Shown here piece after piece: positions 1-64,000 of a stretch of 64,000 bases of DNA. The translations under genes were made by a program, and so were the position numbers. Source of the DNA: Arachidicoccus terrestris. Its GTDB lineage: Bacteria > Bacteroidota > Bacteroidia > Chitinophagales > Chitinophagaceae. Under the pieces are notes generated by a model. It was not told the origin of the DNA, did not search any database, and saw only the letters and a program-made list of their open reading frames with translations. The number at the start of each line of letters is the position of its first letter. The first letter of the stretch is position 1. The stretch is taken from positions 3,782,001-3,846,000 of the forward strand of contig NZ_CP083387.1 in assembly GCF_020042345.1 (NCBI RefSeq), in the 5' to 3' direction.

Positions 1-1
1 A

Positions 2-1615
2 TTGACCAGCGGAAATGAATTGCAGGCCAATCATGTGTTGGCTGTTGTTGGTTTTAAGACAAAAGAAGGTGAAAAAGTACATGCAAAAGTGGCTTCTTCT
101 TTTATCAGCGCGGATCAGGCAGAACTGAATTTAAAAAGAGAACAGGGCCAGAAAAGCTTTGATCAGATAGTGAGAGATGGCAGAAAGGTCTGGAATGATC
201 AGTTAGGTCGGATTAAAGCTGAAGGGGGAACTGTGGACCAAACCCGTACGTTTTACTCTTGTCTGTATCGCATGATGTTCTTTCCCAATAAACTCTATGA
301 AATCAACGCACAGAATCAGCCCGTCCACTGGAGTCCATATACTGGAGAAGTTAAATCGGGATATATGTTTGGAGGTACTGGCTTCTGGGACACATTTAGG
401 GCGTTGTATCCATTCCTGAGCCTTGTATTCCCGGATATTAATAAGGAAATGCAGCAAGGCCTTATCAATGATTTTAAAGAAGGAGGCTGGTTGCCCGAAT
501 GGTCCAGCCCCGGGTATTCTAATATCATGCTGGGACAGAATTCTGCTTCAGTTGTCGCTGGTGCTTATCTGAAAGGGATCCGTGGCTATGATATCCAGAC
601 CTTATATAAAGCGATTATTCACGGTGCACATAGCAAGGGGCCGGAGGCTTCTGGCCGTTTGGGCTTTGAAGATTATGACAAATATGGTTATATACCCAGC
701 GATAGCAAGACAGGTAATAGTGTCGCACGTACGCTGGAATATGCTTATGATGATTATGCCATTTACGCATTGGGCAAGGCATTAGGAAGACCTAAAGTAG
801 AGACAGATTTGTATAGAAAAAGAGCCATGAACTATAAGCATGTCTTTGATCCATCCACGAATTTTATGCGCGGTAAAAATAAAGACGGTTCTTTTGTTTC
901 AGATTTTGATCCTTATAGCTGGAGCCGCGATTTTATTGAAGGTAATAGCTGGCATTATACCTGGTCTGTATTCCAGGACGTACAGGGGCTGATTGATCTG
1001 ATGGGCGGTAAAGAATTCTTTATTCAGAAGTTGGATTCGGTTTTTTCCGCACCACCACTCTTTGCTTCTGAAGGTAGGAAAGCCCGTGGTATGATCCATG
1101 AAATGCGGGAGATGCAGGTGATGCACATGGGGCAATACGCTCATGGTAACCAGCCGATTCAGCATATGATCTACTTATATAATTATGCAGGCGCTCCCTG
1201 GAAGGCACAGTATTGGGTAAGAGAAGCTATGAACAGATTATATCAACCTACGCCGGACGGTTATTGCGGTGATGAAGACAATGGACAGACCTCGGCCTGG
1301 TACGTGTTCTCGGCCATGGGATTCTATCCGGTATGCCCGGCTTCGACACAGTATGTTCTGGGTACGCCACTGTTCAAGAAAATGACTGTTCAACTGGAAA
1401 ATGGGAAATCCTTTGTAGTTAGTGCATCTGATAACAATGCGGACAATCGGTACATTGAAAGTATGACGGTAAATGGCAAGCCTTATACCAAGAATTATAT
1501 TTCACATAAGGATTTGCAACAAGGAGCTGTTATAAATGTGAAGATGGGCACTCATCCCAATAAGGAAAGGGGTATAAAAGATACGGACAGGCCATTCTCT
1601 CTTTCTATAGAGTAA
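2..1615 (+). CDS. GH92 family alpha-mannosidase, 3' part (5' end outside window)
   Basis: C-terminal 537 residues of a glycoside hydrolase family 92 enzyme; whole members are about 750 residues, so the N-terminal beta-sandwich is mostly upstream of the window and the TTG at position 2 is not a real start. GH92 enzymes are calcium-dependent exo-alpha-mannosidases, usually periplasmic or surface-exposed in Bacteroidota, trimming mannose from N-glycans or mannans. Visible family hallmarks: GGTGFWDTFRALYP near residue 123, GNSWHYTWSVFQD near 316, and GDEDNGQTSAWYVFSAMGFYP near 424, whose aspartates match the D-x-D-x-G segment that carries the catalytic base in characterised members. The reading frame is intact to its stop. 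The next gene on this strand is nearly 3 kb away, so no polysaccharide-utilisation partner is visible downstream. Family call is firm; linkage specificity cannot be told. Confidence 0.93.
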   Translation: MTSGNELQANHVLAVVGFKTKEGEKVHAKVASSFISADQAELNLKREQGQKSFDQIVRDGRKVWNDQLGRIKAEGGTVDQTRTFYSCLYRMMFFPNKLYEINAQNQPVHWSPYTGEVKSGYMFGGTGFWDTFRALYPFLSLVFPDINKEMQQGLINDFKEGGWLPEWSSPGYSNIMLGQNSASVVAGAYLKGIRGYDIQTLYKAIIHGAHSKGPEASGRLGFEDYDKYGYIPSDSKTGNSVARTLEYAYDDYAIYALGKALGRPKVETDLYRKRAMNYKHVFDPSTNFMRGKNKDGSFVSDFDPYSWSRDFIEGNSWHYTWSVFQDVQGLIDLMGGKEFFIQKLDSVFSAPPLFASEGRKARGMIHEMREMQVMHMGQYAHGNQPIQHMIYLYNYAGAPWKAQYWVREAMNRLYQPTPDGYCGDEDNGQTSAWYVFSAMGFYPVCPASTQYVLGTPLFKKMTVQLENGKSFVVSASDNNADNRYIESMTVNGKPYTKNYISHKDLQQGAVINVKMGTHPNKERGIKDTDRPFSLSIE

Positions 1616-1758
1616 AAGCCTTTTTGCCAGTTTTAATGATGTATGCTTTTGCAGATGGAGCTGAAGTCGTCTCGCTGGAATATAAACGGTTTTCGTATAA
1701 TCATAAAAAAGCCCAGATCAGCATTGTATGACCAACATGTTCTTTTTATGGTCATCAG

Positions 1759-2472
1759 CTATTTTACAAATGAAAGTATAAGGAACATAAAATTAACCAT
1801 AAAATGCAGGATGAATCCGTACAAAAAACCGTATTTGATCCTTACATAGCCAAATCCAAATCCCATAATTATCTGCGGTAGTACAAATACAGGATAGGCC
1901 CAAAACAGGTTTGGATAAAGTGGGGAGAAGGTGGATATATGTATCAGCCCAAATAGGAAAGCTATTATACAGAATATAAATTTTCTGGTTTTTAAATCAA
2001 TTCCGATTATTTGCTGAGCCGCAGTTGTTTTTAAAATAGCGATAAGACAGCATAGGGCTAAAATGCCCTCATAGATATATTTGTCGGTCAGGCCAGCCAG
2101 ATTTAATACTTACGGGCTATTACCAGTATCAAAAGGTCCTATGATATCAGGATATTTTTTACTCTGTAATCCTGCCACAGCTAAACAGGATTTCCTCTAA
2201 AAATGGAGCTAAAAGGGGCATTATCACATATTTGCCAACAGGCGCTTCAATCATCCTAGTTACCTGATTTATGCTATAAATATCTACATGGTACACCCGG
2301 CTTAAGCATCAGAATCACGGGAGTCACGAGGATGACTCCTCCCGCAAAAATAAGCAATAAACATACTCCCCAGACGCGTACAACCGCTGACAGTTTCTGG
2401 CTGGTGCTGAGATCTGGCACATTGACAGATGGGTATAGTTCCACGGACGCGTTTGTTTTGGTAAGCCGACAT
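1759..2472 (-). pseudogene. Decayed CPBP-family intramembrane metalloprotease
   Basis: Reading the minus strand in pieces gives a recognisable CPBP (CAAX protease and bacteriocin-processing) protein broken by stops and frame changes. An N-terminal piece has a hydrophobic segment (VCLLLIFAGGVILVTPVILM, about 2310-2370). A middle piece contains LLAPFLEEILF (about 2190-2225), the E-E motif 1 of the family, but the following Arg is lost and a stop comes soon after. The C-terminal 110 codons, open from about 2100 to the TAG at 1759, contain FLFGLIHIS (motif 2, F-x3-H) and IKYGFLYGFILHFMVNF (motif 3, H-x3-N). At least three stops or shifts separate the pieces and no good start codon is seen. Living homologues are multi-pass membrane proteases of prenyl-processing or immunity type. 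I infer a recently inactivated gene because motif spacing is still preserved. Sequencing error is unlikely given several lesions. Confidence 0.75.
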
Positions 2473-2501
2473 GTTTGTAATATGATTTAAACCCTTTTGG
2501 T

Positions 2502-3215
2502 TTATCCGGCCTGTATTAAAAAAATAGCGGGTCTTTTATGTAAATCCAGCTTCGAAAAAGCCGTTTTCCACCAAGAGAGTTTCCTGGATTGAATGGATTC
2601 ACGCTCAGACGTAATATCAACTGCAATACAAAGCCGGGTATCTGAATGGCATACAGCGATAATATCTTCTATTAGTTGCATATTCCGATACGGCGTTTCT
2701 ATAAAGATCTGCGTACAGTTCCTTTTTCTGGAATCCCCTTCCAGCGCCTGGATAGCTTTTTTTCGTTCCGCTCTATCGATGGGCAGATACCCGGAAAACT
2801 GAAATTGCTGACCATTCATACCGCTGGCCATCAGGGCGAGTAGGATCGAATTAGGGCCGACCATAGGGTGAACCGTGGCTCCCGTTTGCTGAGCGATTTC
2901 TACCAGGTACTGACCCGGGTCTGCTATACCCGGGCAACCGGCTTCACTGATGATTCCTATGTTTTTTCCAGCGATTAAATGAGTTTTAAACTCATTGAGC
3001 AACTGATCCTCCAATTTATGAATCGCATACCACTGGTAGTCATCAATGACCATTTCTTTCCACCATTTTTTAAAATAGCGCCGGGTAGTTTTGATATTTT
3101 CTGCGAAGAAGACATCACAGGATTTGATCCCGTCTAATATATACGCCGGCAGCGCATCAAATGCTTTTTTATCCTCCTGAAGTACAGTCGGAATCAGGTA
3201 AACTTGGCCAATCAT
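2502..3215 (-). CDS. RsmI-like SAM-dependent (tetrapyrrole-methylase fold) methyltransferase
   Basis: A 237-residue protein with the tetrapyrrole methylase fold, related to RsmI, the 2'-O-methyltransferase for C1402 of 16S rRNA. Seen: the N-terminal strand GQVYLIPTVL, FFAENIKTTRRYFKKW, the SAM-binding loop SEAGCPGIADPGQ near residue 90, and VGPNSILLALMASG near 118. It is shorter than canonical RsmI (about 280 residues) and lacks the usual GNLPIGN-type start, which is the form common in Bacteroidota and usually annotated only as SAM-dependent methyltransferase. Start ATG at 3215; it is followed upstream by the permease gene on the same strand after 36 bp, so the two may be cotranscribed. RNA target is inferred from the family, not visible. 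Confidence 0.85.
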   Translation of the reverse strand: MIGQVYLIPTVLQEDKKAFDALPAYILDGIKSCDVFFAENIKTTRRYFKKWWKEMVIDDYQWYAIHKLEDQLLNEFKTHLIAGKNIGIISEAGCPGIADPGQYLVEIAQQTGATVHPMVGPNSILLALMASGMNGQQFQFSGYLPIDRAERKKAIQALEGDSRKRNCTQIFIETPYRNMQLIEDIIAVCHSDTRLCIAVDITSERESIQSRKLSWWKTAFSKLDLHKRPAIFLIQAG

Positions 3216-3251
3216 ATCAGAAATTCCTTCTTTTCGGTAGTATATTGTATC

Positions 3252-4373
3252 TTAATCATTTTCTTTTGGTGCCGTTTTCATCTTTTTTTTGATCTTAATT
3301 TTCAGGCTTCTGGGTTTATGTGGCCGGCTGATATCTTCACCGAGTAATATACCCCACGGTTTGAGGTCATCCACACCGTCAAAGAACACCTTCAAAAATG
3401 CCATCATAGGGACTGCCAGGAACATACCCGGAATACCCCAGATCTGATTGCCAATGATAACACCGACAATGGTAACCAGTGCATTGATTTTTACTTTTGA
3501 ACCCACTACCTTGGGCAGTAATATATTGCTATCAATTAAATGTACCACAGAAACCACGATGAGTACCCCCAGCATAGTGACCAGACTGCCCGAGGTGGCT
3601 GTAATGACCAGACAAATAATAGCCGCAGTAAGAATGCCCAGATACGGGATCAGATTTAGAAGTGCGACGACAAAGGACATCAGTAGGGCATATTTAGCGC
3701 CGATAATCATAAAGCCAATAATCAGTAAAATGGCAACGATCAGCATTTCTATTAACAGTCCAAAAATATAATTTCGAATGACATATTTAGTCTTACCCAA
3801 AACAGCAGCCACAGCTTCACTATGAGTCTCCTTAAAACAGGCGATCAGAAATCGGACAATCAGATTGCGATAGAGCAAAAATAAAAAAGTGTAGATAGGT
3901 ACCAGAACAGTGTATTCGATAACGGTAGAAACGGTAGAGACTGTTGAACCTACCAGGGCGGGGGCACTGTTGAGGACTTTGGTTCGCAGGTTTTCTACTG
4001 AGGTTTGTAAATTAATGGAACTAACATGAAAATGCTTCTGTATGTAGGCTTGCATATTGCCCAGTGCGGTATTGAAGTGAGCTTCCAGGACCGGTAAATC
4101 CTGTTTGAAGTCAATTAATTGCTCAGATATAAAATAAATAATAGCACCGATAACGACGATAGCCGCTAACATGCAGATAATCGCTGCGATCGCATGGTGC
4201 ATTCCCTTGCTTTCTAGATAATTACAAGGCTTAATTAGAAAAATACAGATTATGGCTGCAATAAACAAGGGTACCAAGATGGTTTTTCCAACAAATAGCA
4301 GCCATAGTAATAAGCAAAGCATCAGCAGAACACTGCTGATCTTCATATAAAAGGGGAAGGTCTTATTCTCCAT
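3252..4373 (-). CDS. AI-2E family transporter (PerM/YdiK-like permease)
   Basis: A 373-residue integral membrane protein of the AI-2E exporter superfamily. The N-terminal 30-90 residues hold two pairs of hydrophobic helices, residues about 95-160 form a hydrophilic stretch, and the C-terminal half has the family pattern LLIEMLIVAILLIIGF followed by LLNLIPYLGI (the conserved P-Y-x-G motif) and GNQIWGIPGMFLAVPMMAF. The last 30 residues are strongly basic (KPRSLKIKIKKKMK). Members move varied substrates, including autoinducer-2 or Na+/H+; the substrate here cannot be read from sequence. Lies 36 bp upstream of the RsmI-like gene and divergent from the hydrolase gene at 4467. Confidence 0.9.
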   Translation of the reverse strand: MENKTFPFYMKISSVLLMLCLLLWLLFVGKTILVPLFIAAIICIFLIKPCNYLESKGMHHAIAAIICMLAAIVVIGAIIYFISEQLIDFKQDLPVLEAHFNTALGNMQAYIQKHFHVSSINLQTSVENLRTKVLNSAPALVGSTVSTVSTVIEYTVLVPIYTFLFLLYRNLIVRFLIACFKETHSEAVAAVLGKTKYVIRNYIFGLLIEMLIVAILLIIGFMIIGAKYALLMSFVVALLNLIPYLGILTAAIICLVITATSGSLVTMLGVLIVVSVVHLIDSNILLPKVVGSKVKINALVTIVGVIIGNQIWGIPGMFLAVPMMAFLKVFFDGVDDLKPWGILLGEDISRPHKPRSLKIKIKKKMKTAPKEND

Positions 4374-4453
4374 ATATTACTGTTGTATATACAAACCTAC
4401 TACAATACCCGCAATCAAAATGAATAAAAACCTGATTTTTAGGACAATCATGG

Positions 4454-4461
4454 TATTTTTG
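4454..4461 (+). promoter_or_regulatory. Bacteroidota -7 element TATTTTTG, almost touching the start codon
   Basis: Exact match to TAnnTTTG. It ends 5 bases before the ATG at 4467, so the expected transcription start is at or beside the start codon, implying a leaderless mRNA for the alpha/beta hydrolase. No clear -33 TTTG is seen. Confidence 0.45.
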
Positions 4462-4466
4462 TGTAT

Positions 4467-5297
4467 ATGATGCAGCAACACTTCCTTGAATTTCAGAAGA
4501 CCAGCATCTGCTATTATGTATATGGCAGTGGCCCACAGCTGGCGTTTTGTCTGCATGGTTACAGTAACAATGCCTCTCTTTTTAGTTTACTGGAGGAGCC
4601 ATTAGGGCGTGATTACACATTCATCGCCCTGGATCTGCCTTTTCACGGATTGACCAGATGGGGCAGAGGCAGGATGGAGGTAGCCGAACTCAATGATATT
4701 TTACAGGCTATCGTAGCCAGGGAAAGTAGAAGCCGGGATTATTTTCTGGTCGGATTTAGTCTGGGCGCCCGTATCTGTATCTGCCTGTTTAATCATAATC
4801 CGAAACCGGTCCGTAAAATGATTTTGCTTTCGCCCGATGGGCTATATAGTTCAATATGGTATAAGATACTCGTACGTACCCGGTTGGGGCACCGGCTAAT
4901 GGCTTGGTTGCTCAAAAATCCGAAAAAGTCTATGCCGATGCTGGATTGGTTTTTCGACCATAAGCTGATTAATAAGACCATTTATACCTATGCCTGTAGT
5001 TTTGTGCACTCCAAAAGGCAGAGTACGTTGTTGTATGCAAGATGGGTGTCAATGTCGAAACTGCATCCAGGCCTGAAAGCATTTCAACGGCAACTAAAAG
5101 CCAGTAAAATACCGGTTCTGATGGTTTTTGGTAAAAAAGATCAGGTTACGCCCATGCAGAATGCGGATACCATCCGCAAATACCACAGCCAGTATCTTCA
5201 TGTGTATAAATGGGATGCGGGCCACCTTTTATTAAAACCGCAGTATTTATCCAAGCTGACGGGTTTATTCATAAATACCTATACAATTAACCAGTAA
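4467..5297 (+). CDS. Alpha/beta hydrolase
   Basis: Alpha/beta-hydrolase fold protein of about 276 residues. Seen: oxyanion region FCLHGYSNNASLF near residue 27, nucleophile elbow VGFSLGAR (G-x-S-x-G) near residue 95, an acid in FGKKDQVTP near 225 and a catalytic His in WDAGHLLLKP near 252, so the Ser-Asp-His triad is complete. No signal peptide, so cytoplasmic. I chose ATG 4467 (or 4470) over the in-frame GTG at 4461 because that GTG lies inside a -7 promoter element. Three bases separate its stop from the glycosyltransferase gene, so the two are translated from one message. Substrate unknown; an ester, thioester or lipid intermediate handled with the neighbouring glycosyltransferase is only a guess. 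Confidence 0.85.
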   Translation: MMQQHFLEFQKTSICYYVYGSGPQLAFCLHGYSNNASLFSLLEEPLGRDYTFIALDLPFHGLTRWGRGRMEVAELNDILQAIVARESRSRDYFLVGFSLGARICICLFNHNPKPVRKMILLSPDGLYSSIWYKILVRTRLGHRLMAWLLKNPKKSMPMLDWFFDHKLINKTIYTYACSFVHSKRQSTLLYARWVSMSKLHPGLKAFQRQLKASKIPVLMVFGKKDQVTPMQNADTIRKYHSQYLHVYKWDAGHLLLKPQYLSKLTGLFINTYTINQ

Positions 5298-5300
5298 AGA

Positions 5301-6467
5301 ATGAACTTGGGGACTCTTATAGTTGAAGTTATAGCCGTTTTGCTGATCCTCTATGCTTTATTAATCTTATTGTATAGAAGACTATGGAAGAAATTAAGTC
5401 CTATTATGCTTGAGGCGCAGTATGAGATACCGGTGAATCGCATCCGGTTCAGTATTATTATACCTGCCCGCAATGAGGAAGAGAATATAGCTACCTGTCT
5501 GACTTCTATACTGGGAGGCAGTTACCCCAACGTATTGTATGATATTACAGTAGTGGATGATTTCAGTACAGATGGCACAGGAGATATATTGCGTCAATTG
5601 CAGACGCAGTTTCCTGGCCGGCTAAAAGTTATTGAACTGGCAAAGATGCTGGATAGCCGACCGATTAACTCTTATAAGAAAAAAGCGCTGGAACTGGCCA
5701 TTAGCCAGGCAACTGGTGACTGGATACTTACAACGGACGCAGATTGTATTGTTCCGGTAGACTGGCTTGCTTATTTTGATGAATATATTCGCAAGTCGGG
5801 TAAGCGCTTTGTGGCGGCCCCCGTACGGTTTACAGACATGGGTTCTTTTGTCAGTAAATTTCAGTGTCTGGATTTTCTTAGCCTGCAGGGCGTGACTGGC
5901 GCTGCTGTCGGCGGGGGCCTGATGAGTATGTGTAACGGAGCAAATCTTGGTTATGAGAAGGCCTTTTTTGAGCAAGTGGGAGGCTTTACCGGTATTGACC
6001 AACTTGCCAGTGGCGATGATATGTTTTTAATGCAAAAGATGCAAGAAAGGCAGCCGGGCTCAACCGGGTATTTATTTGCTGCAAAAGCTACCGTATCGAC
6101 ATTACCCATGCCTGACTGGACTTCCTTAATTAATCAGCGGATTCGCTGGGCCAGTAAGGCGGGCACCTATAAGGATTGGAAAATAAAACTTGTACTCTTG
6201 CTTGTTTACCTTGTAAATCTGGGATTATTATTGCTGTTTGTAATAGGACTTTTCCATCCGGCGTTGTTGCTGAGTTGGACCGGGCTGATTTTGTTTAAAT
6301 TTTTAATTGAACTTAGTTTTATGTGGCCGGTTGCTGCTTTCTTTCAACAGCGATATTTATTGCGCTGGTTTTTAGTTATGCAGCCTTTTCACATCGCATA
6401 TACCGTGGTCGCAGGATGGCTGGGCCTTTTCGGTAAATACAAATGGAAGGGTAGAAGCGTAAAATGA
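5301..6467 (+). CDS. Membrane glycosyltransferase, family 2
   Basis: A 388-residue processive-type GT2 enzyme. One N-terminal transmembrane helix (residues 3-25) precedes a GT-A domain with IIPARNEEENI, VVDDFSTDGT, the nucleotide/metal-binding TTDADC (D-x-D), GDDMFLMQKM (acid catalytic region) and QRIRWASKAG (Q-x-x-R-W, typical of processive or membrane-linked members). Two or three further transmembrane helices follow from about residue 295 (LVLLLVYLVNLGLLLLFVIG). It faces the cytoplasm with its catalytic domain and probably transfers a sugar to a lipid or growing glycan. It sits 3 bp after the hydrolase gene, in one operon. The acceptor cannot be inferred. Confidence 0.88.
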   Translation: MNLGTLIVEVIAVLLILYALLILLYRRLWKKLSPIMLEAQYEIPVNRIRFSIIIPARNEEENIATCLTSILGGSYPNVLYDITVVDDFSTDGTGDILRQLQTQFPGRLKVIELAKMLDSRPINSYKKKALELAISQATGDWILTTDADCIVPVDWLAYFDEYIRKSGKRFVAAPVRFTDMGSFVSKFQCLDFLSLQGVTGAAVGGGLMSMCNGANLGYEKAFFEQVGGFTGIDQLASGDDMFLMQKMQERQPGSTGYLFAAKATVSTLPMPDWTSLINQRIRWASKAGTYKDWKIKLVLLLVYLVNLGLLLLFVIGLFHPALLLSWTGLILFKFLIELSFMWPVAAFFQQRYLLRWFLVMQPFHIAYTVVAGWLGLFGKYKWKGRSVK

Positions 6468-6492
6468 TGGCTGACTTAATCATGTCTCGTTA

Positions 6493-6843
6493 TTAATTCC
6501 GAGGTGGCATTCCCAGCATCTTTCTACCTTCCTCAGAGATCTTTTCAAGACTCCAGGCTGGCTCCCATACAATTTCTATATCAATTTGATGATCAGCAAA
6601 TTCTTGTAGCAATCTGTTTTTAACACCCGTCTGAATGGCTTCACCCAATGGACAATGTGGTGTGGATAGTGTCATAGTGATTAGAATCTTATTGTCTGGT
6701 AAGAAGTCAATATCATAGACCAGGCCGAGGTCTACTATGTTGACAAAAAGCTCAGGATCAATAACATCATAAAGAGCCCCGATAACTAGTGCCTTCTGTT
6801 CAAAAAACGGATCATGCATTTGGAGTGATTGTTGGAGTTGCAT
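6493..6843 (-). CDS. SufT/MIP18-like metal-sulfur cluster assembly factor (DUF59)
   Basis: About 116 residues of the DUF59/PaaD/MIP18 family, which helps mature Fe-S proteins. Seen: the helix EQKALVIGALYDVIDPEL with the conserved D-P-E, NIVDLGLVYDI, and the loop TLSTPHCPLGEAI with the conserved Cys, ending in the characteristic EPAWSLEKISEEGRKMLG. The open frame runs back to 6882, but the ATG at 6843 (or 6819) fits the family N-terminus better. It overlaps the 3' end of the upstream membrane-protein gene (stop at 6812), so it is the last gene of a coupled four-gene minus-strand operon with an NO/Fe-S repair flavour. Confidence 0.85.
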   Translation of the reverse strand: MQLQQSLQMHDPFFEQKALVIGALYDVIDPELFVNIVDLGLVYDIDFLPDNKILITMTLSTPHCPLGEAIQTGVKNRLLQEFADHQIDIEIVWEPAWSLEKISEEGRKMLGMPPRN

Positions 6844-8122
6844 GGATGAAACTTGTTTTATGTTGCAAGATATAAAGTACATTTATCCCATAACTTATAC
6901 TGGTTGCGATCAGGAAAATCAGGGCTATTTGTATTAATGTCTCTAATTGTAATAATACACCGCCCAATAGACCGTATAATGCTGCAATATAAAACCACCA
7001 CTGGAGCCTTACAAGCCACTGTAGATATAGCTCCTTAGGGAGCGGTATCCTCCCCTTGCCATTTAGATGTTTATAATGCCCGTTCCATACGATAAAAGGA
7101 AGGGTTTTAAACGTCATGCCCAGCGCCAATGCAGAAATCCAGCCAAGTATGGCCAGTGTGCCATAAAGGATCTGCAGTTGCCCGGCGGGCCGCCATACAA
7201 GAATCAGTACTAAGAGCAATAAAGTAAGGCAAAGGTTGACAAAAGACAATCCACTAAAACGTAAAGTGACATCAATAGGTCTTTTAATCCGGTTGTTGTA
7301 TACATCTCTCAGGTAAAATGTCCAAAAGATGATTCCCGTCAATACAAGAGCTAAGTATATGACGGCACGACTTGCCACTGACCGGAAAATACCATCTACT
7401 AAAAATAAAATTATTCCGATATTAATAAAAAGATAGGCACTAATAAGCAGTCGGGTTTTGTTGGATTTACCTAATAAAAACATAGGGATAAGCTTGGCGC
7501 TCACGCCAATAATAAGTTGCAGAAACCAGCCCGCCAGTCCCATGTGGGCATGAAGCTTTAATAACTGCAGGTGACTCTTGCTGATATAGGGATATCTCAG
7601 ATTCCAGGCAAGTAAAAAACCTGCCAGACAGGTTGCACTGAGCCAAATGGAAGAAGTCAGTATAAATGCCTTTTGAATATTGAAGGAAGTACAAATTCTG
7701 GTGGTAAGTATGACATTACAGACAAATAGCAGACTGGATATGAATACAAGCCCTCCTCCGATGATTCCCCAAAGGGGGAATACACCCTTCAAGTCAGGTG
7801 TAACCCAGAAACCACTACTGAGCAGAATAATACCCGCCGACAGCAGCAGATAGGAGATCACCGCCAATGTTTCGCTATGAAGTTCTCTTTCACAGATAAC
7901 AGGCAACAGTTGATAACCAGCACCAAAGATGATCATGGTCAGCCACCCCAAAACAGCCAGATGGACAAGCGCAAGAAGGTGAAAGTCGAAATAACCATTT
8001 GTCAGCAAAGGGCTACGCCAAAGGAGCAGGATACTTAAGAGGATAAAAAAAAGTGCGGCCGTACCATAAAATGGCAGAACTGCGCTGTTTGCCGGTGCTG
8101 TCGCAATATTAATCTTTGCCAC
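6812..8122 (-). CDS. Polytopic NnrS/heme-copper-oxidase-subunit-I-like membrane protein
   Basis: A 436-residue protein with about twelve transmembrane helices. Two helices carry histidines in the style of heme-binding membrane proteins: HLLALVHLAVLGWL followed by FGAGYQLLPVI (residues about 48-75), and LLKLHAHMGLAGWF followed by GVSAKLIPMF (residues about 187-215). The repeated H...GW...G..Y/K-L-I/L-P pattern resembles the heme-copper oxidase subunit I / NnrS grouping; I cannot place it firmly in either. The neighbours (hemerythrin RIC, DUF2249 and SufT-like genes) suggest a role in nitric-oxide or Fe-S stress. It overlaps the upstream gene by 14 bp and the downstream one by about 30 bp, which implies translational coupling. 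A metal or heme function is inference. Confidence 0.7.
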   Translation of the reverse strand: MAKINIATAPANSAVLPFYGTAALFFILLSILLLWRSPLLTNGYFDFHLLALVHLAVLGWLTMIIFGAGYQLLPVICERELHSETLAVISYLLLSAGIILLSSGFWVTPDLKGVFPLWGIIGGGLVFISSLLFVCNVILTTRICTSFNIQKAFILTSSIWLSATCLAGFLLAWNLRYPYISKSHLQLLKLHAHMGLAGWFLQLIIGVSAKLIPMFLLGKSNKTRLLISAYLFINIGIILFLVDGIFRSVASRAVIYLALVLTGIIFWTFYLRDVYNNRIKRPIDVTLRFSGLSFVNLCLTLLLLVLILVWRPAGQLQILYGTLAILGWISALALGMTFKTLPFIVWNGHYKHLNGKGRIPLPKELYLQWLVRLQWWFYIAALYGLLGGVLLQLETLIQIALIFLIATSISYGINVLYILQHKTSFIHATPTITPNA

Positions 8123-8981
8123 GTTTAAACTTGCTGTTATGCGTTAATAATAGATCTACCCGACCCTCTGTAATGGGCAATATAAATACACGATATTTGC
8201 CCGAAGCCTGTAGGTCTTCTAACAGATAGACAGGGATCCTTTTATGATGCACATAGAGCCCATGCTCCTCGGATAATGCTTCTAATTCTTCTAAGATCGC
8301 TTGCATGGGCGCTGGCATTTCCAATGTTCGGACATCTATTTCCTTTATTTGGTCAACTGCATACCGGCCGAGCTGCGCGTTAAAACTTGCCTCGTCTACC
8401 GTTGAAATCAAATCACCCAATTTTACATGGGCGGTTGCTTTTTTATTGTCGTTTACCTGGATCGGTTTAAAAAAATAGCTATAGGTGAGCCGCTGTGCAA
8501 TAGTCTCTGAATAGGTCAGAGCGCCTTTGTTTTCCAGAAGCCTGAGTAGAGGAGTAGGAATAAAGGTATTGATGATCTGCAAGGCGGTGCCCGGCTGAAC
8601 CTTTTTGTATTCGGCCAGGATTTCTTTAAGTGGATCATATCCTCTACTAAGCGTTTCCCGCACATCAAAAACAATGATCTGCTGAGGGACTAATGCTGCC
8701 AGCCAGTCAGGCCGGTTGGTTGGTTGATCTGGTGTTATAGCTTTAATCACAGGTGCATTGCTGCTTTCAAAACCTAAGGGGCGCAGTGCCAGAAAGAACG
8801 CCTCTACATCACAGCCGCTTATATCTGCGGCTTGCTGAATGGTCGTTCTGGAGGCCATGAGCTTTCTCAGAATTGGATTACGCAACTTTTCCAGTGGTTT
8901 TGCTAGGCTGGTTATGGCATCAAGTGCAGCGCTGTTTTCTTTTAGTAACTGGCTGATCTTTGTGTTGCCGTTGATTATCAT
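8109..8981 (-). CDS. DUF1858 - DUF2249 - DUF2249 domain protein
   Basis: A 290-residue cytoplasmic protein built of three small modules. Residues 1-60 (KISQLLKENSAALDAITSLA, then QAADISGCDVEAFF) match DUF1858, the helical domain also found at the start of ScdA-type Fe-S repair proteins. Residues about 103-170 (IIVFDVRETLSRGYDPLKEI, LQIINTFIPTPLLRLLENKG) and about 212-280 (KEIDVRTLEMPAPMQAILEE, LYVHHKRIPVYLLEDL) are two DUF2249 copies, a SirA/TusA-like alpha-beta fold. The second gene of the cassette: 31 bp after the RIC gene and overlapping the next by 14 bp. DUF2249 proteins accompany denitrification, NO and low-oxygen genes in many bacteria; a biochemical role is not established. Confidence 0.82.
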   Translation of the reverse strand: MIINGNTKISQLLKENSAALDAITSLAKPLEKLRNPILRKLMASRTTIQQAADISGCDVEAFFLALRPLGFESSNAPVIKAITPDQPTNRPDWLAALVPQQIIVFDVRETLSRGYDPLKEILAEYKKVQPGTALQIINTFIPTPLLRLLENKGALTYSETIAQRLTYSYFFKPIQVNDNKKATAHVKLGDLISTVDEASFNAQLGRYAVDQIKEIDVRTLEMPAPMQAILEELEALSEEHGLYVHHKRIPVYLLEDLQASGKYRVFILPITEGRVDLLLTHNSKFKRGKD

Positions 8982-9012
8982 AATGGGATCTTATTATTGA
9001 ATCAGAAAAGGC

Positions 9013-9993
9013 TTAAAACCACTTATTTATTTTTGCCAACAATATTGTGTTCTCGAGGTGAAGATATCTGCTTAGCCTAAGGTCAAACTGTGAAAGCCCT
9101 TTTATGTAATAAATATAAGCGTCACAAGCGTCAGCCGGAGCATTGTATTCAGCGCAGTGAAACCTGATATGCTCCAACAACTTAGCCAGCGTTTTATTGG
9201 CCTGTTTTTTCATGGTTGTTCCCGTATAAATTTGTCGTAACAGCAGTGTGTCTCGTTCCCGGTTTATCTGATCAGATTTTTCAATCTGTTTAATGGAATC
9301 GAATAACACAGATTTTTCCTGGGTCAGATGAAAAAGCAAGGTGGCCAGTAATTGGTCCTGGTACATTTTCAGGGAAGCCAGTTCCGGGTGACCCTTCTGG
9401 TGTTTTAACCGGATATGTTCTCCCAATTCATCTAGTTGACGGGCCTGTTCCTTGAAATAACAGTGATCAGTCTGCTCAATAAAGTCGCATAAAAAGCTTG
9501 CATTCCATTTGTCATATTGCAAAATAATATCATCTCTGAATGATGCGATACTGGCCGGGTCGCTCGCATCTGTATTGCAGCCGGGAACTTCTTGGTGCCC
9601 AGACGTGTCTGTAGTCAATGTGTCGTCTTTCTTACCGTTGTTACAGCTGTAGCCTTGTCCTTTGGCGGCAAAAAATGAAGCCTTTTTCTGTTCTTTTTCA
9701 GAAACGTTACCAACGTTTTTATCCTCCTTTTCAATAAGGGTTTTCTGGACTTGAATAAACCACTCTTCTGGCCCCTTGCTTAAATATTCAAAAGTAAATA
9801 TATTACCTCTTTCGCCCAGCAGCTGATAATATACCGGTTTCGGATCATGATCATTGTGAATAATAAAGTATTCACCAGGTTTAAGGCTATCGAAATATTT
9901 AAAGATTGTTGGATGTTTTAGTCTGGGTTCGATAACAGTCACATCAAGTACCTTATCCAGGTCAATTGTGCGGCCGACGTTTTCTATATCCAT
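9013..9993 (-). CDS. DUF2249 + RIC/ScdA-type hemerythrin di-iron protein
   Basis: 326 residues. The N-terminus (15-85; VTVIEPRLKHPTIFKYFDSL, GEYFIIHNDHDPKPVYYQLL) is a DUF2249 domain. A low-complexity linker (95-150) follows. The C-terminus (160-326) is a hemerythrin-like four-helix bundle of the RIC/YtfE/ScdA type: FIEQTDHCYFKEQARQLDEL, a His near LGEHIRLKHQKGHPEL, LLFHLTQEKSVLFDSI (H-x3-E), EHIRFHCAEYNAPADACDAY and LSRYLHLENTILLAKI (H-x2-E-N). These His and Glu residues supply the di-iron site that, in E. coli YtfE, repairs Fe-S centres damaged by NO. First gene of the minus-strand cassette, with its own promoter region facing the agmatinase gene across 243 bp. Domain calls firm; NO specificity inferred. 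Confidence 0.83.
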   Translation of the reverse strand: MDIENVGRTIDLDKVLDVTVIEPRLKHPTIFKYFDSLKPGEYFIIHNDHDPKPVYYQLLGERGNIFTFEYLSKGPEEWFIQVQKTLIEKEDKNVGNVSEKEQKKASFFAAKGQGYSCNNGKKDDTLTTDTSGHQEVPGCNTDASDPASIASFRDDIILQYDKWNASFLCDFIEQTDHCYFKEQARQLDELGEHIRLKHQKGHPELASLKMYQDQLLATLLFHLTQEKSVLFDSIKQIEKSDQINRERDTLLLRQIYTGTTMKKQANKTLAKLLEHIRFHCAEYNAPADACDAYIYYIKGLSQFDLRLSRYLHLENTILLAKINKWF

Positions 9994-10053
9994 GATTGCT
10001 AATTGTTTAAGCTATTATTAAAAGTTATTCATTACATATGACGGTATAAAGAT

Positions 10054-10097
10054 AATAAAAATAATAAAAGATCTTTTTATCTTTTATTATTTTTATT
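10054..10097. repeat. Perfect 19-bp inverted repeat in a divergent promoter region
   Basis: Left arm 10054-10072 and right arm 10079-10097 are exact reverse complements around a 6-base spacer (CTTTTT). It lies between two divergently transcribed genes, so it is not positioned as an ordinary terminator. It could be an operator, a nucleoid-protein site or a stem in the 5' leader of one transcript. Almost all A/T except one G:C pair. Confidence 0.7.
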
Positions 10098-10210
10098 GAA
10101 GACCTGATGTTAACTTCCTGTTTTTTGTTAATATTATCTTATCGGAATCACTGCATTCTGATGAAAATCATAAAACCGCAGAAATTGCGTTATTATCTAT
10201 AATATCTCGT

Positions 10211-10218
10211 TACTTTTG
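10211..10218 (+). promoter_or_regulatory. -7 element TACTTTTG for the agmatinase operon
   Basis: Exact TAnnTTTG match, 18 bases before the ATG at 10237; a TTG lies about 23 bases further upstream, slightly long for the usual spacing. Confidence 0.5.
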
Positions 10219-10236
10219 CAGGCCAAAATTTAAGGT

Positions 10237-11286
10237 ATGGTAGATTTATCCAACTTTGATCCCAATAGCGTTGGGAACCCCGAAAACGGCCTTTTTGGTC
10301 TTCCTTTCAATAATGTGGAAGATTCAGGTCTTGTAATTTTGCCGGTGCCTTGGGAAGTGACGGTGAGTTATGGTTCAGGCGCAGCAAGAGCCATTGAACC
10401 CATTTTAAAAGCCAGCTTGCAGATTGACCTTTTTGACCCGGATTATGGTAATACGTGGCAAAAGGGCTTTTTTATGATGGATCTGGATAAGAAAATCCTG
10501 ACTAAAAGCGATTATTTACGCAAGGAGGCAGAACTCTTTGTAGATTATATTTGCCATGGTGATGAAGTGGGGAAGAATAACTTCATGTGCAAAAGTATTC
10601 GCGATATCAATGAAGGTGGGATTTATTTAAATACCTGGGTTTACGAACGCGCTAAAAACCTGATAAGCAAAGGTAAACTGGTTGGGCTATTAGGTGGCGA
10701 TCATAGCACCCCCTATGGCTATATAAAAGCATTGGCGGAGACTCATGAGTCATTTGGGATATTACAGATAGATGCACATTGTGATCTAAGAAGTGCCTAT
10801 GAAGGTTTTACATATTCTCATGCATCGATCATGTACAATGTGTTGGAAGATATTCCGCAGGTCAATAAGCTGGTTCAGATCGGTATCCGTGATTTTTGTG
10901 AGCAGGAATGGGATTATATCCAGCAGCATCCGGACCGAGTAAAAACATTCTTTGATCGCCAGATTAAAGAAAGAATGTATGAAGGTGAGAGCTGGCAATC
11001 TTTGGTTGATGAGATTGTTGCTCAATTGCCCGATAAGGTGTATCTTTCTTTTGATATTGACGGATTAGACCCAAAACTTTGCCCCAATACAGGAACACCG
11101 GTCCAGGGAGGTTTTGAAGCTTGCCAGATCATCTATCTGATCAAAAAGATTGTGGCAAGCGGTCGCAGACTGATTGGCTTTGACCTGGTTGAAGTAGGGT
11201 CTAATAATGAAGTGGCAGATGCCAATGTTGGTGCCCGCATGTTATGGCATCTCTGTAATTGGCTCACTATTAGCAATAACAAATAA
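10237..11286 (+). CDS. Agmatinase/arginase-family ureohydrolase
   Basis: 349 residues of the Mn2+-dependent ureohydrolase family. The metal-binding motifs are intact: GLLGGDHS (about residue 152), QIDAHCDLR (about 178) and LSFDIDGLDP (about 270), plus GFDLVEV near the end. Such enzymes release urea from agmatine, arginine or a guanidino compound. Arginine decarboxylase is encoded at 44.3-45.8 kb in the same window, so agmatine to putrescine is the most economical reading. An arginase or formimidoylglutamase activity cannot be excluded, because substrate loops differ from E. coli SpeB and the protein is longer (349 against about 306). Two bases separate it from the next gene. Confidence 0.87.
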   Translation: MVDLSNFDPNSVGNPENGLFGLPFNNVEDSGLVILPVPWEVTVSYGSGAARAIEPILKASLQIDLFDPDYGNTWQKGFFMMDLDKKILTKSDYLRKEAELFVDYICHGDEVGKNNFMCKSIRDINEGGIYLNTWVYERAKNLISKGKLVGLLGGDHSTPYGYIKALAETHESFGILQIDAHCDLRSAYEGFTYSHASIMYNVLEDIPQVNKLVQIGIRDFCEQEWDYIQQHPDRVKTFFDRQIKERMYEGESWQSLVDEIVAQLPDKVYLSFDIDGLDPKLCPNTGTPVQGGFEACQIIYLIKKIVASGRRLIGFDLVEVGSNNEVADANVGARMLWHLCNWLTISNNK

Positions 11287-11288
11287 CT

Positions 11289-11876
11289 ATGGCCCAAAAA
11301 GAATACGATTATCTGGTAACACTGCGTAGAAATATTGACAGGCAGGTCAATACAGTTGCGGTTATTTTGTTGGTAATCAGTATTTGCATATTTCTTTATA
11401 CTGGAGCCCGCCTGTTAGGGACGGCTTTCCAAAAGCATGCGATTATTTGTTATATAATTGCCGCTTTCAGTGGATTATGGCTTATCTTGAAGCAATTGGG
11501 AAAGGTCACTTACTACAGGTTGGCTTTTTTAGTCAGTGGCGCGGCGCTGTTTTTCCCTCCCTTTCAATTAAACTGGTTAGGTATCCTTTTTCTATTGATC
11601 GGACTTTTGGAAAAACAGGCAAAGTTTCCTCAGGAGGTCGGCTTTGACGCAGCCGGTATAACCACGAATGCGATTCCTAACAGATTTTACAGCTGGAAAG
11701 ATGTAACCAATGTAGTGCTTAAGGGCGGTATTCTGACCATCGATTTTAAGTCGAATAAGCTTTACCAAAAAGAAGTGCAGAACAGTGTGTCCAGGGAACT
11801 AGAGCAGGAGTTTAATGCGTTCTGTCATAGCCAGATAGAAAAATCAGCTACAATTAATATTGATTCGGCTGATTAA
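11289..11876 (+). CDS. Small membrane protein with C-terminal PH-like region
   Basis: 195 residues, not assigned to a named family. Four hydrophobic helices occupy residues about 22-110 (VNTVAVILLVISICIFLYTG, HAIICYIIAAFSGLWLIL, LAFLVSGAALFFPPF, WLGILFLLIGLLE). The C-terminal 70 residues (EVGFDAAGITTNAIPNRFYS, WKDVTNVVLKGGILTIDFKS) have the W-x-D-V-x-x-V-x-L-K-x-G-x-L-T-I-D pattern of bacterial PH-like (YcxB-type) domains. It starts 2 bp after the ureohydrolase stop, so it is cotranscribed with it, but no functional link is evident. Confidence 0.75.
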   Translation: MAQKEYDYLVTLRRNIDRQVNTVAVILLVISICIFLYTGARLLGTAFQKHAIICYIIAAFSGLWLILKQLGKVTYYRLAFLVSGAALFFPPFQLNWLGILFLLIGLLEKQAKFPQEVGFDAAGITTNAIPNRFYSWKDVTNVVLKGGILTIDFKSNKLYQKEVQNSVSRELEQEFNAFCHSQIEKSATINIDSAD

Positions 11877-12018
11877 CTGTTTCCAGGCTTGCTTTTTTAC
11901 CTTTTATTATCTTCCCTAGTTTATACAACCGCCATCAACTTGAGGGGCTCTGATTCTGAAAGCCTTGTTAATCGACATGCATTTGAAGCAAATACAGGGT
12001 TATATTCACGTAATTTCG

Positions 12019-12026
12019 TAATTTTG
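12019..12026 (+). promoter_or_regulatory. -7 element TAATTTTG for the radical SAM gene
   Basis: Exact TAnnTTTG match, 23 bases before the ATG at 12050. A TTTG near 11985 could be a loose -33 box. Implies a leader of about 15-20 nt. Confidence 0.5.
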
Positions 12027-12049
12027 CACCCTTATTTATATATAATTTT

Positions 12050-13351
12050 ATGCCCTTAACTTCATCTCCATTTCTGTTGTATTCAGATGGCGAAGGCAAT
12101 ATTTTTGAGGATAACTCTTTATATGCTATCGGTCGTTGTGGCTGGGACGCGTTACCCATTGAAACGGAGGACTGGATAGAGCTGCCTGATGGAGGTAATC
12201 TTTATGAATTGCCTGGTAGAAAAGGTATTGGCCTGGATGTAAAAACAGGAGCATTGCGCCTCTGTGATAAAGGCTGGGCAGTAGCGGCTTTTATTCCCCC
12301 AGCTTATACAGGGCTTTTTCTGTCTGCATATGAGACTACTGACCCCGAGGCTCCAAAATTGCCACTTTTCTGCTATACAGCTGCAGGGTGGCATAATGAA
12401 AAATTGTATGTCCCCGCAGTCCGTGTAGAGCAAGATATCCGACAGGAATGTGCCGGTTATAAGGACGACCTGGTTGCAGCTGGCGCCATTGATATGCTGA
12501 AAAATTACCCTAATAATAGATTGGTAAGACATCTGATGGATAATTGTTGCAATACATATCATTGTCCTGCAGCCCGCAATTTATCTTTGGGTAGGTGGGA
12601 GTGTCCGGTGCCGGTATCTCCGGCCTGTAATGCCAACTGTTTGGGCTGCATTTCTTTTCAGCCCGAAAGTGAATCTATTGTCTCCACTCAGGACAGACTT
12701 ACATTTAAACCTTTGGCAGAGGAAATCGTTGAGTTTACAGTGCCCCATTTGCTGAGCGCTCCTTATCCCATTGTCAGCTTTGGGCAGGGGTGTGAAGGAG
12801 AACCGTTACTGATGTGGGAGACTATTAGAGAGTCAATCATTGAGATTCGCAAACATACTGATAAAGGAAGTATTAATATTAATACCAACGGCTCCAAGCC
12901 AGATGCTGTCAGGCAGCTCTGTGAAGTGGGGCTGAACAGCATCCGGGTTTCCATGAACTCAGCTCAGGAAAATGTGTACACGAAATATTATATGCCGAAT
13001 AATTACACGTTTGAGAACATCGTACAGAGCCTTAAAGTTGTAAAAAGTTTTGGCGGCTGGACCAGCATTAATTATTTTGTTTTTCCCGGCATGACCGATA
13101 CGGAAGCCGAGTATGAAGCCTTAAGAAAACTGATTCTGGAGACTGATTTGAATATGATCCAATGGCGCAATTTTAATATTGATCCTGATTGGTATTTGTC
13201 CCATCTGGGTGTAGTGGACAGCCCCGAAGTGATGGGTATAAGGCAGCTCATGGAGCAGATTCATGAGGAATTTCCCCAGCTTAGGTATGGGTACTATAAC
13301 CCGCCGATCGAACGGATCAAAGGACACTATGAGCGGGACTTCGCGCATTAA
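12050..13351 (+). CDS. Radical SAM protein with long unassigned N-terminal region
   Basis: 433 residues. The [4Fe-4S]/SAM motif is C193-N-A-N-C197-L-G-C200, preceded by VPVSPA and followed by a normal radical-SAM barrel: VSFGQGCEGEPLL (the G-x-G-E-P variant), ININTNGSKP, GLNSIRVSMNSA and NYFVFPGMTD. Residues 1-190 are unusual: LYSDGEGNIFEDNSLYAIGR, GLDVKTGALRLCDKGWAVAA, and a Cys-rich patch DNCCNTYHCPAAR just before the barrel that could hold a further metal. It lacks the SPASM-type C-terminal cysteines. It starts 28 bp before the mtaB gene ends its leader region, so both may be read together (stop 13351, next ATG 13379). The reaction is unknown to me. Confidence 0.8.
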   Translation: MPLTSSPFLLYSDGEGNIFEDNSLYAIGRCGWDALPIETEDWIELPDGGNLYELPGRKGIGLDVKTGALRLCDKGWAVAAFIPPAYTGLFLSAYETTDPEAPKLPLFCYTAAGWHNEKLYVPAVRVEQDIRQECAGYKDDLVAAGAIDMLKNYPNNRLVRHLMDNCCNTYHCPAARNLSLGRWECPVPVSPACNANCLGCISFQPESESIVSTQDRLTFKPLAEEIVEFTVPHLLSAPYPIVSFGQGCEGEPLLMWETIRESIIEIRKHTDKGSININTNGSKPDAVRQLCEVGLNSIRVSMNSAQENVYTKYYMPNNYTFENIVQSLKVVKSFGGWTSINYFVFPGMTDTEAEYEALRKLILETDLNMIQWRNFNIDPDWYLSHLGVVDSPEVMGIRQLMEQIHEEFPQLRYGYYNPPIERIKGHYERDFAH

Positions 13352-13378
13352 CTGTTTTAAAAATTGCTTTAATCGATT

Positions 13379-14659
13379 ATGAACACTCAAAAATCTGTCG
13401 CTTTTCATACATTAGGTTGCAAACTCAATTATTCAGAGACCTCTACGCTTTCCAGAATGTTAGAGGCCGAGGGATTTGCCAAAAAAGAATTTGACGACCT
13501 GGCAGACGTGTATGTAATCAATACGTGTTCAGTTACCGATAACGCAGATAAGGAATGCCGGCAATTGGTCAGACGTATTGGTCGAAAAGCGCCAGAAAGC
13601 CTTGTGGTGATCACAGGTTGTTATGCGCAGCTTAAACCAAAAGAGATTGCTGATATTCCAGGTGTGGATCTGGTATTAGGAGCGGCTGAAAAATTCAACA
13701 TTGCAGACCATCTCAAAGAGCTGACCAAAGGAGATTCAACTCGGATATCCAGTTGTGATATTGAAGATGTAAGCGGTTTTAACAGTGCTTATTCTTTAAA
13801 TGATCGTACACGTACTTTCTTAAAGGTGCAAGACGGCTGCGATTATACTTGTTCATTCTGTACCATACCCAAAGCGCGTGGGAAAAGCCGCTCCAGTGAT
13901 ATTCAGAGTGTATTGGATAACATAAAAAGGATTGCCGATACCGGGAATGTGAAGGAAATTGTGTTAACGGGTGTGAACCTTGGGGATTTTGGCAAAGGGC
14001 CCGACGGACAAAAAAAATCTGAAGAGCATTTTTTTGACCTGATCCGTTCGATCGATGAACTGGAAGGGATAGATCGCTACCGGATTTCTTCTATTGAACC
14101 CAATTTGCTCACGCCCGATATTATTTCTTTTGTAGCTGGCAGCAGGCATTTTATGCCCCATTTTCATATCCCGTTACAAAGCGGATCTAATAAGATACTC
14201 AGGCTAATGCGCAGAAGATATCAGCGGGAACTATATGCAGAGAGAATTCAGGAGATTAAATGCTTAATGCCGCATTGTGGTATAGGAGCAGATGTAATCG
14301 TTGGGTTCCCCTCGGAGACTGATGCCGAATTTAAAGAAACCTTTGATTTTATCCATCAGCTTGATGTCAGTTATCTGCATGTATTTACTTATTCAGAGAG
14401 GCCTGGAACCGCAGCACTTGATATTAAGGGAGCTGTGCCTGTGCCTGTGCGTCATGAGCGAAATAAGGTACTCAGAAACCTGTCTTATAAAAAGATGCAA
14501 TATTTCACACAGAGACAAAATGCCAATACAAGAACCGTTTTATTTGAAGACCATAATAAAAACGGCCTGATGGAAGGCTATACCGATAATTACATCAGAG
14601 TTACTACTTCTTTTAGAGAGGAATGGGCCGGTCAGTTGGTAGATTGGGTGATTTCCTAA
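13379..14659 (+). CDS. mtaB: tRNA (N6-threonylcarbamoyladenosine-37 C2) methylthiotransferase MtaB
   Basis: 426 residues, complete MiaB-family architecture: N-terminal UPF0004 domain with FHTLGCKLNYSET, VINTCSVTDNAD and ITGCYAQLKP supplying three cluster cysteines, the radical SAM domain with VQDGCDYTCSFCTIPKARG (C-x3-C-x2-C), the FHIPLQSGSNKILRLMRR segment, and a C-terminal TRAM-like region. GCKLN-x-x-E-T and the order of motifs favour MtaB (acting on t6A37 to make ms2t6A) over MiaB. Cytoplasmic, Fe-S dependent. It follows the radical SAM gene by 27 bp. Confidence 0.9.
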   Translation: MNTQKSVAFHTLGCKLNYSETSTLSRMLEAEGFAKKEFDDLADVYVINTCSVTDNADKECRQLVRRIGRKAPESLVVITGCYAQLKPKEIADIPGVDLVLGAAEKFNIADHLKELTKGDSTRISSCDIEDVSGFNSAYSLNDRTRTFLKVQDGCDYTCSFCTIPKARGKSRSSDIQSVLDNIKRIADTGNVKEIVLTGVNLGDFGKGPDGQKKSEEHFFDLIRSIDELEGIDRYRISSIEPNLLTPDIISFVAGSRHFMPHFHIPLQSGSNKILRLMRRRYQRELYAERIQEIKCLMPHCGIGADVIVGFPSETDAEFKETFDFIHQLDVSYLHVFTYSERPGTAALDIKGAVPVPVRHERNKVLRNLSYKKMQYFTQRQNANTRTVLFEDHNKNGLMEGYTDNYIRVTTSFREEWAGQLVDWVIS

Positions 14660-15326
14660 AAAACAAAACATTCGATTGATCTTCTTAGATTTTTGTTAGG
14701 TGCATGGTAGTCATAATAAATTGCTAAGCATTGTTATTGCATTGTCATTAACAATCTGTACAAGATTGAATATAGAATCATTTAGATTGCGGAGATGCAA
14801 TGCAAATTTTACATTTTGATTTATTTCTTTTTTGATTAAACTCTGATTAAAAGAGACATTTCCTGCATATTGACATGCAAATTTTGTATTGTCGTTTCTT
14901 CAAATTTTGGCAGCCAGCTGTAGAATGTTTCCCAAAATATAAATCAATATAGTGAGATAATTATAGCGCTGGGATAAATTGAATTTTTCAATTACTTTCA
15001 CAAGTGTGCAGGTTTTGTTCATTCAAATTGTGTTCTACGTCAACACTTGCATCTATTTCTTCTACATCTATATTTGATTTGTTATGAAAAACTTCTATTG
15101 TAATTGTAAATCCTTTGGGCCACAGATCCATTGTTGTATTCTTATTGACAGGTTTCTGGAGCATTCCTACTGATCCTCGCAGAGGTTTTCGCAAAGGCAA
15201 GCTTTTTATAAAGTTGAGGGATGATTATGTCTATAAACGGCTCAAGACTTTAGAGCGAAGCACGCTTTTATTTCCCTGATTTAGTGTTTTTTCTACGCTT
15301 TTTTTCATCATTAAATTTAATAATTT
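14660..15326. other. 667-bp non-coding leader region upstream of susC
   Basis: No supportable gene on either strand. A 70-codon minus-strand frame (14988-15200) starts with TTG and has no family resemblance. The region is AT-rich, repeats AAATTTTG (about 14898 and 14921), and holds a reasonable promoter at 15047-15076. There is no FecR/ECF-sigma pair here of the kind that often precedes susC genes. Confidence 0.5.
15047..15076 (+). promoter_or_regulatory. Promoter TTG-N19-TATATTTG for the SusC/SusD operon
   Basis: TTG at 15047-15049 and TATATTTG at 15069-15076 with a 19-base spacer fit the Bacteroidota housekeeping consensus. It would give a 5' leader of about 245 nt before the ATG at 15327, long enough for leader control. 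Confidence 0.4.
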
Positions 15327-18284
15327 ATGAAACTAAACCAAGTATTCAAAAGTGGGATGCTACTGGTCTTTATCCTAGCCTCCTTCTGTGCGGTAGCACA
15401 GACACAAAAGGTGTCTGGTACCGTTGTTGATTCTTCAGGTAGCCCGATATCGGGCGTTTCTGTAAAGGTCGTTGGTTCCGGCGGTGGGACCCTTACATCT
15501 GCAGTTGGAGGTTTTTCTATACAAGCATCTCCCACGGACTCCTTAAAGTTTGATTACATTGGCTATGAATCCCAGGTTGTACTTGTAGGTTCCGGGAAAA
15601 ATATTCATGTGACATTACATGCTGTTTCCAATCAGTTAGCAGATGTTACACTAGTCAGTGTAGGGTACGGCTCTTTGAATAAGACTGAAGTGTCTAGCGC
15701 TATTACACATTTGGATGCCAGTGACCTTTCGTCTGTTGCAGGTAATGGTGCATTGATGTCTATGCAAGGTAAAGTGTCCGGGTTAAATGTTACCAATACA
15801 GCTACCGGGGATCCAAACTCTACTCCCAATATTCAGCTACGGGGTGCATCATCTAGAAATGCGGGGCTCGGGCCTTTATATGTAATTAATGGTATTCCGG
15901 GAGGGAACATCGATAATTTGAACCAGAACGATATCCTTTCCATTGATGTGTTAAAAGGTGGAGCAGCTTCCGCCATTTATGGCACACGTGGGAGTAATGG
16001 AGTTATTGTGATCACAACGAAGAAAGGAAGTTCTGATTCCAGAGTTGTGTACAATGGATATCTTTCTTTGGATTTCCCGACAAATAAACTTCATGTTCTG
16101 AACCGGAATGAATTTATGGAGCATCAAAGAGGAACAGATTTTGGCGGTAATACGGATTGGCTGGAGGCTTTAACCAAATCACCGGCCGTTTCTCATAAAC
16201 AAACCTTGCAGTTCTCGGGAGGCTCTTCTAATACCAATTATATTGGTACCGTAGATTATCGCAACGCCCATGGTATTGATTTAAGATCTTCTAAGGCAGA
16301 ATATGGCGCAAGGGTTAATATCAATCATCGTTCTAAGAATGGTCTATATGAAATCAGCTTTAATGTGGCACCACGCTATGCAAAAACGAATCTCGCAGAC
16401 CGGGAACTATTCGCTAAGGCACTTTCTCTAAATCCAACCTTATCGCCTTACAAAGAGGACGGAAATTATGCTTATATCAATAACGGAGGATTATTCCCTT
16501 TCAACCCCGTGGAAAAGTCAAACTTGGTAAAAGACCAACAAGAAATTAAGTACTTGGATATGAGCGGATCTTTTAAATTGAATATTGCACCGGGTCTGAA
16601 TACGATTGTGACAGGTGGAGAAGTGAGTTCTTCTTTTAGAAACTACGACTTTGAACCATCCATTTTGACTACCCGGGATAAAGGAAATGGAGGTAACGGG
16701 CGCAATTATGCCAAACAAGCGTTAGAGGAGCATGATCAGAAAAGTTTTGAGTGGACCGGTAATTATAACGCCACCTTCGACAAACATAGCATTAAAGTGC
16801 TTGGAGGCTATTCTTATCAAGTGTTTACAAATTCCGGATTCGGCGCAAGTAACGAAGATTTTCCTTCAGACTTGTTAACATGGGATAACTTGGGAACGGG
16901 GCTATATGGACAGGAGGAAGGTGTTGATGGAACGAGTTCTTACAGAAATGAGTCAACGTTAATTGCGTTTTTTGGAAGAGTTAATTATAATTTTGACAAA
17001 AAGTATTATTTGTCTGCAAGTTTGAGGCATGAAGGGTCTTCTAAGTTTGGCGAAAATAATAAGTGGGGAAACTTTCCGGCGGTTTCGGCTGCATGGCGCT
17101 TGACTCAGGAACCTTTCATGAAAGGGATAGATTGGTTAAACGAATTGAAACTGCGAGTTGATTATGGCGAAACCGGTAATCAGGACTTCGACAGCTATAA
17201 ATCTCTTCTGACGTATTCAGGCTATGGATTTTTTCTGTTTAACCAAAACAATTACCAGGTTATCGGACCTAGCCAAACACCAAATCCCTTTTTGGTTTGG
17301 GAGAAGGCACAGAACTTCAATTTGGGAGTAGACTTTGACATTAAGAATGGATTGTTATCCGGTAGCTTGAATTATTATGTTCGCAAGAACAAAGACCTTT
17401 TGGGTGATTATCCGATACCTGTACCACCTAATATTCAATCAAGTATTTATGCGAATGTCGGTACTATGAAAAATTCTGGCCTGGAATTGCAATTAGATGC
17501 ACAGATTATCCGCCATAAAGACTTTACTTATACAGCTTCCTTTACTGGTGCTACAAATAGTAACGAATTTGTTGCCTTTTCTAACAGCTTATACGAGGCT
17601 TCTCCGTATTTAGATGTTGTTGGTATGCCCGCGCCCGGTTCTCCGGGCAATCTTCAAAGACTACAGGAAGGAAAGAGAATTGGCAGCTTTTATGGATTGA
17701 AGTCAGCCGGTGTTGATAGTACAGGAGCCTTGTTGGTGTATAATAAGGATGGGGAGATTATTCGTGGAGACAAGGCTAATAATGATGATAAGCAGTTTAT
17801 AGGTAATGGCCTTCCTAAATTTACCGCCAGCCTGGGCAATAACTTCACTTACAAGAACTGGGATCTGGGCATTTTCCTTAGAGGAGCTTTTGGTTATAAA
17901 TTGTTTAATACAAGTGCTTTTTATCTGGGAACACCCTCTACACAACAAGATGCGAATGTCTTAACATCAGCGTATGATGATAGCAAATATGCGAAATTGA
18001 CTAACCCCGCGACTACTGCTATATTGTCGGATTACTTTTTGGAGTCGGGCAATTTTGTAAAATTGGATAATGTCACTTTAGGATATACGCATCAATTCGA
18101 AAATAAATATATCCGTCAGTTGAGGGCATATATTACGGGGAGAAACCTCAAGACCTTTACCAAGTTCACAGGCGGAGACCCTGAGTTGATCGAAACCAAT
18201 GGTTTATATCCCGGTGTTACAAATAAACTGGATTATTATCCCTCGTCGCTCCAGTTAATCTTTGGCTTACAGGTTACGTTTTAA
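15327..18284 (+). CDS. SusC/RagA family TonB-linked outer membrane transporter
   Basis: 985 residues. A signal peptide (1-25, KSGMLLVFILASFCAVAQ) leads to a carboxypeptidase-regulatory-like beta domain (30-105; VSGTVVDSSGSPISGVSVKV, FDYIGYESQVV), then the plug (about 115-230; VSVGYGSLNKTEVSSAI, GLGPLYVINGIPGG, ILSIDVLKGGAASAIYGTRG, NGVIVITTKKG) and a 22-strand barrel ending in Phe (LQLIFGLQVTF). SusC proteins import oligosaccharides or peptides, with TonB energy, under a SusD lid. 42 bp ahead of the susD gene. It is slightly short for the family (about 1000-1100). No adjacent hydrolase, sigma factor or anti-sigma reveals the substrate; the GH92 gene 13 kb upstream is too far to be counted as partner. 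Confidence 0.95.
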   Translation: MKLNQVFKSGMLLVFILASFCAVAQTQKVSGTVVDSSGSPISGVSVKVVGSGGGTLTSAVGGFSIQASPTDSLKFDYIGYESQVVLVGSGKNIHVTLHAVSNQLADVTLVSVGYGSLNKTEVSSAITHLDASDLSSVAGNGALMSMQGKVSGLNVTNTATGDPNSTPNIQLRGASSRNAGLGPLYVINGIPGGNIDNLNQNDILSIDVLKGGAASAIYGTRGSNGVIVITTKKGSSDSRVVYNGYLSLDFPTNKLHVLNRNEFMEHQRGTDFGGNTDWLEALTKSPAVSHKQTLQFSGGSSNTNYIGTVDYRNAHGIDLRSSKAEYGARVNINHRSKNGLYEISFNVAPRYAKTNLADRELFAKALSLNPTLSPYKEDGNYAYINNGGLFPFNPVEKSNLVKDQQEIKYLDMSGSFKLNIAPGLNTIVTGGEVSSSFRNYDFEPSILTTRDKGNGGNGRNYAKQALEEHDQKSFEWTGNYNATFDKHSIKVLGGYSYQVFTNSGFGASNEDFPSDLLTWDNLGTGLYGQEEGVDGTSSYRNESTLIAFFGRVNYNFDKKYYLSASLRHEGSSKFGENNKWGNFPAVSAAWRLTQEPFMKGIDWLNELKLRVDYGETGNQDFDSYKSLLTYSGYGFFLFNQNNYQVIGPSQTPNPFLVWEKAQNFNLGVDFDIKNGLLSGSLNYYVRKNKDLLGDYPIPVPPNIQSSIYANVGTMKNSGLELQLDAQIIRHKDFTYTASFTGATNSNEFVAFSNSLYEASPYLDVVGMPAPGSPGNLQRLQEGKRIGSFYGLKSAGVDSTGALLVYNKDGEIIRGDKANNDDKQFIGNGLPKFTASLGNNFTYKNWDLGIFLRGAFGYKLFNTSAFYLGTPSTQQDANVLTSAYDDSKYAKLTNPATTAILSDYFLESGNFVKLDNVTLGYTHQFENKYIRQLRAYITGRNLKTFTKFTGGDPELIETNGLYPGVTNKLDYYPSSLQLIFGLQVTF

Positions 18285-18326
18285 TCACGGCTGAATGGCA
18301 TTTATTGAACAGTTAAAACAAAAATT

Positions 18327-20057
18327 ATGCAGTATAAATATTGGATAAAGTATACACTCTTTGGGACGTTGGCATTGATGCTGGGAGTGTACTCAAGTTG
18401 TACCAAATTGGATGAAAAGGTCTATGACCGAATTAAAGGAGAGGATTTTCCCAGCAATAAAAATGACGTGATCCGCAGCTTTTTACGCCCATTTGAGCAT
18501 GCTTACTGGAGTATTCAGGGCGGTAGCACGTTTATGTTACAGGAAAATAGCTCTGATGAGCTAATGACGCCTAACAGACAAGGAGACTGGTTTGATGGTG
18601 CACAATATCAAAGGGTTCATTATCATACCTGGACACCAAATGATGGGTATACCAGCGACGCCTGGAATGCCTTCTACCAAGGTATCGCGCTTGCGACCAA
18701 TTCTCTTGAAGTATTAAATAAAGTGGATCCGGTAGCAATGGGTATGGAGGAAAAGGATTTGAAAGACCTTAAAGCTGAGCTGCATACTTTACGGGCATGG
18801 TTTCATCTTCGGGCATTTGATTTTTACAGAAATATCATCATCGTAGATTCAATTGGTGACAACACAGGACCTATGACGCAATCTACACCTAAAGAAACTT
18901 TTAATTTTATAGAAAAGGAGCTACTGAATGCGATTCCCGATTTACCAACTGTAGAAGACTTGGGTATTAACAACGCGATTGGCAGGTGGACGAAAGCGGG
19001 AGCCGCGGCACTGTTGGTACGATTGTATTTGAATGCGAAGGTTTACATCGGTGAAGATAAGTATAGTGAATGTGCTAAAGTCTGCCAGGATATTTTAGAT
19101 GGAAAATATGGGCATTATGAACTGGAAACGAGATGGGATGCACCTTTTGACTACACAAATACCACTTCGCCGGAGACAATTTATGGTTTTCCCGGCAGCT
19201 TAAATCAGACGCACTGGCAGTATGATGGGGGTATGTATTTTTGGTGTGTTACTTACCAGGCTCCCAGATATTTTGGATTTTCGGATTTTGGTGATGCGAA
19301 TCCCAAGTTTGCCTTACAACCAGGTAGAGATGTTGATAGTGTCGAGTATTCATTTAAGTTAGGCAAACCTTTTGTGAAGTTTCAGAAATACAAGGATGAC
19401 TACCGGCTGAAGGTCTATAAGAATTTAGGAGGTAGCAAGAGAGAAGGTATGTTCTTATATGGTTATTTACCATATATTAATAGTGATGGTGACCAGGATA
19501 CCGTCCGAGGTAATAAAGGTCCCTATCCTTTGTTCATCAGGGACCAGGTAGGAATGTTTCTGGATGCAAAACCTGGAACAAAGATTGCCGATAAAGAATC
19601 TGACATGAATCATGCTGATCATAATTCCGGCGTATTCGCTGTTAAGTATCCTTTCTATCCAGACGGTGATGATCATAGAATTACATCTGCATATGCGGAG
19701 ATCAGGTTAGCAGAAATCTACTACTCACTGGCTGAGTGCAAATACCGGGCTGGCGATAAGGCCGGAGCCGCTGTCTTATTAAATGCCGTTAGAAAGCGCA
19801 ATTATCCTGAAGGCTCCAATAGTCTTTATAAAACGGATGGCAGCCAATTGACCGACCAGGAAATGCTGGATGAATGGGGACGTGAGTTTCTGGTTGAAGG
19901 CAGAAGAAGGACCGATATGATTCGCTGGGGTGTTTTTAATTCAGGAACATGGTGGGATAAAAAGCCTGATGCAGACGATCATACGGAAATTTTCCCCATC
20001 GGCATTAATGTCCTGAACGCTTCCGGATCATCACTAAAACAAAACCCAGGCTACTAA
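18327..20057 (+). CDS. SusD/RagB family nutrient-binding outer membrane lipoprotein
   Basis: 576 residues. Residues 1-25 form a lipoprotein signal ending LGVYSSC with acylated Cys25. The SusD TPR scaffold is visible: AELHTLRAWFHLRAFDFY near residue 155, RWTKAGAAALLVRLYLNAKV near 215, and the C-terminal RLAEIYYSLAECKYRAGDKA with WGREFLVEGRRRTDMIRWG, which is the family signature. SusD lids the SusC barrel on the cell surface and binds the incoming glycan or peptide. Cotranscribed with the SusC gene; a terminator-like stem follows at 20087-20123. Confidence 0.95.
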   Translation: MQYKYWIKYTLFGTLALMLGVYSSCTKLDEKVYDRIKGEDFPSNKNDVIRSFLRPFEHAYWSIQGGSTFMLQENSSDELMTPNRQGDWFDGAQYQRVHYHTWTPNDGYTSDAWNAFYQGIALATNSLEVLNKVDPVAMGMEEKDLKDLKAELHTLRAWFHLRAFDFYRNIIIVDSIGDNTGPMTQSTPKETFNFIEKELLNAIPDLPTVEDLGINNAIGRWTKAGAAALLVRLYLNAKVYIGEDKYSECAKVCQDILDGKYGHYELETRWDAPFDYTNTTSPETIYGFPGSLNQTHWQYDGGMYFWCVTYQAPRYFGFSDFGDANPKFALQPGRDVDSVEYSFKLGKPFVKFQKYKDDYRLKVYKNLGGSKREGMFLYGYLPYINSDGDQDTVRGNKGPYPLFIRDQVGMFLDAKPGTKIADKESDMNHADHNSGVFAVKYPFYPDGDDHRITSAYAEIRLAEIYYSLAECKYRAGDKAGAAVLLNAVRKRNYPEGSNSLYKTDGSQLTDQEMLDEWGREFLVEGRRRTDMIRWGVFNSGTWWDKKPDADDHTEIFPIGINVLNASGSSLKQNPGY

Positions 20058-20086
20058 AGCGGCCAACCATAAAAAAGACCATTTAT

Positions 20087-20123
20087 AAAGGAGCTCCTTG
20101 GCCTCGGCCTGCGGGGCTCTTTT
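20087..20123 (+). terminator. Terminator after the susD gene
   Basis: 11-bp stem with two G.U pairs (arms 20087-20097 and 20113-20123) and T-rich 3' side, 30 bp after the susD stop. Confidence 0.6.
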
Positions 20124-20218
20124 GTTAAAGCTATTGCAGCAAGCGGCCTCCTAAATGAAGGAAATTTGCAGAAAAAAACTTATATTGTGTTTTGTTTTAA
20201 CCTTTAAAGAAAAATATC

Positions 20219-20422
20219 ATGGCAGTATTAAAAGTTATTGAAGTGATGGCTAGTTCACCTATTGGTTGGGAAGATGCCGCAGCTCAGGCAGTTGCGGAAG
20301 CCTCCAAAACACTAAAAGGTATCCGTTCCGTTTATGTGAAAGAGCAAAGTGCTGTTGTAACGGATAATAAGATTTCAGAATACAGGGTGAATCTGAAGAT
20401 CTCATTTACGGTAGAGAACTAA
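20219..20422 (+). CDS. Dodecin family flavin-binding protein
   Basis: 67 residues, the usual dodecin length. Dodecins form hollow dodecamers that store or sequester flavin (or CoA). Family features: VIEVMASSPIGWEDAAAQAV with the stacking Trp, EASKTLKGIRSVYV, and the closing strand pair DNKISEYRVNLKISFTVE. Free-standing gene between two terminators, so monocistronic. The start ATG at 20219 has an A-rich upstream region (AAAGAAAAATATC) rather than a Shine-Dalgarno site. Confidence 0.93.
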   Translation: MAVLKVIEVMASSPIGWEDAAAQAVAEASKTLKGIRSVYVKEQSAVVTDNKISEYRVNLKISFTVEN

Positions 20423-20441
20423 CAAGTGCATTTACTGACAA

Positions 20442-20483
20442 AATAAAAGCCTATTTGATTTTAAAGACAAATAGGCTTTTATT
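20442..20483. terminator. Bidirectional terminator between dodecin and pgi
   Basis: Perfect 16-bp stem (20442-20457 with 20468-20483), 10-base loop, A-run on the left and T-run on the right, between convergent genes. Confidence 0.88.
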
Positions 20484-20506
20484 GTATTTCTGTATCCTAA
20501 GTAGTG

Positions 20507-22162
20507 TTATTTCCTAAGCTTTTTATAGGCGTTGATCAGGCCATTAGTAGAACTGTCATGCGCTGAAACGGATTCATCGCCTTTAAGCTCTGGCAGGATT
20601 TTCCCCGCGAGCTGCTTACCTAATTCAACACCCCACTGGTCAAAGCTGAAAATGTTCCAGATTACACCTTGGACAAAGATCTTATGTTCGTATAAGGCGA
20701 TCAGGCTGCCTAAAGTTTCTGGGGTGATTTCTTTAACCAGAATGGAATTAGTGGGGCGATTGCCTTCAAAGACTTTAAATGGTGCGATTTTTTTGATCTC
20801 TTCTGCTGATTTTCCCTGAGTTTTTAATTCTTCTATGACGGTTTCCTCGGATTTCCCATTCATTAGGGCTTCCGTTTGAGCAAAGAAATTACTGAGGAGT
20901 TTAGGGTGATGGTCTCCCAGTGGATTGTGACTAATAGCAGGCGCAATAAAATCCGCCGGAATGATCACGGTCCCCTGATGAATCAATTGATAGAAGGCGT
21001 GCTGGCCATTAGTGCCGGGTTCGCCCCATATGACAGGGCCTGTACTATAGGACACCTCGTCCCCTTTTCTATCAACGCTTTTACCATTACTTTCCATATT
21101 GCCTTGCTGGAAATAGGCGCTGAATCGGTGCAGGTATTGATCATATGGTAAAATTGCTTCTGTCTGGGTGCCGAAAAAATTCGTATACCAAAGACCTATC
21201 AGCCCCATGATCACCGGAATATTTTCTTTAAACGGGGCTGTTTTAAAATGCTCATCTGTTTTGTATGCCCCTTTTAAGAGTTGTTCAAAATTGTTATAGC
21301 CAATACTTAACACAATGGAGAGTCCGATGGCACTCCACAAAGAGTAGCGGCCACCTACCCAGTCCCAGAATTCAAACATATTGGCGGGATCGATACCAAA
21401 TTTTTTTACTTCGGTTTCATTGGTCGAAAGTGCCACGAAATGCTTGGCTACTGCTTTTTCATCGCCGGCGGATTGTAGGAACCATTCTCTGGCCGTATGG
21501 GCATTGGTCATGGTCTCTTGCGTAGTAAAAGTCTTAGAGGCGATTAAGAATAAGGTTTCCTCCGGGCTGATCTTTTTCAGGGTTTCAGCAATCTGTGTGC
21601 CATCTACATTGCTGACGAAATAAGGCTGAATGCCTTCAATCCAGTATGGTTTAAGCGCTTCCGTTACCATTACAGGGCCGAGGTCACTGCCACCGATACC
21701 AATATTGACAATGTATTTTATTTTTTTACCGCTATAGCCTGTCCATGCACCGCTATGAATTTTCTCTGCAAATGCCTTCATTTGATCCAATACGCGGTGA
21801 ACGTCCCCCATTACATCTTTGCCGTCACTCAATACGGGCTGGCCGGAAAAATTTCGAAGTGCCGTATGTAAAACGGATCTGTTTTCCGTTTCATTGATCT
21901 TGTCTCCGGAAAACATGGATTCGATGGCTGACTTTAACTGACACTCATCCGCGAGAGCCATCAGGAGGCTAATCGTCTTATCGGTGATAATGTTCTTTGA
22001 ATAGTCGAATAGAATATTGTTAAAATTTAGGGAGAACCTATCAAAACGACCCGCATCTTTGGCAAAAAGGTTTTTCATTTGCGTCTGACCCATTTCTTCC
22101 TGATAATGTTTTTTCAGCAAAATCCAAGCCTGTGTAGTCGTTGGGTTAATTTTCGGTAGCAT
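20507..22162 (-). CDS. pgi: Glucose-6-phosphate isomerase
   Basis: 551 residues, full length for the long (eukaryote/E. coli-like) Pgi type. Interconverts glucose-6-phosphate and fructose-6-phosphate in glycolysis and gluconeogenesis. Seen: [18 protein letters not shown] (substrate loop), [13 protein letters not shown] (signature 1), [14 protein letters not shown], and [15 protein letters not shown] (signature 2) near the C-terminus with the catalytic His/Lys region. Single gene, convergent with dodecin and divergent from dnaX. Confidence 0.97.
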
Positions 22163-22392
22163 GACAATGATTATATTTATTAGTTGATAGAATATGAATT
22201 AATGTTGACAAAAATACCCCCAAAATCTATAATTCCGGGCTTAAATTTATCATATAGTGTATAATGATAATATAGTATAAGATTTTAAATGCTGACTTGT
22301 CATTCCTTATGAGGTAAAATTTATCCACATTAGCCTGTCCAGTCAGCGGAATTGTCTCCATAAATTGCCTAAATGATTATCTTGCATCACAT

Positions 22393-24288
22393 ATGGATAA
22401 TTTTGTAGTATCAGCCAGAAAATACCGTCCTCAGACTTTCGATACAGTTGTCGGTCAGGGACATATAACAACAACACTTAAAAATGCCATCAAAAACGGT
22501 CAGTTGGCACATGCGTTTTTGTTTTGCGGTCCGAGAGGCGTCGGAAAGACCACTTGTGCCCGTATTTTGGCCAAGACTATTAATTGCGAAAATCTCCAGT
22601 CTAGTGGAGAGGCATGTGACGTGTGCCCATCCTGTAAACGCTTTAATGAAGGTACCTCACTTAATATACACGAACTGGATGCGGCCAGCAATAACTCGGT
22701 AGATGATATCCGTGCTCTTGTAGAACAGGTGCGATTTGCACCTCAGGCCGGTAAATACAAAGTTTATATTGTGGATGAGGTTCACATGCTGAGTTCCAGT
22801 GCTTTCAACGCCTTTTTGAAGACTTTGGAAGAGCCTCCTTCTTATGCTATTTTCATTCTGGCAACAACAGAAAAACATAAGATTCTGCCCACCATCCTAA
22901 GTAGGTGTCAGATTTTTGATTTTAAGAGAATCACCAACCAGGATACAGTTGGGCATCTGCAAGATATTGCCACCAAGGAACATATTGACACGGAGAAGGC
23001 TGCGCTTCAGCTGATTGCTCAAAAAAGTGACGGTTGTATGCGTGACTCCCTGAGCATTCTGGATAAAATAGTCAGTTTTACCAATGGAGAAGTGACCTAT
23101 CAGAACACACTGGAACATCTCAATATACTGGATGATGAATATTATTTTCAACTATTAGACAGTCTGGTCATCCAGGATATGGCAGGCGCATTACTGCTCT
23201 ATGATCAGATTAATAAAAAAGGGTTTGAGGGAGATCTTGTTCTTAACGGATTTGCTGGTTTTATCAGGAACCTATTGGTATGTCAGCAACCTAAAGCATT
23301 GAGTTTACTGGATGTCGTCGAGGCACTGCAGCCGAAATACCAGGAAATGGCCTCAAAGGTAGCTCCTTCCTTTTTGATCAGTGCTCTTAATATACTCAAT
23401 CAGGCAGAGGTTGAATATAAAATGGCCCGTAACAAAAGACTCCATGTAGAGATGGCGCTGATTAAACTTAATTTCCTGCAACAAGCCATTGAGTTGGCTG
23501 TGGAAGACCAAGGGAAGGTCGTAAAAAAAAAGCAGATTGATGGCCCTATAGCTTATAGGGAACGAGTAATCGCAGGCTTTGGAGCCGGCACAAAAAAAGC
23601 GGCCGCATCGGTTGAAATTGCAAAACCCACCGCTCAAAAAAGTTCCCCGGATAACGGGTCTTCATTACACATAGAACCGCCGTTACGGCCCAGGCCTGCC
23701 GCACCTGAAAAAATAACGACTACTCCCGACACACGAACAGAAGCTGACATACGGCGCCAGGATCAGGTAATGGCGCCAACAGAACCAAGACCCCTTGAAC
23801 ACAAGTTAGAAGGCAGTACCGGCAATACCCTTACCAGGCCCTCCAAAAAGAACTTGCTGGATGCTATTAAGGCGAAAGTTGGAAGAGAATATGAGGTTAA
23901 GGAGGTTGAAAATCCAGAACCGTTAACAATGGAAAAACTCCAACCTCTTTGGGATGAATTTGCGGACAGTCTGTTGGCTCAAGGTAAACATTCTGCGTCT
24001 AATACTTTTAATGCAGCGATACTAACCATTCAATCTGATGAACTCTTCCAGATCGAAGTACAGGCGGTGACGCAGAAAAAGATCATTGAACATGAAAAAA
24101 TGATACTTCTCGATTATCTGCAGAAGCATTTTAAAAATCGGTTGCTGACGTTTACACTTTATGTGCCACCAAGTGCAATGGAGGTAAAGTTGCCCCCCAG
24201 CAGCAGAGAACGCTTTGATGCTATGGTGCAGAAAAACGGGGCATTGCTGGCGCTCAAAAATCAGTTAAAACTTAATTTAGATTATTAA
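22393..24288 (+). CDS. dnaX: DNA polymerase III subunit gamma/tau
   Basis: 631 residues. Clamp-loader AAA+ ATPase: Walker A GPRGVGKTT (about residue 45), a zinc module with Cys in ENLQSSGEACDVCPSCKRF, Walker B YIVDEVHML, the arginine-finger SRC motif LSRCQIFDFKRI. Residues about 365-510 are a low-complexity Pro/Ala/Lys-rich linker, and the last 120 residues (LQPLWDEFADSLLAQGKHSA) form a tau-like C-terminal domain. I see no clear slippery A-run with stem that would generate a short gamma form, though several AAAAAAA runs occur around 23523-23531. Downstream uppP follows after a small hairpin. Confidence 0.95.
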   Translation: MDNFVVSARKYRPQTFDTVVGQGHITTTLKNAIKNGQLAHAFLFCGPRGVGKTTCARILAKTINCENLQSSGEACDVCPSCKRFNEGTSLNIHELDAASNNSVDDIRALVEQVRFAPQAGKYKVYIVDEVHMLSSSAFNAFLKTLEEPPSYAIFILATTEKHKILPTILSRCQIFDFKRITNQDTVGHLQDIATKEHIDTEKAALQLIAQKSDGCMRDSLSILDKIVSFTNGEVTYQNTLEHLNILDDEYYFQLLDSLVIQDMAGALLLYDQINKKGFEGDLVLNGFAGFIRNLLVCQQPKALSLLDVVEALQPKYQEMASKVAPSFLISALNILNQAEVEYKMARNKRLHVEMALIKLNFLQQAIELAVEDQGKVVKKKQIDGPIAYRERVIAGFGAGTKKAAASVEIAKPTAQKSSPDNGSSLHIEPPLRPRPAAPEKITTTPDTRTEADIRRQDQVMAPTEPRPLEHKLEGSTGNTLTRPSKKNLLDAIKAKVGREYEVKEVENPEPLTMEKLQPLWDEFADSLLAQGKHSASNTFNAAILTIQSDELFQIEVQAVTQKKIIEHEKMILLDYLQKHFKNRLLTFTLYVPPSAMEVKLPPSSRERFDAMVQKNGALLALKNQLKLNLDY

Positions 24289-24293
24289 AAAAC

Positions 24294-24310
24294 AAACGGG
24301 ATCCCCGTTT
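24294..24310 (+). terminator. Weak terminator-like hairpin after dnaX
   Basis: 7-bp GC-rich stem (AAACGGG / CCCGTTT) with 3-base loop. The 3' side is only moderately T-rich, so read-through into uppP is likely. Confidence 0.4.
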
Positions 24311-24336
24311 ATTATTTACTTTAACGTTCATCTTAT

Positions 24337-25134
24337 ATGGATTATCTACAGGCCGTTATTCTTGGAATTATTGAAGGGTTGACCGAATTCTTACCAGTTT
24401 CATCTACCGGGCATTTAATCATTGGCAGCGCTTTATTGGGAATCGATCCGGGAGATCAGTTTGTACAGCTTTTTAATGTTGCGATTCAGTTGGGGACCAT
24501 ATTATCAGTAGTGGTATTGTATTTTAAACGCTTTTTTAAATCTCTGGATTTTTATTATAAATTGTTTGTAGCCTTTATTCCCGCTGTTGTTTTGGGACTC
24601 CTATTTAATGAACAGATTGAAAGGTTCCTCGGTAATGTGACCATTGTCGCTGTTTGTTTACTACTGGGTGGTATTTTCTTACTGTTTATTGAAAAGCTCT
24701 TTAAGCATCCTAAACTGGATGATGCGGATCAAGTACCGTATAGAAGCGCATTTAAGGTCGGTATCTGGCAATGCCTGGCGATGATACCAGGCGTCAGCAG
24801 AAGTGCCGCTAGCATCATTGGCGGAATGCAACAAAAGATGACGAAGAAAGCTGCGGCAGAATTTTCCTTCTTTTTAGCGGTGCCAACGATGTTTGGAGCT
24901 ACTGCTAAAAAGCTTTATGACTTTTACAAAGCCGGCTTTGAGGTGAGTGCGCATCAATGGGGGTTGCTGGGCGTGGGGAACCTTGTTGGGTTTATTGTTG
25001 CCATTATTGCGATTAAGTCCTTTATCGGATTTGTAACCAGACACGGTTTTAAGGCGTTTGGGATCTATCGTATTATTGTTGGATTGGTAATTCTGGTTCT
25101 GATTTTTTCCGGCCATAGCCTGCAGATGGTATAA
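24337..25134 (+). CDS. uppP: Undecaprenyl-diphosphatase
   Basis: 265 residues, BacA/UppP family. Recycles undecaprenyl pyrophosphate to the monophosphate carrier for peptidoglycan and surface-glycan synthesis, and can give bacitracin tolerance. Motif 1 [16 protein letters not shown] (residues about 12-27) and motif 2 [15 protein letters not shown] (about 148-162) carry the catalytic Glu, Ser and Arg residues. About eight transmembrane helices. 11 bp before the MFS gene, so cotranscribed. Confidence 0.96.
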
Positions 25135-25145
25135 AAAATGAACGC

Positions 25146-26450
25146 ATGGAAGTAACTGCACCTTCGAAGAAAGTGGTCCGGGGCTGGGCCATGTACGACT
25201 GGGCCAATAGCGCCTATAATTTAGTAATTACTTCCACGATTTTTCCCGTGTATTATGATGCGTTAACCGCTGTTAAAGACGTGAATGGAACAGTCATCAG
25301 TCGTCAGATTGATTTTTTGGGCTGGCATGTAGAGAGTGGAGCGCTATATAATTATGTGATTGCTGCCGCCTATCTGGTAATTGCCTTTTTATCACCCGTT
25401 CTTTCGTCTATTGCGGACGGCCGGGGGAATAAGAAAAGGTTTCTTCAGTTTTTTTGTTATCTAGGCGCTTTAGCCTGTTGCCTTTTATATTTTTTTACTA
25501 GGGAACGTTTGGTACTCGGGCTGGGGGCGTGTATCATAGCCGCGATCGGCTATTGCGGATCTCTGGTGTTTTATAATGCCTATCTACCAGAGATTGCGCC
25601 GATAGAATTGCAGGATAAAGTCAGTGCCAGGGGCTTTGCCTACGGATATGTTGGTAGTGTATTGCTGCAGATTGTCTGTTTTGCACTAGTGCTCATCAAA
25701 CCGTTCGGGATATCTGACGGATTGGCAGCGCGGCTTTCCTTTTTACTGGTGGGCCTTTGGTGGTTGGGTTTTGCGCAAATTACTTTTAAGGCTTTGCCGG
25801 GTAAAAATCCAGCTGCCGGTAAAAATGTTACCCTATGGAATAACGGACTCCGGGAATTGAAAAAAGTGCTTTCGGAGGTCAGGAAGATGCCTGTGCTCAA
25901 GCGTTATCTCATCGCGTTTTTCTTTTACAGCATGGGCGTGCAAACGGTGATGCTGGCCGCCACTTTATTTGGTCGACAGGAGCTCGGTTTGAAAGCCACA
26001 CAATTGATCGGCTGCATACTGGTCATACAACTGGTTGCGATAGGTGGGGCGCAGATGATGGCTTGGCTGTCCGGTAGGTTTGGCAACATAAAGGTCTTGT
26101 CATTTGTTGTGTTGGTCTGGATATTTATATGCGTCATGGCTTATTTTATCCAGACCGCAATGGGGTATTATGTTGTTGCCACACTGGTAGGCATTGTCAT
26201 GGGAGGGATACAGGCACTCAGCCGATCTACTTATTCGAAATTGATGCCTGCCACCAATGATACTGCTTCATATTTTAGCCTTTATGATGTTACTGAAAAG
26301 GTTGCTATTGTATTGGGAACCTTTAGCTTCGGACTTATCCAACAGCTTACCGGTAGTATGCGGTATTCGACGTTGGCTCTGGCCATATTTTTTCTCATTG
26401 GATTGGTAGCATTAGGGACACTTAGAAAAGCATACCCTTACAAAGATTAG
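25146..26450 (+). CDS. MFS transporter, UMF1 (Atg22-like) family
   Basis: 434 residues, 12 predicted transmembrane helices. The start RGWAMYDWANSAYNLVITST is the diagnostic N-terminal signature of the UMF1/Atg22-like MFS group, followed by LSPVLSSIADGRGNKKRFL (the MFS loop 2-3 motif) and GGIQALSRSTYSKLMP in the second half. Yeast Atg22 exports amino acids from vacuoles; bacterial substrates are unknown. Read with uppP 11 bp upstream. Confidence 0.88.
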   Translation: MEVTAPSKKVVRGWAMYDWANSAYNLVITSTIFPVYYDALTAVKDVNGTVISRQIDFLGWHVESGALYNYVIAAAYLVIAFLSPVLSSIADGRGNKKRFLQFFCYLGALACCLLYFFTRERLVLGLGACIIAAIGYCGSLVFYNAYLPEIAPIELQDKVSARGFAYGYVGSVLLQIVCFALVLIKPFGISDGLAARLSFLLVGLWWLGFAQITFKALPGKNPAAGKNVTLWNNGLRELKKVLSEVRKMPVLKRYLIAFFFYSMGVQTVMLAATLFGRQELGLKATQLIGCILVIQLVAIGGAQMMAWLSGRFGNIKVLSFVVLVWIFICVMAYFIQTAMGYYVVATLVGIVMGGIQALSRSTYSKLMPATNDTASYFSLYDVTEKVAIVLGTFSFGLIQQLTGSMRYSTLALAIFFLIGLVALGTLRKAYPYKD

Positions 26451-26580
26451 CGCTGCAAACAAATGATTACTTTTCTTTGTTTCGCTAAAATGGCTTAAAT
26501 TGTCATAGCTATTCATTACCATCATTTGAGACACTGGTAACGGAAAAGCTGCATTTATCACTGCAAAATCATTTTTCTAA

Positions 26581-27309
26581 ATGGCGCATAAAGCACAATA
26601 TGGTATTGATGCACCCGGTGTGATTCGTAATCTAATTGTTATCGGGATTATTCTTTACGTGTTAGCGATATTTGTACTACCAAGATTCGATGCTGGAACC
26701 TGGATTTTGTATGTAGACGGAGCCATGGTTTATACCGGCATTTTCCTCATTATTGAGGCGTTACTGATGATCTGGTATAGTAAATATGGTAAATTGAAAC
26801 ATCGGGACAGGATGCTGGCGCTTTATTCTTTTTCGGGTCATGAACAGGTATTGGATGTGGGGGCGGGCAGAGGGCTTTTGGCAATAGGTGCTGCTAAAAG
26901 ACTTTCGGACGGGAAAGTAACAGCCATAGACATCTGGCGTCGACAGGATTTGGCTGAAAATACCAGAGATGCTCTGTTGACAAATGCCCGCCTCGAAGGC
27001 GTTGTTGATAAGTTGGTGGTGATAGATGGTGATATCGTTAAAACTGATTTCCCGGACAGGCATTTCGACCTCATAATTAGCAATCTCTGTTTGCATAATA
27101 TAGCTTCTCATGAACAACGCCAGAAAGCCTGCCAGGAGATTGCAAGAGTGCTAAAGCCAGATGGTGTCGCTATTATATCTGACTTTAAATATACAGCTGC
27201 CTATAGCAAAAACTTTCATGATCTGGGATACCGGGTTGAGAAGGTGGGGACTTATATCTTCAGTACTTTTCCCGCATTAACTGTGATAAAAGTTTCCTGG
27301 CCTGATTAA
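26581..27309 (+). CDS. Class I SAM-dependent methyltransferase with N-terminal membrane helices
   Basis: 242 residues. Two hydrophobic helices lie at residues about 15-35 (GVIRNLIVIGIILYVLAIFV) and 42-62. The catalytic domain begins near residue 80 with motif I QVLDVGAGRGLLAIGAAKRL, then VTAIDIW (motif II acid), VIDGDIVKTDFPDRHFDLII and the post-motif IARVLKPDGVAIISDFK. Membrane-anchored small-molecule or lipid methyltransferase by inference; the target is unknown. The membrane helices are an extension compared with most class I enzymes of this length. Confidence 0.85.
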   Translation: MAHKAQYGIDAPGVIRNLIVIGIILYVLAIFVLPRFDAGTWILYVDGAMVYTGIFLIIEALLMIWYSKYGKLKHRDRMLALYSFSGHEQVLDVGAGRGLLAIGAAKRLSDGKVTAIDIWRRQDLAENTRDALLTNARLEGVVDKLVVIDGDIVKTDFPDRHFDLIISNLCLHNIASHEQRQKACQEIARVLKPDGVAIISDFKYTAAYSKNFHDLGYRVEKVGTYIFSTFPALTVIKVSWPD

Positions 27310-27346
27310 CTTGCGGATTAGAGGATCGGATAATTATGCTGTTCGA

Positions 27347-27742
27347 CTATTGGTGCTCAATCATGTGATGGAACCACACTTCCGTTGGGTCATCCGGATC
27401 TGCGTTATAATTTATCGAAAGCTCTTCACCTTTAGCAATGGGCCTAACCGTTTTAATGGTGATGGTTTTGTCGTCAAAATCCATCTCATAGACACAATTC
27501 GAATTATAACTATGATTGTAGACGGATACGTAACCCAGTGCAACAGCTGCTTTCTTACGAGATTTTCCCCACTCAAAAATGTAATTGAATAGTTCTGTTT
27601 TTTCAATATGCTTGCGATCTTTAGCGGATAATACGACAACCGGCGAAATCTCGATTATCTGATCTTTTGCAATGGTCTCAGAGGTAAAGACTCCTCTGCC
27701 TTTATTGCCACTATGGGCAATCGTGAGATAGGGCATGATCAT
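27347..27742 (-). CDS. SET-domain protein (putative lysine methyltransferase)
   Basis: 131 residues, almost only a SET domain. Seen: GNKGRGVFTSETIAKDQIIE (N-terminal SET motif with G-x-G), NHSYNSNC (the N-H-S-x-x-x-N SAM/substrate pocket) and GEELSINYN (the G-E-E-L-x-x-x-Y catalytic Tyr motif). SET enzymes methylate protein lysines using SAM. No post-SET cysteine cluster. Short stand-alone SET proteins occur in several Bacteroidota; their targets are unknown. The start could be Met1 or Met3. Confidence 0.88.
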   Translation of the reverse strand: MIMPYLTIAHSGNKGRGVFTSETIAKDQIIEISPVVVLSAKDRKHIEKTELFNYIFEWGKSRKKAAVALGYVSVYNHSYNSNCVYEMDFDDKTITIKTVRPIAKGEELSINYNADPDDPTEVWFHHMIEHQ

Positions 27743-27799
27743 GTTTGCTGTAATAATTTATGTGCAAGTAAAATTACAGCTTAAATTGTCAAAATGCAA

Positions 27800-28681
27800 T
27801 TAATTTTGACCCTGCGTCAAAAGTGAAGCAATTTTGTCCAGATCATTTTTTCGGTCAAGTTCTCGTGTTGACAAATAACATTTCCCAACTTCAGTTGCCA
27901 TGTTGCTGATGATCTTCTGATGGGTCAGGGGCTTAAAGTAAATATCTTTTTTAGGAATATGATACTGGTCAAAATATTTATCTAAATCATATTGGCTGAA
28001 CAGTTTTCCGTTGGTTGCATCAATATAAAAGAGGATCTGTGCCTGAAATGGCTGGTTGACTGGAGCTTCTATGAACCCTCGTTGAAAACAGGCCAATATA
28101 TGCTGGTCGGGCACGGCGATTAACTGAATGGGGATTTCCAGCGCTTCACATAAATGCTGATACAGGATGCCTGTGGAAAGGGCATTACCTTTCTTCTTTT
28201 CCAATATAGAGTGCAGACAGAAATGCTCTAAATGCTGATAATTATTGCGTTCACTCTGAATTTTCTGAAATTGGAATAAGATCTTGGAAACCAGCTTAGC
28301 TGTTTCCAAGGACGTTAAAAAGTTATTGGTCTCCAGCCAGATATCCCGTTTAAGCAGGCTAACATTTTGCCTTAGGCAGTCCAGCGAAAGGTTGGGATAA
28401 GAATAGCTGGCGATCAGATGACTGCCCGTTAGCAGGTCATGCGTACTTTCTGCATTCCATAACTGAATTTCACTGATCAGGCTGTCAAAATGTACCTGTC
28501 GGATAATCTCATTGATGCGATGTTGTGTCTTGTCATCTTCAGTTACCTCACAGAGATCCTCCAGGCAGGGAATGACCTCTCTGCCATAAGTCACTATTCT
28601 CTTAGAGATCAGGTGAAATATTTCTTCATCCGGATCATCTATTAATGTAAATAAGGCGCTAAGCTCTGCGTTTAAATGCAT
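27800..28681 (-). CDS. SirB1 family / transglutaminase-like protein
   Basis: About 293 residues starting at ATG 28681 (the frame extends to 28717, but that hydrophobic addition, MLCFVLIIFTNS, precedes the family start MHLNAELSALFTLIDDPDE). Residues about 20-75 resemble HEAT-like helices (DEEIFHLISKRIVTYGREVI, LEDLCE); residues about 85-250 are the SirB1_N transglutaminase-like domain, with EKKKGNALSTGILYQHLCEA and VAVPDQHILACF-like strand VPDQHILACF. The canonical catalytic Cys of transglutaminases is not obvious at the N-rich helix, so enzymatic activity is doubtful. Role unknown. Confidence 0.75.
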   Translation of the reverse strand: MHLNAELSALFTLIDDPDEEIFHLISKRIVTYGREVIPCLEDLCEVTEDDKTQHRINEIIRQVHFDSLISEIQLWNAESTHDLLTGSHLIASYSYPNLSLDCLRQNVSLLKRDIWLETNNFLTSLETAKLVSKILFQFQKIQSERNNYQHLEHFCLHSILEKKKGNALSTGILYQHLCEALEIPIQLIAVPDQHILACFQRGFIEAPVNQPFQAQILFYIDATNGKLFSQYDLDKYFDQYHIPKKDIYFKPLTHQKIISNMATEVGKCYLSTRELDRKNDLDKIASLLTQGQN

Positions 28682-28804
28682 GCTGTTTGTGAAAATGATT
28701 AGGACAAAACAAAGCAAAAAATTGCTTAATTAAAAACAAATTAATCCACCGGTGTTAATAATTGTATAAGCTTAAACGCAAACGTCATTGTTTAAAAAAA
28801 AACG

Positions 28805-28812
28805 TATCTTTG
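28805..28812 (+). promoter_or_regulatory. -7 element TATCTTTG for ssrA
   Basis: Exact TAnnTTTG, with TTG at 28788-28790 (14-base spacer, shorter than usual). Would give a precursor with about 40 nt to remove before the mature tmRNA 5' end at 28858. Confidence 0.45.
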
Positions 28813-28857
28813 CAGTAGTTCTTTGAGTCCGTATAGATTACATTTTTTATATGTTAT

Positions 28858-29233
28858 GGGGCTGTATTTGGTTTTGACAGCGCTAGTAGCGGTAAGTGTA
28901 AGCATGCAGCGCGTTGTGTAATTAGCGCTTAAATCTGAATACTCAACATTCAAATGGCAACAGACAGTTTGCTATGGCTGCCTAATTAGTTAATTAGACA
29001 CCCATTTGGGCCGCGTTGAACAGGTTGTCCTGTTACCAGGTTCCGCCGCCGACTCAAAATCAAATACAGGATGCTGCTCCCTTAGGCTGTGCAGGGGGCA
29101 AAAGATTTATTCAGCTAAGGAATAGGTTGGTTGGCTCTTTTCCTGCCTTTTCCCGACAAGTAATAAAGAGCTAAGCATGTAGAAAGCTTATGGTAGCGGC
29201 GTTTGGACAGGAGTTCGACTCTCCTCAGCTCCA
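28858..29233 (+). ncRNA. ssrA: Transfer-messenger RNA (tmRNA)
   Basis: The 5' end GGGGCTGTATTTGGTTTTGA and 3' end GGAGTTCGACTCTCCTCAGC plus TCC-A are the conserved tRNA-like halves: GGGGCUG pairs with CAGCUCC (one G.U) to make the 7-bp acceptor stem, and the T-arm contains TTCGACT. Length about 376 nt. The tag reading frame is 28956-28985 (GGC to TAA), encoding G-N-R-Q-F-A-M-A-A. tmRNA rescues stalled ribosomes with SmpB and marks the peptide for proteolysis. No CCA is encoded after the discriminator A at 29233, so it must be added. Call is firm; the exact resume codon is inferred from the A-M-A-A-stop ending. Confidence 0.95.
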
Positions 29234-29234
29234 C

Positions 29235-29266
29235 AAAAAAGACATCTTGAAAAGGATGTCTTTTTT
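29235..29266 (+). terminator. ssrA terminator
   Basis: 12-bp stem AAAAAAGACATC / GATGTCTTTTTT with 8-base loop and T-run, immediately after the tmRNA. Confidence 0.88.
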
Positions 29267-29535
29267 TGTTAGGAGGGAGAGGATCCTCGGGTTCGATCCG
29301 AAGGAGGCTCAGCGTTGACGTGCGGCTGAGGCCATCACACCGGGGAAGTGCAGGGGGCAAGGAAGAAGAACGCGATAATATGGCGGTAATGAGCTATACC
29401 TCCATAGTTTTTTTGTAAATTTCCTCCAGAAAATTAGTTGGCAACAAAATAATGTAACTATTTTCAGAAGAGTTGACGTTAAAGTCAGAAAGTGATATAG
29501 GTGAATTATTCTTTACTTTACTTGTAAAGGCAGAT
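29267..29535. other. Intergenic remnant between ssrA and a broken Bro-N gene
   Basis: 29270-29395 is richer in G+C than its surroundings and contains TCGGGTTCGATCCGA (29287-29301), which looks like a tRNA T-arm without the rest of a tRNA. 29394-29535 is AT-rich; on the minus strand it reads as a possible protein C-terminus (SENSYIILLPTNFLEEIYKK) with no start of its own. I see no intact gene. Confidence 0.4.
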
Positions 29536-29933
29536 ATGAAAAGGAAAACGTTATACAAATATTTGAGCAAAAGAAGGTTCGTACACATTGGGATGAGGAA
29601 CAAGAACTTTGGTATATTTCGGTTATTGATGTAATTGAGGTATTAACAGGAACGGACCGACCTCGGAAGTATTGGAATGACCTAAAAGCAAGCCCAAAAA
29701 AAGAAGGGGGTGAACTGTCCGAAAAAATCGGACAGTTGAAAATGATCGCACCTGACGGTAAAATGAGATCAACTGATGTCGCCGACACGGAACAGATATT
29801 CAGATTGATCCAGTCAATTCCCTCACCTAAAGCAGAACCTTTTAAAGTTTGGTTGGCACAATTAGCCAATGAACGTTTGGACGAGATGCAGGATCCAGAA
29901 ATAACCATCGACAGAGCCACTGATATTCTTTAA
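29536..29933 (+). pseudogene. Broken phage-type Bro-N (antirepressor-like) gene
   Basis: From about 29545 the plus strand encodes IQIFEQKKVRTHWDEEQELW, YISVIDVIEVLTGTDRPRKY, then LKMIAPDGKMRSTDVADTEQ and IPSPKAEPFKVWLAQLANER before a stop at 29933. This is the Bro-N family pattern found in phage antirepressors and related island proteins. The ATG at 29536 is out of frame: ATG-AAAA-GG would join the frame if the A-run (29539-29542) had one more A. The C-terminus is also truncated; family members normally continue well past the RATEIY-like helix, here RATDIL-stop. So it carries a 5' frameshift and a 3' truncation. A single homopolymer sequencing error could explain the first lesion but not the second. 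Confidence 0.72.
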
Positions 29934-30004
29934 CATCTGCGTAAGGTGGCAAAAAGAATAAAATTCAAAACGACATTATTCAGAGTGTGTCGCAAATGAC
30001 CTTG

Positions 30005-30059
30005 AAAAACAGGCGCTCTGATCATTCAACTTAATTGAATGATCAGAGCGCCTGTTTTT
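30005..30059. terminator. Very long perfect bidirectional terminator
   Basis: Arms 30005-30029 and 30035-30059 form a perfect 25-bp stem with a 5-base loop, A5 on the left and T-run on the right. It lies between the Bro-N remnant (+) and sumT (-). Confidence 0.88.
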
Positions 30060-30088
30060 TTGTTTATATCTATTTTAATTTCGAATCC

Positions 30089-30844
30089 TTAAACAGCATC
30101 CTTAAGATCAATGACAGAAGCAATCTGCCGCTGATTTAAAACGACTTTTCCGACAACTATTATCGCAGGATTGGACAATCCTTTTATTCTGGCCAGATCA
30201 GCAATATTGTTTACCTGACCCGTTATTATTTTTTGACGTGGCGTGCAGCCTTCTTGTATAATGGCCACTGGTGTACTTTGTTTTCCGTGTCGGATAAAGA
30301 TTTCCATGATTTCATGCAGGTGATTCATTGCCATTAATAATACTATGGTAGCAGTTGATTGCGCTGCTAAATACAGATCATTAGCGAATTGCCCGCTCCG
30401 GGTAGTTCCGGTAATAACCCAGAAACTCTGACTGACGCCTCTGGATGTGAGTGGTATCATCGCTGCAGCTGGTACTGCCAGGGCACTGGAAATACCTTGT
30501 ATCACCTCTATATTCATACCTGCGGATTTTGCTGCCTCGATTTCTTCTGTTGCTCTTCCGAATACAAAAGCGTCTCCACCTTTTAGGCGAATAATGTGCT
30601 TATAGTGATTGGACGAACGAATGATGATTTCGCAAATTTCCTGTTGCGAATAGGAGTGCTGTCCAGCTCTTTTGCCTACATATTGTTTGACACATGAAGA
30701 ATTGCAATAATGTAATAAGGACGGATCGACTAATGCGTCATATAACACGAGGTCAGCTGTTTTTAAGGCGTTTATTCCCCTAAGTGTAATTAGATCAGGT
30801 GCCCCTGGTCCCGCACCAAGTAATGTCAAAGTAGAATGTTGCAT
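30089..30844 (-). CDS. cobA: Uroporphyrinogen-III C-methyltransferase
   Basis: 251 residues, SumT type. Adds methyl groups at C2 and C7 of uroporphyrinogen III to make precorrin-2, the branch to siroheme. Seen: LLGAGPGAPDLITLRGINAL (SAM site, signature 1), YDALVDPSLL, VGKRAGQHSYSQQEI, RLKGGDAFVFGRATEE (signature 2), PAAAMIPLTSRGVSQSFWV and LLMAMNHL. Divergent from nirB across 162 bp of extremely AT-rich DNA, which fits supplying siroheme for NirB. No fused CysG-like dehydrogenase/chelatase domain, so the final steps need another gene. Confidence 0.95.
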   Translation of the reverse strand: MQHSTLTLLGAGPGAPDLITLRGINALKTADLVLYDALVDPSLLHYCNSSCVKQYVGKRAGQHSYSQQEICEIIIRSSNHYKHIIRLKGGDAFVFGRATEEIEAAKSAGMNIEVIQGISSALAVPAAAMIPLTSRGVSQSFWVITGTTRSGQFANDLYLAAQSTATIVLLMAMNHLHEIMEIFIRHGKQSTPVAIIQEGCTPRQKIITGQVNNIADLARIKGLSNPAIIVVGKVVLNQRQIASVIDLKDAV

Positions 30845-31006
30845 GATTTATATAAATTATAAAAAATTAAATGTATTTAAAAAATCTACTTTATCGGTAA
30901 AAATAAAATTATATTTATAAATTTACACCAAAATTATAGATATATAGTTCAAATTTTGATAAAGTTTATAAAAATATAATATATTGAAATAAATTTAATA
31001 TAATTT
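30845..31006. promoter_or_regulatory. Extremely AT-rich divergent control region between sumT and nirB
   Basis: 162 bp with only about one base in ten G or C. No clear TAnnTTTG was found; TTCAAATTTTGATAAAG (about 30949-30965) is the most box-like stretch. The composition suggests regulated, possibly nitrogen-responsive, promoters for both directions, but no known operator is recognised. Confidence 0.4.
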
Positions 31007-33529
31007 ATGAAAAAAATAATTGTCATTGGGAACGGCATGGTGGGTTATAAGTTTTGTGAAAAACTAGTAGCTAAAGCAGTAAAAGGGAGTTATCATATGA
31101 CTGTTTTTGGGGAAGAGTCTCGCCCAGCATATGACAGAGTGCATTTGACCTCCTATATTAACGGCACCTCTGCAGCGGAGTTAACGCTCGCGTCTGAAGC
31201 ATGGTATGAGAGCCATGGAATTGATCTCCATTTAGGAGATCCTGCCCGCAAGATAGACCGGACTGCTAAAACAGTTGTCACCGAAAAAGGACTGGAGTTG
31301 ACATATGATATTCTGGTTATGGCAACGGGTTCAGCGGCTATGGTGCCACCCATTCATGGTGTGGAGAAAACAGGCGTTTTTGTATACCGAACCATAGATG
31401 ATCTGGATAAGATCGTGGGTTATGCTGCGGGTGTTAAAAAAGCAGCTGTCCTGGGCGGCGGGTTATTAGGATTGGAAGCCGCCAAGGCAATGGTAGATAT
31501 CGGGATTGAAAAGACTTATGTGATAGAATTTGCACCGAAATTGATGCCTCGTCAACTGGATGATACCGGAGGGGCTGTACTTCGTAGTAAATTATCTGCT
31601 TTAGGGCTGAGAGTGCATACCAGAAAGCATACTTATCAGGTATTGGGTAAGGACAGGATTACGGGTATTCAATTTGTGGATGAAAGCGAGCTTTCTGTGG
31701 ATATGTTGGTCATTTCTACGGGAATCAACGCCAGAGATGAACTAGCAAGGGACGCAGGTCTACCGACCGGCACCCGAGGAGGTATTGTTGTGGATGATAC
31801 AATGCGCACTGAAGATCCTGCTATTTATGCGATTGGAGAATGCGCTGCTCATGGTGGTATGATCTATGGATTAGTGGCGCCCGGGTATGATATGGCTGAA
31901 GTGGCCGTCACGCATATTATTATGCATCATTTAGATGGCGAAAAAAAGCAAAGACTTTTTACAGGCTTTGACATGAGTACAAAGCTAAAATTGATCGGTG
32001 TGGATGTGGCTAGTTTTGGTGATCCGTTTTTAACGGCTGACAAAGCACAGCATGTGATCTATGAAGATAAAGTCAATGGTATTTATAAACGGCTGAATAT
32101 TTCTCTAGACGGAAAGTATCTGTTGGGAGGTGTTATGGTGGGAGAAGCTTCTCAGTATAACAACTTATTACAGTATTATAAAAATAATATGCTACTGCCC
32201 AATGCGCTTGAAAGCCTGGTGTTTTCAGAACAGAAAGGAGATAAACCGGCGGGCATGGGCTTAGAGGGATTACCCGACGGGGCCTTAATCTGTAGCTGTG
32301 AAGGCGTCACTAAAGCGGATATTTGCCAGGCTGTAAATGATGGGCATGAATCTGTAGATGAGATAAAAAAATGTACGAAGGCGGGCACCGGTTGCGGAGG
32401 TTGTGTTCCAATGCTGAAAGATCTGGCAGCCATTACATTAAAAGCACAGGGAAAGGCGATTCACATGGAAATCTGTGAACATTTTACATATACCCGCCAG
32501 CAGCTCTATGATCTGATTAAACTGGAACATTTGCGTGCATATGACGAAGTGTTGGAAAAACATGGTAAAGGCGATGGCTGCGAGGTCTGTAAGCCTGTTG
32601 TCAGTTCGCTGATTGCCAGTATTTCAAATGAAATGATCCTGCGCCAGAACAATGACACCGCTCAGGACAGCAATGACCGCTTTTTAGCCAATATTCAGAA
32701 AGGAGGATCTTATTCTGTTGTACCGCGGATCCCCGGCGGAGAGATCACTCCTGATAAATTACTGACTATTGGGACTGTAGCCAAAAAATACAATCTATAT
32801 ACGAAAATCACGGGCGGACAACGCATTGATATGTTTGGTGCCCATCTGAGTGATTTACCGCTTATCTGGAAAGAGTTGATTGATGCGGGGTTTGAGAGCG
32901 GACATGCTTATGGAAAATCGCTTAGAACAGTGAAGAGTTGCGTCGGCAGTACCTGGTGCCGCTTCGGGTTGCATGATAGCGTAAGCTTTGCAATCAAGAT
33001 CGAAAACCGGTATAAAGGACTTAGGACTCCTCATAAGATCAAGTCTGCGGTGTCAGGGTGCATTCGGGAATGTGCGGAAGCTCAGAGCAAGGATTTCGGC
33101 ATTATTGCAACAGAGAAGGGATGGAATTTATATGTATGTGGTAACGGTGGCAGTAAGCCGCAACATGCCTTGCTATTAGCACAGGACCTGGATAGCGACA
33201 CCTGTATTCGTTATATAGACCGTTTTTTGATGTATTATATTAAAACTGCGGACCCATTGACCCGGACTGCCACATGGCTGAATAAACTGGAAGGAGGGAT
33301 TGATTATCTGCGCAAAGTAGTGGTTGAAGATTGTCTTGGAAAAGGGCTTGAGTGGGAAGCTGAAATGCAGGCTATTCTGGAACACTACGAATGTGAATGG
33401 AAAGCCGCAATAGAGGATCCTGTAATCCGCAAACGCTTCTCTCATTTTGTCAATGCACCTGAAGAGAGAGATCCAACGATTGAGTTTGTTGCCATGCGTG
33501 ATCAAAAAAGAGTCGCGGAGTGGCAGTAG
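31007..33529 (+). CDS. nirB: Assimilatory nitrite reductase [NAD(P)H] large subunit
   Basis: 840 residues, complete NirB. Residues 1-300: FAD/NAD(P)H oxidoreductase (IVIGNGMVGYKFCEKL, ILVMATGSA, AAVLGGGLLGLEAAKAM, AIGECAAHGG). About 420-480: BFD-like [2Fe-2S] domain (LICSCEGVTKADICQAV ... GTGCGGCVPML); a second BFD-like repeat follows (HFTYTRQQLYDLIK ... GDGCEVCKPVV). From about 560: ferredoxin-like half domain and the siroheme/[4Fe-4S] site SCVGSTWCRFG (C-x5-C) and SGCIRECAEA (C-x3-C). Reduces nitrite to ammonium with six electrons. First gene of the plus-strand operon, 26 bp before nirD; sumT supplies the siroheme branch. Confidence 0.97.
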   Translation: MKKIIVIGNGMVGYKFCEKLVAKAVKGSYHMTVFGEESRPAYDRVHLTSYINGTSAAELTLASEAWYESHGIDLHLGDPARKIDRTAKTVVTEKGLELTYDILVMATGSAAMVPPIHGVEKTGVFVYRTIDDLDKIVGYAAGVKKAAVLGGGLLGLEAAKAMVDIGIEKTYVIEFAPKLMPRQLDDTGGAVLRSKLSALGLRVHTRKHTYQVLGKDRITGIQFVDESELSVDMLVISTGINARDELARDAGLPTGTRGGIVVDDTMRTEDPAIYAIGECAAHGGMIYGLVAPGYDMAEVAVTHIIMHHLDGEKKQRLFTGFDMSTKLKLIGVDVASFGDPFLTADKAQHVIYEDKVNGIYKRLNISLDGKYLLGGVMVGEASQYNNLLQYYKNNMLLPNALESLVFSEQKGDKPAGMGLEGLPDGALICSCEGVTKADICQAVNDGHESVDEIKKCTKAGTGCGGCVPMLKDLAAITLKAQGKAIHMEICEHFTYTRQQLYDLIKLEHLRAYDEVLEKHGKGDGCEVCKPVVSSLIASISNEMILRQNNDTAQDSNDRFLANIQKGGSYSVVPRIPGGEITPDKLLTIGTVAKKYNLYTKITGGQRIDMFGAHLSDLPLIWKELIDAGFESGHAYGKSLRTVKSCVGSTWCRFGLHDSVSFAIKIENRYKGLRTPHKIKSAVSGCIRECAEAQSKDFGIIATEKGWNLYVCGNGGSKPQHALLLAQDLDSDTCIRYIDRFLMYYIKTADPLTRTATWLNKLEGGIDYLRKVVVEDCLGKGLEWEAEMQAILEHYECEWKAAIEDPVIRKRFSHFVNAPEERDPTIEFVAMRDQKRVAEWQ

Positions 33530-33555
33530 TTTTTTAATCTTTTAAACTAAATAAC

Positions 33556-33969
33556 ATGAATAATACAGAGATGACACCTAGCTCAACCCCTTGGTTTTTT
33601 GCCTGTCAGGTAGGGGATGTGCCACGAAATGGCGGTGTTTGCGTGAAGCGCGGAACTGAACAGATTGCCCTATTTCATTTCGCAAGAACGGATAGTTGGT
33701 ATGCGACTGAGAACCTTTGTCCACATCGCCGTCAGATGGCGCTTAGCCGTGGAATGACGGGATCAGCCGGTGAAATGCAGGAGCCGAAGGTGGCCTGCCC
33801 TTTCCATAAGAAAAGTTTTTCGTTGCTTTCAGGTAAATGTCTGAGCGGTGAGCATTATCAGATAAAGGTATATCCCGTGAAGGTTGAGGCGGGCAATGTG
33901 TATATAGGCAAGGATCCGATCCGACAGGATATAGATGCGAGTGGAGAATACCTGGAATGCGCCTCTTAG
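33556..33969 (+). CDS. nirD: Nitrite reductase small subunit, Rieske type
   Basis: 137 residues. NirD-like Rieske fold with a full set of cluster ligands: C55-P-H57 and C81-P-F-H84. E. coli NirD lacks these ligands, so this version should hold a real [2Fe-2S] centre, as in many assimilatory systems. WFFACQVGDVPRNGG is the typical N-terminus. Partner of NirB, 26 bp upstream. Confidence 0.92.
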   Translation: MNNTEMTPSSTPWFFACQVGDVPRNGGVCVKRGTEQIALFHFARTDSWYATENLCPHRRQMALSRGMTGSAGEMQEPKVACPFHKKSFSLLSGKCLSGEHYQIKVYPVKVEAGNVYIGKDPIRQDIDASGEYLECAS

Positions 33970-34094
33970 GTCCTCTGAGCTAAAGCAGTTTTCCACTGCA
34001 TCCGTCTAAGTGGTTGAAATATGAGTCGTGTAAAGATCTGGCTGCTGTCGGCAGCCATTTACTAGTCCTGAAGACAATGTAAAATAGGTAGGGT

Positions 34095-37000
34095 ATGCCG
34101 GTAAGTTATAAAACAACATGCTGTTACTGTGGTGTGGGGTGTGGCATTACTGTCCATAAAGACAGAAATGGTGCGCTTCAGGTAGAAGGAGATAAAGAGC
34201 ACCCCGTAAACCGGGGGATGCTTTGTAGCAAAGGTATGAACCTTCATTATACGGTAATGGACAAGACGGATCGCCTGCTGTACCCTGAAATGCGTTATCA
34301 TAAACAAATGCCCAGAAAAAGGGTAAGCTGGGAGACGGCCTTGGAAAGAGCCGCCAGAACATTCAGTGCAATCATTAAGAAATATGGTCCTGAAAGTGTC
34401 GCCTTTTATGCCTCCGGCCAGTGCCTGACCGAAGAATACTATATTGTCAACAAACTGGTTAAAGGTTTTATAGGCTGTAATAATATTGATACGAATTCAA
34501 GACTCTGCATGAGCAGTGCCGTGGCTGCCTATAAAATGAGTCTGGGTGAAGATAGTGTACCTGTTTGCTACGATGATATTGAAGAGACCGACTTAATTTT
34601 GGTAGCAGGAGCTAATCCTGCATGGTGTCATCCGATCGTCTGGCGCAGGGTAGAGGCGGCAAAAGCAGCTAATCCCAATCTTAAGATTATCGTCAGTGAT
34701 CCCAGAAAAACACAAAGCTGTGCCTTGGCGGATATACATCTTCAAATAACGCCCGGAACAGATATTACACTCCACCATGCGCTGGCAAGAATCCTGATCG
34801 AAAACGGAAATATAGACTGGGGTTTTATCCATAGACATACGGAAGGATTTGAAGATCTTCAAAAAAAAGTGATGGAGCGCTCTGTGGAGGAGGCGGCCGC
34901 CATTTGCGCCGTTGCCGTTGAAGATATCTATGCAACCGCCGCCATGATCGCGGAGGCCAAAGGGCTGATCACCATGTGGACTATGGGGCTCAATCAGAGC
35001 GTAAGGGGTGTGGACAAGAATCTTTCGCTGATCAATCTGAACCTGATTACTGGCAGGATCGGCCGACCTGGTTGCGGTCCTTTTTCTCTCACCGGACAGC
35101 CCAATGCCATGGGGGGTAGGGAGGTAGGCGGACTCGCGAATATATTGCCGGCGCATCGGCTGCTATCCAGCGAGGCAGACAGGTTGTACGTGCAACAGTT
35201 CTGGAACGGAAAACCTATTAAGGAATCACCGGGGCTTACTGCAACAGAGATGTTTGAGGCGCTGGAAACCGGGACATTAAAAGCTATCTGGATCATGGGA
35301 ACCAATCCACTCGTCAGCCTGCCTGATGTCCGTAAAGCGGAATCCGCCTTATCAAAGGCCGCTTTTGTTGTCGTGCAGGAGATCAGTAACCAACCCGAGA
35401 CTTTGCATTATGCTGATCTGATATTACCTGCCGCCGCATGGGCAGAGAAGGAAGGCTCCATGACAAATGCTGAGCGAAGAATTACATATCTGAGCCAGAT
35501 CACCGAACCGCCAGGGGAAGCCAGGCCCGATGCCGAGATACTTTGTGATTTTGCTAGAAGAATGGGGTTTCACGGATTTGATTTTGAAAGTAATGAAGCG
35601 ATCTTTTTAGAGCACTGCAGGCTGACTGCAGGTACAAATATGGATATCAGCGGATTGGACTACAGCATTTTAAAAGCTAAAAGATCTGTCCAGTGGCCTT
35701 ATCCTAAAGACCCGGTCAGCCAGCATACCCCCCGTTTATTTGCGGATGGTCAATTTTATACAAAATCAGGGAAAGCAATGCTTTACGGACCGGCTGATCT
35801 GAACGAATCGGAGGCGCTGTCTGATAAATTACCCCTGATCCTGACAACAGGCAGGATCAGAGATCAGTGGCATACCATGAGCAAAACCGGGAAAGTGAAT
35901 AAGCTCAAACAACATATTGACCGTTCTTTTTTGGAGATGCATCCAGAGGATGCACGGCAAAGGGGCATAGAGGAAGGAATGCTTGTGGAGGTGTCCGGGG
36001 CCAGGGGCATTGTTCGTGTAAAGGCTAAAATCACGCCTGATATCAAAAGTGGTGTCGTGTTTTTGCCAATGCATTGGGGAAAGATACTGGGCAATGACCT
36101 AAACCGGGCAAATAATATTACACATTGTTTACTGGATAAAGTTTCCAGGCAACCGGATTTTAAGTATGCGGCCGTTCAGGTCAGCAGATATGTCAAGCCC
36201 CGTCAGCGGATCCTGATCGTTGGTGCCGGTGCTGCTGCCTATGGTTTTGTGAAGCGTTACCGGGAGCTCAATGCATATGATGATATCGAAGTGTTCAGCA
36301 AGGAAGATCAGCCATTTTATAATCGCGTCATGCTGCCTGATTATATCAGCGGAGCACAGCATTGGGAACAGATTGTCAAAATGACGGAGGCAGAAGAAAC
36401 CGATTACCGGATACAGCTGCATAGAGGCATCAGTATTGTAAATATTGACAAGGCGGGAAAAAGGATACAAGATGATCGCGGCAATTGGCATATCTATGAT
36501 ATCCTGATCCTTGCTACCGGGAGCAGGCCTTTTATATTAAAAGATACCCCTAAAATGCGGGGCATTTTTGCCATGAGAACCCGCGGGGATGCAGATGGTT
36601 TTTTGCGCTATCTGGATCGCAAAGCGGGAAAGGTCGTGATTATTGGCGGTGGTCTATTGGGTATTGAACTGGCTGGTTCATTAATGGAAATAGGTGTTCC
36701 TGCACTGATTCTGCAACGCTCTTCTAAATTGATGGACCGCCAACTGGATACGCTGGGTTGTCAGTTACTGCATGAGGAACTAGTGGAACGGGGAATTGAG
36801 GTATTGTTCAACGAAGAAGTGGACCGATTTGTGGGGGATGAGAAATTAACAGGCCTCCGGCTTAAAAGCGGTAACAGCATCACCTGCCAGGCGGTAGTCA
36901 TGGCTATAGGTACCCGCCCCAATATAGAGTTGGCACAGCTGGCAGGATTAACCTGCAAGAGAGGTGTCGTGGTGAATGCTTATTTAGAAACCAGTGCACC

Positions 37001-37595
37001 TGATATTTTTGCCCTGGGCGAGATCGCAGAACACAATGGTAGGCTTTATGGTATTACTGCGGCAGCTGAACAGCAGGCGAGTATTGTAGCCAGTTATCTT
37101 CATGGGGATATCGCCCATTATTATGAAGGGTCGCTGCCCATGAATTTACTGAAAGTACACGGTATCCAGGTGTGTTCGGTTGGCATTGCAGATGCTCCGA
37201 AGGGAGACACTTCCTTTGAAGAAGTGATCTTTATTGACCGCTCTAAAAGATATTATAAAAAGTGCATTGTCCATCAGGATAGGTTAGTCGGAGCGATTCT
37301 GATCGGTGATAAAACTGAGTTCCTGGAATTTAAAAGCTTGATCGAAAATAAAACGGAGCTCTCTGAAAAACGATTGCAACTGCTCAGGAGCGGTAAACCG
37401 GCGGAACCGGTACTCGGTAAGATTGTCTGTTCCTGTGGTAATGTAGGAGAGGGTAATATTATGAATAAAATTAAAGATGGATACCTGGATCTTAAGGCGC
37501 TTTTTCAGGCGTCAGGAGCGGGGCAGGGATGCGGAAGCTGCCGTTCAGAAGTGCAGGCCATCCTGGACAGAACCCTGACGACATCATTGGTCTAG
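34095..37595 (+). CDS. Assimilatory nitrate reductase fused to NAD(P)H flavoprotein and [2Fe-2S] domain
   Basis: 1166 residues combining what is often two proteins (NasA and NasC/NasB). Residues 1-690: molybdopterin oxidoreductase with an N-terminal [4Fe-4S] site (C9-x2-C12-x3-C16 ... C44), NIDTNSRLCMSSAV (Mo-ligand Cys), WTMGLNQSVRG, GRPGCGPFSLTGQPNAMGGR and a C-terminal molydopterin dinucleotide-binding domain (LILTTGRIRDQWHTMSKTG). Residues about 700-1100: FAD/NAD-binding flavoprotein (ILIVGAGAAAYGFVKRY, YDILILATGSRPF, VVIIGGGLLGIELAG, IFALGEIAEHNG) like NirB's. Residues about 1108-1166: BFD-type [2Fe-2S] (IVCSCGNVGEGNI ... GQGCGSCRSEV). No signal peptide, so cytoplasmic and assimilatory. 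The single chain can carry electrons from NAD(P)H to Mo. Confidence 0.93.
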   Translation: MPVSYKTTCCYCGVGCGITVHKDRNGALQVEGDKEHPVNRGMLCSKGMNLHYTVMDKTDRLLYPEMRYHKQMPRKRVSWETALERAARTFSAIIKKYGPESVAFYASGQCLTEEYYIVNKLVKGFIGCNNIDTNSRLCMSSAVAAYKMSLGEDSVPVCYDDIEETDLILVAGANPAWCHPIVWRRVEAAKAANPNLKIIVSDPRKTQSCALADIHLQITPGTDITLHHALARILIENGNIDWGFIHRHTEGFEDLQKKVMERSVEEAAAICAVAVEDIYATAAMIAEAKGLITMWTMGLNQSVRGVDKNLSLINLNLITGRIGRPGCGPFSLTGQPNAMGGREVGGLANILPAHRLLSSEADRLYVQQFWNGKPIKESPGLTATEMFEALETGTLKAIWIMGTNPLVSLPDVRKAESALSKAAFVVVQEISNQPETLHYADLILPAAAWAEKEGSMTNAERRITYLSQITEPPGEARPDAEILCDFARRMGFHGFDFESNEAIFLEHCRLTAGTNMDISGLDYSILKAKRSVQWPYPKDPVSQHTPRLFADGQFYTKSGKAMLYGPADLNESEALSDKLPLILTTGRIRDQWHTMSKTGKVNKLKQHIDRSFLEMHPEDARQRGIEEGMLVEVSGARGIVRVKAKITPDIKSGVVFLPMHWGKILGNDLNRANNITHCLLDKVSRQPDFKYAAVQVSRYVKPRQRILIVGAGAAAYGFVKRYRELNAYDDIEVFSKEDQPFYNRVMLPDYISGAQHWEQIVKMTEAEETDYRIQLHRGISIVNIDKAGKRIQDDRGNWHIYDILILATGSRPFILKDTPKMRGIFAMRTRGDADGFLRYLDRKAGKVVIIGGGLLGIELAGSLMEIGVPALILQRSSKLMDRQLDTLGCQLLHEELVERGIEVLFNEEVDRFVGDEKLTGLRLKSGNSITCQAVVMAIGTRPNIELAQLAGLTCKRGVVVNAYLETSAPDIFALGEIAEHNGRLYGITAAAEQQASIVASYLHGDIAHYYEGSLPMNLLKVHGIQVCSVGIADAPKGDTSFEEVIFIDRSKRYYKKCIVHQDRLVGAILIGDKTEFLEFKSLIENKTELSEKRLQLLRSGKPAEPVLGKIVCSCGNVGEGNIMNKIKDGYLDLKALFQASGAGQGCGSCRSEVQAILDRTLTTSLV

Positions 37596-37638
37596 CGTGT
37601 TCGGGTAGGTAGCAACATCAGGGAATAAATTTTACATT

Positions 37639-39126
37639 ATGCAGAAGGCAAAAACATATAGTGTTTCTTTTAAAGGAGGGATTGTCTCACCAGGATTCCT
37701 GGCAGATATCCTGGCAGTGGCAGCAACAGCGGGCGTAAAGCAATTGCGGTTGGGCTTAAGGCAACAGTTGCTTATCGATATAAAGCAAAGCTATCAGGCT
37801 GCATTTGAAAAAACATGCCTGACCAGGGGGATTATGATAGAAGAGCGGCATCTGGCCAGCCCGGGTATTATGAGTGCTTATCCTGTCATTCATTTTAATC
37901 AGGAAGATAGTTGGCTTAGAGAAGGGGTGTATAAAGACGTTTTTGATCAGTTTGAAACGCCTATACGCTTTAAGGTGAATATTGTTGAATTCAACCAGAG
38001 TTTTGTTCCCTTGTATACAGGACATATTAATTGGATCACGACTGAAAAGCCGCATTACTGGAGACTGGCATTGCGACTGCCGAATTCAGGAGCTGTGTTT
38101 TACTGGCCTGAGTGGATCTATACCAACAATATAGCTTCGGTGTCTAGGGCGATAGAAGAAGTTTTAATGGACCCTGCACTTATAACGGGTGGGGACTGTG
38201 TTTTTTTTAAGAAATTGCTTCGCCGGAAATTAGACAGTATCAGTTACATTTATGTACCTGAAGAAAATATGGAGCATACGGCGAGGTTTTACCTTCCTTA
38301 CTATGAAGGGTTTAATAAAATGGATAACAGCTATTGGCTGGGGATCTATCGCCGGGATGAATATTTTGATCTGGCGTTTTTAAGGGAGATCTGTGAACTT
38401 TGCCAGCAATCAAAAATTGCGGAAATGTATACAACGCCCTGGAAGAGCCTAATCATTAAGGATATTGACCCTGGCAGCCGACCACGCTGGGATAGGATCT
38501 TGGGTAAATACAGGGTCAATGTCCGTCATGCAGCCAATGAACTGAACTGGCAGATAGAAGACCAGTCGGAGGAGGGACTCAGTATAAAAAGGGCGGTGAT
38601 ACGACATTTTGATAAGGAAGATGTGAGAACTTACGGGCTCTGCTTTGGCGTACAGATAAAATCGCATTCAACATTATTTGCCTCGGTATTGATTAAGAAA
38701 AAAGTAGTCCGCAATCCGCACAGGTTAAAGTCCCTGGATAGGTATGATATTCTCCATACGGCAGATTTTAACCCCAATACACAGCACTGGGTCCTCTTCA
38801 GGGAAGACGTCAAAAAGGAATTTATTGGAATCTATCTAGTTTCCTTATGTAAGGAGTTCTACAGCAGAACTGGTGAAGATCAGCCCGTCCAGTCGGGAAA
38901 TAATACGTCAAAGGAAACTGAGGATGTAAAGGCACAAAAAGAAGTCTATCAATGTAATGTATGTTTAAGTGCCTATGACCCGGAACAGGGGGATGCAGCG
39001 GTCGGAATTCCTCCGGGAACGGACTGGGAGCAGTTGCCCAGCAATTATTGCTGTTCGGTCTGTGGCGCGGAAAAACCCGCATTTAATCCTGTACATCTCG
39101 GTGTATTGCAATATATTGATGGATAG
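37639..39126 (+). CDS. Siroheme-reductase-like protein lacking cofactor cysteines, fused to rubredoxin
   Basis: 495 residues. The body has two nitrite/sulfite reductase-like half domains: FKGGIVSPGFLADILAVAAT with LRLGLRQQLLIDIK (about residues 10-50), and FYLPYYEGFNKMDNSYWLGI with MYTTPWKSLIIKDI and VNVRHAANELNWQ (about 220-310). Where active reductases have the C-x5-C and C-x3-C ligands for siroheme/[4Fe-4S], this protein has none (RFKVNIVEFNQSFVPLYTGH), so it should not bind that cofactor. The C-terminus (about 440-487) is a complete rubredoxin: YQCNVCLSAYDP ... YCCSVCGAEKP. It lies 43 bp after the nitrate reductase and 17 bp before the Rdx gene, inside the nas operon. Probably an electron carrier or assembly scaffold for nitrate or nitrite reduction; no function is known to me. 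Confidence 0.82.
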   Translation: MQKAKTYSVSFKGGIVSPGFLADILAVAATAGVKQLRLGLRQQLLIDIKQSYQAAFEKTCLTRGIMIEERHLASPGIMSAYPVIHFNQEDSWLREGVYKDVFDQFETPIRFKVNIVEFNQSFVPLYTGHINWITTEKPHYWRLALRLPNSGAVFYWPEWIYTNNIASVSRAIEEVLMDPALITGGDCVFFKKLLRRKLDSISYIYVPEENMEHTARFYLPYYEGFNKMDNSYWLGIYRRDEYFDLAFLREICELCQQSKIAEMYTTPWKSLIIKDIDPGSRPRWDRILGKYRVNVRHAANELNWQIEDQSEEGLSIKRAVIRHFDKEDVRTYGLCFGVQIKSHSTLFASVLIKKKVVRNPHRLKSLDRYDILHTADFNPNTQHWVLFREDVKKEFIGIYLVSLCKEFYSRTGEDQPVQSGNNTSKETEDVKAQKEVYQCNVCLSAYDPEQGDAAVGIPPGTDWEQLPSNYCCSVCGAEKPAFNPVHLGVLQYIDG

Positions 39127-39161
39127 GATTAAACTGGCAGATAATGAATAAAAATACAGTG

Positions 39162-39443
39162 ATGAAACCAATTATTGAAATTGAGTATTGCCCCAAATGT
39201 GGCTGGCTATTAAGGTCTGCATATATCGCACAGGAGTTATTGACGACTTTTACAGAGGAGTTGGGAGGGATTACACTTATCCCCTCTGCCGTAAGCGGAC
39301 GTTTTGAAATGCGATTGGATAAGAAAGTGATTTTTGATCGTAAAAGTTACGGAGGTTTTGCGGATATCAAATGGCTTAAAATGACCGTGAGAGATTTGGT
39401 TGCCAAAGACAAGCCGCTTGGACATACGGAGCGCCATAATTGA
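39162..39443 (+). CDS. SelT/SelW/SelH (Rdx) family redox protein, Cys form
   Basis: About 93 residues from ATG 39162 (an in-frame ATG at 39144 overlaps nothing and is also possible). Thioredoxin-like Rdx family: EIEYCPKCGWLLRSAYIAQE gives the C-x2-C redox centre, here with Cys in both positions where animal homologues have selenocysteine, then GGITLIPSAVSGRFEMRLD and DRKSYGGFADIKWLKMTVRD. No enzymatic role is settled for bacterial members. Its position between the rubredoxin fusion and moaD is suggestive of a redox or sulfur-transfer role in the nitrate system. Confidence 0.88.
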   Translation: MKPIIEIEYCPKCGWLLRSAYIAQELLTTFTEELGGITLIPSAVSGRFEMRLDKKVIFDRKSYGGFADIKWLKMTVRDLVAKDKPLGHTERHN

Positions 39444-39502
39444 GCGGTCCGTGGTATAATTTAAACAAAAGTGATATTGTAAAATCCTTTAAATAGTGAA
39501 GC

Positions 39503-39742
39503 ATGAATGCAGAAGTAGAGGTATTGTTTTTCGGGGTGCTGAAGGAAGTTACGGGGATTCCTTCTCTTCGGTTATGGGATGTATCGGATACAAACAGTGT
39601 TAAGAAAATCATCGTAAATCGTTATCCATTGCTGGCGGAGTATCGCTATGTCATTGCATTAGATAAACAGCTGATTGGTTCAAACTGTCCCCTGCACAGC
39701 AGTCACACGATTGCATTTATGCCGCCTTTTTCGGGAGGGTAG
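39503..39742 (+). CDS. moaD: Molybdopterin synthase sulfur-carrier subunit
   Basis: 79 residues ending IAFMPPFSGG-stop; the free C-terminal Gly-Gly is the thiocarboxylate site of MoaD/ThiS proteins. The N-terminal EVEVLFFGVLKEVTGI is the ubiquitin-like first strand of MoaD. Together with MoaE it inserts the dithiolene sulfurs of molybdopterin, the cofactor of the nitrate reductase three genes upstream. The stop is 75 bases before the moaE start. Confidence 0.92.
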   Translation: MNAEVEVLFFGVLKEVTGIPSLRLWDVSDTNSVKKIIVNRYPLLAEYRYVIALDKQLIGSNCPLHSSHTIAFMPPFSGG

Positions 39743-39818
39743 TACTTTGCCTTGTTAGACTGAAATAATTATCCCTGGGGATTGAAGAATAAATAAATTG
39801 AATGATCAAAGAGAATAT

Positions 39819-40262
39819 ATGAAAAGAAGCCTATTTATACAAGGCCCGATATCAGTGGCCTTTGTGTCCGCACAGATCAGAAAGCATCAGTTAAAGACGA
39901 ATATTGGTGCTAATCAGATCTTTTTGGGACAGGTACGCCATGATCAGCTGACGGAAGGGAAGGTGAGCGGGATCGAGTATACCGCCTACGAAGAAATGGC
40001 ATTAGAAAAAATAGAGCAGATCAGAGAAGTACTTTTTAATAAATATCCGATCCGATGTTTGCACGTCTATCATAGCCTGGGTCTGGTAAATGCAGGCGGC
40101 TGTTCACTGTTTATATATGTTTCGGCTACACATAGTGAGCCGGCTTTTTTAGCTTGTCAGGAATTATTGCAAAGCATAAAGAACGAAGTGCCTATCTGGG
40201 GTAAAGAAGTATTTGAAAGCGTCGGATTTCAGTGGAAAATAAATCGAGGAATAAGAGATTAG
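39819..40262 (+). CDS. moaE: Molybdopterin synthase catalytic subunit
   Basis: About 147 residues from ATG 39819, preferred over the upstream TTG at 39798. MoaE family: ANQIFLGQVRHDQLTEGKVS (the G-x-V-R segment), IEYTAYEEMALEKIEQI, VYHSLGLVNAGGCSLFIYVS (active-site region), and VPIWGKEVFESVGFQWK with the conserved K-E and W. Works with MoaD. moaA, moaC, moeA and mobA are not in the window, so the rest of Mo-cofactor synthesis must be elsewhere. Confidence 0.93.
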   Translation: MKRSLFIQGPISVAFVSAQIRKHQLKTNIGANQIFLGQVRHDQLTEGKVSGIEYTAYEEMALEKIEQIREVLFNKYPIRCLHVYHSLGLVNAGGCSLFIYVSATHSEPAFLACQELLQSIKNEVPIWGKEVFESVGFQWKINRGIRD

Positions 40263-40333
40263 TTCGCCACTTTTATTACTTTCAACTGGATGTTTTATCG
40301 TTTATAATAAGGTACGGACAATAAGGGAATAAA

Positions 40334-40360
40334 GAAGCCCTCCGGTTAACGGAGGGCTTC
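40334..40360. terminator. Terminator between moaE and rpsA
   Basis: Perfect 11-bp GC-rich stem (40334-40344 with 40350-40360) and 5-base loop between convergent genes; T-rich on the minus-strand exit. Confidence 0.82.
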
Positions 40361-40402
40361 TCTCTTATAAAATCGATCGAAACTATAAGTAATCTGTCAG
40401 GG

Positions 40403-42304
40403 TTAAGCCTGATCTTTAGCTTCGTTTTCCTCAGATTTTAATTTGGCTTTAATGTCAGCTAAAGCACCTAAATCACCCAAAGTCGTTTTCTCAACTTTGC
40501 TCTGAATCGCTTTTACAGCTTTCTTGGTGTTTTCTGTTTCTGCTCTGGCTTCTTTTTTAGCCGCTTCTTTGGTTTCGTTAGCCGCTTGTTCCCAAATACG
40601 GGCGTGACTTAAAACGATACGCTTTTCGTTTCTATCAAATTCGATAACAACAAATTCTGCGGTATCATCCTGTCCTACACTTGTGCCATCTTCTTTGGCC
40701 AGGTGACGGTTAGGAACGAATCCTTCCAGACCGTAAGGTAACTGAACCAGTGCACCTTTTTCGTCTTTGCGGGTTACCGTTGCTTCATGTCTGGTACCAA
40801 CAGCGAAAGTGTCTTCCAGGGCGTTCCAGGGATCTTCTTCCAGTTGCTTGTGACCTAACTGTAATTTGCGGTTTTCTTTATCAATAGACAAGATAACCGT
40901 ATCAATGTTATCGCCAACTTTGACATACTCAGATGGATGGTTGAAGCGTTTCAGCCAGCTCAGATCGCTGATATGGATCATGCCACCGATACCTGGTTCC
41001 AGTTCAACAAATACACCGTATGGCGTGATGTTTTTCACCAGGCCGTTGTGTTTGCTGTTTTCTGGAAATTTATCTTCAATCGTATTCCATGGGTCTTCTG
41101 TCAGTTGCTTGATAGACAGGCTCATTTTGCGGGACTCTTTGTCCAGGGTAACCACCTTAGCTTCGTACTCGTCATTTAATGTAAAGAATTCCTTCGCATT
41201 GATTGGGGTGTTTGCCCAAGTGATTTCACTAACGTGAACCAGTCCTTCAACACCCGGCTGAATTTCCAGGAATGCACCGTAGTCTTCAATGTTAACAACT
41301 TTACCTTTTACGGTAGCACCTTCAGTGATGTTTTCAGGAAGAACATCCCAAGGATGTGGAGTCAGTTGTTTCAGACCCAGGCTGATGCGACGTTTGTCAT
41401 CATCAAAGTCCAGAACAACTACCTGGATTTTCTGATCCAGTTTCAGCACCTCAGACGGGTGAGAGATTCTGCCCCATGAGATATCTGTAATATAAAGTAA
41501 GCCATCTAAGCCGCCCAGGTCCATAAAGGCACCAAAGTCAGTGATGTTCTTCACTGTGCCTTCCAATACCTGACCTTTTTCCAGCTGGCTAATGATCTGA
41601 GCACGTTGTGCTTCTATATCACTTTCAATCAGCGCCTTGTGAGAAACGACAGCATTCTTAATGGTTTCGTTAACTTTCACCACTTTGAATTCCATGGTTT
41701 TTCCAACGAACTGATCATAGTCAGTTACAGGTTTAACATCGATCTGAGAACCTGGCAGGAAGGTTTCCATACCAAATACGTCTACAATCAGACCACCTTT
41801 CGTTTTGCTGGTAACAGTACCGGTAACAATTTCACCAGTTTTGTGTACTTCCACAATGCGTTCCCAGGCGCGGAAAGTGCGGGCAGATTTACGGCTCAGA
41901 TGCAGGTTGCCCTGACGGTCTTCTTTTTCAAGAACCATTACTTCCACTTCATCACCTACTTTCAGGTCAGGTAAATCGCGGAATTCATTCAGGGAGATCA
42001 GACCATCACTTTTAAACCCGATGTTCACAACAGCGTCAGTTTTAGTGAGTCCTACGATGGTACCGTTCACTAATTCGCCGTCTTCGATCTGGATAAAAGT
42101 ATCTTCATATACCTTTCCGTACTTTTCCTGATCTTCTTTAGAATAATGTGCAACATTCCGTTTGTCGATTGACCAATCGAAATCATCATGTGCAGATTCT
42201 ACAATTTCAGGTGCATTTGTTGTCGCTGTTGTCGCTTCGGGCTGAGTGGCAGCCGCTGCTTGTTCCTGTTCAGCGTTTGGATTAACAATATTGTTTTCGC
42301 TCAT
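40403..42304 (-). CDS. rpsA: 30S ribosomal protein S1
   Basis: About 633 residues from ATG 42304 (MSENNIVNPN); the open frame reaches 42349 but the leading 15 residues look like untranslated leader. Six S1/OB repeats are visible, each with a G-x-V-x-x-x-x-x-x-G-A-F/L pattern: e.g. GTIVGLTKTDAVVNIGFKSD, GTVKNITDFGAFMDLGGLDG, GKVVNIEDYGAFLEIQPGVE, GLVKNITPYGVFVELEPGIG. An acidic N-terminus (Gln/Glu/Thr-rich) and a Lys/Glu/Ala-rich C-terminal tail flank them, a common Bacteroidota form. S1 binds mRNA on the 30S platform. Terminators bound the gene on both sides. Confidence 0.96.
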   Translation of the reverse strand: MSENNIVNPNAEQEQAAAATQPEATTATTNAPEIVESAHDDFDWSIDKRNVAHYSKEDQEKYGKVYEDTFIQIEDGELVNGTIVGLTKTDAVVNIGFKSDGLISLNEFRDLPDLKVGDEVEVMVLEKEDRQGNLHLSRKSARTFRAWERIVEVHKTGEIVTGTVTSKTKGGLIVDVFGMETFLPGSQIDVKPVTDYDQFVGKTMEFKVVKVNETIKNAVVSHKALIESDIEAQRAQIISQLEKGQVLEGTVKNITDFGAFMDLGGLDGLLYITDISWGRISHPSEVLKLDQKIQVVVLDFDDDKRRISLGLKQLTPHPWDVLPENITEGATVKGKVVNIEDYGAFLEIQPGVEGLVHVSEITWANTPINAKEFFTLNDEYEAKVVTLDKESRKMSLSIKQLTEDPWNTIEDKFPENSKHNGLVKNITPYGVFVELEPGIGGMIHISDLSWLKRFNHPSEYVKVGDNIDTVILSIDKENRKLQLGHKQLEEDPWNALEDTFAVGTRHEATVTRKDEKGALVQLPYGLEGFVPNRHLAKEDGTSVGQDDTAEFVVIEFDRNEKRIVLSHARIWEQAANETKEAAKKEARAETENTKKAVKAIQSKVEKTTLGDLGALADIKAKLKSEENEAKDQA

Positions 42305-42484
42305 AAAAAAATCCCGAGGGTTTTTATTCGGGACTGCAAAATTAAGCAATTATTGTCAAAATCAGCTGTAAAAGCCTTTGTTTTTGCGAAGTTTCAAGGA
42401 TTTTCTGCTTAAAAAGGAGACATTATCGCCTTTGCCGATCAGTACACATTTGGATTATTGGTATTGTTCTGATTATCAGAATCT

Positions 42485-42541
42485 TATATTCAAATCGCCG
42501 GAGTCCGACATACGCTTTCGGACTCCGGCGATTTGAATATA
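42485..42541. terminator. Long perfect hairpin terminator downstream of glnS
   Basis: Perfect 24-bp stem (42485-42508 with 42518-42541), 9-base loop. It sits just after the glnS stop (42553) on the minus strand and upstream of rpsA. No strong T-run, so it may act as an mRNA 3' end or processing stem as much as an intrinsic terminator. Confidence 0.7.
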
Positions 42542-42552
42542 GTTATTGAGGG

Positions 42553-44223
42553 CTACTTTCTGCTCTCTTTCGCCCAGCTGTCTTTCAGACCGACGGTACG
42601 ATTGAAAACTGGCTTACCCTGTGCATCTGATCCGGTACCTGAATCCAGGATAAAATAACCCTTACGCAAGAACTGGTAGGCCAGACCGGGCTGATCTTCC
42701 AGAATTGCTGGTTCTGCAAGAGCTTGCTCGTTGAATATTAGAGAATCAGGATTCAAATGATCTTTATAATCTCCTTCGGCACTGCCCATATCTTCTACGG
42801 TAAATAGTCGGTCATATAATTTCAGTGTAACCGGCACATGATGGCTGGCACTCACCCAATGCAACGTGCCTTTTGCTTTCAACGTGTTGTCGCCACTGCC
42901 GCTTCTGCTTTCAGGAAAATAAGTGCAATTGATTTGTGTAATATTGCCTGCTGCGTCCTGTTCAAAACTGTCGCAACGAACGATATAGCCATATTTTAGC
43001 CGCACCATTTTCTCTGGTGCAAGGCGGAAGAATTTCTTTGGCGGATCTGCCATGAAATCTTCTCTTTCGATATAAAGCTCTCTGGTAAACGGGATTTTTC
43101 TATACGTCTTTTCTTCCGTTTCCGGATTATCTTCACCCTCAAGATAGTCAATCTGTCCTTCCGGAAAATTGCTGATCACTAGTTTAACGGGATCGAAAAC
43201 AACCATTCTCCTTGTAGAAGTTTTATTAAGATCTTCCCTGACAAAATATTCCAGTAAACTTAGGTCGATCAGATTCTCTCTTTTTGCAACGCCGATTTGC
43301 TTTGAAAACTCCCGGATAGCCTTAGCGGTGTAACCTCGCCGGCGCATGCCGGAAATTGTCGGCATTCTGGGGTCGTCCCAGCCTTCTACCACCTTGTCCG
43401 TCACGAGCTGCAACAGTTTTCGCTTGCTCATGACCGTATAGGACATATTCAGCCTGGCGAACTCATACTGATGGGATGGGAATATCTCCAGCTGTTTGAT
43501 CAGCCAGTCGTATAATGGACGATGGGGAACAAATTCCAGTGTACAGATTGAGTGGGTAATCTGCTCGATGCTATCACTTTGGCCGTGTGCAAAATCGTAC
43601 ATGGGATAGATACACCACTTGTCACCTGTACGATGGTGAGTGGCATGTTTGATCCTGTAAAGCACCGGATCACGCAGCAACATATTAGGGGCTGCCATGT
43701 CGATCTTTGCACGAAGGACCTTCTCGCCGTCTTTGTATTTGCCGGCGCGCATCTGTTCAAAGAGGGTAAGGTTTTCTTCTACGGAACGGGAGCGGTATTG
43801 ATTGGCAACGCCTGGCTGGGTAGGGGTGCCCTTGCCGGCCGCGATCTGTTCGCTGGTGCTGTCATCAACATATGCCAGGCCCTTTTTAATGAGGGTCACT
43901 GCAAGCTGGTACAAATCTTCAAAATAATCGGAGGTGTAGAGTTCTTCCGCCCATTCAAAGCCGAGCCATTTGATATCTGCCTTAATACTTTCTACATATT
44001 CTGTTTCCTCTTTTTCGGGATTGGTGTCATCAAACCGAAGATTGGTCTTACCATTATAGCGTTCTGCCAGCCCAAAGTTCAGGCAGATACTCTTGGCATG
44101 TCCGATATGCAGATAGCCGTTTGGCTCCGGCGGGAACCTGGTAACGACCTGCTCGCATTTACCAGACTTAAGATCGTTTTCAATAATTTCTTCTAAAAAA
44201 TTCAGTGACTTCTCTTCTGACAT
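42553..44223 (-). CDS. glnS: Glutamine-tRNA ligase
   Basis: 556 residues, the size of E. coli GlnRS. Class I synthetase motifs: PPEPNGYLHIGHAKSI (HIGH) near residue 31 and YTVMSKRKLLQLV (KMSKS equivalent, V-M-S-K-R) near 266; RFDDTNPEKEETEYVESI is the GlnRS/GluRS insert. The C-terminal anticodon-binding beta-barrels include GDNTLKAKGTLHWVSASH. Direct charging with Gln means this organism need not rely only on the amidotransferase route for Gln-tRNA. Followed by a strong hairpin. Confidence 0.97.
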   Translation of the reverse strand: MSEEKSLNFLEEIIENDLKSGKCEQVVTRFPPEPNGYLHIGHAKSICLNFGLAERYNGKTNLRFDDTNPEKEETEYVESIKADIKWLGFEWAEELYTSDYFEDLYQLAVTLIKKGLAYVDDSTSEQIAAGKGTPTQPGVANQYRSRSVEENLTLFEQMRAGKYKDGEKVLRAKIDMAAPNMLLRDPVLYRIKHATHHRTGDKWCIYPMYDFAHGQSDSIEQITHSICTLEFVPHRPLYDWLIKQLEIFPSHQYEFARLNMSYTVMSKRKLLQLVTDKVVEGWDDPRMPTISGMRRRGYTAKAIREFSKQIGVAKRENLIDLSLLEYFVREDLNKTSTRRMVVFDPVKLVISNFPEGQIDYLEGEDNPETEEKTYRKIPFTRELYIEREDFMADPPKKFFRLAPEKMVRLKYGYIVRCDSFEQDAAGNITQINCTYFPESRSGSGDNTLKAKGTLHWVSASHHVPVTLKLYDRLFTVEDMGSAEGDYKDHLNPDSLIFNEQALAEPAILEDQPGLAYQFLRKGYFILDSGTGSDAQGKPVFNRTVGLKDSWAKESRK

Positions 44224-44281
44224 ATATAAATTGATTCTTACTGCTAAAGTAGGTGCATTATCTGCCCCTGAAAGTTCAAAA

Positions 44282-44320
44282 TTACAATAAAGGCAGCAAA
44301 TCCTGCTGCCTTTATTGTAA
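44282..44320 (-). terminator. Terminator after arginine decarboxylase
   Basis: Perfect 17-bp stem (44282-44298 with 44304-44320), 5-base loop, directly downstream of the decarboxylase on the minus strand. Confidence 0.85.
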
Positions 44321-44348
44321 GGTTATAAGGTTTCTTTGATGAACCAGA

Positions 44349-45782
44349 CTATTGGTAGCCGAGAATTTTCAGCATACTTTGTGCGCTCTGTTCTTTTGCA
44401 TAAACCCATGTGTCTAACTGCCCGTTTTTATCATATTCTACAATAATATGCTTGGGGGAGGGGATCAGGCAGTGCTTTATTCCGCCATAACCACTGATCT
44501 GGTCCTGATAGGCGCCGGTATGGAAAAAACCGACATAAAGTGGTTTTTTGTTCTCCTCATCTTCTCCATCCTGACTTTTGGTTTTTGGCAGGAATACTTC
44601 ATTAATATGTTCTTCAGAGTCATAATAATCATGTCCGTCACAGGTGATGCCGCCCAACACAACGCGTTGATACTCATTATCCCATTTGTTGATGGGCAGC
44701 ATCAGGAATTTTTCTCCGATGCCCCAGGTATCAGGCAAAGTTGTGATAAAGGAGGAATCGATCATGTACCAGGTCTCTCTGTCATTCTGGACTTTCTCAC
44801 CAATGACGGAGTATATATGCGCCATACTTTCCCCAACAGTAAAACTGCCGAATTCCGTGAAGATGTTGGGCATAGGCACCTTAGCTTTTTTACACGCCTT
44901 TTTTATATTACCAACGATCTCATTGATCATAAACTGATAGTCGTATTCGAAAGCCAACGAGTGTTTGATCGGAAAGCCGCCTCCGATATTAATACTGTCC
45001 AGCTCCGGACAGATTTTCTTGAGCTGGCAATATAAATTAATACTTTTGTTGAGCTCAGACCAGTAATAAATGTCATCCTTTATTCCTTTATTGAGGAAGA
45101 TATGAAGCATCTTAAGCTGAAATTTATCTTCATTACCTTCGATCTCATCTACATAAAACTCGAGGATATCTCTGGCCTTAATGCCCAGCCTGGATGTATA
45201 GAATGGAAAACTGGGCTCTTCCTCGGCAGCGATGCGGATCCCCAATTTAAATGGTTCCCCGGTACGGATACGCCCCTTATACATTTGTAATTCTTCTTTG
45301 TTATCCAGTATAGGAATTACATTTTTGAATCCTGAGTTAATCAGCTTGGCAATGCGGCTGGTATAGGCTTTTTGTTTAAAGCCATTGCAAATGATATGAA
45401 TATCTTTAGATACCTTTCTTTTTTTGTACAACTGATTGATAATTTCAATGTCGTAGGCATAAGAGGTCTCCAGATGAATATTGTGTTTTAACGCTTCCTC
45501 GACTACAAATGAAAAATGAGAGCTTTTTGTACAATAACAGTAATAATAATCTCCCTCATATTTATGCTTTTTGAATGCTTTTTCAAAGTATTCTTTGGCG
45601 CGATTGATATTGATCCCGATTTTGGGCAGGAACGTCAATTTAAGCGGTGTGCCATATTTTTCAATAATGGGCTTGAGGTCAAGTCCATTGAATTCCAGGT
45701 AGCCGTTTTTTTTGTTGAGATCTACACCTTCCTGGGGAAAGTGGAAGGTTTGTTTCACCAGATCGGTGTACGAATTATTCAT
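44349..45782 (-). CDS. speA: Arginine decarboxylase, PLP-dependent (fold III, short form)
   Basis: About 477 residues from ATG 45782 (the frame opens with a TTG at 45788). Ornithine/arginine/diaminopimelate decarboxylase barrel: YYYCYCTKSSHFSFVVEEAL holds the PLP-Lys region, SINIGGGFPIKHSLAFEYDY the phosphate-binding Gly-rich loop, IFTEFGSFTVGESM the E-x-G motif, and ITCDGHDYYDSEEH the C-D-x-x-D dimer active-site loop. This short form is usual in Bacteroidota; it lacks the large insert of E. coli SpeA. Makes agmatine from arginine; with the ureohydrolase at 10.2 kb this gives putrescine. Monocistronic. Confidence 0.88.
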   Translation of the reverse strand: MNNSYTDLVKQTFHFPQEGVDLNKKNGYLEFNGLDLKPIIEKYGTPLKLTFLPKIGININRAKEYFEKAFKKHKYEGDYYYCYCTKSSHFSFVVEEALKHNIHLETSYAYDIEIINQLYKKRKVSKDIHIICNGFKQKAYTSRIAKLINSGFKNVIPILDNKEELQMYKGRIRTGEPFKLGIRIAAEEEPSFPFYTSRLGIKARDILEFYVDEIEGNEDKFQLKMLHIFLNKGIKDDIYYWSELNKSINLYCQLKKICPELDSINIGGGFPIKHSLAFEYDYQFMINEIVGNIKKACKKAKVPMPNIFTEFGSFTVGESMAHIYSVIGEKVQNDRETWYMIDSSFITTLPDTWGIGEKFLMLPINKWDNEYQRVVLGGITCDGHDYYDSEEHINEVFLPKTKSQDGEDEENKKPLYVGFFHTGAYQDQISGYGGIKHCLIPSPKHIIVEYDKNGQLDTWVYAKEQSAQSMLKILGYQ

Positions 45783-45919
45783 TTGCAAAATGGATAAAAA
45801 TCTGAATTTAAATTTTTAACGACACAAAAGTAACTTAAAATATTGTATGCTGTTTTGGTTATTGGGCGAATATTTTAAGAAAAAGCTTAAACTTTACCCG
45901 TCACAAAGTCAATAGACAG

Positions 45920-45960
45920 TAAAAGGACAGATGCTGAATAAATCAGGACCTGTCCTCTTA
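45920..45960 (-). terminator. Terminator-like stem after rplT
   Basis: 11-bp stem with one mismatch (TAAAAGGACAG 45920-45930 and CTGTCCTCTTA 45950-45960) in the minus-strand 3' region of rplT. Confidence 0.55.
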
Positions 45961-45995
45961 TGCTCTCTTCCTCTTTTACAGAGGCGTAGATGTCA

Positions 45996-46340
45996 TTATT
46001 TTACAGAATCAACCAATGCTTTAAAAGCTTCGGGCTCATTCATGGCCATATCAGCCAATACCTTACGGTTCAGCTCGATACCTTTTTGATTCAGCTTGTG
46101 GATAAATTCGCTGTATGTCAAGCCTTCCTGACGTACACCTGCGTTGATACGTGCGATCCATAGTTGACGATATTCACGTTTTTTGAGTTTACGACCTACA
46201 TAACTGTAAGTCATCCCTTTTTCAACGACGTTTTTCGCAACGGTGTATACGTTTTTACGTTTGCCATAAAAACCTTTGGCTTGCTTTAAGATCCTCTTTC
46301 TTCTTGCCCTTGATGCAACTGCATTTACTGAACGTGGCAT
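45996..46340 (-). CDS. rplT: 50S ribosomal protein L20
   Basis: 114 residues, standard length. Basic N-terminal RNA-binding tail ([40 protein letters not shown]) followed by the globular [20 protein letters not shown] and [16 protein letters not shown]. An early-assembly 23S rRNA binder and, in several bacteria, an autoregulator of its operon. 82 bp after rpmI. Confidence 0.97.
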
Positions 46341-46422
46341 ATGCTATAAATTTTAAACCGGAAGACCGGTGATTTTTTAAATTGATTTTCCCTTAGTGAA
46401 ACTTTAACACTGACTTACCGAA

Positions 46423-46620
46423 TTATTTTAAACGGAGTAAACGCTGCACAAACGGTTTGTGAGAAGGAGCGACTGTACCTTTAATACGCAGGGCTCTTTT
46501 ACGTTTAGTAGATTTTTTGGTAAGAATGTGGCGTTTGAAAGGTTTTTGGTGCATCAATTCGCCGGTACCTGTTACTTTGAAGCGTTTTTTTGCGCTTGAG
46601 TTTGTTTTAACTTTAGGCAT
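46423..46620 (-). CDS. rpmI: 50S ribosomal protein L35
   Basis: 65 residues: [39 protein letters not shown], all L35 hallmarks. Normally this gene follows infC; here there is no infC between it and the divergent ClC gene, so translation initiation factor IF-3 must be encoded elsewhere. Confidence 0.96.
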
Positions 46621-46654
46621 GTTTAATAATCTAAAAGATTACACTCTGCTGGCG

Positions 46655-46673
46655 GTTTCACTCCGTGTGAAAC
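46655..46673 (-). promoter_or_regulatory. Hairpin in the rpmI-rplT leader
   Basis: Perfect 7-bp stem (GTTTCAC 46655-46661 with GTGAAAC 46667-46673) in the leader just upstream of rpmI. A candidate site for L20 autoregulation; the pseudoknot or helix mimic of 23S rRNA was not demonstrated. Confidence 0.35.
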
Positions 46674-46717
46674 ACTTGTAGGGCCTTACGAGTAATGTTT
46701 CCCCGATTTTGGGATGG

Positions 46718-46725
46718 CAAAGGTA
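46718..46725 (-). promoter_or_regulatory. -7 element TACCTTTG for rpmI-rplT
   Basis: On the minus strand this reads TACCTTTG, an exact TAnnTTTG. It would start a leader of roughly 90 nt before rpmI, covering the 46655-46673 hairpin. Confidence 0.5.
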
Positions 46726-46837
46726 TGAAAATTATATGAATTCCATAAAAATTATTACTATTTGAGGGGCGGAATACATATTAGGCTCGCAAATTTACTG
46801 TTGTTACCCTGTTTTTCAGTTACCTTCGCATCCAGAA

Positions 46838-48664
46838 ATGACAAAAAAAGGCATCAGGAAGATTATAGAAAAGTCGGTACATTTATTCTTTATACAGTTG
46901 AAATACAGCATTTTACTGTTGAAAAGAAAAATGACGGAAAGGCAGTTTTTGATTTTCTGCTGTTTGCTAGTCGGGAGCCTGGCCAGTCTGGGAGCGATCG
47001 CATTAAAACTTTTTGTCGTAAATCTGGAACATTTCTTCTTTGAGAGCTCCAGTTTGGGCGATATTGTCTGGTATCAGGCGCTGACCCCGATCCTGGGCAT
47101 TGGTCTCAGCAGCTTGCTGATCGAGAAAGTTTACCGGTCCAGTTTTAGAAAAGGCAATGACAAAATTGTATACGCCATTGCCAAAAAATCGTCTGACCTT
47201 CCGTTGAGCCAATGTTATTCACATATTACTACGGCTGGCCTGACAGTTGGCCTAGGTGGTTCCTGTGGCCTGGAGTCGCCGATGGTTGCCACCGGTGCTG
47301 CCATTGGATCCAATCTGGGCAGGGCTACTTTCCTGCCCTATAAAGAAAGAACACTTTTATTAGCCTGTGGAATTGCCTCCGGTATCTCTTCAGCATTCGG
47401 CGCACCGATCGCAGGGATTCTATTTGCCCTGGAAGTTTTAATGATTGATGTCTCTATTGCATCTTTTATCCCGCTTTTGATGTCCTCTGCGACCGGAGCA
47501 CTACTCGCGAAGGTAATACTAGGAGATAATGTCCTTTTAACTTTTAACACCATAAGGGACTTTGATTCCAACAATATTTTCCTATACCTTGGTTTGGGGT
47601 TACTGGCGGGATGCCTTTGTCTGTTTTATACACGAACTTATCACTGGATCGACCATAAATTTGTTGCTATGGGTAGCCCTGTCAGGCGTTGGTTGACTGG
47701 ATCGTTGTTGCTGGCTGTATTGATTTTTTTATTTCCACAGATCTTTGGAGAGGGGTATATGTTTATTAAGACCCTGGCCGAGACAGGACAAATTCCACAT
47801 AATTCTATTCTTATTGCCCATACGCATAACGAATGGCTGATCTGGCTATTTATATGTGGCATTATGATTTTTAAGATCTTCGGCACAGCATTTACAATAA
47901 TGGGAGGTGGTAACGGAGGTAGTTTTGCACCTTCGCTGGTGATCGGAGCTTTACTGGGATTTGTGGTGGGGCGTTTCTTTCAACTCATCGGTTATACGGA
48001 TGTTCCTGTAACTAATTTGATTGTGGTCGGCATGGCCGGTATGCTTAGCGGGTTGTTTTTTGCTCCGTTGACCGCTATTTTTCTTGCAGCTGAGGTGACC
48101 AACGGTTATTCGTTGTTTATACCGCTGATGATGGTGGCTGCCATTAGCTTTTTTGTTGTAAAATCTTTTGAACCACTATCCCTGGAAATGAAAAAGCTTT
48201 CTCAACAGTCTGAACTTGATCCTACAGACAGGGACAGGTTTGCACTCAGCCGTCTGGAACTTAGATTCCTGATTAGCAAGGATTACCCGGCTTTTCACCT
48301 GCACACCGAACTTGCAGAGATGCTGGATATTATCCGCAGTACAGATAAGGACGTTTATGCTGTAATAGGAGATGGGGAGGTGCAGCAACTACAGGGTGTG
48401 ATTTATCTTAATGATATAAAAACAATATTGTTTGATGATAAAAAGAGAGAGGAAAATGCCAAGGTGACGGCCGGTGATTTGATGATGAAACAAAGCACAT
48501 TGACTATTAAAGATGATATGCATTCAGCTATCCACAAATTTGAGAAGCTCCACTCAGCTAAAAATGTGTTGCCCGTTGTAGATGAAGACGGTATCTGGCT
48601 GGGATTTATCTCAAAGGCTTCCATCCTGGATAAATATCGCAGCGAAATCATCAAGATGGCATAA
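46838..48664 (+). CDS. ClC family chloride channel/transporter with C-terminal CBS domains
   Basis: 608 residues. ClC pore features: TTAGLTVGLGGSCGLESPMV (the GSGIP/G-x-E-G-P area, with the gating Glu retained in GLESP), FGAPIAGILFALEVLM, MGGGNGGSFAPSLVIGALLG (the G-x-F-x-P motif) and GMLSGLFFAPLTAIFLAAEV. Residues about 470-605 form two CBS repeats (MLDIIRSTDKDVYAVIGDGE and VTAGDLMMKQSTLTIKDDMH ... LPVVDEDGIWLGFISK). Inner-membrane Cl- channel or Cl-/H+ antiporter, possibly nucleotide-regulated. The first 40 residues are basic and could be trimmed to a later start (Met at residue 32). Confidence 0.93.
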   Translation: MTKKGIRKIIEKSVHLFFIQLKYSILLLKRKMTERQFLIFCCLLVGSLASLGAIALKLFVVNLEHFFFESSSLGDIVWYQALTPILGIGLSSLLIEKVYRSSFRKGNDKIVYAIAKKSSDLPLSQCYSHITTAGLTVGLGGSCGLESPMVATGAAIGSNLGRATFLPYKERTLLLACGIASGISSAFGAPIAGILFALEVLMIDVSIASFIPLLMSSATGALLAKVILGDNVLLTFNTIRDFDSNNIFLYLGLGLLAGCLCLFYTRTYHWIDHKFVAMGSPVRRWLTGSLLLAVLIFLFPQIFGEGYMFIKTLAETGQIPHNSILIAHTHNEWLIWLFICGIMIFKIFGTAFTIMGGGNGGSFAPSLVIGALLGFVVGRFFQLIGYTDVPVTNLIVVGMAGMLSGLFFAPLTAIFLAAEVTNGYSLFIPLMMVAAISFFVVKSFEPLSLEMKKLSQQSELDPTDRDRFALSRLELRFLISKDYPAFHLHTELAEMLDIIRSTDKDVYAVIGDGEVQQLQGVIYLNDIKTILFDDKKREENAKVTAGDLMMKQSTLTIKDDMHSAIHKFEKLHSAKNVLPVVDEDGIWLGFISKASILDKYRSEIIKMA

Positions 48665-48755
48665 TGCCAAAAACCTATTACCTTTGCATGGAGATTCGCC
48701 CGTCTGATATACGGGTCCATATTTTTAATGGAACATTCGTCCTTTTACAGGGCGG

Positions 48756-49871
48756 ATGTCTGAAACAAAAACCTACATGGCAATATTACACAACCGCGTC
48801 TCCGGTGAGGAGCTTAAGAAGCGTTTAATAGAAGAACCATTTAAGCGCATTACTATTAGCTATTATCAATATTTCCCGATCGTCAATCCACAGGAATTTA
48901 GAGATGAACTTTATAAAGCACTTTTCCCAATGGAAGTCTTTGGCCGTATTTATGTGGCTAAAGAAGGGATGAATGCCCAGATCAGTGTACCTGAACATCA
49001 CTTTAATGCCTTTAAACAGTATATTCATAGTCTGGATCATCTACAGGATCTGCGGCTCAATATAGCCGTTGATGATGACGGCAAATCATTTTGGGTACTA
49101 AAGATCAAAGTCAGGGATAAGATTGTAGCGGATGGCATTAAGGATCCTGCGTTCAATATGGAGAAAAAAGGTAAGTATGTTAACGCCAGTGAGATGAATG
49201 CACTTCTGCAGGACCCTGAAACGACAGTGGTGGATATGCGAAACCACTATGAGTATGAGGTCGGTCATTTTGAAAATGCCATAGAAATTCCTTCTGATAC
49301 TTTCAGAGATCAATTGCCCATGGCGCTTAACGCTTTAAAAGGAAAGGAAGATAAAAATATCGTCATGTATTGTACCGGTGGCATCCGCTGCGAGAAAGCG
49401 AGTGCTTTTATGCTGCATAATGGATTTAAGAATGTCTTTCATCTGGAAGGCGGCGTAATTCACTATGCACGTCAGGTAAAAAATGAGGGGCTGGATAGTA
49501 AGTTTATTGGTAAGAATTTTGTGTTTGATAACCGGTTAGGGGAGAGGATCACTGAAGATGTAATCGCTCATTGCCATCAATGTGGGAAAGCCTGTGATAC
49601 CCATACCAATTGTAAGAACGATGGCTGCCACCTCTTGTTTATTCAATGCGATGAATGCCGGGATAAATATCAGGGTTGTTGTAGCCAGGAGTGTCTGGAT
49701 ACCATAGAAATGCCGCTGGAGCGTCAAAAGGAGCTGCGCAAGGGCATCGATAAAGGGCGCAATATCTTTAATAAGTCAAAAGTGCGCATTAGGCCCAGAT
49801 GGAGCGAGGTGCACGGCGACAACAATGAAGGTGCCGCATCGTCACCTGATTCGGCTCCTATTGAAAAATAG
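48756..49871 (+). CDS. trhO: Rhodanese-type tRNA uridine-5-oxyacetate pathway protein TrhO
   Basis: 371 residues. TrhO (YceA) hydroxylates U34 of tRNAs using oxygen on the way to cmo5U/mo5U. Seen: N-terminal [18 protein letters not shown] and [14 protein letters not shown], then the rhodanese domain with the persulfide-forming Cys in [18 protein letters not shown] and [11 protein letters not shown], and the C-terminal Cys-rich zinc-binding region [19 protein letters not shown] ... [12 protein letters not shown]. About 20 residues longer than E. coli TrhO at the tail. A TACCTTTG box at 48679-48686 may be its promoter. Confidence 0.92.
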
Positions 49872-49945
49872 GTATTTGTTGACCAGTGACCTATGATTGC
49901 TGCTTTAAAAGTAACTCCACTTGTTTTGTGATAGGAGTATGTCAA

Positions 49946-50725
49946 CTAAAGGTATCTTAAATGGCGCACAGTTAAGCCATTATTGATCAATTGTTTCAGT
50001 GAATCAATGCCGATCTTAATATGGTTGTCGACATAGGAAGAGGTAACTTTCTTGTCGCTTTCTGCTGTTTTGACCCCTTCAGCGACCATCGGTTGATCAC
50101 TTACGAGCAATAATGCTCCTGTAGGAATCTTATTATAGAAGCCGACGGTAAAAATGGTGGCGGTTTCCATGTCGACAGCGTAGGCACGGATTTTCGTCAG
50201 GTATTTTTTAAAGGCATCATCATGCTCCCAGACTCTTCTATTGGTCGTGTATACGGTCCCGGTCCAATAATCCACCTTATAGTCTCTGGCCGTTGTGGAA
50301 ATTGCCTTTTGAAGAGCGAAGGCCGGAAGTGCCGGTACCTCCGGCGGAAAATAATCATTAGAGGTGCCTTCCCCCCGAATAGCTGCAATAGGGAGAATGA
50401 GATCACCGATCTTATTTCTTTTCTTGAGGCCGCCGCATTTCCCTAAGAATAAAGCAGCTTTTGGCTTGATCGCGGAAAGCAGATCCATGATCGTGGCGGC
50501 GCCGGGACTGCCCATGCCGAAGTTAATAATCGTAATATCCCCCGCAGTGGCACATTGAAAGGGTTTGTCTCTTCCCACCACTTTGACCTTGTTCCACTGA
50601 GCGAATTTCTCCACATAATTGGCAAAATTAGTAAGCAGTATATACTGTCCGAAGTTTTTCAATTTTTCACCGGTATAGCGTGGAAGCCAGTTGGTGACAA
50701 TTTCGTTTCTGGATTTTAACGGCAT
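49946..50725 (-). CDS. amn: AMP nucleosidase (short form)
   Basis: 259 residues, the short Bacteroidota form of Amn; the E. coli enzyme has an extra regulatory N-terminus. Hydrolyses AMP to adenine and ribose-5-phosphate. Phosphorylase-superfamily fold: INFGMGSPGAATIMDLLS (Gly-rich strand), ALFLGKCGGLK, RAYAVDMETATIF (the M-E ribose-binding motif) and LLLVSDQPMVAEGVK with the catalytic Asp. Single gene. Confidence 0.92.
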   Translation of the reverse strand: MPLKSRNEIVTNWLPRYTGEKLKNFGQYILLTNFANYVEKFAQWNKVKVVGRDKPFQCATAGDITIINFGMGSPGAATIMDLLSAIKPKAALFLGKCGGLKKRNKIGDLILPIAAIRGEGTSNDYFPPEVPALPAFALQKAISTTARDYKVDYWTGTVYTTNRRVWEHDDAFKKYLTKIRAYAVDMETATIFTVGFYNKIPTGALLLVSDQPMVAEGVKTAESDKKVTSSYVDNHIKIGIDSLKQLINNGLTVRHLRYL

Positions 50726-50933
50726 ATTATATAGTATTAAAATAAACGTGACAGGTATTCACGAATATAAACATTTTATATAACCTTCAGGTGTAAAGGT
50801 ACCTAGTTGGTTCACAATTAACCAAAAATTGGTATTGACAAACAGTAAACGGCTTGCCTCTCATCTGGCAGAATGGTGTGTGGCTTAAATAAAAATAATT
50901 TCTTTTCTTGCCGCAACAACAACCGGGTATGCT

Positions 50934-50941
50934 TACTTTTG
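50934..50941 (+). promoter_or_regulatory. -7 element TACTTTTG ending 4 bases before a start codon
   Basis: Exact TAnnTTTG; the ATG at 50946 falls about where transcription should start, so the mRNA is probably leaderless. Confidence 0.5.
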
Positions 50942-50945
50942 AGGT

Positions 50946-51389
50946 ATGTTACACATTCAGTTTCCGGAACCTGATTTCCGGTTCCAGGGCGAGCGAGGGC
51001 AGGAAATGATCTGGGATTCCATTCGTAGAAAATGGGTTCGCCTGACTCCTGAGGAATGGGTCCGGCAGAATTTTGTCCGGTATCTGACGGGGGGAAAGGG
51101 CTATCCGCCTTCTTTGATAGCGATCGAAAAGCAGATTCGGTTGGGTGAACTTAATAAAAGGTATGATATAGCCGTCTATCACAATACGCATCCCTGGCTG
51201 GTGATAGAATGCAAAGAACCGGATGTACCCATAAATCAAAAAGTGCTGGAACAGATCCTAAGATATAATTCCCGGCTTACAGCTGCCTATCTCGTTCTGA
51301 CCAATGGTCACCAGCATTTCGGCTGGCAGATCTGTGAAGGCCGATTTAAGTTGTTAGACGCGTTACCTGACTGGCCGGAGCTCGTCTGA
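50946..51389 (+). CDS. Orphan HsdR N-terminal nuclease-domain protein (HSDR_N_2)
   Basis: 147 residues, stand-alone type I restriction R-subunit N-terminal domain of the PD-(D/E)XK superfamily. The core is KRYDIAVYHNTHPWLVIECK (D ... E-x-K) preceded by IEKQIRLGEL and followed by LRYNSRLTAAYLVLTNGHQH. No helicase, methylase or specificity subunit is nearby, so it is not a working type I restriction system. Such orphans are common in Bacteroidota; function not known. Candidate leaderless message (see the promoter entry). Confidence 0.87.
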   Translation: MLHIQFPEPDFRFQGERGQEMIWDSIRRKWVRLTPEEWVRQNFVRYLTGGKGYPPSLIAIEKQIRLGELNKRYDIAVYHNTHPWLVIECKEPDVPINQKVLEQILRYNSRLTAAYLVLTNGHQHFGWQICEGRFKLLDALPDWPELV

Positions 51390-51457
51390 AAACAGGCAGA
51401 GAAGAGAATTTTTTCAAAATATATAAACTAACAAATGTTTGGGTGATTATTTTTACA

Positions 51458-51465
51458 TAGTTTTG
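51458..51465 (+). promoter_or_regulatory. -7 element TAGTTTTG for the ccmC-like gene
   Basis: Exact TAnnTTTG with TTTG at 51438-51441 (16-base spacer), 30 bases before the ATG at 51495. Confidence 0.5.
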
Positions 51466-51494
51466 CAGGGCAAAGGCCCAAAAACGAGAAAGAA

Positions 51495-52178
51495 ATGCGA
51501 AAAAACTGGTGGAAATTATTGACATTTATTCTGTTGATCTACGTGTGTATAGAAGGTTTTCTTGTCAAAGTTCCGGTCCTGGATGGACGTCTGCAGCAAT
51601 CCATTAGAAACTTATTTTTCCATGTTCCTATGTGGATGGCTATGATGGTGCTGCTGACAGTCTCTGTCGTTTATGCTATTTTATATCTAAGATCCGGTAG
51701 TAAAAAGAATGATATTATCTCTCTGGAGTTTGCCCGCACTGGCCTGCTATTTAGCTTTATGGGGCTAATTACAGGCATGATCTGGGCCAAATACCAATGG
51801 GGCGCCTATTGGAGTAATGATCCCAAACAGACCGGCGTTGCGATGGCTATGCTGATTTACTGCGCTTATTTTGTATTAAGAGGTTCGATGAACGACATCG
51901 ATAAAAAAGCCAAAGTAGGTGCTGTTTATAATATTTTTGCCTTCTGTATGCTATTCCCTACACTCTGGATCATGCCCCGCCTGACCGAGAGCCTGCACCC
52001 GGGAGGTATGGGCAGTGAAGGCAACCCGGGCCTTAACCCCAATGATACCAGCGCCGCCCTTAAAACAGTTATGTATCCGGCCTTTATAGGATGGGCGCTG
52101 CTCAGTGTTTGGGTGGCTACGCTATTTGTACGGTACAGAACTTTACTGGAGAAAAAACTGGACCGGGCTACCGGGTAA
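51495..52178 (+). CDS. Cytochrome c biogenesis protein, CcmC/CcsA type
   Basis: 227 residues, six transmembrane helices. Tryptophan-rich heme-handling motif WGAYWSNDPKQT near residue 105, histidines in FFHVPMWMAMM (about 44) and ESLHPGG (about 178) are the likely axial heme ligands. CcmC-family proteins present heme to apocytochromes or CcmE. Followed after 82 bp by a CcmD-like gene. Closest to the Bacteroidota ccsA/ccmC annotation; no CcmABEF in the window. Confidence 0.9.
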   Translation: MRKNWWKLLTFILLIYVCIEGFLVKVPVLDGRLQQSIRNLFFHVPMWMAMMVLLTVSVVYAILYLRSGSKKNDIISLEFARTGLLFSFMGLITGMIWAKYQWGAYWSNDPKQTGVAMAMLIYCAYFVLRGSMNDIDKKAKVGAVYNIFAFCMLFPTLWIMPRLTESLHPGGMGSEGNPGLNPNDTSAALKTVMYPAFIGWALLSVWVATLFVRYRTLLEKKLDRATG

Positions 52179-52260
52179 ATACAATATGTAACGAATTCAT
52201 AACCAATCATTATCTGTTTTATCTCTGATTTAAATCATCATCAAAAAGTCACTTATTCCC

Positions 52261-52488
52261 ATGAACATTCTCAGAAAAGCCCTCGCCGTTGCTATGATTC
52301 TCTGCATGCATAATGCGCTAATAGCCCAGACAGTGGAAAATACCGGCAGCGAAGACTTTATGAATAGTAATGGAAAAATCTATGTTGTTGTTGCGGTAAT
52401 TGTTGTAATCGTTATCGCCCTATTTGCCTATCTCTTTTACTTGGATAGAAAGATAGCCAGAATGGAAAAGGAGCATGATCAACAATGA
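52261..52488 (+). CDS. CcmD-like small membrane protein
   Basis: 75 residues: a possible signal segment (1-25, LAVAMILCMHNALIAQ), a transmembrane helix (IYVVVAVIVVIVIALFAYLF, about 42-61) and a charged tail (YLDRKIARMEKEHD). Size, topology and position after the ccmC-like gene fit CcmD, which stabilises heme export in the cytochrome c maturation complex. Sequence identity alone is weak, so the call rests on neighbourhood. Confidence 0.75.
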   Translation: MNILRKALAVAMILCMHNALIAQTVENTGSEDFMNSNGKIYVVVAVIVVIVIALFAYLFYLDRKIARMEKEHDQQ

Positions 52489-52513
52489 TATATAATCCAT
52501 AAACATTCAAACA

Positions 52514-53929
52514 ATGGCAGAACAAATCAGTTTCTTTGAAAATGTCAATAAGAACTTTGACAAAGCCAGCAAATTCACCCATTGGCCCGCAGGGCTGTTA
52601 GAGCAGATCAAAGCTGCAAACTCCGTATTAAGATTAAGATTTCCCTTGAAAAGAGATGATGGTTCACTGGAAGTAATAGAAGCTTACCGCGTACAGCATT
52701 CGCATCATAAAACACCCTGTAAGGGAGGAATTCGTTTCAGTGAAGAGGTGGATCAGGATGAAGTCATGGCGTTGGCGGCACTCATGACGTATAAATGTGC
52801 TATCGTCAATGTGCCTTTCGCCGGCGGGAAAGGCGGTATTAAGATCAACCCAAAGAAATACAGCGAATTCGAGCTGCAGAAAATCACAAGACGTTATACG
52901 TCCGAACTCATCAAAAAGAATTTTATCGGACCCGGAATTGATGTACCGGCACCCGATTATGGAACGGGCGCCCGTGAAATGGCCTGGATACTGGATACTT
53001 ATATGTCCATGAATCCGGGTATGATCGATGGCGCAGCCTGTGTGACAGGTAAACCTGTTTCCCAGGGAGGTGTCAGAGGGCGGACTGAAGCGACGGGTCT
53101 CGGCGTATTTTTTGGTGTTCGGGAGGTGTGCAATACCCATAAGGTGATGGATAAAGTAGGATTACCTATGGGGGTCGAAGGTAAGCGTGTCATTATTCAG
53201 GGTTTAGGTAATGTAGGGTATCACTCTGCAAAATTCTTTCGTGCCTATGGCGCAAAAGTGATCGCTATTGCGGAGTTTGAAGGCGCCATATACAATGAAG
53301 AAGGGCTTAATGAAGATGAAGTATTCCAGCATCGGAAAAAAACTGGATCCATCCTTAATTTTCCTGGAGCGACTAATCTGCCAACCAGTGATGCTGCGTT
53401 GGAAACAGATTGCGATATTTTAATACCTGCCGCTCTGGAAAGTGTTATTCATGAGGGCAATGCGGATAAGATCAAGGCAAAGATCATTGGTGAAGCGGCC
53501 AATGGCCCTTTAACACCGGAAGCAGATGCCATTCTAAATGCTAAAGGAATTGTGATTATTCCGGATATGTATCTGAATGCCGGAGGTGTTACAGTGTCTT
53601 ACTTTGAATGGCTGAAAAATTTGAGCCATGTCAGGTATGGCAGAATGGAGAAGCGTTTTACCGAAAACATGAATAAGCAGATATTGGCCCAGCTTGAAGA
53701 TATGACCGGTAAGAAAGTCAGTAGTGCAGAGAGAGCTTTTATCGAACATGGGGCAGACGAAGTGGACCTCGTTTATAGTGGTCTGGAAGAGACGATGGTT
53801 TCTGCCACCAGGGAAATTCTGGATGTTTGGGATAGCAATGATGCGATCCCGGATATGCGTACAGCCGCTTATATCGTGGCGATCAATAAAGTAGGTACCT
53901 CTTATGACGAGTTGGGTATCTTCCCATAA
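52514..53929 (+). CDS. Glutamate (Glu/Leu/Phe/Val family) dehydrogenase
   Basis: 471 residues. [16 protein letters not shown] holds the catalytic Lys, [19 protein letters not shown] the substrate-binding region, [19 protein letters not shown] the hinge, and [20 protein letters not shown] the Rossmann G-x-G-x-x-G. Interconverts 2-oxoglutarate + ammonium and glutamate (or another amino acid). It could assimilate the ammonium made by the nas operon, which is on the same strand 15 kb upstream. Read after the ccm-like genes with a 25-bp gap, and followed by a terminator at 53952. Confidence 0.93.
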
Positions 53930-53951
53930 ATAGCTGAATTTAAGTTTTTAG

Positions 53952-53993
53952 AAGACCATCCTTTGTGCAGTCTATGGTACAGTGGATGGTCTT
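53952..53993 (+). terminator. Terminator after glutamate dehydrogenase
   Basis: 10-bp stem AAGACCATCC / GGATGGTCTT (53952-53961 with 53984-53993) followed by a T-rich end. Confidence 0.65.
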
Positions 53994-54037
53994 TGTATAA
54001 AAACAGGATCGGGCAAGGATTTGCTGATTAATTGCCG

Positions 54038-54045
54038 TAATTTTG
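54038..54045 (+). promoter_or_regulatory. -7 element TAATTTTG for prfB
   Basis: Exact TAnnTTTG, 44 bases before the prfB ATG at 54090; a TTTG at 54020-54023 is only 14 bases away, closer than usual. Confidence 0.45.
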
Positions 54046-54089
54046 CCCGGAATACACAAAATTATTCATACCCTATATTTACTATAAAG

Positions 54090-55176
54090 ATGACCAGTGA
54101 ACATTTAAAAGATATAAGAGACCGCCTATTGGTTTTGAGGAGGTTTCTTTGACGTCGAGAATCGACAACAAAAGTTAGAGGAAGATAGAAGATTGAGCGT
54201 TTCTGCTGGTTTCTGGGATGATAATACCCGGGCTACGCAAACGATGAAAGAAATCCAGATACTGGAATACTGGTTGCATCTATATGAAGATGTAGAAACC
54301 GCGGTAGAGGATTTTGCTGTACTCTTTGAGTTTTGGAAGGCAGGTGATGCGACCGAACAGGAGACACAGCAGGCGTACGATCTGTCCCTTGAAAAACTGG
54401 AGGAAGCAGAGTTTAAAAGTACACTGAATCAACCTGAAGATGAACTGCCGGCAGTTGTTCAGATTAATTCTGGTGCAGGAGGTACGGAAAGCCAGGATTG
54501 GGCTGAAATGTTACTGCGCATGTATAGGATGTATGGTGAGAAACAAGGTTGGAAAGTTACTGAAATGGATTATCAGGAAGGAGATGGTGCTGGGATCAAA
54601 ACGGCCACATTGGAATTTGAAGGTAGCTTTGCTTATGGGTTTCTGAAGGGAGAAAGTGGCGTACACAGACTTGTCAGAATCTCTCCATTTGACAGTAATG
54701 CAAGAAGACATACTTCCTTTGCGTCTGTATATGTTTATCCACTCATTGATGATTCTATTGAGATTGAGGTAAATCCGGCTGATCTGGAATGGGAGTTCTA
54801 TCGCAGTGGTGGTAAAGGTGGCCAAAACGTCAATAAAGTGGAGACGGCCGTTCGGTTAAAACATATTCCTTCTGGTATTATCGTAGAATGTCAACAATCC
54901 AGAACTCAGGGTGAAAATAGAGAAATTGCGCTGACCATGCTGAAGAGCCGCCTTTATGAAGAAGAGCTTCGGCGCCGCCAGGAGCTGCAGAACGCCACCA
55001 ATGCAAACAAGAAAAAAATAGAATGGGGTTCGCAGATCCGCAGTTATGTTTTTCATCCTTATAAAATGATTAAGGATCATCGTACCGATTACGAAACGGG
55101 CAACGTTCAACCTGTTATGGATGGGGATCTTGATGGCTTTATTAAGGCCAACCTCATGTCACAGAATGTAGATTGA
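54090..55176 (+). CDS. prfB: Peptide chain release factor 2, with programmed +1 frameshift
   Basis: The first frame starts at ATG 54090 ([20 protein letters not shown]) and stops at TGA 54150-54152. A +1 shift at CTT-TGA-C continues as [20 protein letters not shown] to 55176, giving about 361 residues, the normal RF2 length. The shift site has a Shine-Dalgarno-like AGGAGG (54138-54143) three bases upstream of CTTTGA, the same spacing as in E. coli. RF2 reads UAA and UGA: the anticodon-like tripeptide SPF appears in [18 protein letters not shown], and GGQ at residues 243-245 ([11 protein letters not shown]) catalyses peptide release. Because UGA is its own target, the shift autoregulates RF2. 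Confidence 0.96.
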
Positions 55177-55276
55177 ATATTGGCTACGGTGGCTTTCTAA
55201 TATATGAAAGATAGCTGTGGCCTTCTTACATAAATTGCCGGGTAAGTTTCTTACCATTTTAAAGATAGACGAGACA

Positions 55277-56743
55277 ATGGCTCATTTGCAACAACAAAAG
55301 GGGACTCAGGATCTATTTCAGGCTTTTAAAAAGCAGCTTGAAATATGTTTTCCTTATGTGTTGAATGGCTTTGCCGGTAATCGCCATAACCAAACCCAGT
55401 GGTCAAGGCGGCCGGTATTGCTGGCGATCAGCGGGGGAATGGACAGCATGGTACTCGGTCGATTGCTTTTTGATATGGGAATTCCGGCCATCTGGGTACA
55501 TTGCAATTTTCATTTAAGAGGGGAGGAGAGTGACCGGGACGCATCCTTTGTTCGCTCTCAGGCAGCACTTATAAAAACACCTTTAATTGTCAAGGATTTT
55601 CATGCCGGGAATCAGGCCACCGAATGGAAAATGTCCATTGAAGAAACTGCCAGAAAGCTTCGGTATGATTTCTTTAAAGCACTAATAGCAAAAGATAAAG
55701 TGGCATGGGAGGGTATTGATTTACCTGATCCCGCTCCTGAATTCTTAATGACCGCTCATCATGCAAACGACCAGATAGAGACCTTGCTTTTGAATTTTTT
55801 CAGGGGTTGTGGTATTAGTGGCTTGCATGGAATTCCTGCAAAAAATGGAAACATACTCAGACCGCTGCTTGCATTTAAACGATCATCGCTGTTTAATTAT
55901 GCAAGATCTGCCGGGATAGACTGGGTGGAGGATTCAACGAATCAATCTACAGACTATACGAGAAATTATCTCCGCAATAAAATTTTACCCGAGTTAAAAA
56001 CGATTTATCCTGTCATTGAAGATACACTGTTAGATAACCTTCAGCGGTTCAGTCAGGCAGAAGTTTTATATCAGGCAGGCCTTGAGAAATATAAAAAGCG
56101 GCTGTTGAATTTTCAGGATGGTCACTTATACTTAAGTGTGCGGTTGCTGCAAAAGTCGGGTATTGCCTTAACCCTTCTTTGGGAAGCATTAAGGCCTTAT
56201 GGGTTTGGATATAGGCAACTTCCCGAAGTAGAAAAATTATTATCGTCTGAGAGTGGTGCTTATCAGGATAATGCAGCAAAAGATTATCGTATTTTGCGTA
56301 ACCGGGCCCATTTAGTTCTGTCACCACTGAATGAGAAAATTGCCGGAATCATTTTAATAGAAAAAGGCGTGCAAGCCATTGAGTTCCCAGCCGGCAGACT
56401 AGAGCTCTCCGTTCAACAAGGAGTCCCATCTAAAATCCTGACAGACCCGACCGTGGCTATGATAGACAGTAGAAAAATTTCCTTTCCTTTACTGCTCAGA
56501 AAATGGAAGCCGGGTGATTACTTTTATCCGCTGGGCATGCTTAAGAAGAAGAAGGTTGCGCGCTTTTTAATTGATCAAAAAGTAGGTATGCATGAAAAGG
56601 GACAGATATGGGTATTACTTGAGAGCGGAGGGCGTATTATTTGGGTGGTGGGACACCGACTGGATGAGCGGTTCAAAATTACACAAGGGACAAAAAATAT
56701 TCTTAAACTTAAACTACTACCGACAAACGATTGCCCTAAATAA
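55277..56743 (+). CDS. tilS: tRNA(Ile)-lysidine synthetase
   Basis: About 488 residues from ATG 55277 (a GTG at 55217 is less likely). PP-loop ATPase: LLAISGGMDSMVLGRLLFDM (S-G-G-x-D-S) near residue 38, then ADHHANDQIETLLLNFFRG-like segment TAHHANDQIETLLLNFFRGC and SRLYTR... region with DSTNQSTDYTRNYLRNKI, the TilS signature. The C-terminal domain (KWKPGDYFYPLGMLKKKKVA) is the TilS_C fold. Converts C34 of the CAU-anticodon tRNA(Ile) to lysidine so it reads AUA. Confidence 0.95.
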   Translation: MAHLQQQKGTQDLFQAFKKQLEICFPYVLNGFAGNRHNQTQWSRRPVLLAISGGMDSMVLGRLLFDMGIPAIWVHCNFHLRGEESDRDASFVRSQAALIKTPLIVKDFHAGNQATEWKMSIEETARKLRYDFFKALIAKDKVAWEGIDLPDPAPEFLMTAHHANDQIETLLLNFFRGCGISGLHGIPAKNGNILRPLLAFKRSSLFNYARSAGIDWVEDSTNQSTDYTRNYLRNKILPELKTIYPVIEDTLLDNLQRFSQAEVLYQAGLEKYKKRLLNFQDGHLYLSVRLLQKSGIALTLLWEALRPYGFGYRQLPEVEKLLSSESGAYQDNAAKDYRILRNRAHLVLSPLNEKIAGIILIEKGVQAIEFPAGRLELSVQQGVPSKILTDPTVAMIDSRKISFPLLLRKWKPGDYFYPLGMLKKKKVARFLIDQKVGMHEKGQIWVLLESGGRIIWVVGHRLDERFKITQGTKNILKLKLLPTNDCPK

Positions 56744-56765
56744 AGGGCAGCTCGGGCGAATGTGT

Positions 56766-56773
56766 TATATTCG
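56766..56773 (+). promoter_or_regulatory. Near-consensus -7 element TATATTCG for the DUF3467 gene
   Basis: One base from TAnnTTTG, 22 bases before the ATG at 56796 and after the tilS stop at 56743. Confidence 0.35.
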
Positions 56774-56795
56774 CAGTTTAAAATCTATTATTTAT

Positions 56796-57119
56796 ATGGC
56801 CAACCAGAAGGACAACGCAAATACACCGGAGCATCTTAATATTGAGATCAGTGAGGAGGTGGCAGAAGGTACTTATTCGAATCTGGCGATCATTACGCAT
56901 AGCAATGCAGAGTTTATTGTAGATTTTGTAAATGTTATGCCGGGTAATCCGAAAAATAAGGTAAAATCCAGGATCATCCTTTCACCGATGCATGCCAAAA
57001 GGCTGCTAGGAGCACTGGCGGACAATGTTCGTCGCTTTGAGAGTGAAAATGGAGAAATTAAGGATCTGGATGCCATTGAAATCCCTATGAATTTCGGAGG
57101 TCCTGCAGCACAAGCTTAA
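56796..57119 (+). CDS. DUF3467 family protein
   Basis: 107 residues from ATG 56796; the frame opens further back inside tilS but that stretch is only a shadow. DUF3467 pattern: IEISEEVAEGTYSNLAIITH, SNAEFIVDFVNVMPGNPKNK, VKSRIILSPMHAKRLLGALA, DNVRRFESENGEI. Small cytoplasmic protein found across Bacteroidota, role unknown. 32 bp before the next gene. Confidence 0.9.
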   Translation: MANQKDNANTPEHLNIEISEEVAEGTYSNLAIITHSNAEFIVDFVNVMPGNPKNKVKSRIILSPMHAKRLLGALADNVRRFESENGEIKDLDAIEIPMNFGGPAAQA

Positions 57120-57151
57120 GCACGTTTTTTTCAAGTACAAATTATAATTCT

Positions 57152-58792
57152 ATGAGTTTAGGTTATTTTAATTATCCTTTGCCGGCTAATGAACCGGTTT
57201 TAGGGTATGCTCCCGGGTCTGCGGAGAGAAAAGCCCTCAGCAAAGCCTTGGCTGATGCTAAGAAAAAGAAGTTAGAAATACCCATGTATATTGGTGGTCG
57301 CGCCGTAAAAACCGGCAAAAAAGTTGAAATTCGCCCCCCTCATGAACTGAGCCACACGCTGGGCTTTTTCCATCGTGGAGATGATAAACATATTAACCAG
57401 GCGATCGACGCTGCCCTGAAGGCCAAAAGTAGCTGGGAGGCAATGCCCTGGGAAGACCGGGCGCACATCTTTTTAAAAGCAGCAGATCTTATTGCTCAGA
57501 AGTACCGTGCCGAACTAAATGCGGCCACAATGCTTTGCCAGAGTAAGAATGCTTATCAGGCGGAAATTGACAGCGCCTGTGAACTGATCGACTTTCTACG
57601 GTTCAATGTACATTTCCTCAGTAAGATCTACCGGCAGCAGCCCAGTGACAGCCCCGGTGTAAAAAACCGGACGGAATGGCGTCCGCTGGAAGGATTTGTA
57701 TTGGCTCTTACGCCGTTCAATTTTACGGCCATTGCGGGTAATCTGCCCACCAGTGCAGCCCTTTGCGGTAATGTGGTAGTCTGGAAACCGGCTGATACTC
57801 AAGTCTATAGTGCGCAGCTTATTATGAAAATACTGAAGGAAGCAGGCCTTCCTGATGGCGTTATCAACCTCGTGTATGTCAGTGGGCAGAAACTGGGTAA
57901 GATCGTGTTCTCTCACCCTGATTTTGCTGGCATTCACTTCACTGGCTCTTCTGCGGTATTCAACACGATCTGGAAAACCATTGGAGAAAATATCAATCGC
58001 TATAAATCCTACCCAAGAATCGTTGGGGAAACAGGGGGTAAAGATTTCGTGGTTATTCACAAATCTGCCAATATTGATGAGGCTGTCACAGCCCTGGCAA
58101 GAGGTGCATTTGAATATCAGGGACAGAAATGTTCTGCCGCTTCAAGAGCGTATATCCCTTCTAACCTGGCAGACCGGATCAAGACAAAGCTCATCAATAC
58201 TGTGAAATCCTTCAAAATGGGGCCAGTAGATGATTTTAGTAATTTTATCAATGCTGTCATTGATGAGAAGAGCTTCGATAAGATATCCAATTATCTAAAA
58301 AACGCAGCGAAAGACCGAAAAGCCAGCATTCTGGTGGGAGGAAATTGTGATAAAACGGAAGGCTATTTTGTCGAACCGACAATTATTGAAGCCAAAGATC
58401 CTAAGTATGTTACCATGTGCGAAGAAATCTTCGGCCCGGTATTGACAATATACGTTTATGACGCGGATAAGTTTGAACAAACGCTGGATCTGGTGGACAG
58501 CACTTCTCCATATGCCTTGACTGGTTCTATTCTGGCCCAGGACAGACAGGCAATTGCCTTGGCTACAGAGCGTTTGCGTTTTTCTGCTGGCAATTTCTAC
58601 GTTAACGATAAACCAACAGGCGCGGTGGTAGGACAGCAGCCATTTGGTGGTGCCAGGGCTTCTGGTACCAATGATAAAGCTGGCAGTGCCCTAAACCTGT
58701 ACCGGTGGTTAAGTGCCCGTAGCATTAAAGAAACCTTGAATCCGCCAGTAGATTATACTTATCCGTTCCTGGCCAAGGATGCGGAGCAATAA
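57152..58792 (+). CDS. pruA: 1-pyrroline-5-carboxylate dehydrogenase (proline catabolism)
   Basis: 546 residues, stand-alone P5C dehydrogenase (no PutA proline dehydrogenase domain). ALDH hallmarks: ALTPFNFTAIAGNLPTSAAL (NAD-binding N-terminal motif), IVGETGGKDFVVIHKSANID with the general base Glu, GAFEYQGQKCSAASRAYIPS carrying the catalytic Cys, and EEIFGPVLTIYVYDADKF. Oxidises glutamate semialdehyde to glutamate. Its usual partner ProDH is not in the window. Preceded by DUF3467, followed by a terminator. Confidence 0.94.
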   Translation: MSLGYFNYPLPANEPVLGYAPGSAERKALSKALADAKKKKLEIPMYIGGRAVKTGKKVEIRPPHELSHTLGFFHRGDDKHINQAIDAALKAKSSWEAMPWEDRAHIFLKAADLIAQKYRAELNAATMLCQSKNAYQAEIDSACELIDFLRFNVHFLSKIYRQQPSDSPGVKNRTEWRPLEGFVLALTPFNFTAIAGNLPTSAALCGNVVVWKPADTQVYSAQLIMKILKEAGLPDGVINLVYVSGQKLGKIVFSHPDFAGIHFTGSSAVFNTIWKTIGENINRYKSYPRIVGETGGKDFVVIHKSANIDEAVTALARGAFEYQGQKCSAASRAYIPSNLADRIKTKLINTVKSFKMGPVDDFSNFINAVIDEKSFDKISNYLKNAAKDRKASILVGGNCDKTEGYFVEPTIIEAKDPKYVTMCEEIFGPVLTIYVYDADKFEQTLDLVDSTSPYALTGSILAQDRQAIALATERLRFSAGNFYVNDKPTGAVVGQQPFGGARASGTNDKAGSALNLYRWLSARSIKETLNPPVDYTYPFLAKDAEQ

Positions 58793-58811
58793 CATACCCC
58801 TATATTAGAGG

Positions 58812-58839
58812 AAATCCACTTTCTTAGGAAGGTGGATTT
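58812..58839 (+). terminator. Terminator after pruA
   Basis: 8-bp stem AAATCCAC / GTGGATTT (58812-58819 with 58832-58839) and a T-rich tail, 20 bases after the pruA stop. Confidence 0.65.
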
Positions 58840-58901
58840 TTATTAGGATCAATAGACTGGTAATTTTACAAATAAATTCGGAATTCTAGAGAAAAAACCT
58901 A

Positions 58902-58909
58902 TATTTTTG
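58902..58909 (+). promoter_or_regulatory. -7 element TATTTTTG for the PDH beta gene
   Basis: Exact TAnnTTTG, 46 bases before the ATG at 58956; no good -33 box. Confidence 0.45.
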
Positions 58910-58955
58910 CGCCGTAAATTACGAGTAATCTTATATTAAATTAGATAAATATATT

Positions 58956-59942
58956 ATGCGACAAATAGCCTTTCGTGAAGCATTGCGTGAAGCGATGAAT
59001 GAAGAAATGAGAAGAGATGAGCGTGTATTCTTAATGGGAGAAGAAGTAGCTGAATACAATGGTGCTTACAAAGTGAGCCAGGGTATGCTGGCTGAATTCG
59101 GTCCTAAACGTGTGATTGATACGCCTATCTCCGAATTAGGCTTCACCGGTGTGGCTGTAGGCGCTGCTCAAAACGGATTATTGCCTATCGTAGAATATAT
59201 GACCTGGAATTTTGCTGTTTTAGCACTCGATCAGATCCTGAATACGGCATCTAAAATGCTGGCTATGAGTGGAGGTCAAATTGGCTGCCCTATCGTATTG
59301 CGTGGACCCAACGGTAGTGCAGGACAGCTGGGTGCCCAGCATTCTACGGCTTTTGAAGCCTTATATGCCAATATCCCCGGTATTAAAGTGGTATCCGTGT
59401 CGAATGGTTATGACGGTAAAGGTTTATTGAAACAGGCCATCCGTTATGAACAGGACCCTGTGATCTTCATGGAAAGTGAAGTGATGTACGGTGATAAATG
59501 TGAAGTGCCTGAAGAAGAATATTATATAGAGATTGGCAAGGCAGCGATAAAAAAAGAAGGCAAAGACGTTACTATTGTATCTTTCAATAAAATGATGAAG
59601 GTTGCGCTGGCTGCGGCAGAAGAACTGGAAAAAGAAGGTATTAGTGCCGAAGTAATCGACCTTAGAACGATCCGCCCACTGGATTGGAGAACCATTCTGG
59701 AAAGTGTTAAAAAGACCAATCGCCTGGTGATCGTGGAGGAGCAATGGCCGTTTGCTTCTGTCAGTTCAGAAATTACTTACCGCATTCAAAAAGAAGGTTT
59801 CGATTATTTAGATGCACCTATTCGCAGAATTACTGCTGCTGATGCACCGATGCACTATGCTCCTACACTGGTGGAAGCTTATCTGCCCAGCGTCGGCCGT
59901 GTCGTTAAGCTGGTTAAAGAAGTGATGTACCTGAAAAAATAA
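58956..59942 (+). CDS. pdhB: Pyruvate dehydrogenase E1 component, beta subunit
   Basis: 328 residues, the usual length of the separate E1-beta chain. Seen: FREALREAMNEEMRRDERVF, LMGEEVAEYNGAYKVSQGML, IDTPISELGFTGVAVGAAQN, GGQIGCPIVLRGPNGSAG, QHSTAFEALYANIPGIKVVS and EVIDLRTIRPLDWRTILESV. With E1-alpha it uses thiamine diphosphate to decarboxylate pyruvate for the PDH complex. Its E1-alpha, E2 and E3 partners are not in the window, so the complex is encoded at more than one locus. The gene could instead belong to a related 2-oxoacid dehydrogenase, but the sequence is closest to PDH. Confidence 0.93.
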   Translation: MRQIAFREALREAMNEEMRRDERVFLMGEEVAEYNGAYKVSQGMLAEFGPKRVIDTPISELGFTGVAVGAAQNGLLPIVEYMTWNFAVLALDQILNTASKMLAMSGGQIGCPIVLRGPNGSAGQLGAQHSTAFEALYANIPGIKVVSVSNGYDGKGLLKQAIRYEQDPVIFMESEVMYGDKCEVPEEEYYIEIGKAAIKKEGKDVTIVSFNKMMKVALAAAEELEKEGISAEVIDLRTIRPLDWRTILESVKKTNRLVIVEEQWPFASVSSEITYRIQKEGFDYLDAPIRRITAADAPMHYAPTLVEAYLPSVGRVVKLVKEVMYLKK

Positions 59943-59967
59943 CTGAAAGGTTATTCAATATATTTTT

Positions 59968-60006
59968 ATCCGTCATCTGTTATTGGACCCACAACAGATG
60001 ACGGAT
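59968..60006 (+). terminator. Terminator after pdhB
   Basis: 14-bp stem ATCCGTCATCTGTT / AACAGATGACGGAT (59968-59981 with 59993-60006) and T8 tail. Confidence 0.85.
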
Positions 60007-60592
60007 TTTTTTTATCTGAAGAATTATCAGTCTAGGTAAGGGGCTGTTTTACTGCCTGTTAAACGAGAAATCAGGCTTTAAAGCAGAGTGGTTATGTATA
60101 CGCATTTTCATATAATTATCTGCCTCTTAATGATCGTGTTCCGAACTTACAGAGGTAGGTATTTGCTCAGCAATGATTTATTGGATAGTGCCTTTGCAGA
60201 CGATATTATTTGCTGCTAAATACCATTGATGTACGGTTGCCTATTCACAGGCAGGGTGTTCTGTCACGGACAATTGCGGGAACAATATTGTTTCCGGCCA
60301 TATCTTTGATAATCCCGTTCTAAAAACCCCTGCCGCTTAATATCAGTGTGCAAACTGTACAAGTCGGGTCTGCTTTCTCTGATGAGGAGGACTTCTACCG
60401 TATACAGACTGATTAACGAGATATTGTGTGGTTTAATGACCAAGAAGGCGGGGTGCGGATATCTACCCAAAGACATAGACTAAAAGGTGTCTTACATGCG
60501 GGTATGCCGTCATTTACCGACTGTAGAATTTTGTTGAAGTCAGATATCAACGTGTCTGTTACGAAGCCCGGCCTTGACCGTGTATCGATGGA
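60007..60592. other. 586-bp region without a supportable gene
   Basis: Both strands show short open frames (plus 60426-60611, minus 60264-60476), and the codon pattern is mildly protein-like on each (IVWFNDQEGGVRISTQRH on plus; FLERDYQRYGRKQYCSRNC on minus), but no frame exceeds 70 codons, no family is recognised, and stops interrupt both. It may be a decayed gene; I could not decide strand or identity. Confidence 0.4.
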
Positions 60593-61987
60593 TCAGCGCC
60601 CCATAAGATAGACATTATCACCGCTGATCAGAGAAACTTTATAGGAGATACGTTCTGCATTTCTGCTACTGGGAACCTTAAGTGTCGTCGTTTTGCCGGC
60701 ATTTATTTTTCCAGTCTGGAGGGTTTCTCCTTGAATGAATTTTCCTTCCTTATCGTAATATTTAATTTCCACGACGGCTATATTGAGGTCATCTTTTGAA
60801 GTATTATGAACTCTAATTTTCACGTTTTTAATACCCGGTTCCGGCGCCTTATTCAAGGACAAACTAACATAATCTGCTATACTTGCCGCTTTTTGTGCTT
60901 TTTTTTCAGGCGCCTTTTTTTCAGGCGCTTCCTTGGCTGTTGTTGTCACAGGTGTATCCGCTTTTTTCTCTACCGGGGCTGTTGCCTTTGCCGGAGGAGC
61001 CTTGACCGTATTTTTATCCGTACTGCTGTCTTTTAGGGCCGTTGTTTTTTGTGCTGTCACGGATGGAGTAGTGGAGGCTGAGGTCCGCGAGGGAGTTTGT
61101 GCGGCTTTCTCTGAGACCTTGGCTAACCTGCTGCTATCCTTAACGGACTTAGGTTGCGAAGTGGTGTTCACGGCATTTCCAGTTGGCTTATGCATGGGAA
61201 TAGCCGCCGGCCCGTCGGTCTTGACTGTATTGTTTTTTTGTGAGTCTTGCCGTTTGCTGCCCGCAGTTGAAGAATCACGAACTGCAAGGCCGGTTGCCGC
61301 AATGCCCGAATCTGTAGAAGGCGTTGTAAATTGTTTATATCCCCACCAGGCCAGAAAGCCAATACCACCAATGATGATAATCGGAAGAAAGAATTCCTTA
61401 AAAAAATGGGAGTTTTGTGGACGAGCAGTCGTCCGAACTGGCTTAGGAGTGGGGTGGTGCCGGACTTCTCTGAGCGGAGCTTCATCCAAGTTTTGGATCT
61501 GAGGGTGTATTTTTTGATGCGCATTTGCGGCGGCATGAGCCGCAGCAGATCCACTTGTATACATTTGTGTGGACTCCAGAGGTTTTTCTATCCGTGAATT
61601 TTTGGCCCGTTCTTTTACCTTCTCATTTATATTGACGCCCGTCTTATCCACTGGTGGCGGAACAGTTGTCTTTTTTTTGGGCAAGGCTGAGGGCATGCGT
61701 TTAAACGGAGAGGGTCCGGCCGAAGGTTCTGGTTTAGGAACGGTCGCCTCGGGTTTTACCTGGTCCTCGTCCTTGATTTCTATCAATTTCTTATCTGCAG
61801 TAAACTTATATTTTGGTTTGGGTGTACTTTGCAACCCCTGTTGCAGTTCAGCAAAACTATTGGGCGATTTCCACTCGGAACCGCCATCGATCTTGATCAG
61901 GTCGCTGGAATTGAGCCCTTGGCTGAGTAACGCCTCTTTGGTAAACGGGCCCTTTTCGATGTTATTTCTACGTAACCAGTATTGCAC
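60593..61987 (-). CDS. GYF_2-domain membrane protein with low-complexity linker
   Basis: 464 residues. N-terminal GYF_2/DUF4339 domain (MQYWLRRNNIEKGPFTKEAL, GSEWKSPNSFAELQQGL) that usually displays peptides or handles signals at the membrane, then a Pro/Lys/Ala-rich linker (about 60-195) rich in Ser/Thr and Lys, one transmembrane helix at about 205-225 (LPIIIIGGIGFLAWWGYKQF), a second Thr/Lys/Ala linker, and a C-terminal beta domain of about 100 residues (VSLSLNKAPEPGIKNVKIRV, EIKYYDKEGKFIQGETLQTG) of the FxLYD/Ig-like kind. The whole reads as a bitopic protein linking a cytoplasmic binding domain with an outer sensory domain. Function unknown. Confidence 0.8.
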   Translation of the reverse strand: MQYWLRRNNIEKGPFTKEALLSQGLNSSDLIKIDGGSEWKSPNSFAELQQGLQSTPKPKYKFTADKKLIEIKDEDQVKPEATVPKPEPSAGPSPFKRMPSALPKKKTTVPPPVDKTGVNINEKVKERAKNSRIEKPLESTQMYTSGSAAAHAAANAHQKIHPQIQNLDEAPLREVRHHPTPKPVRTTARPQNSHFFKEFFLPIIIIGGIGFLAWWGYKQFTTPSTDSGIAATGLAVRDSSTAGSKRQDSQKNNTVKTDGPAAIPMHKPTGNAVNTTSQPKSVKDSSRLAKVSEKAAQTPSRTSASTTPSVTAQKTTALKDSSTDKNTVKAPPAKATAPVEKKADTPVTTTAKEAPEKKAPEKKAQKAASIADYVSLSLNKAPEPGIKNVKIRVHNTSKDDLNIAVVEIKYYDKEGKFIQGETLQTGKINAGKTTTLKVPSSRNAERISYKVSLISGDNVYLMGR

Positions 61988-62204
61988 TTTTGTTTTAAAG
62001 GATTGACATAAAAATAGGGAATATCAAAGACTTAAAAAAACGAACAGTAAAATTAGGATTATTTTATCCCATAACTGGCCGAAAAATTCTCCAAAATACT
62101 CATTAGCAATTATTTTGCCATTTTATTTTGCCTGGAATTTTCAAGCTAAATATTTTGTACGGCAGCCGGATTTTTAGCGCCGATTTAGGCATAAATTTCG
62201 TAGC

Positions 62205-62230
62205 TTTACGCCTTACATGCAAGGCGTAAA
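62205..62230 (+). repeat. 10-bp inverted repeat just upstream of gyrA
   Basis: TTTACGCCTT (62205-62214) and AAGGCGTAAA (62221-62230) are perfect complements around a 6-base spacer, 28 bases before the gyrA start. The left arm overlaps TAGCTTTA (62201-62208), one base off a -7 element. Could be an operator or a leader stem. Confidence 0.6.
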
Positions 62231-62257
62231 TTCGCTTTAGATATTTTTTAATTATAT

Positions 62258-64000
62258 ATGGAAGAAAATAAAGATTTGTTACCCGAAGAAACGGGTGATC
62301 ATGACCGGATTATTCCCGTCAATATCGAAACTGAAATGAAAACCGCCTACATCGATTATTCGATGAGCGTTATTGTCGGAAGAGCGTTACCCGATGTCCG
62401 CGACGGGTTTAAACCCGTTCATCGCCGCGTTCTTTACTCTATGAATGAGTTAGGGAATCATAGCAATAAACCTTATAAAAAGTCTGCCCGTATCGTCGGG
62501 GAGGTAATGGGTAAATACCACCCTCACGGTGACTCTTCAATTTATTTTACAGTCGTCAGGATGGCCCAGGATTTTACCATGCGTTATACGTTGGTGGATG
62601 GCCAGGGTAATTTTGGTACCCAGGACGGGGATAGCCCGGCTGCCATGCGTTACACTGAGATCCGCCTGTCCAAGCTGGCAGAAACGATGTTGGAAGATAT
62701 CGAAAAAGATACAGTGGACTTTCATCTGAATTTTGATGATTCCCTGGAGGAACCCAGTGTATTGCCTACCAGGATTCCTCAGCTTTTACTCAACGGTTCC
62801 AGTGGGATCGCCGTTGGTATGGCGACCAATATGATGCCTCATAATCTTACGGAGGTTGTTGACGGATGTTTGGCCTATGTTGACAATAGGGACATCGCGA
62901 TTGAGGATTTAATGAAAATAGTCAAAGCGCCTGATTTCCCGACAGGGGGAATCATCTTTGGCATGGATGGAGTGAGACAAGCCATGATGACTGGCCGCGG
63001 ACGTGTCATGGTCCGAGGCAAATGCCATGTGGAGACCAAAGAGTCAGGAAGGGAAAAGATCGTTATTACAGAAGTACCGTATCAAGTCAGTCTGGATGGA
63101 CTTACTGATAAGATCGGTCAATTAGCGACCAATAAAGTGGTAGAAGGAATAGCCTATGTTAATAATGAGACGAGTAAAAGAGGGGGTATCCGTATTGTTG
63201 TAGAACTCAAAAGAGATGCCGTGGCCAATGTGGTCATCAACCAACTCTATAAATATTCTGAGCTGCAAACCAGTTTTGGGATTAATAATGTGGCAATCTG
63301 TAAAGGGCGCCCACGTACGCTAAATCTCAGACAACTGATCGCTGAATTCATTGAATTCAGAATGGATGTAGTCATCCGCAGGTCCAAATTCGAACTTAAG
63401 AAAGCAGAGGAGAAAGAACATCTTTTAAGAGGTTATCTAATTGCACTGGATAATTTGGACGAAGTGATCCGGATTATTCGTGAGTCTACCAATCCGGCTG
63501 AGGCTAAAGAAAATCTGGTCGCCGCACAGCTGAAACTTAAAAATTCTCAAATTATCCAACTCCTGGGTGAAGCGACCTCAAATGAATTCCTAGATGAAGT
63601 GCAGGCACAGGCCATTTTAGAAATGAGATTGCAACGGCTTACCGGCATGGAAAGAGAAAAGATCCAGGCTGATTATAATGAGCTTATGCAGTTTATCGCC
63701 AAATTGAAGCATTTACTCGCCAATGAGGACGCCCGTTATGATGTGATCAAGGAAGAGCTTCTGGAGGTTAAAAATAAATATGGAGATGAAAGAAAGAGCA
63801 CCATTGAGTATAACGCCAACGACATTAGTATCGAGGACTTGATTGAAGAGGAAGATGTGGTCATTACGATCTCTCATCTGGGTTATATTAAACGAACTTC
63901 GGCCTCTGAATACCGCCAACAAAGACGTGGTGGCCGTGGAGGCAAGGGAGCCGCTACCAGAAATGAAGATTACGTTGAGCATTTATTCGTAGCTTCTACC
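62258..64000 (+). CDS. gyrA: DNA gyrase subunit A, 5' part (3' end outside window)
   Basis: Start ATG 62258; 581 codons are present and the frame is open to the window edge, where the C-terminal beta-pinwheel begins. Seen: [40 protein letters not shown] (quinolone-resistance region), the catalytic Tyr at residue 132 in [24 protein letters not shown] and the GyrA box at residues 555-561 (QRRGGRG), which marks gyrase rather than topoisomerase IV. With GyrB it introduces negative supercoils. At the residue equivalent to E. coli Asp87 this protein has Phe97, while the Ser83 equivalent is kept (Ser93). Confidence 0.96.

Follow-up and report, generated by a model that had tools for sequence, protein, structure and literature searches.

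A rubredoxin protein with a ligand-stripped siroheme-reductase fold in the nitrate assimilation loci of Bacteroidota

The protein of 495 aa encoded at 37639-39126 on the plus strand of the window (the whole 64,000-nucleotide stretch of Arachidicoccus terrestris DNA that was analysed), given here the working name NRX, is almost certainly a dedicated protein of the nitrate assimilation (nas) pathway built on a sulfite reductase (SiR) fold that has been stripped of its cofactor ligands. The SiR fold and the rubredoxin at its C-terminus are each familiar, and their combination with the loss of ligands is undescribed in the open-access literature searched, where no description of NRX was found. None of the curated families covers the whole NRX body. 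The role that we favour, with a probability of about 0.4, is that of a non-catalytic electron mediator or regulator bound to the fused nitrate reductase NasA and tied to the nitrite reductase NirB.

Gene and domain organization

The open reading frame starts with the ATG at 37639 and its stop codon ends at 39126, exactly as given in a preliminary description of this DNA. The features of NRX are as follows.

37639-39126, plus strand: NRX, 495 aa, degenerate NiR/SiR-fold body followed by a C-terminal rubredoxin (ORF, Pfam, hhalign, 31 homologues)
37648-37848, plus strand: first ferredoxin-like half domain, residues 4-70, order E-H-E-E-H-E, an AlphaFold block of pLDDT 76-93 (hhalign map); contains the invariant R41 at the position of SiRHP R117 (hhalign map)
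37849-38295, plus strand: first NIR_SIR-like half, residues 71-219 (hhalign map); contains K112 at the position of SiRHP K217 (hhalign map)
38314-38526, plus strand: second ferredoxin-like half domain, residues 226-296, with PF03460 at 246-289 (AlphaFold secondary structure)
38392-38403, plus strand: C252-x-x-C255, located in helix 1 of the second half domain (residues 245-257 in the AlphaFold model)
38434-38448, plus strand: TPWKS motif, residues 266-270, with K269
38527-38883, plus strand: second NIR_SIR-like half, residues 297-415, missing the four [4Fe-4S]/siroheme cysteines (hhalign; PF01077)
38947-39087, plus strand: rubredoxin domain, residues 437-483, with cysteines 439, 442, 472 and 475 (PF00301; PDB rubredoxin matches)

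Reductase fold and loss of the cofactor ligands

The Pfam domain NIR_SIR_ferr (PF03460) matches NRX with 31.5 bits against a cut-off of 24, and its presence in 31/31 homologues rules out a chance domain call, while the Pfam [4Fe-4S] domain NIR_SIR (PF01077) matches neither NRX nor any of the homologues (0/31). Profile-profile comparison with hhalign aligns residues 4-415 co-linearly with the CysI/NirA set (390 columns, 97.4% probability, P 4.5e-11). The profile match is better to CysI than to NirA, and a descent specifically from NirA was rejected on this ground. AlphaFold predicts the body with low overall confidence (pLDDT 50), both ferredoxin-like half domains coming out better than the rest, and in a Foldseek search with this weak model the PDB ranks 1-31 are all NirA/SiR chains (E down to 7.8e-7). 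The full-chain model from three sequences is poor (pLDDT 43), and PDB sequence searches with NRX give rubredoxins as the sole matches.

Among the 31 homologues there is no conserved cysteine at the positions aligned with C434, C440, C479 and C483 of E. coli SiRHP; the alignment near C440, C479 and C483 varies between two runs, which leaves the exact equivalents unsure, and conserved cysteines are absent there in both. Beyond residue 296 the body has no conserved cysteine at all, the best columns being 335 (10/31) and 404 (8/31). The preliminary description had claimed a full-length NiR/SiR-like chain without its cysteines, plus a complete rubredoxin. The 390-column match and the Foldseek ranks bear out the first of these claims, C439, C442, C472 and C475 with a PF00301 match of 58.5 bits bear out the last, and the proposed alignment with NirA and CysI confirms the loss of all four canonical ligands. 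The words "without its cysteines" hold for these four ligands only, because a second cysteine pair in the body, C252-x2-C255, is invariant (31/31).

This pair and the retained basic pocket are both absent from the preliminary description. When read by eye against NirA sequences, both cysteine positions are alanines in NirA, and the pair therefore seems dispensable for the fold. It probably lies behind the sheet, outside the old cofactor pocket. R83, R153, K215 and K217 of SiRHP are presumably siroheme/anion pocket residues. On the E. coli SiRHP mapping, the position of R83 is R or K in 27/31 homologues and serine in the genus of the window, R117 is kept in 31/31, K215 is K or R in 21/31 and K217 is K or R in 30/31, R153 is lost, and Q396 is replaced by an invariant lysine (K269). 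The basic siroheme/anion residues are thus mostly retained, so that a bound ligand is possible.

Rubredoxin domain and its potential redox partners

The Pfam rubredoxin domain is matched by 28/31 homologues and the four cysteines are present in 30/31, including two shortened versions. In these two (L005 and L031, far apart in the tree) the rubredoxin is shortened between the CxxC knuckles with all four cysteines kept, and it could hold Zn, not Fe. The rubredoxin of NRX is the sole PF00301 domain in each of the 17 genomes where one scored; PF00301 has no match in the two NRX genomes with the shortened rubredoxin, in genome G126 (described below), or in five fused-NasA genomes that lack NRX. FAD domains of the PF18267 family are confined to NasA and NirB in the 15 NRX-containing genomes checked (G126, set aside, has none), which makes these two enzymes plausible reductases of the NRX rubredoxin. 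The FAD domain of NasA matches NorW, the NADH:flavorubredoxin reductase, with 165 bits, and residues 415-485 of NRX match the C-terminus of NorV. The match is confined to this stretch of NRX, and the diiron beta-lactamase-like and flavodoxin domains of NorV were not found.

The nas locus and its neighbours

NRX lies in a cluster with the following genes.

30089-30844, minus strand: cobA, labelled from sequence and operon context
31007-33529, plus strand: NirB, NADH nitrite reductase large subunit (TIGR02374, 1011 bits), presence partner of NRX by co-occurrence
33556-33969, plus strand: NirD, Rieske small subunit (TIGR02378, 101 bits)
34095-37595, plus strand: fused NasA, 1166 aa, molybdopterin nitrate reductase with a NorW/NirB-like FAD-NADH reductase (Rubredoxin_C) and a BFD [2Fe-2S] domain
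39144-39443, directly after NRX: Rdx, SelW/T/H-like, 99 aa, with a CxxC

NRX follows NasA immediately in nearly all loci, the gene ends abutting or overlapping in several, and the fused NasA is presumed to be its physical partner. A single small gene stands between the two in L037 (9799-10299, 167 aa) and L051 (7627-8433, 269 aa) and in no other loci. NasA columns that separate genomes with NRX from those without it are scattered and give no hint of an interface. The closest named relatives of NRX, in Arachidicoccus ginsenosidivorans and A. rhizosphaerae, have 68-69% identity; in A. ginsenosidivorans, nasA (L002, 6460-8575) is a series of overlapping open reading frames, from frameshifts or sequencing error, and NRX is intact. 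An Rdx homologue adjoins NRX in L002 and L003 and was undetected in the other loci. No nitrate transporter gene lies between nirD and nasA (33970-34094), where Hymenobacter differs, and a NarK-like gene is found elsewhere (G000:C1:4779166; E 8e-91, just below its cut-off).

Distribution and conservation

In the sample of 395 Bacteroidota genomes, full-length NRX is found in 29, fused NasA in 33 and both in 28, and NirB is present in exactly these 28, NRX thus occurring in every sampled Bacteroidota genome that has NirB. The remaining five fused-NasA genomes, without NRX and NirB, have beside NasA a NirA-type reductase with the canonical cysteines. The association of NRX with NirB has a Fisher P of 4e-6 among genomes that are related by descent and hence not independent, and the pattern is partly confounded with phylogeny, as the five exceptions come from three families. 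In some genomes (G316, G190) NirB is kilobases from NRX or on a separate contig. The link of NRX is presumably physical to NasA and one of presence and absence to NirB. In G126, NRX sits at a contig start (L063, 273-1553) and ends before the rubredoxin, possibly as a relic, and neither NasA nor NirB was detected in that genome. The view of its spread beyond Bacteroidota comes from a plasmid search, which gave four NRX relatives, all from Bacteroidota, and in the two annotated plasmid records the gene follows nitrate reductase under the name "rubredoxin"; viral contigs contain no NRX relative.

The preliminary description had seen in NRX a non-catalytic NiR/SiR paralogue of the nas pathway and had asked how often it co-occurs with nasA and nirB, and whether its homologues lie mostly outside nas operons. 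The co-occurrence is exact (28/28) and NRX stands directly after NasA nearly everywhere; together with the sole rubredoxin in the genomes scored, these results support that placement.

The 31 aligned homologues come from two classes of Bacteroidota and share 30 invariant residues. Codon differences in the body among three Arachidicoccus are 0.16-0.25, 0.11-0.16 and 0.53-0.54 at positions 1, 2 and 3, with dS saturated, and the body is under purifying selection; the rubredoxin part is more variable than the body. NRX is an old, selected family. A pseudogene or decayed gene was rejected by this conservation and selection.

Possible roles of NRX

According to the favoured mechanism, NRX would be a dedicated pseudo-enzyme without catalytic activity, one of the subunits with which Bacteroidota assimilate nitrate, most likely sited on the fused NasA; its NiR/SiR-fold body may serve as the docking and ligand-sensing part and the rubredoxin as the redox part. 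NADH would reduce the FAD of NasA or NirB, both rubredoxin-reductase-like, and the reduced FAD would in turn reduce the NRX rubredoxin, which could move electrons between the NADH-oxidising sites and both reductases. Nitrate reduction might in this way be balanced against nitrite reduction by NirB, keeping nitrite and NO from accumulating, as has been proposed for NasG in Paracoccus. We infer complex formation, the direction of electron flow and the sensing role of the pocket. A mediator on NasA would account for the sole rubredoxin and its sole FAD partners, for the link to NirB and for the missing rubredoxin of the one genome without detectable NasA and NirB. It also agrees with the NorW-like character of the NasA FAD domain, the position immediately 3' of NasA, the retention of the rubredoxin cysteines even in the shortened versions and the selection on the body, and NasG is a precedent (PMC4724949). 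However, the lineages with NirA-type reductases have fused NasA and no NRX, the NirB-NirD-NasA cluster of the proteobacterium Shinella lacks NRX as well, the phylogenetic component of the NirB pattern weakens the association, and a mere carrier leaves the kept 410-aa fold, the invariant CxxC and the basic pocket unexplained. An extra carrier is not obviously needed either, because NasA and NirB each have FAD, [2Fe-2S] and catalytic centres.

The same absences bear on the unlikely idea that NRX is an assembly factor which delivers or protects the siroheme, Fe-S or Mo cofactor of NasA or NirB, with the rubredoxin giving redox or oxygen protection. Rubredoxins serve in hydrogenase or photosystem assembly, NRX has a siroheme-holding fold with pocket residues retained, its gene touches nasA or overlaps with it at several loci and cobA is in the same region; yet NRX is missing where fused NasA pairs with the siroheme enzyme NirA, as well as from the proteobacterial cluster. 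Protection against NO or nitrite, in which the NorW/Flp-like FAD domain of NasA would reduce the NRX rubredoxin and this in turn a heme or siroheme ligand in the pocket that scavenges by-product NO or nitrite, is unlikely. It draws on the NorV and NorW matches, on the basic pocket (R117, K217 and R83 positions) and on the nas operon of B. japonicum, where Flp is paired with the NO-binding haemoglobin Bjgb (PMC4724949), but the canonical heme/siroheme ligand is missing, R153 is lost, the genus of the window has serine at the R83 position and a replacement ligand residue such as H297 is a guess. Less likely again is a new redox enzyme, whose SiR fold would hold another ligand in the basic pocket, together with the invariant CxxC, and be driven by its own rubredoxin; it might, for example, clear NO or nitrite while nitrate is being assimilated. 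A role in binding nitrite and passing it on from NasA to NirB, as a linker or channel, would suit a basic NiR-derived pocket and the co-occurrence with both enzymes, but it leaves the rubredoxin unexplained and fits poorly with NirB being kilobases away or on another contig, and it is improbable. That NRX is a relic pseudo-enzyme in the course of being lost is hardly credible: the four catalytic cysteines are gone and the G126 copy has no rubredoxin, but the invariant residues, the third-position bias of the divergence and the perfect co-occurrence already contradict it.

NRX would fill a gap in the known nitrate assimilation apparatus of Bacteroidota, a major phylum among soil and water bacteria, and would clearly exemplify how a siroheme-reductase fold can be put to new use once its cofactor ligands are gone. 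Since in the genomes scored it is the sole rubredoxin, with two obvious partners, the function of the rubredoxin is directly testable by genetics.

Comparison with known systems

NRX shares with NirA and CysI/SiRHP the two ferredoxin-like half domains, the co-linear full-length fold and apparently most of the basic pocket, but it lacks the four [4Fe-4S]/siroheme cysteines, R153 and PF01077, and it has a rubredoxin and an invariant CxxC elsewhere. CobG, precorrin-3B synthase (TIGR02435), belongs to the same superfamily and is matched weakly by 12/31 NRX members (best 8e-6), although not by the NRX of the window; unlike CobG, NRX is without the four cysteines and is set in a nas operon. The NorV/NorW system resembles NRX in its C-terminal rubredoxin and in the NorW-like FAD reductase encoded next door, whereas NRX has no diiron or flavodoxin domains and its body is a NiR/SiR fold. 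In Paracoccus, electrons from NasB reach NasC and NasB through the ferredoxin NasG, and B. japonicum, which uses NirA, is without nasG (PMC4724949). The NasB-NasG-NasC system of Paracoccus is like that of NRX in that a small redox protein goes with one enzyme of the NirB type and one of the NasA type (PMC4724949), but the Paracoccus protein is a ferredoxin, while the locus in the window also has NirD and its extra carrier is a rubredoxin mounted on a pseudo-reductase.
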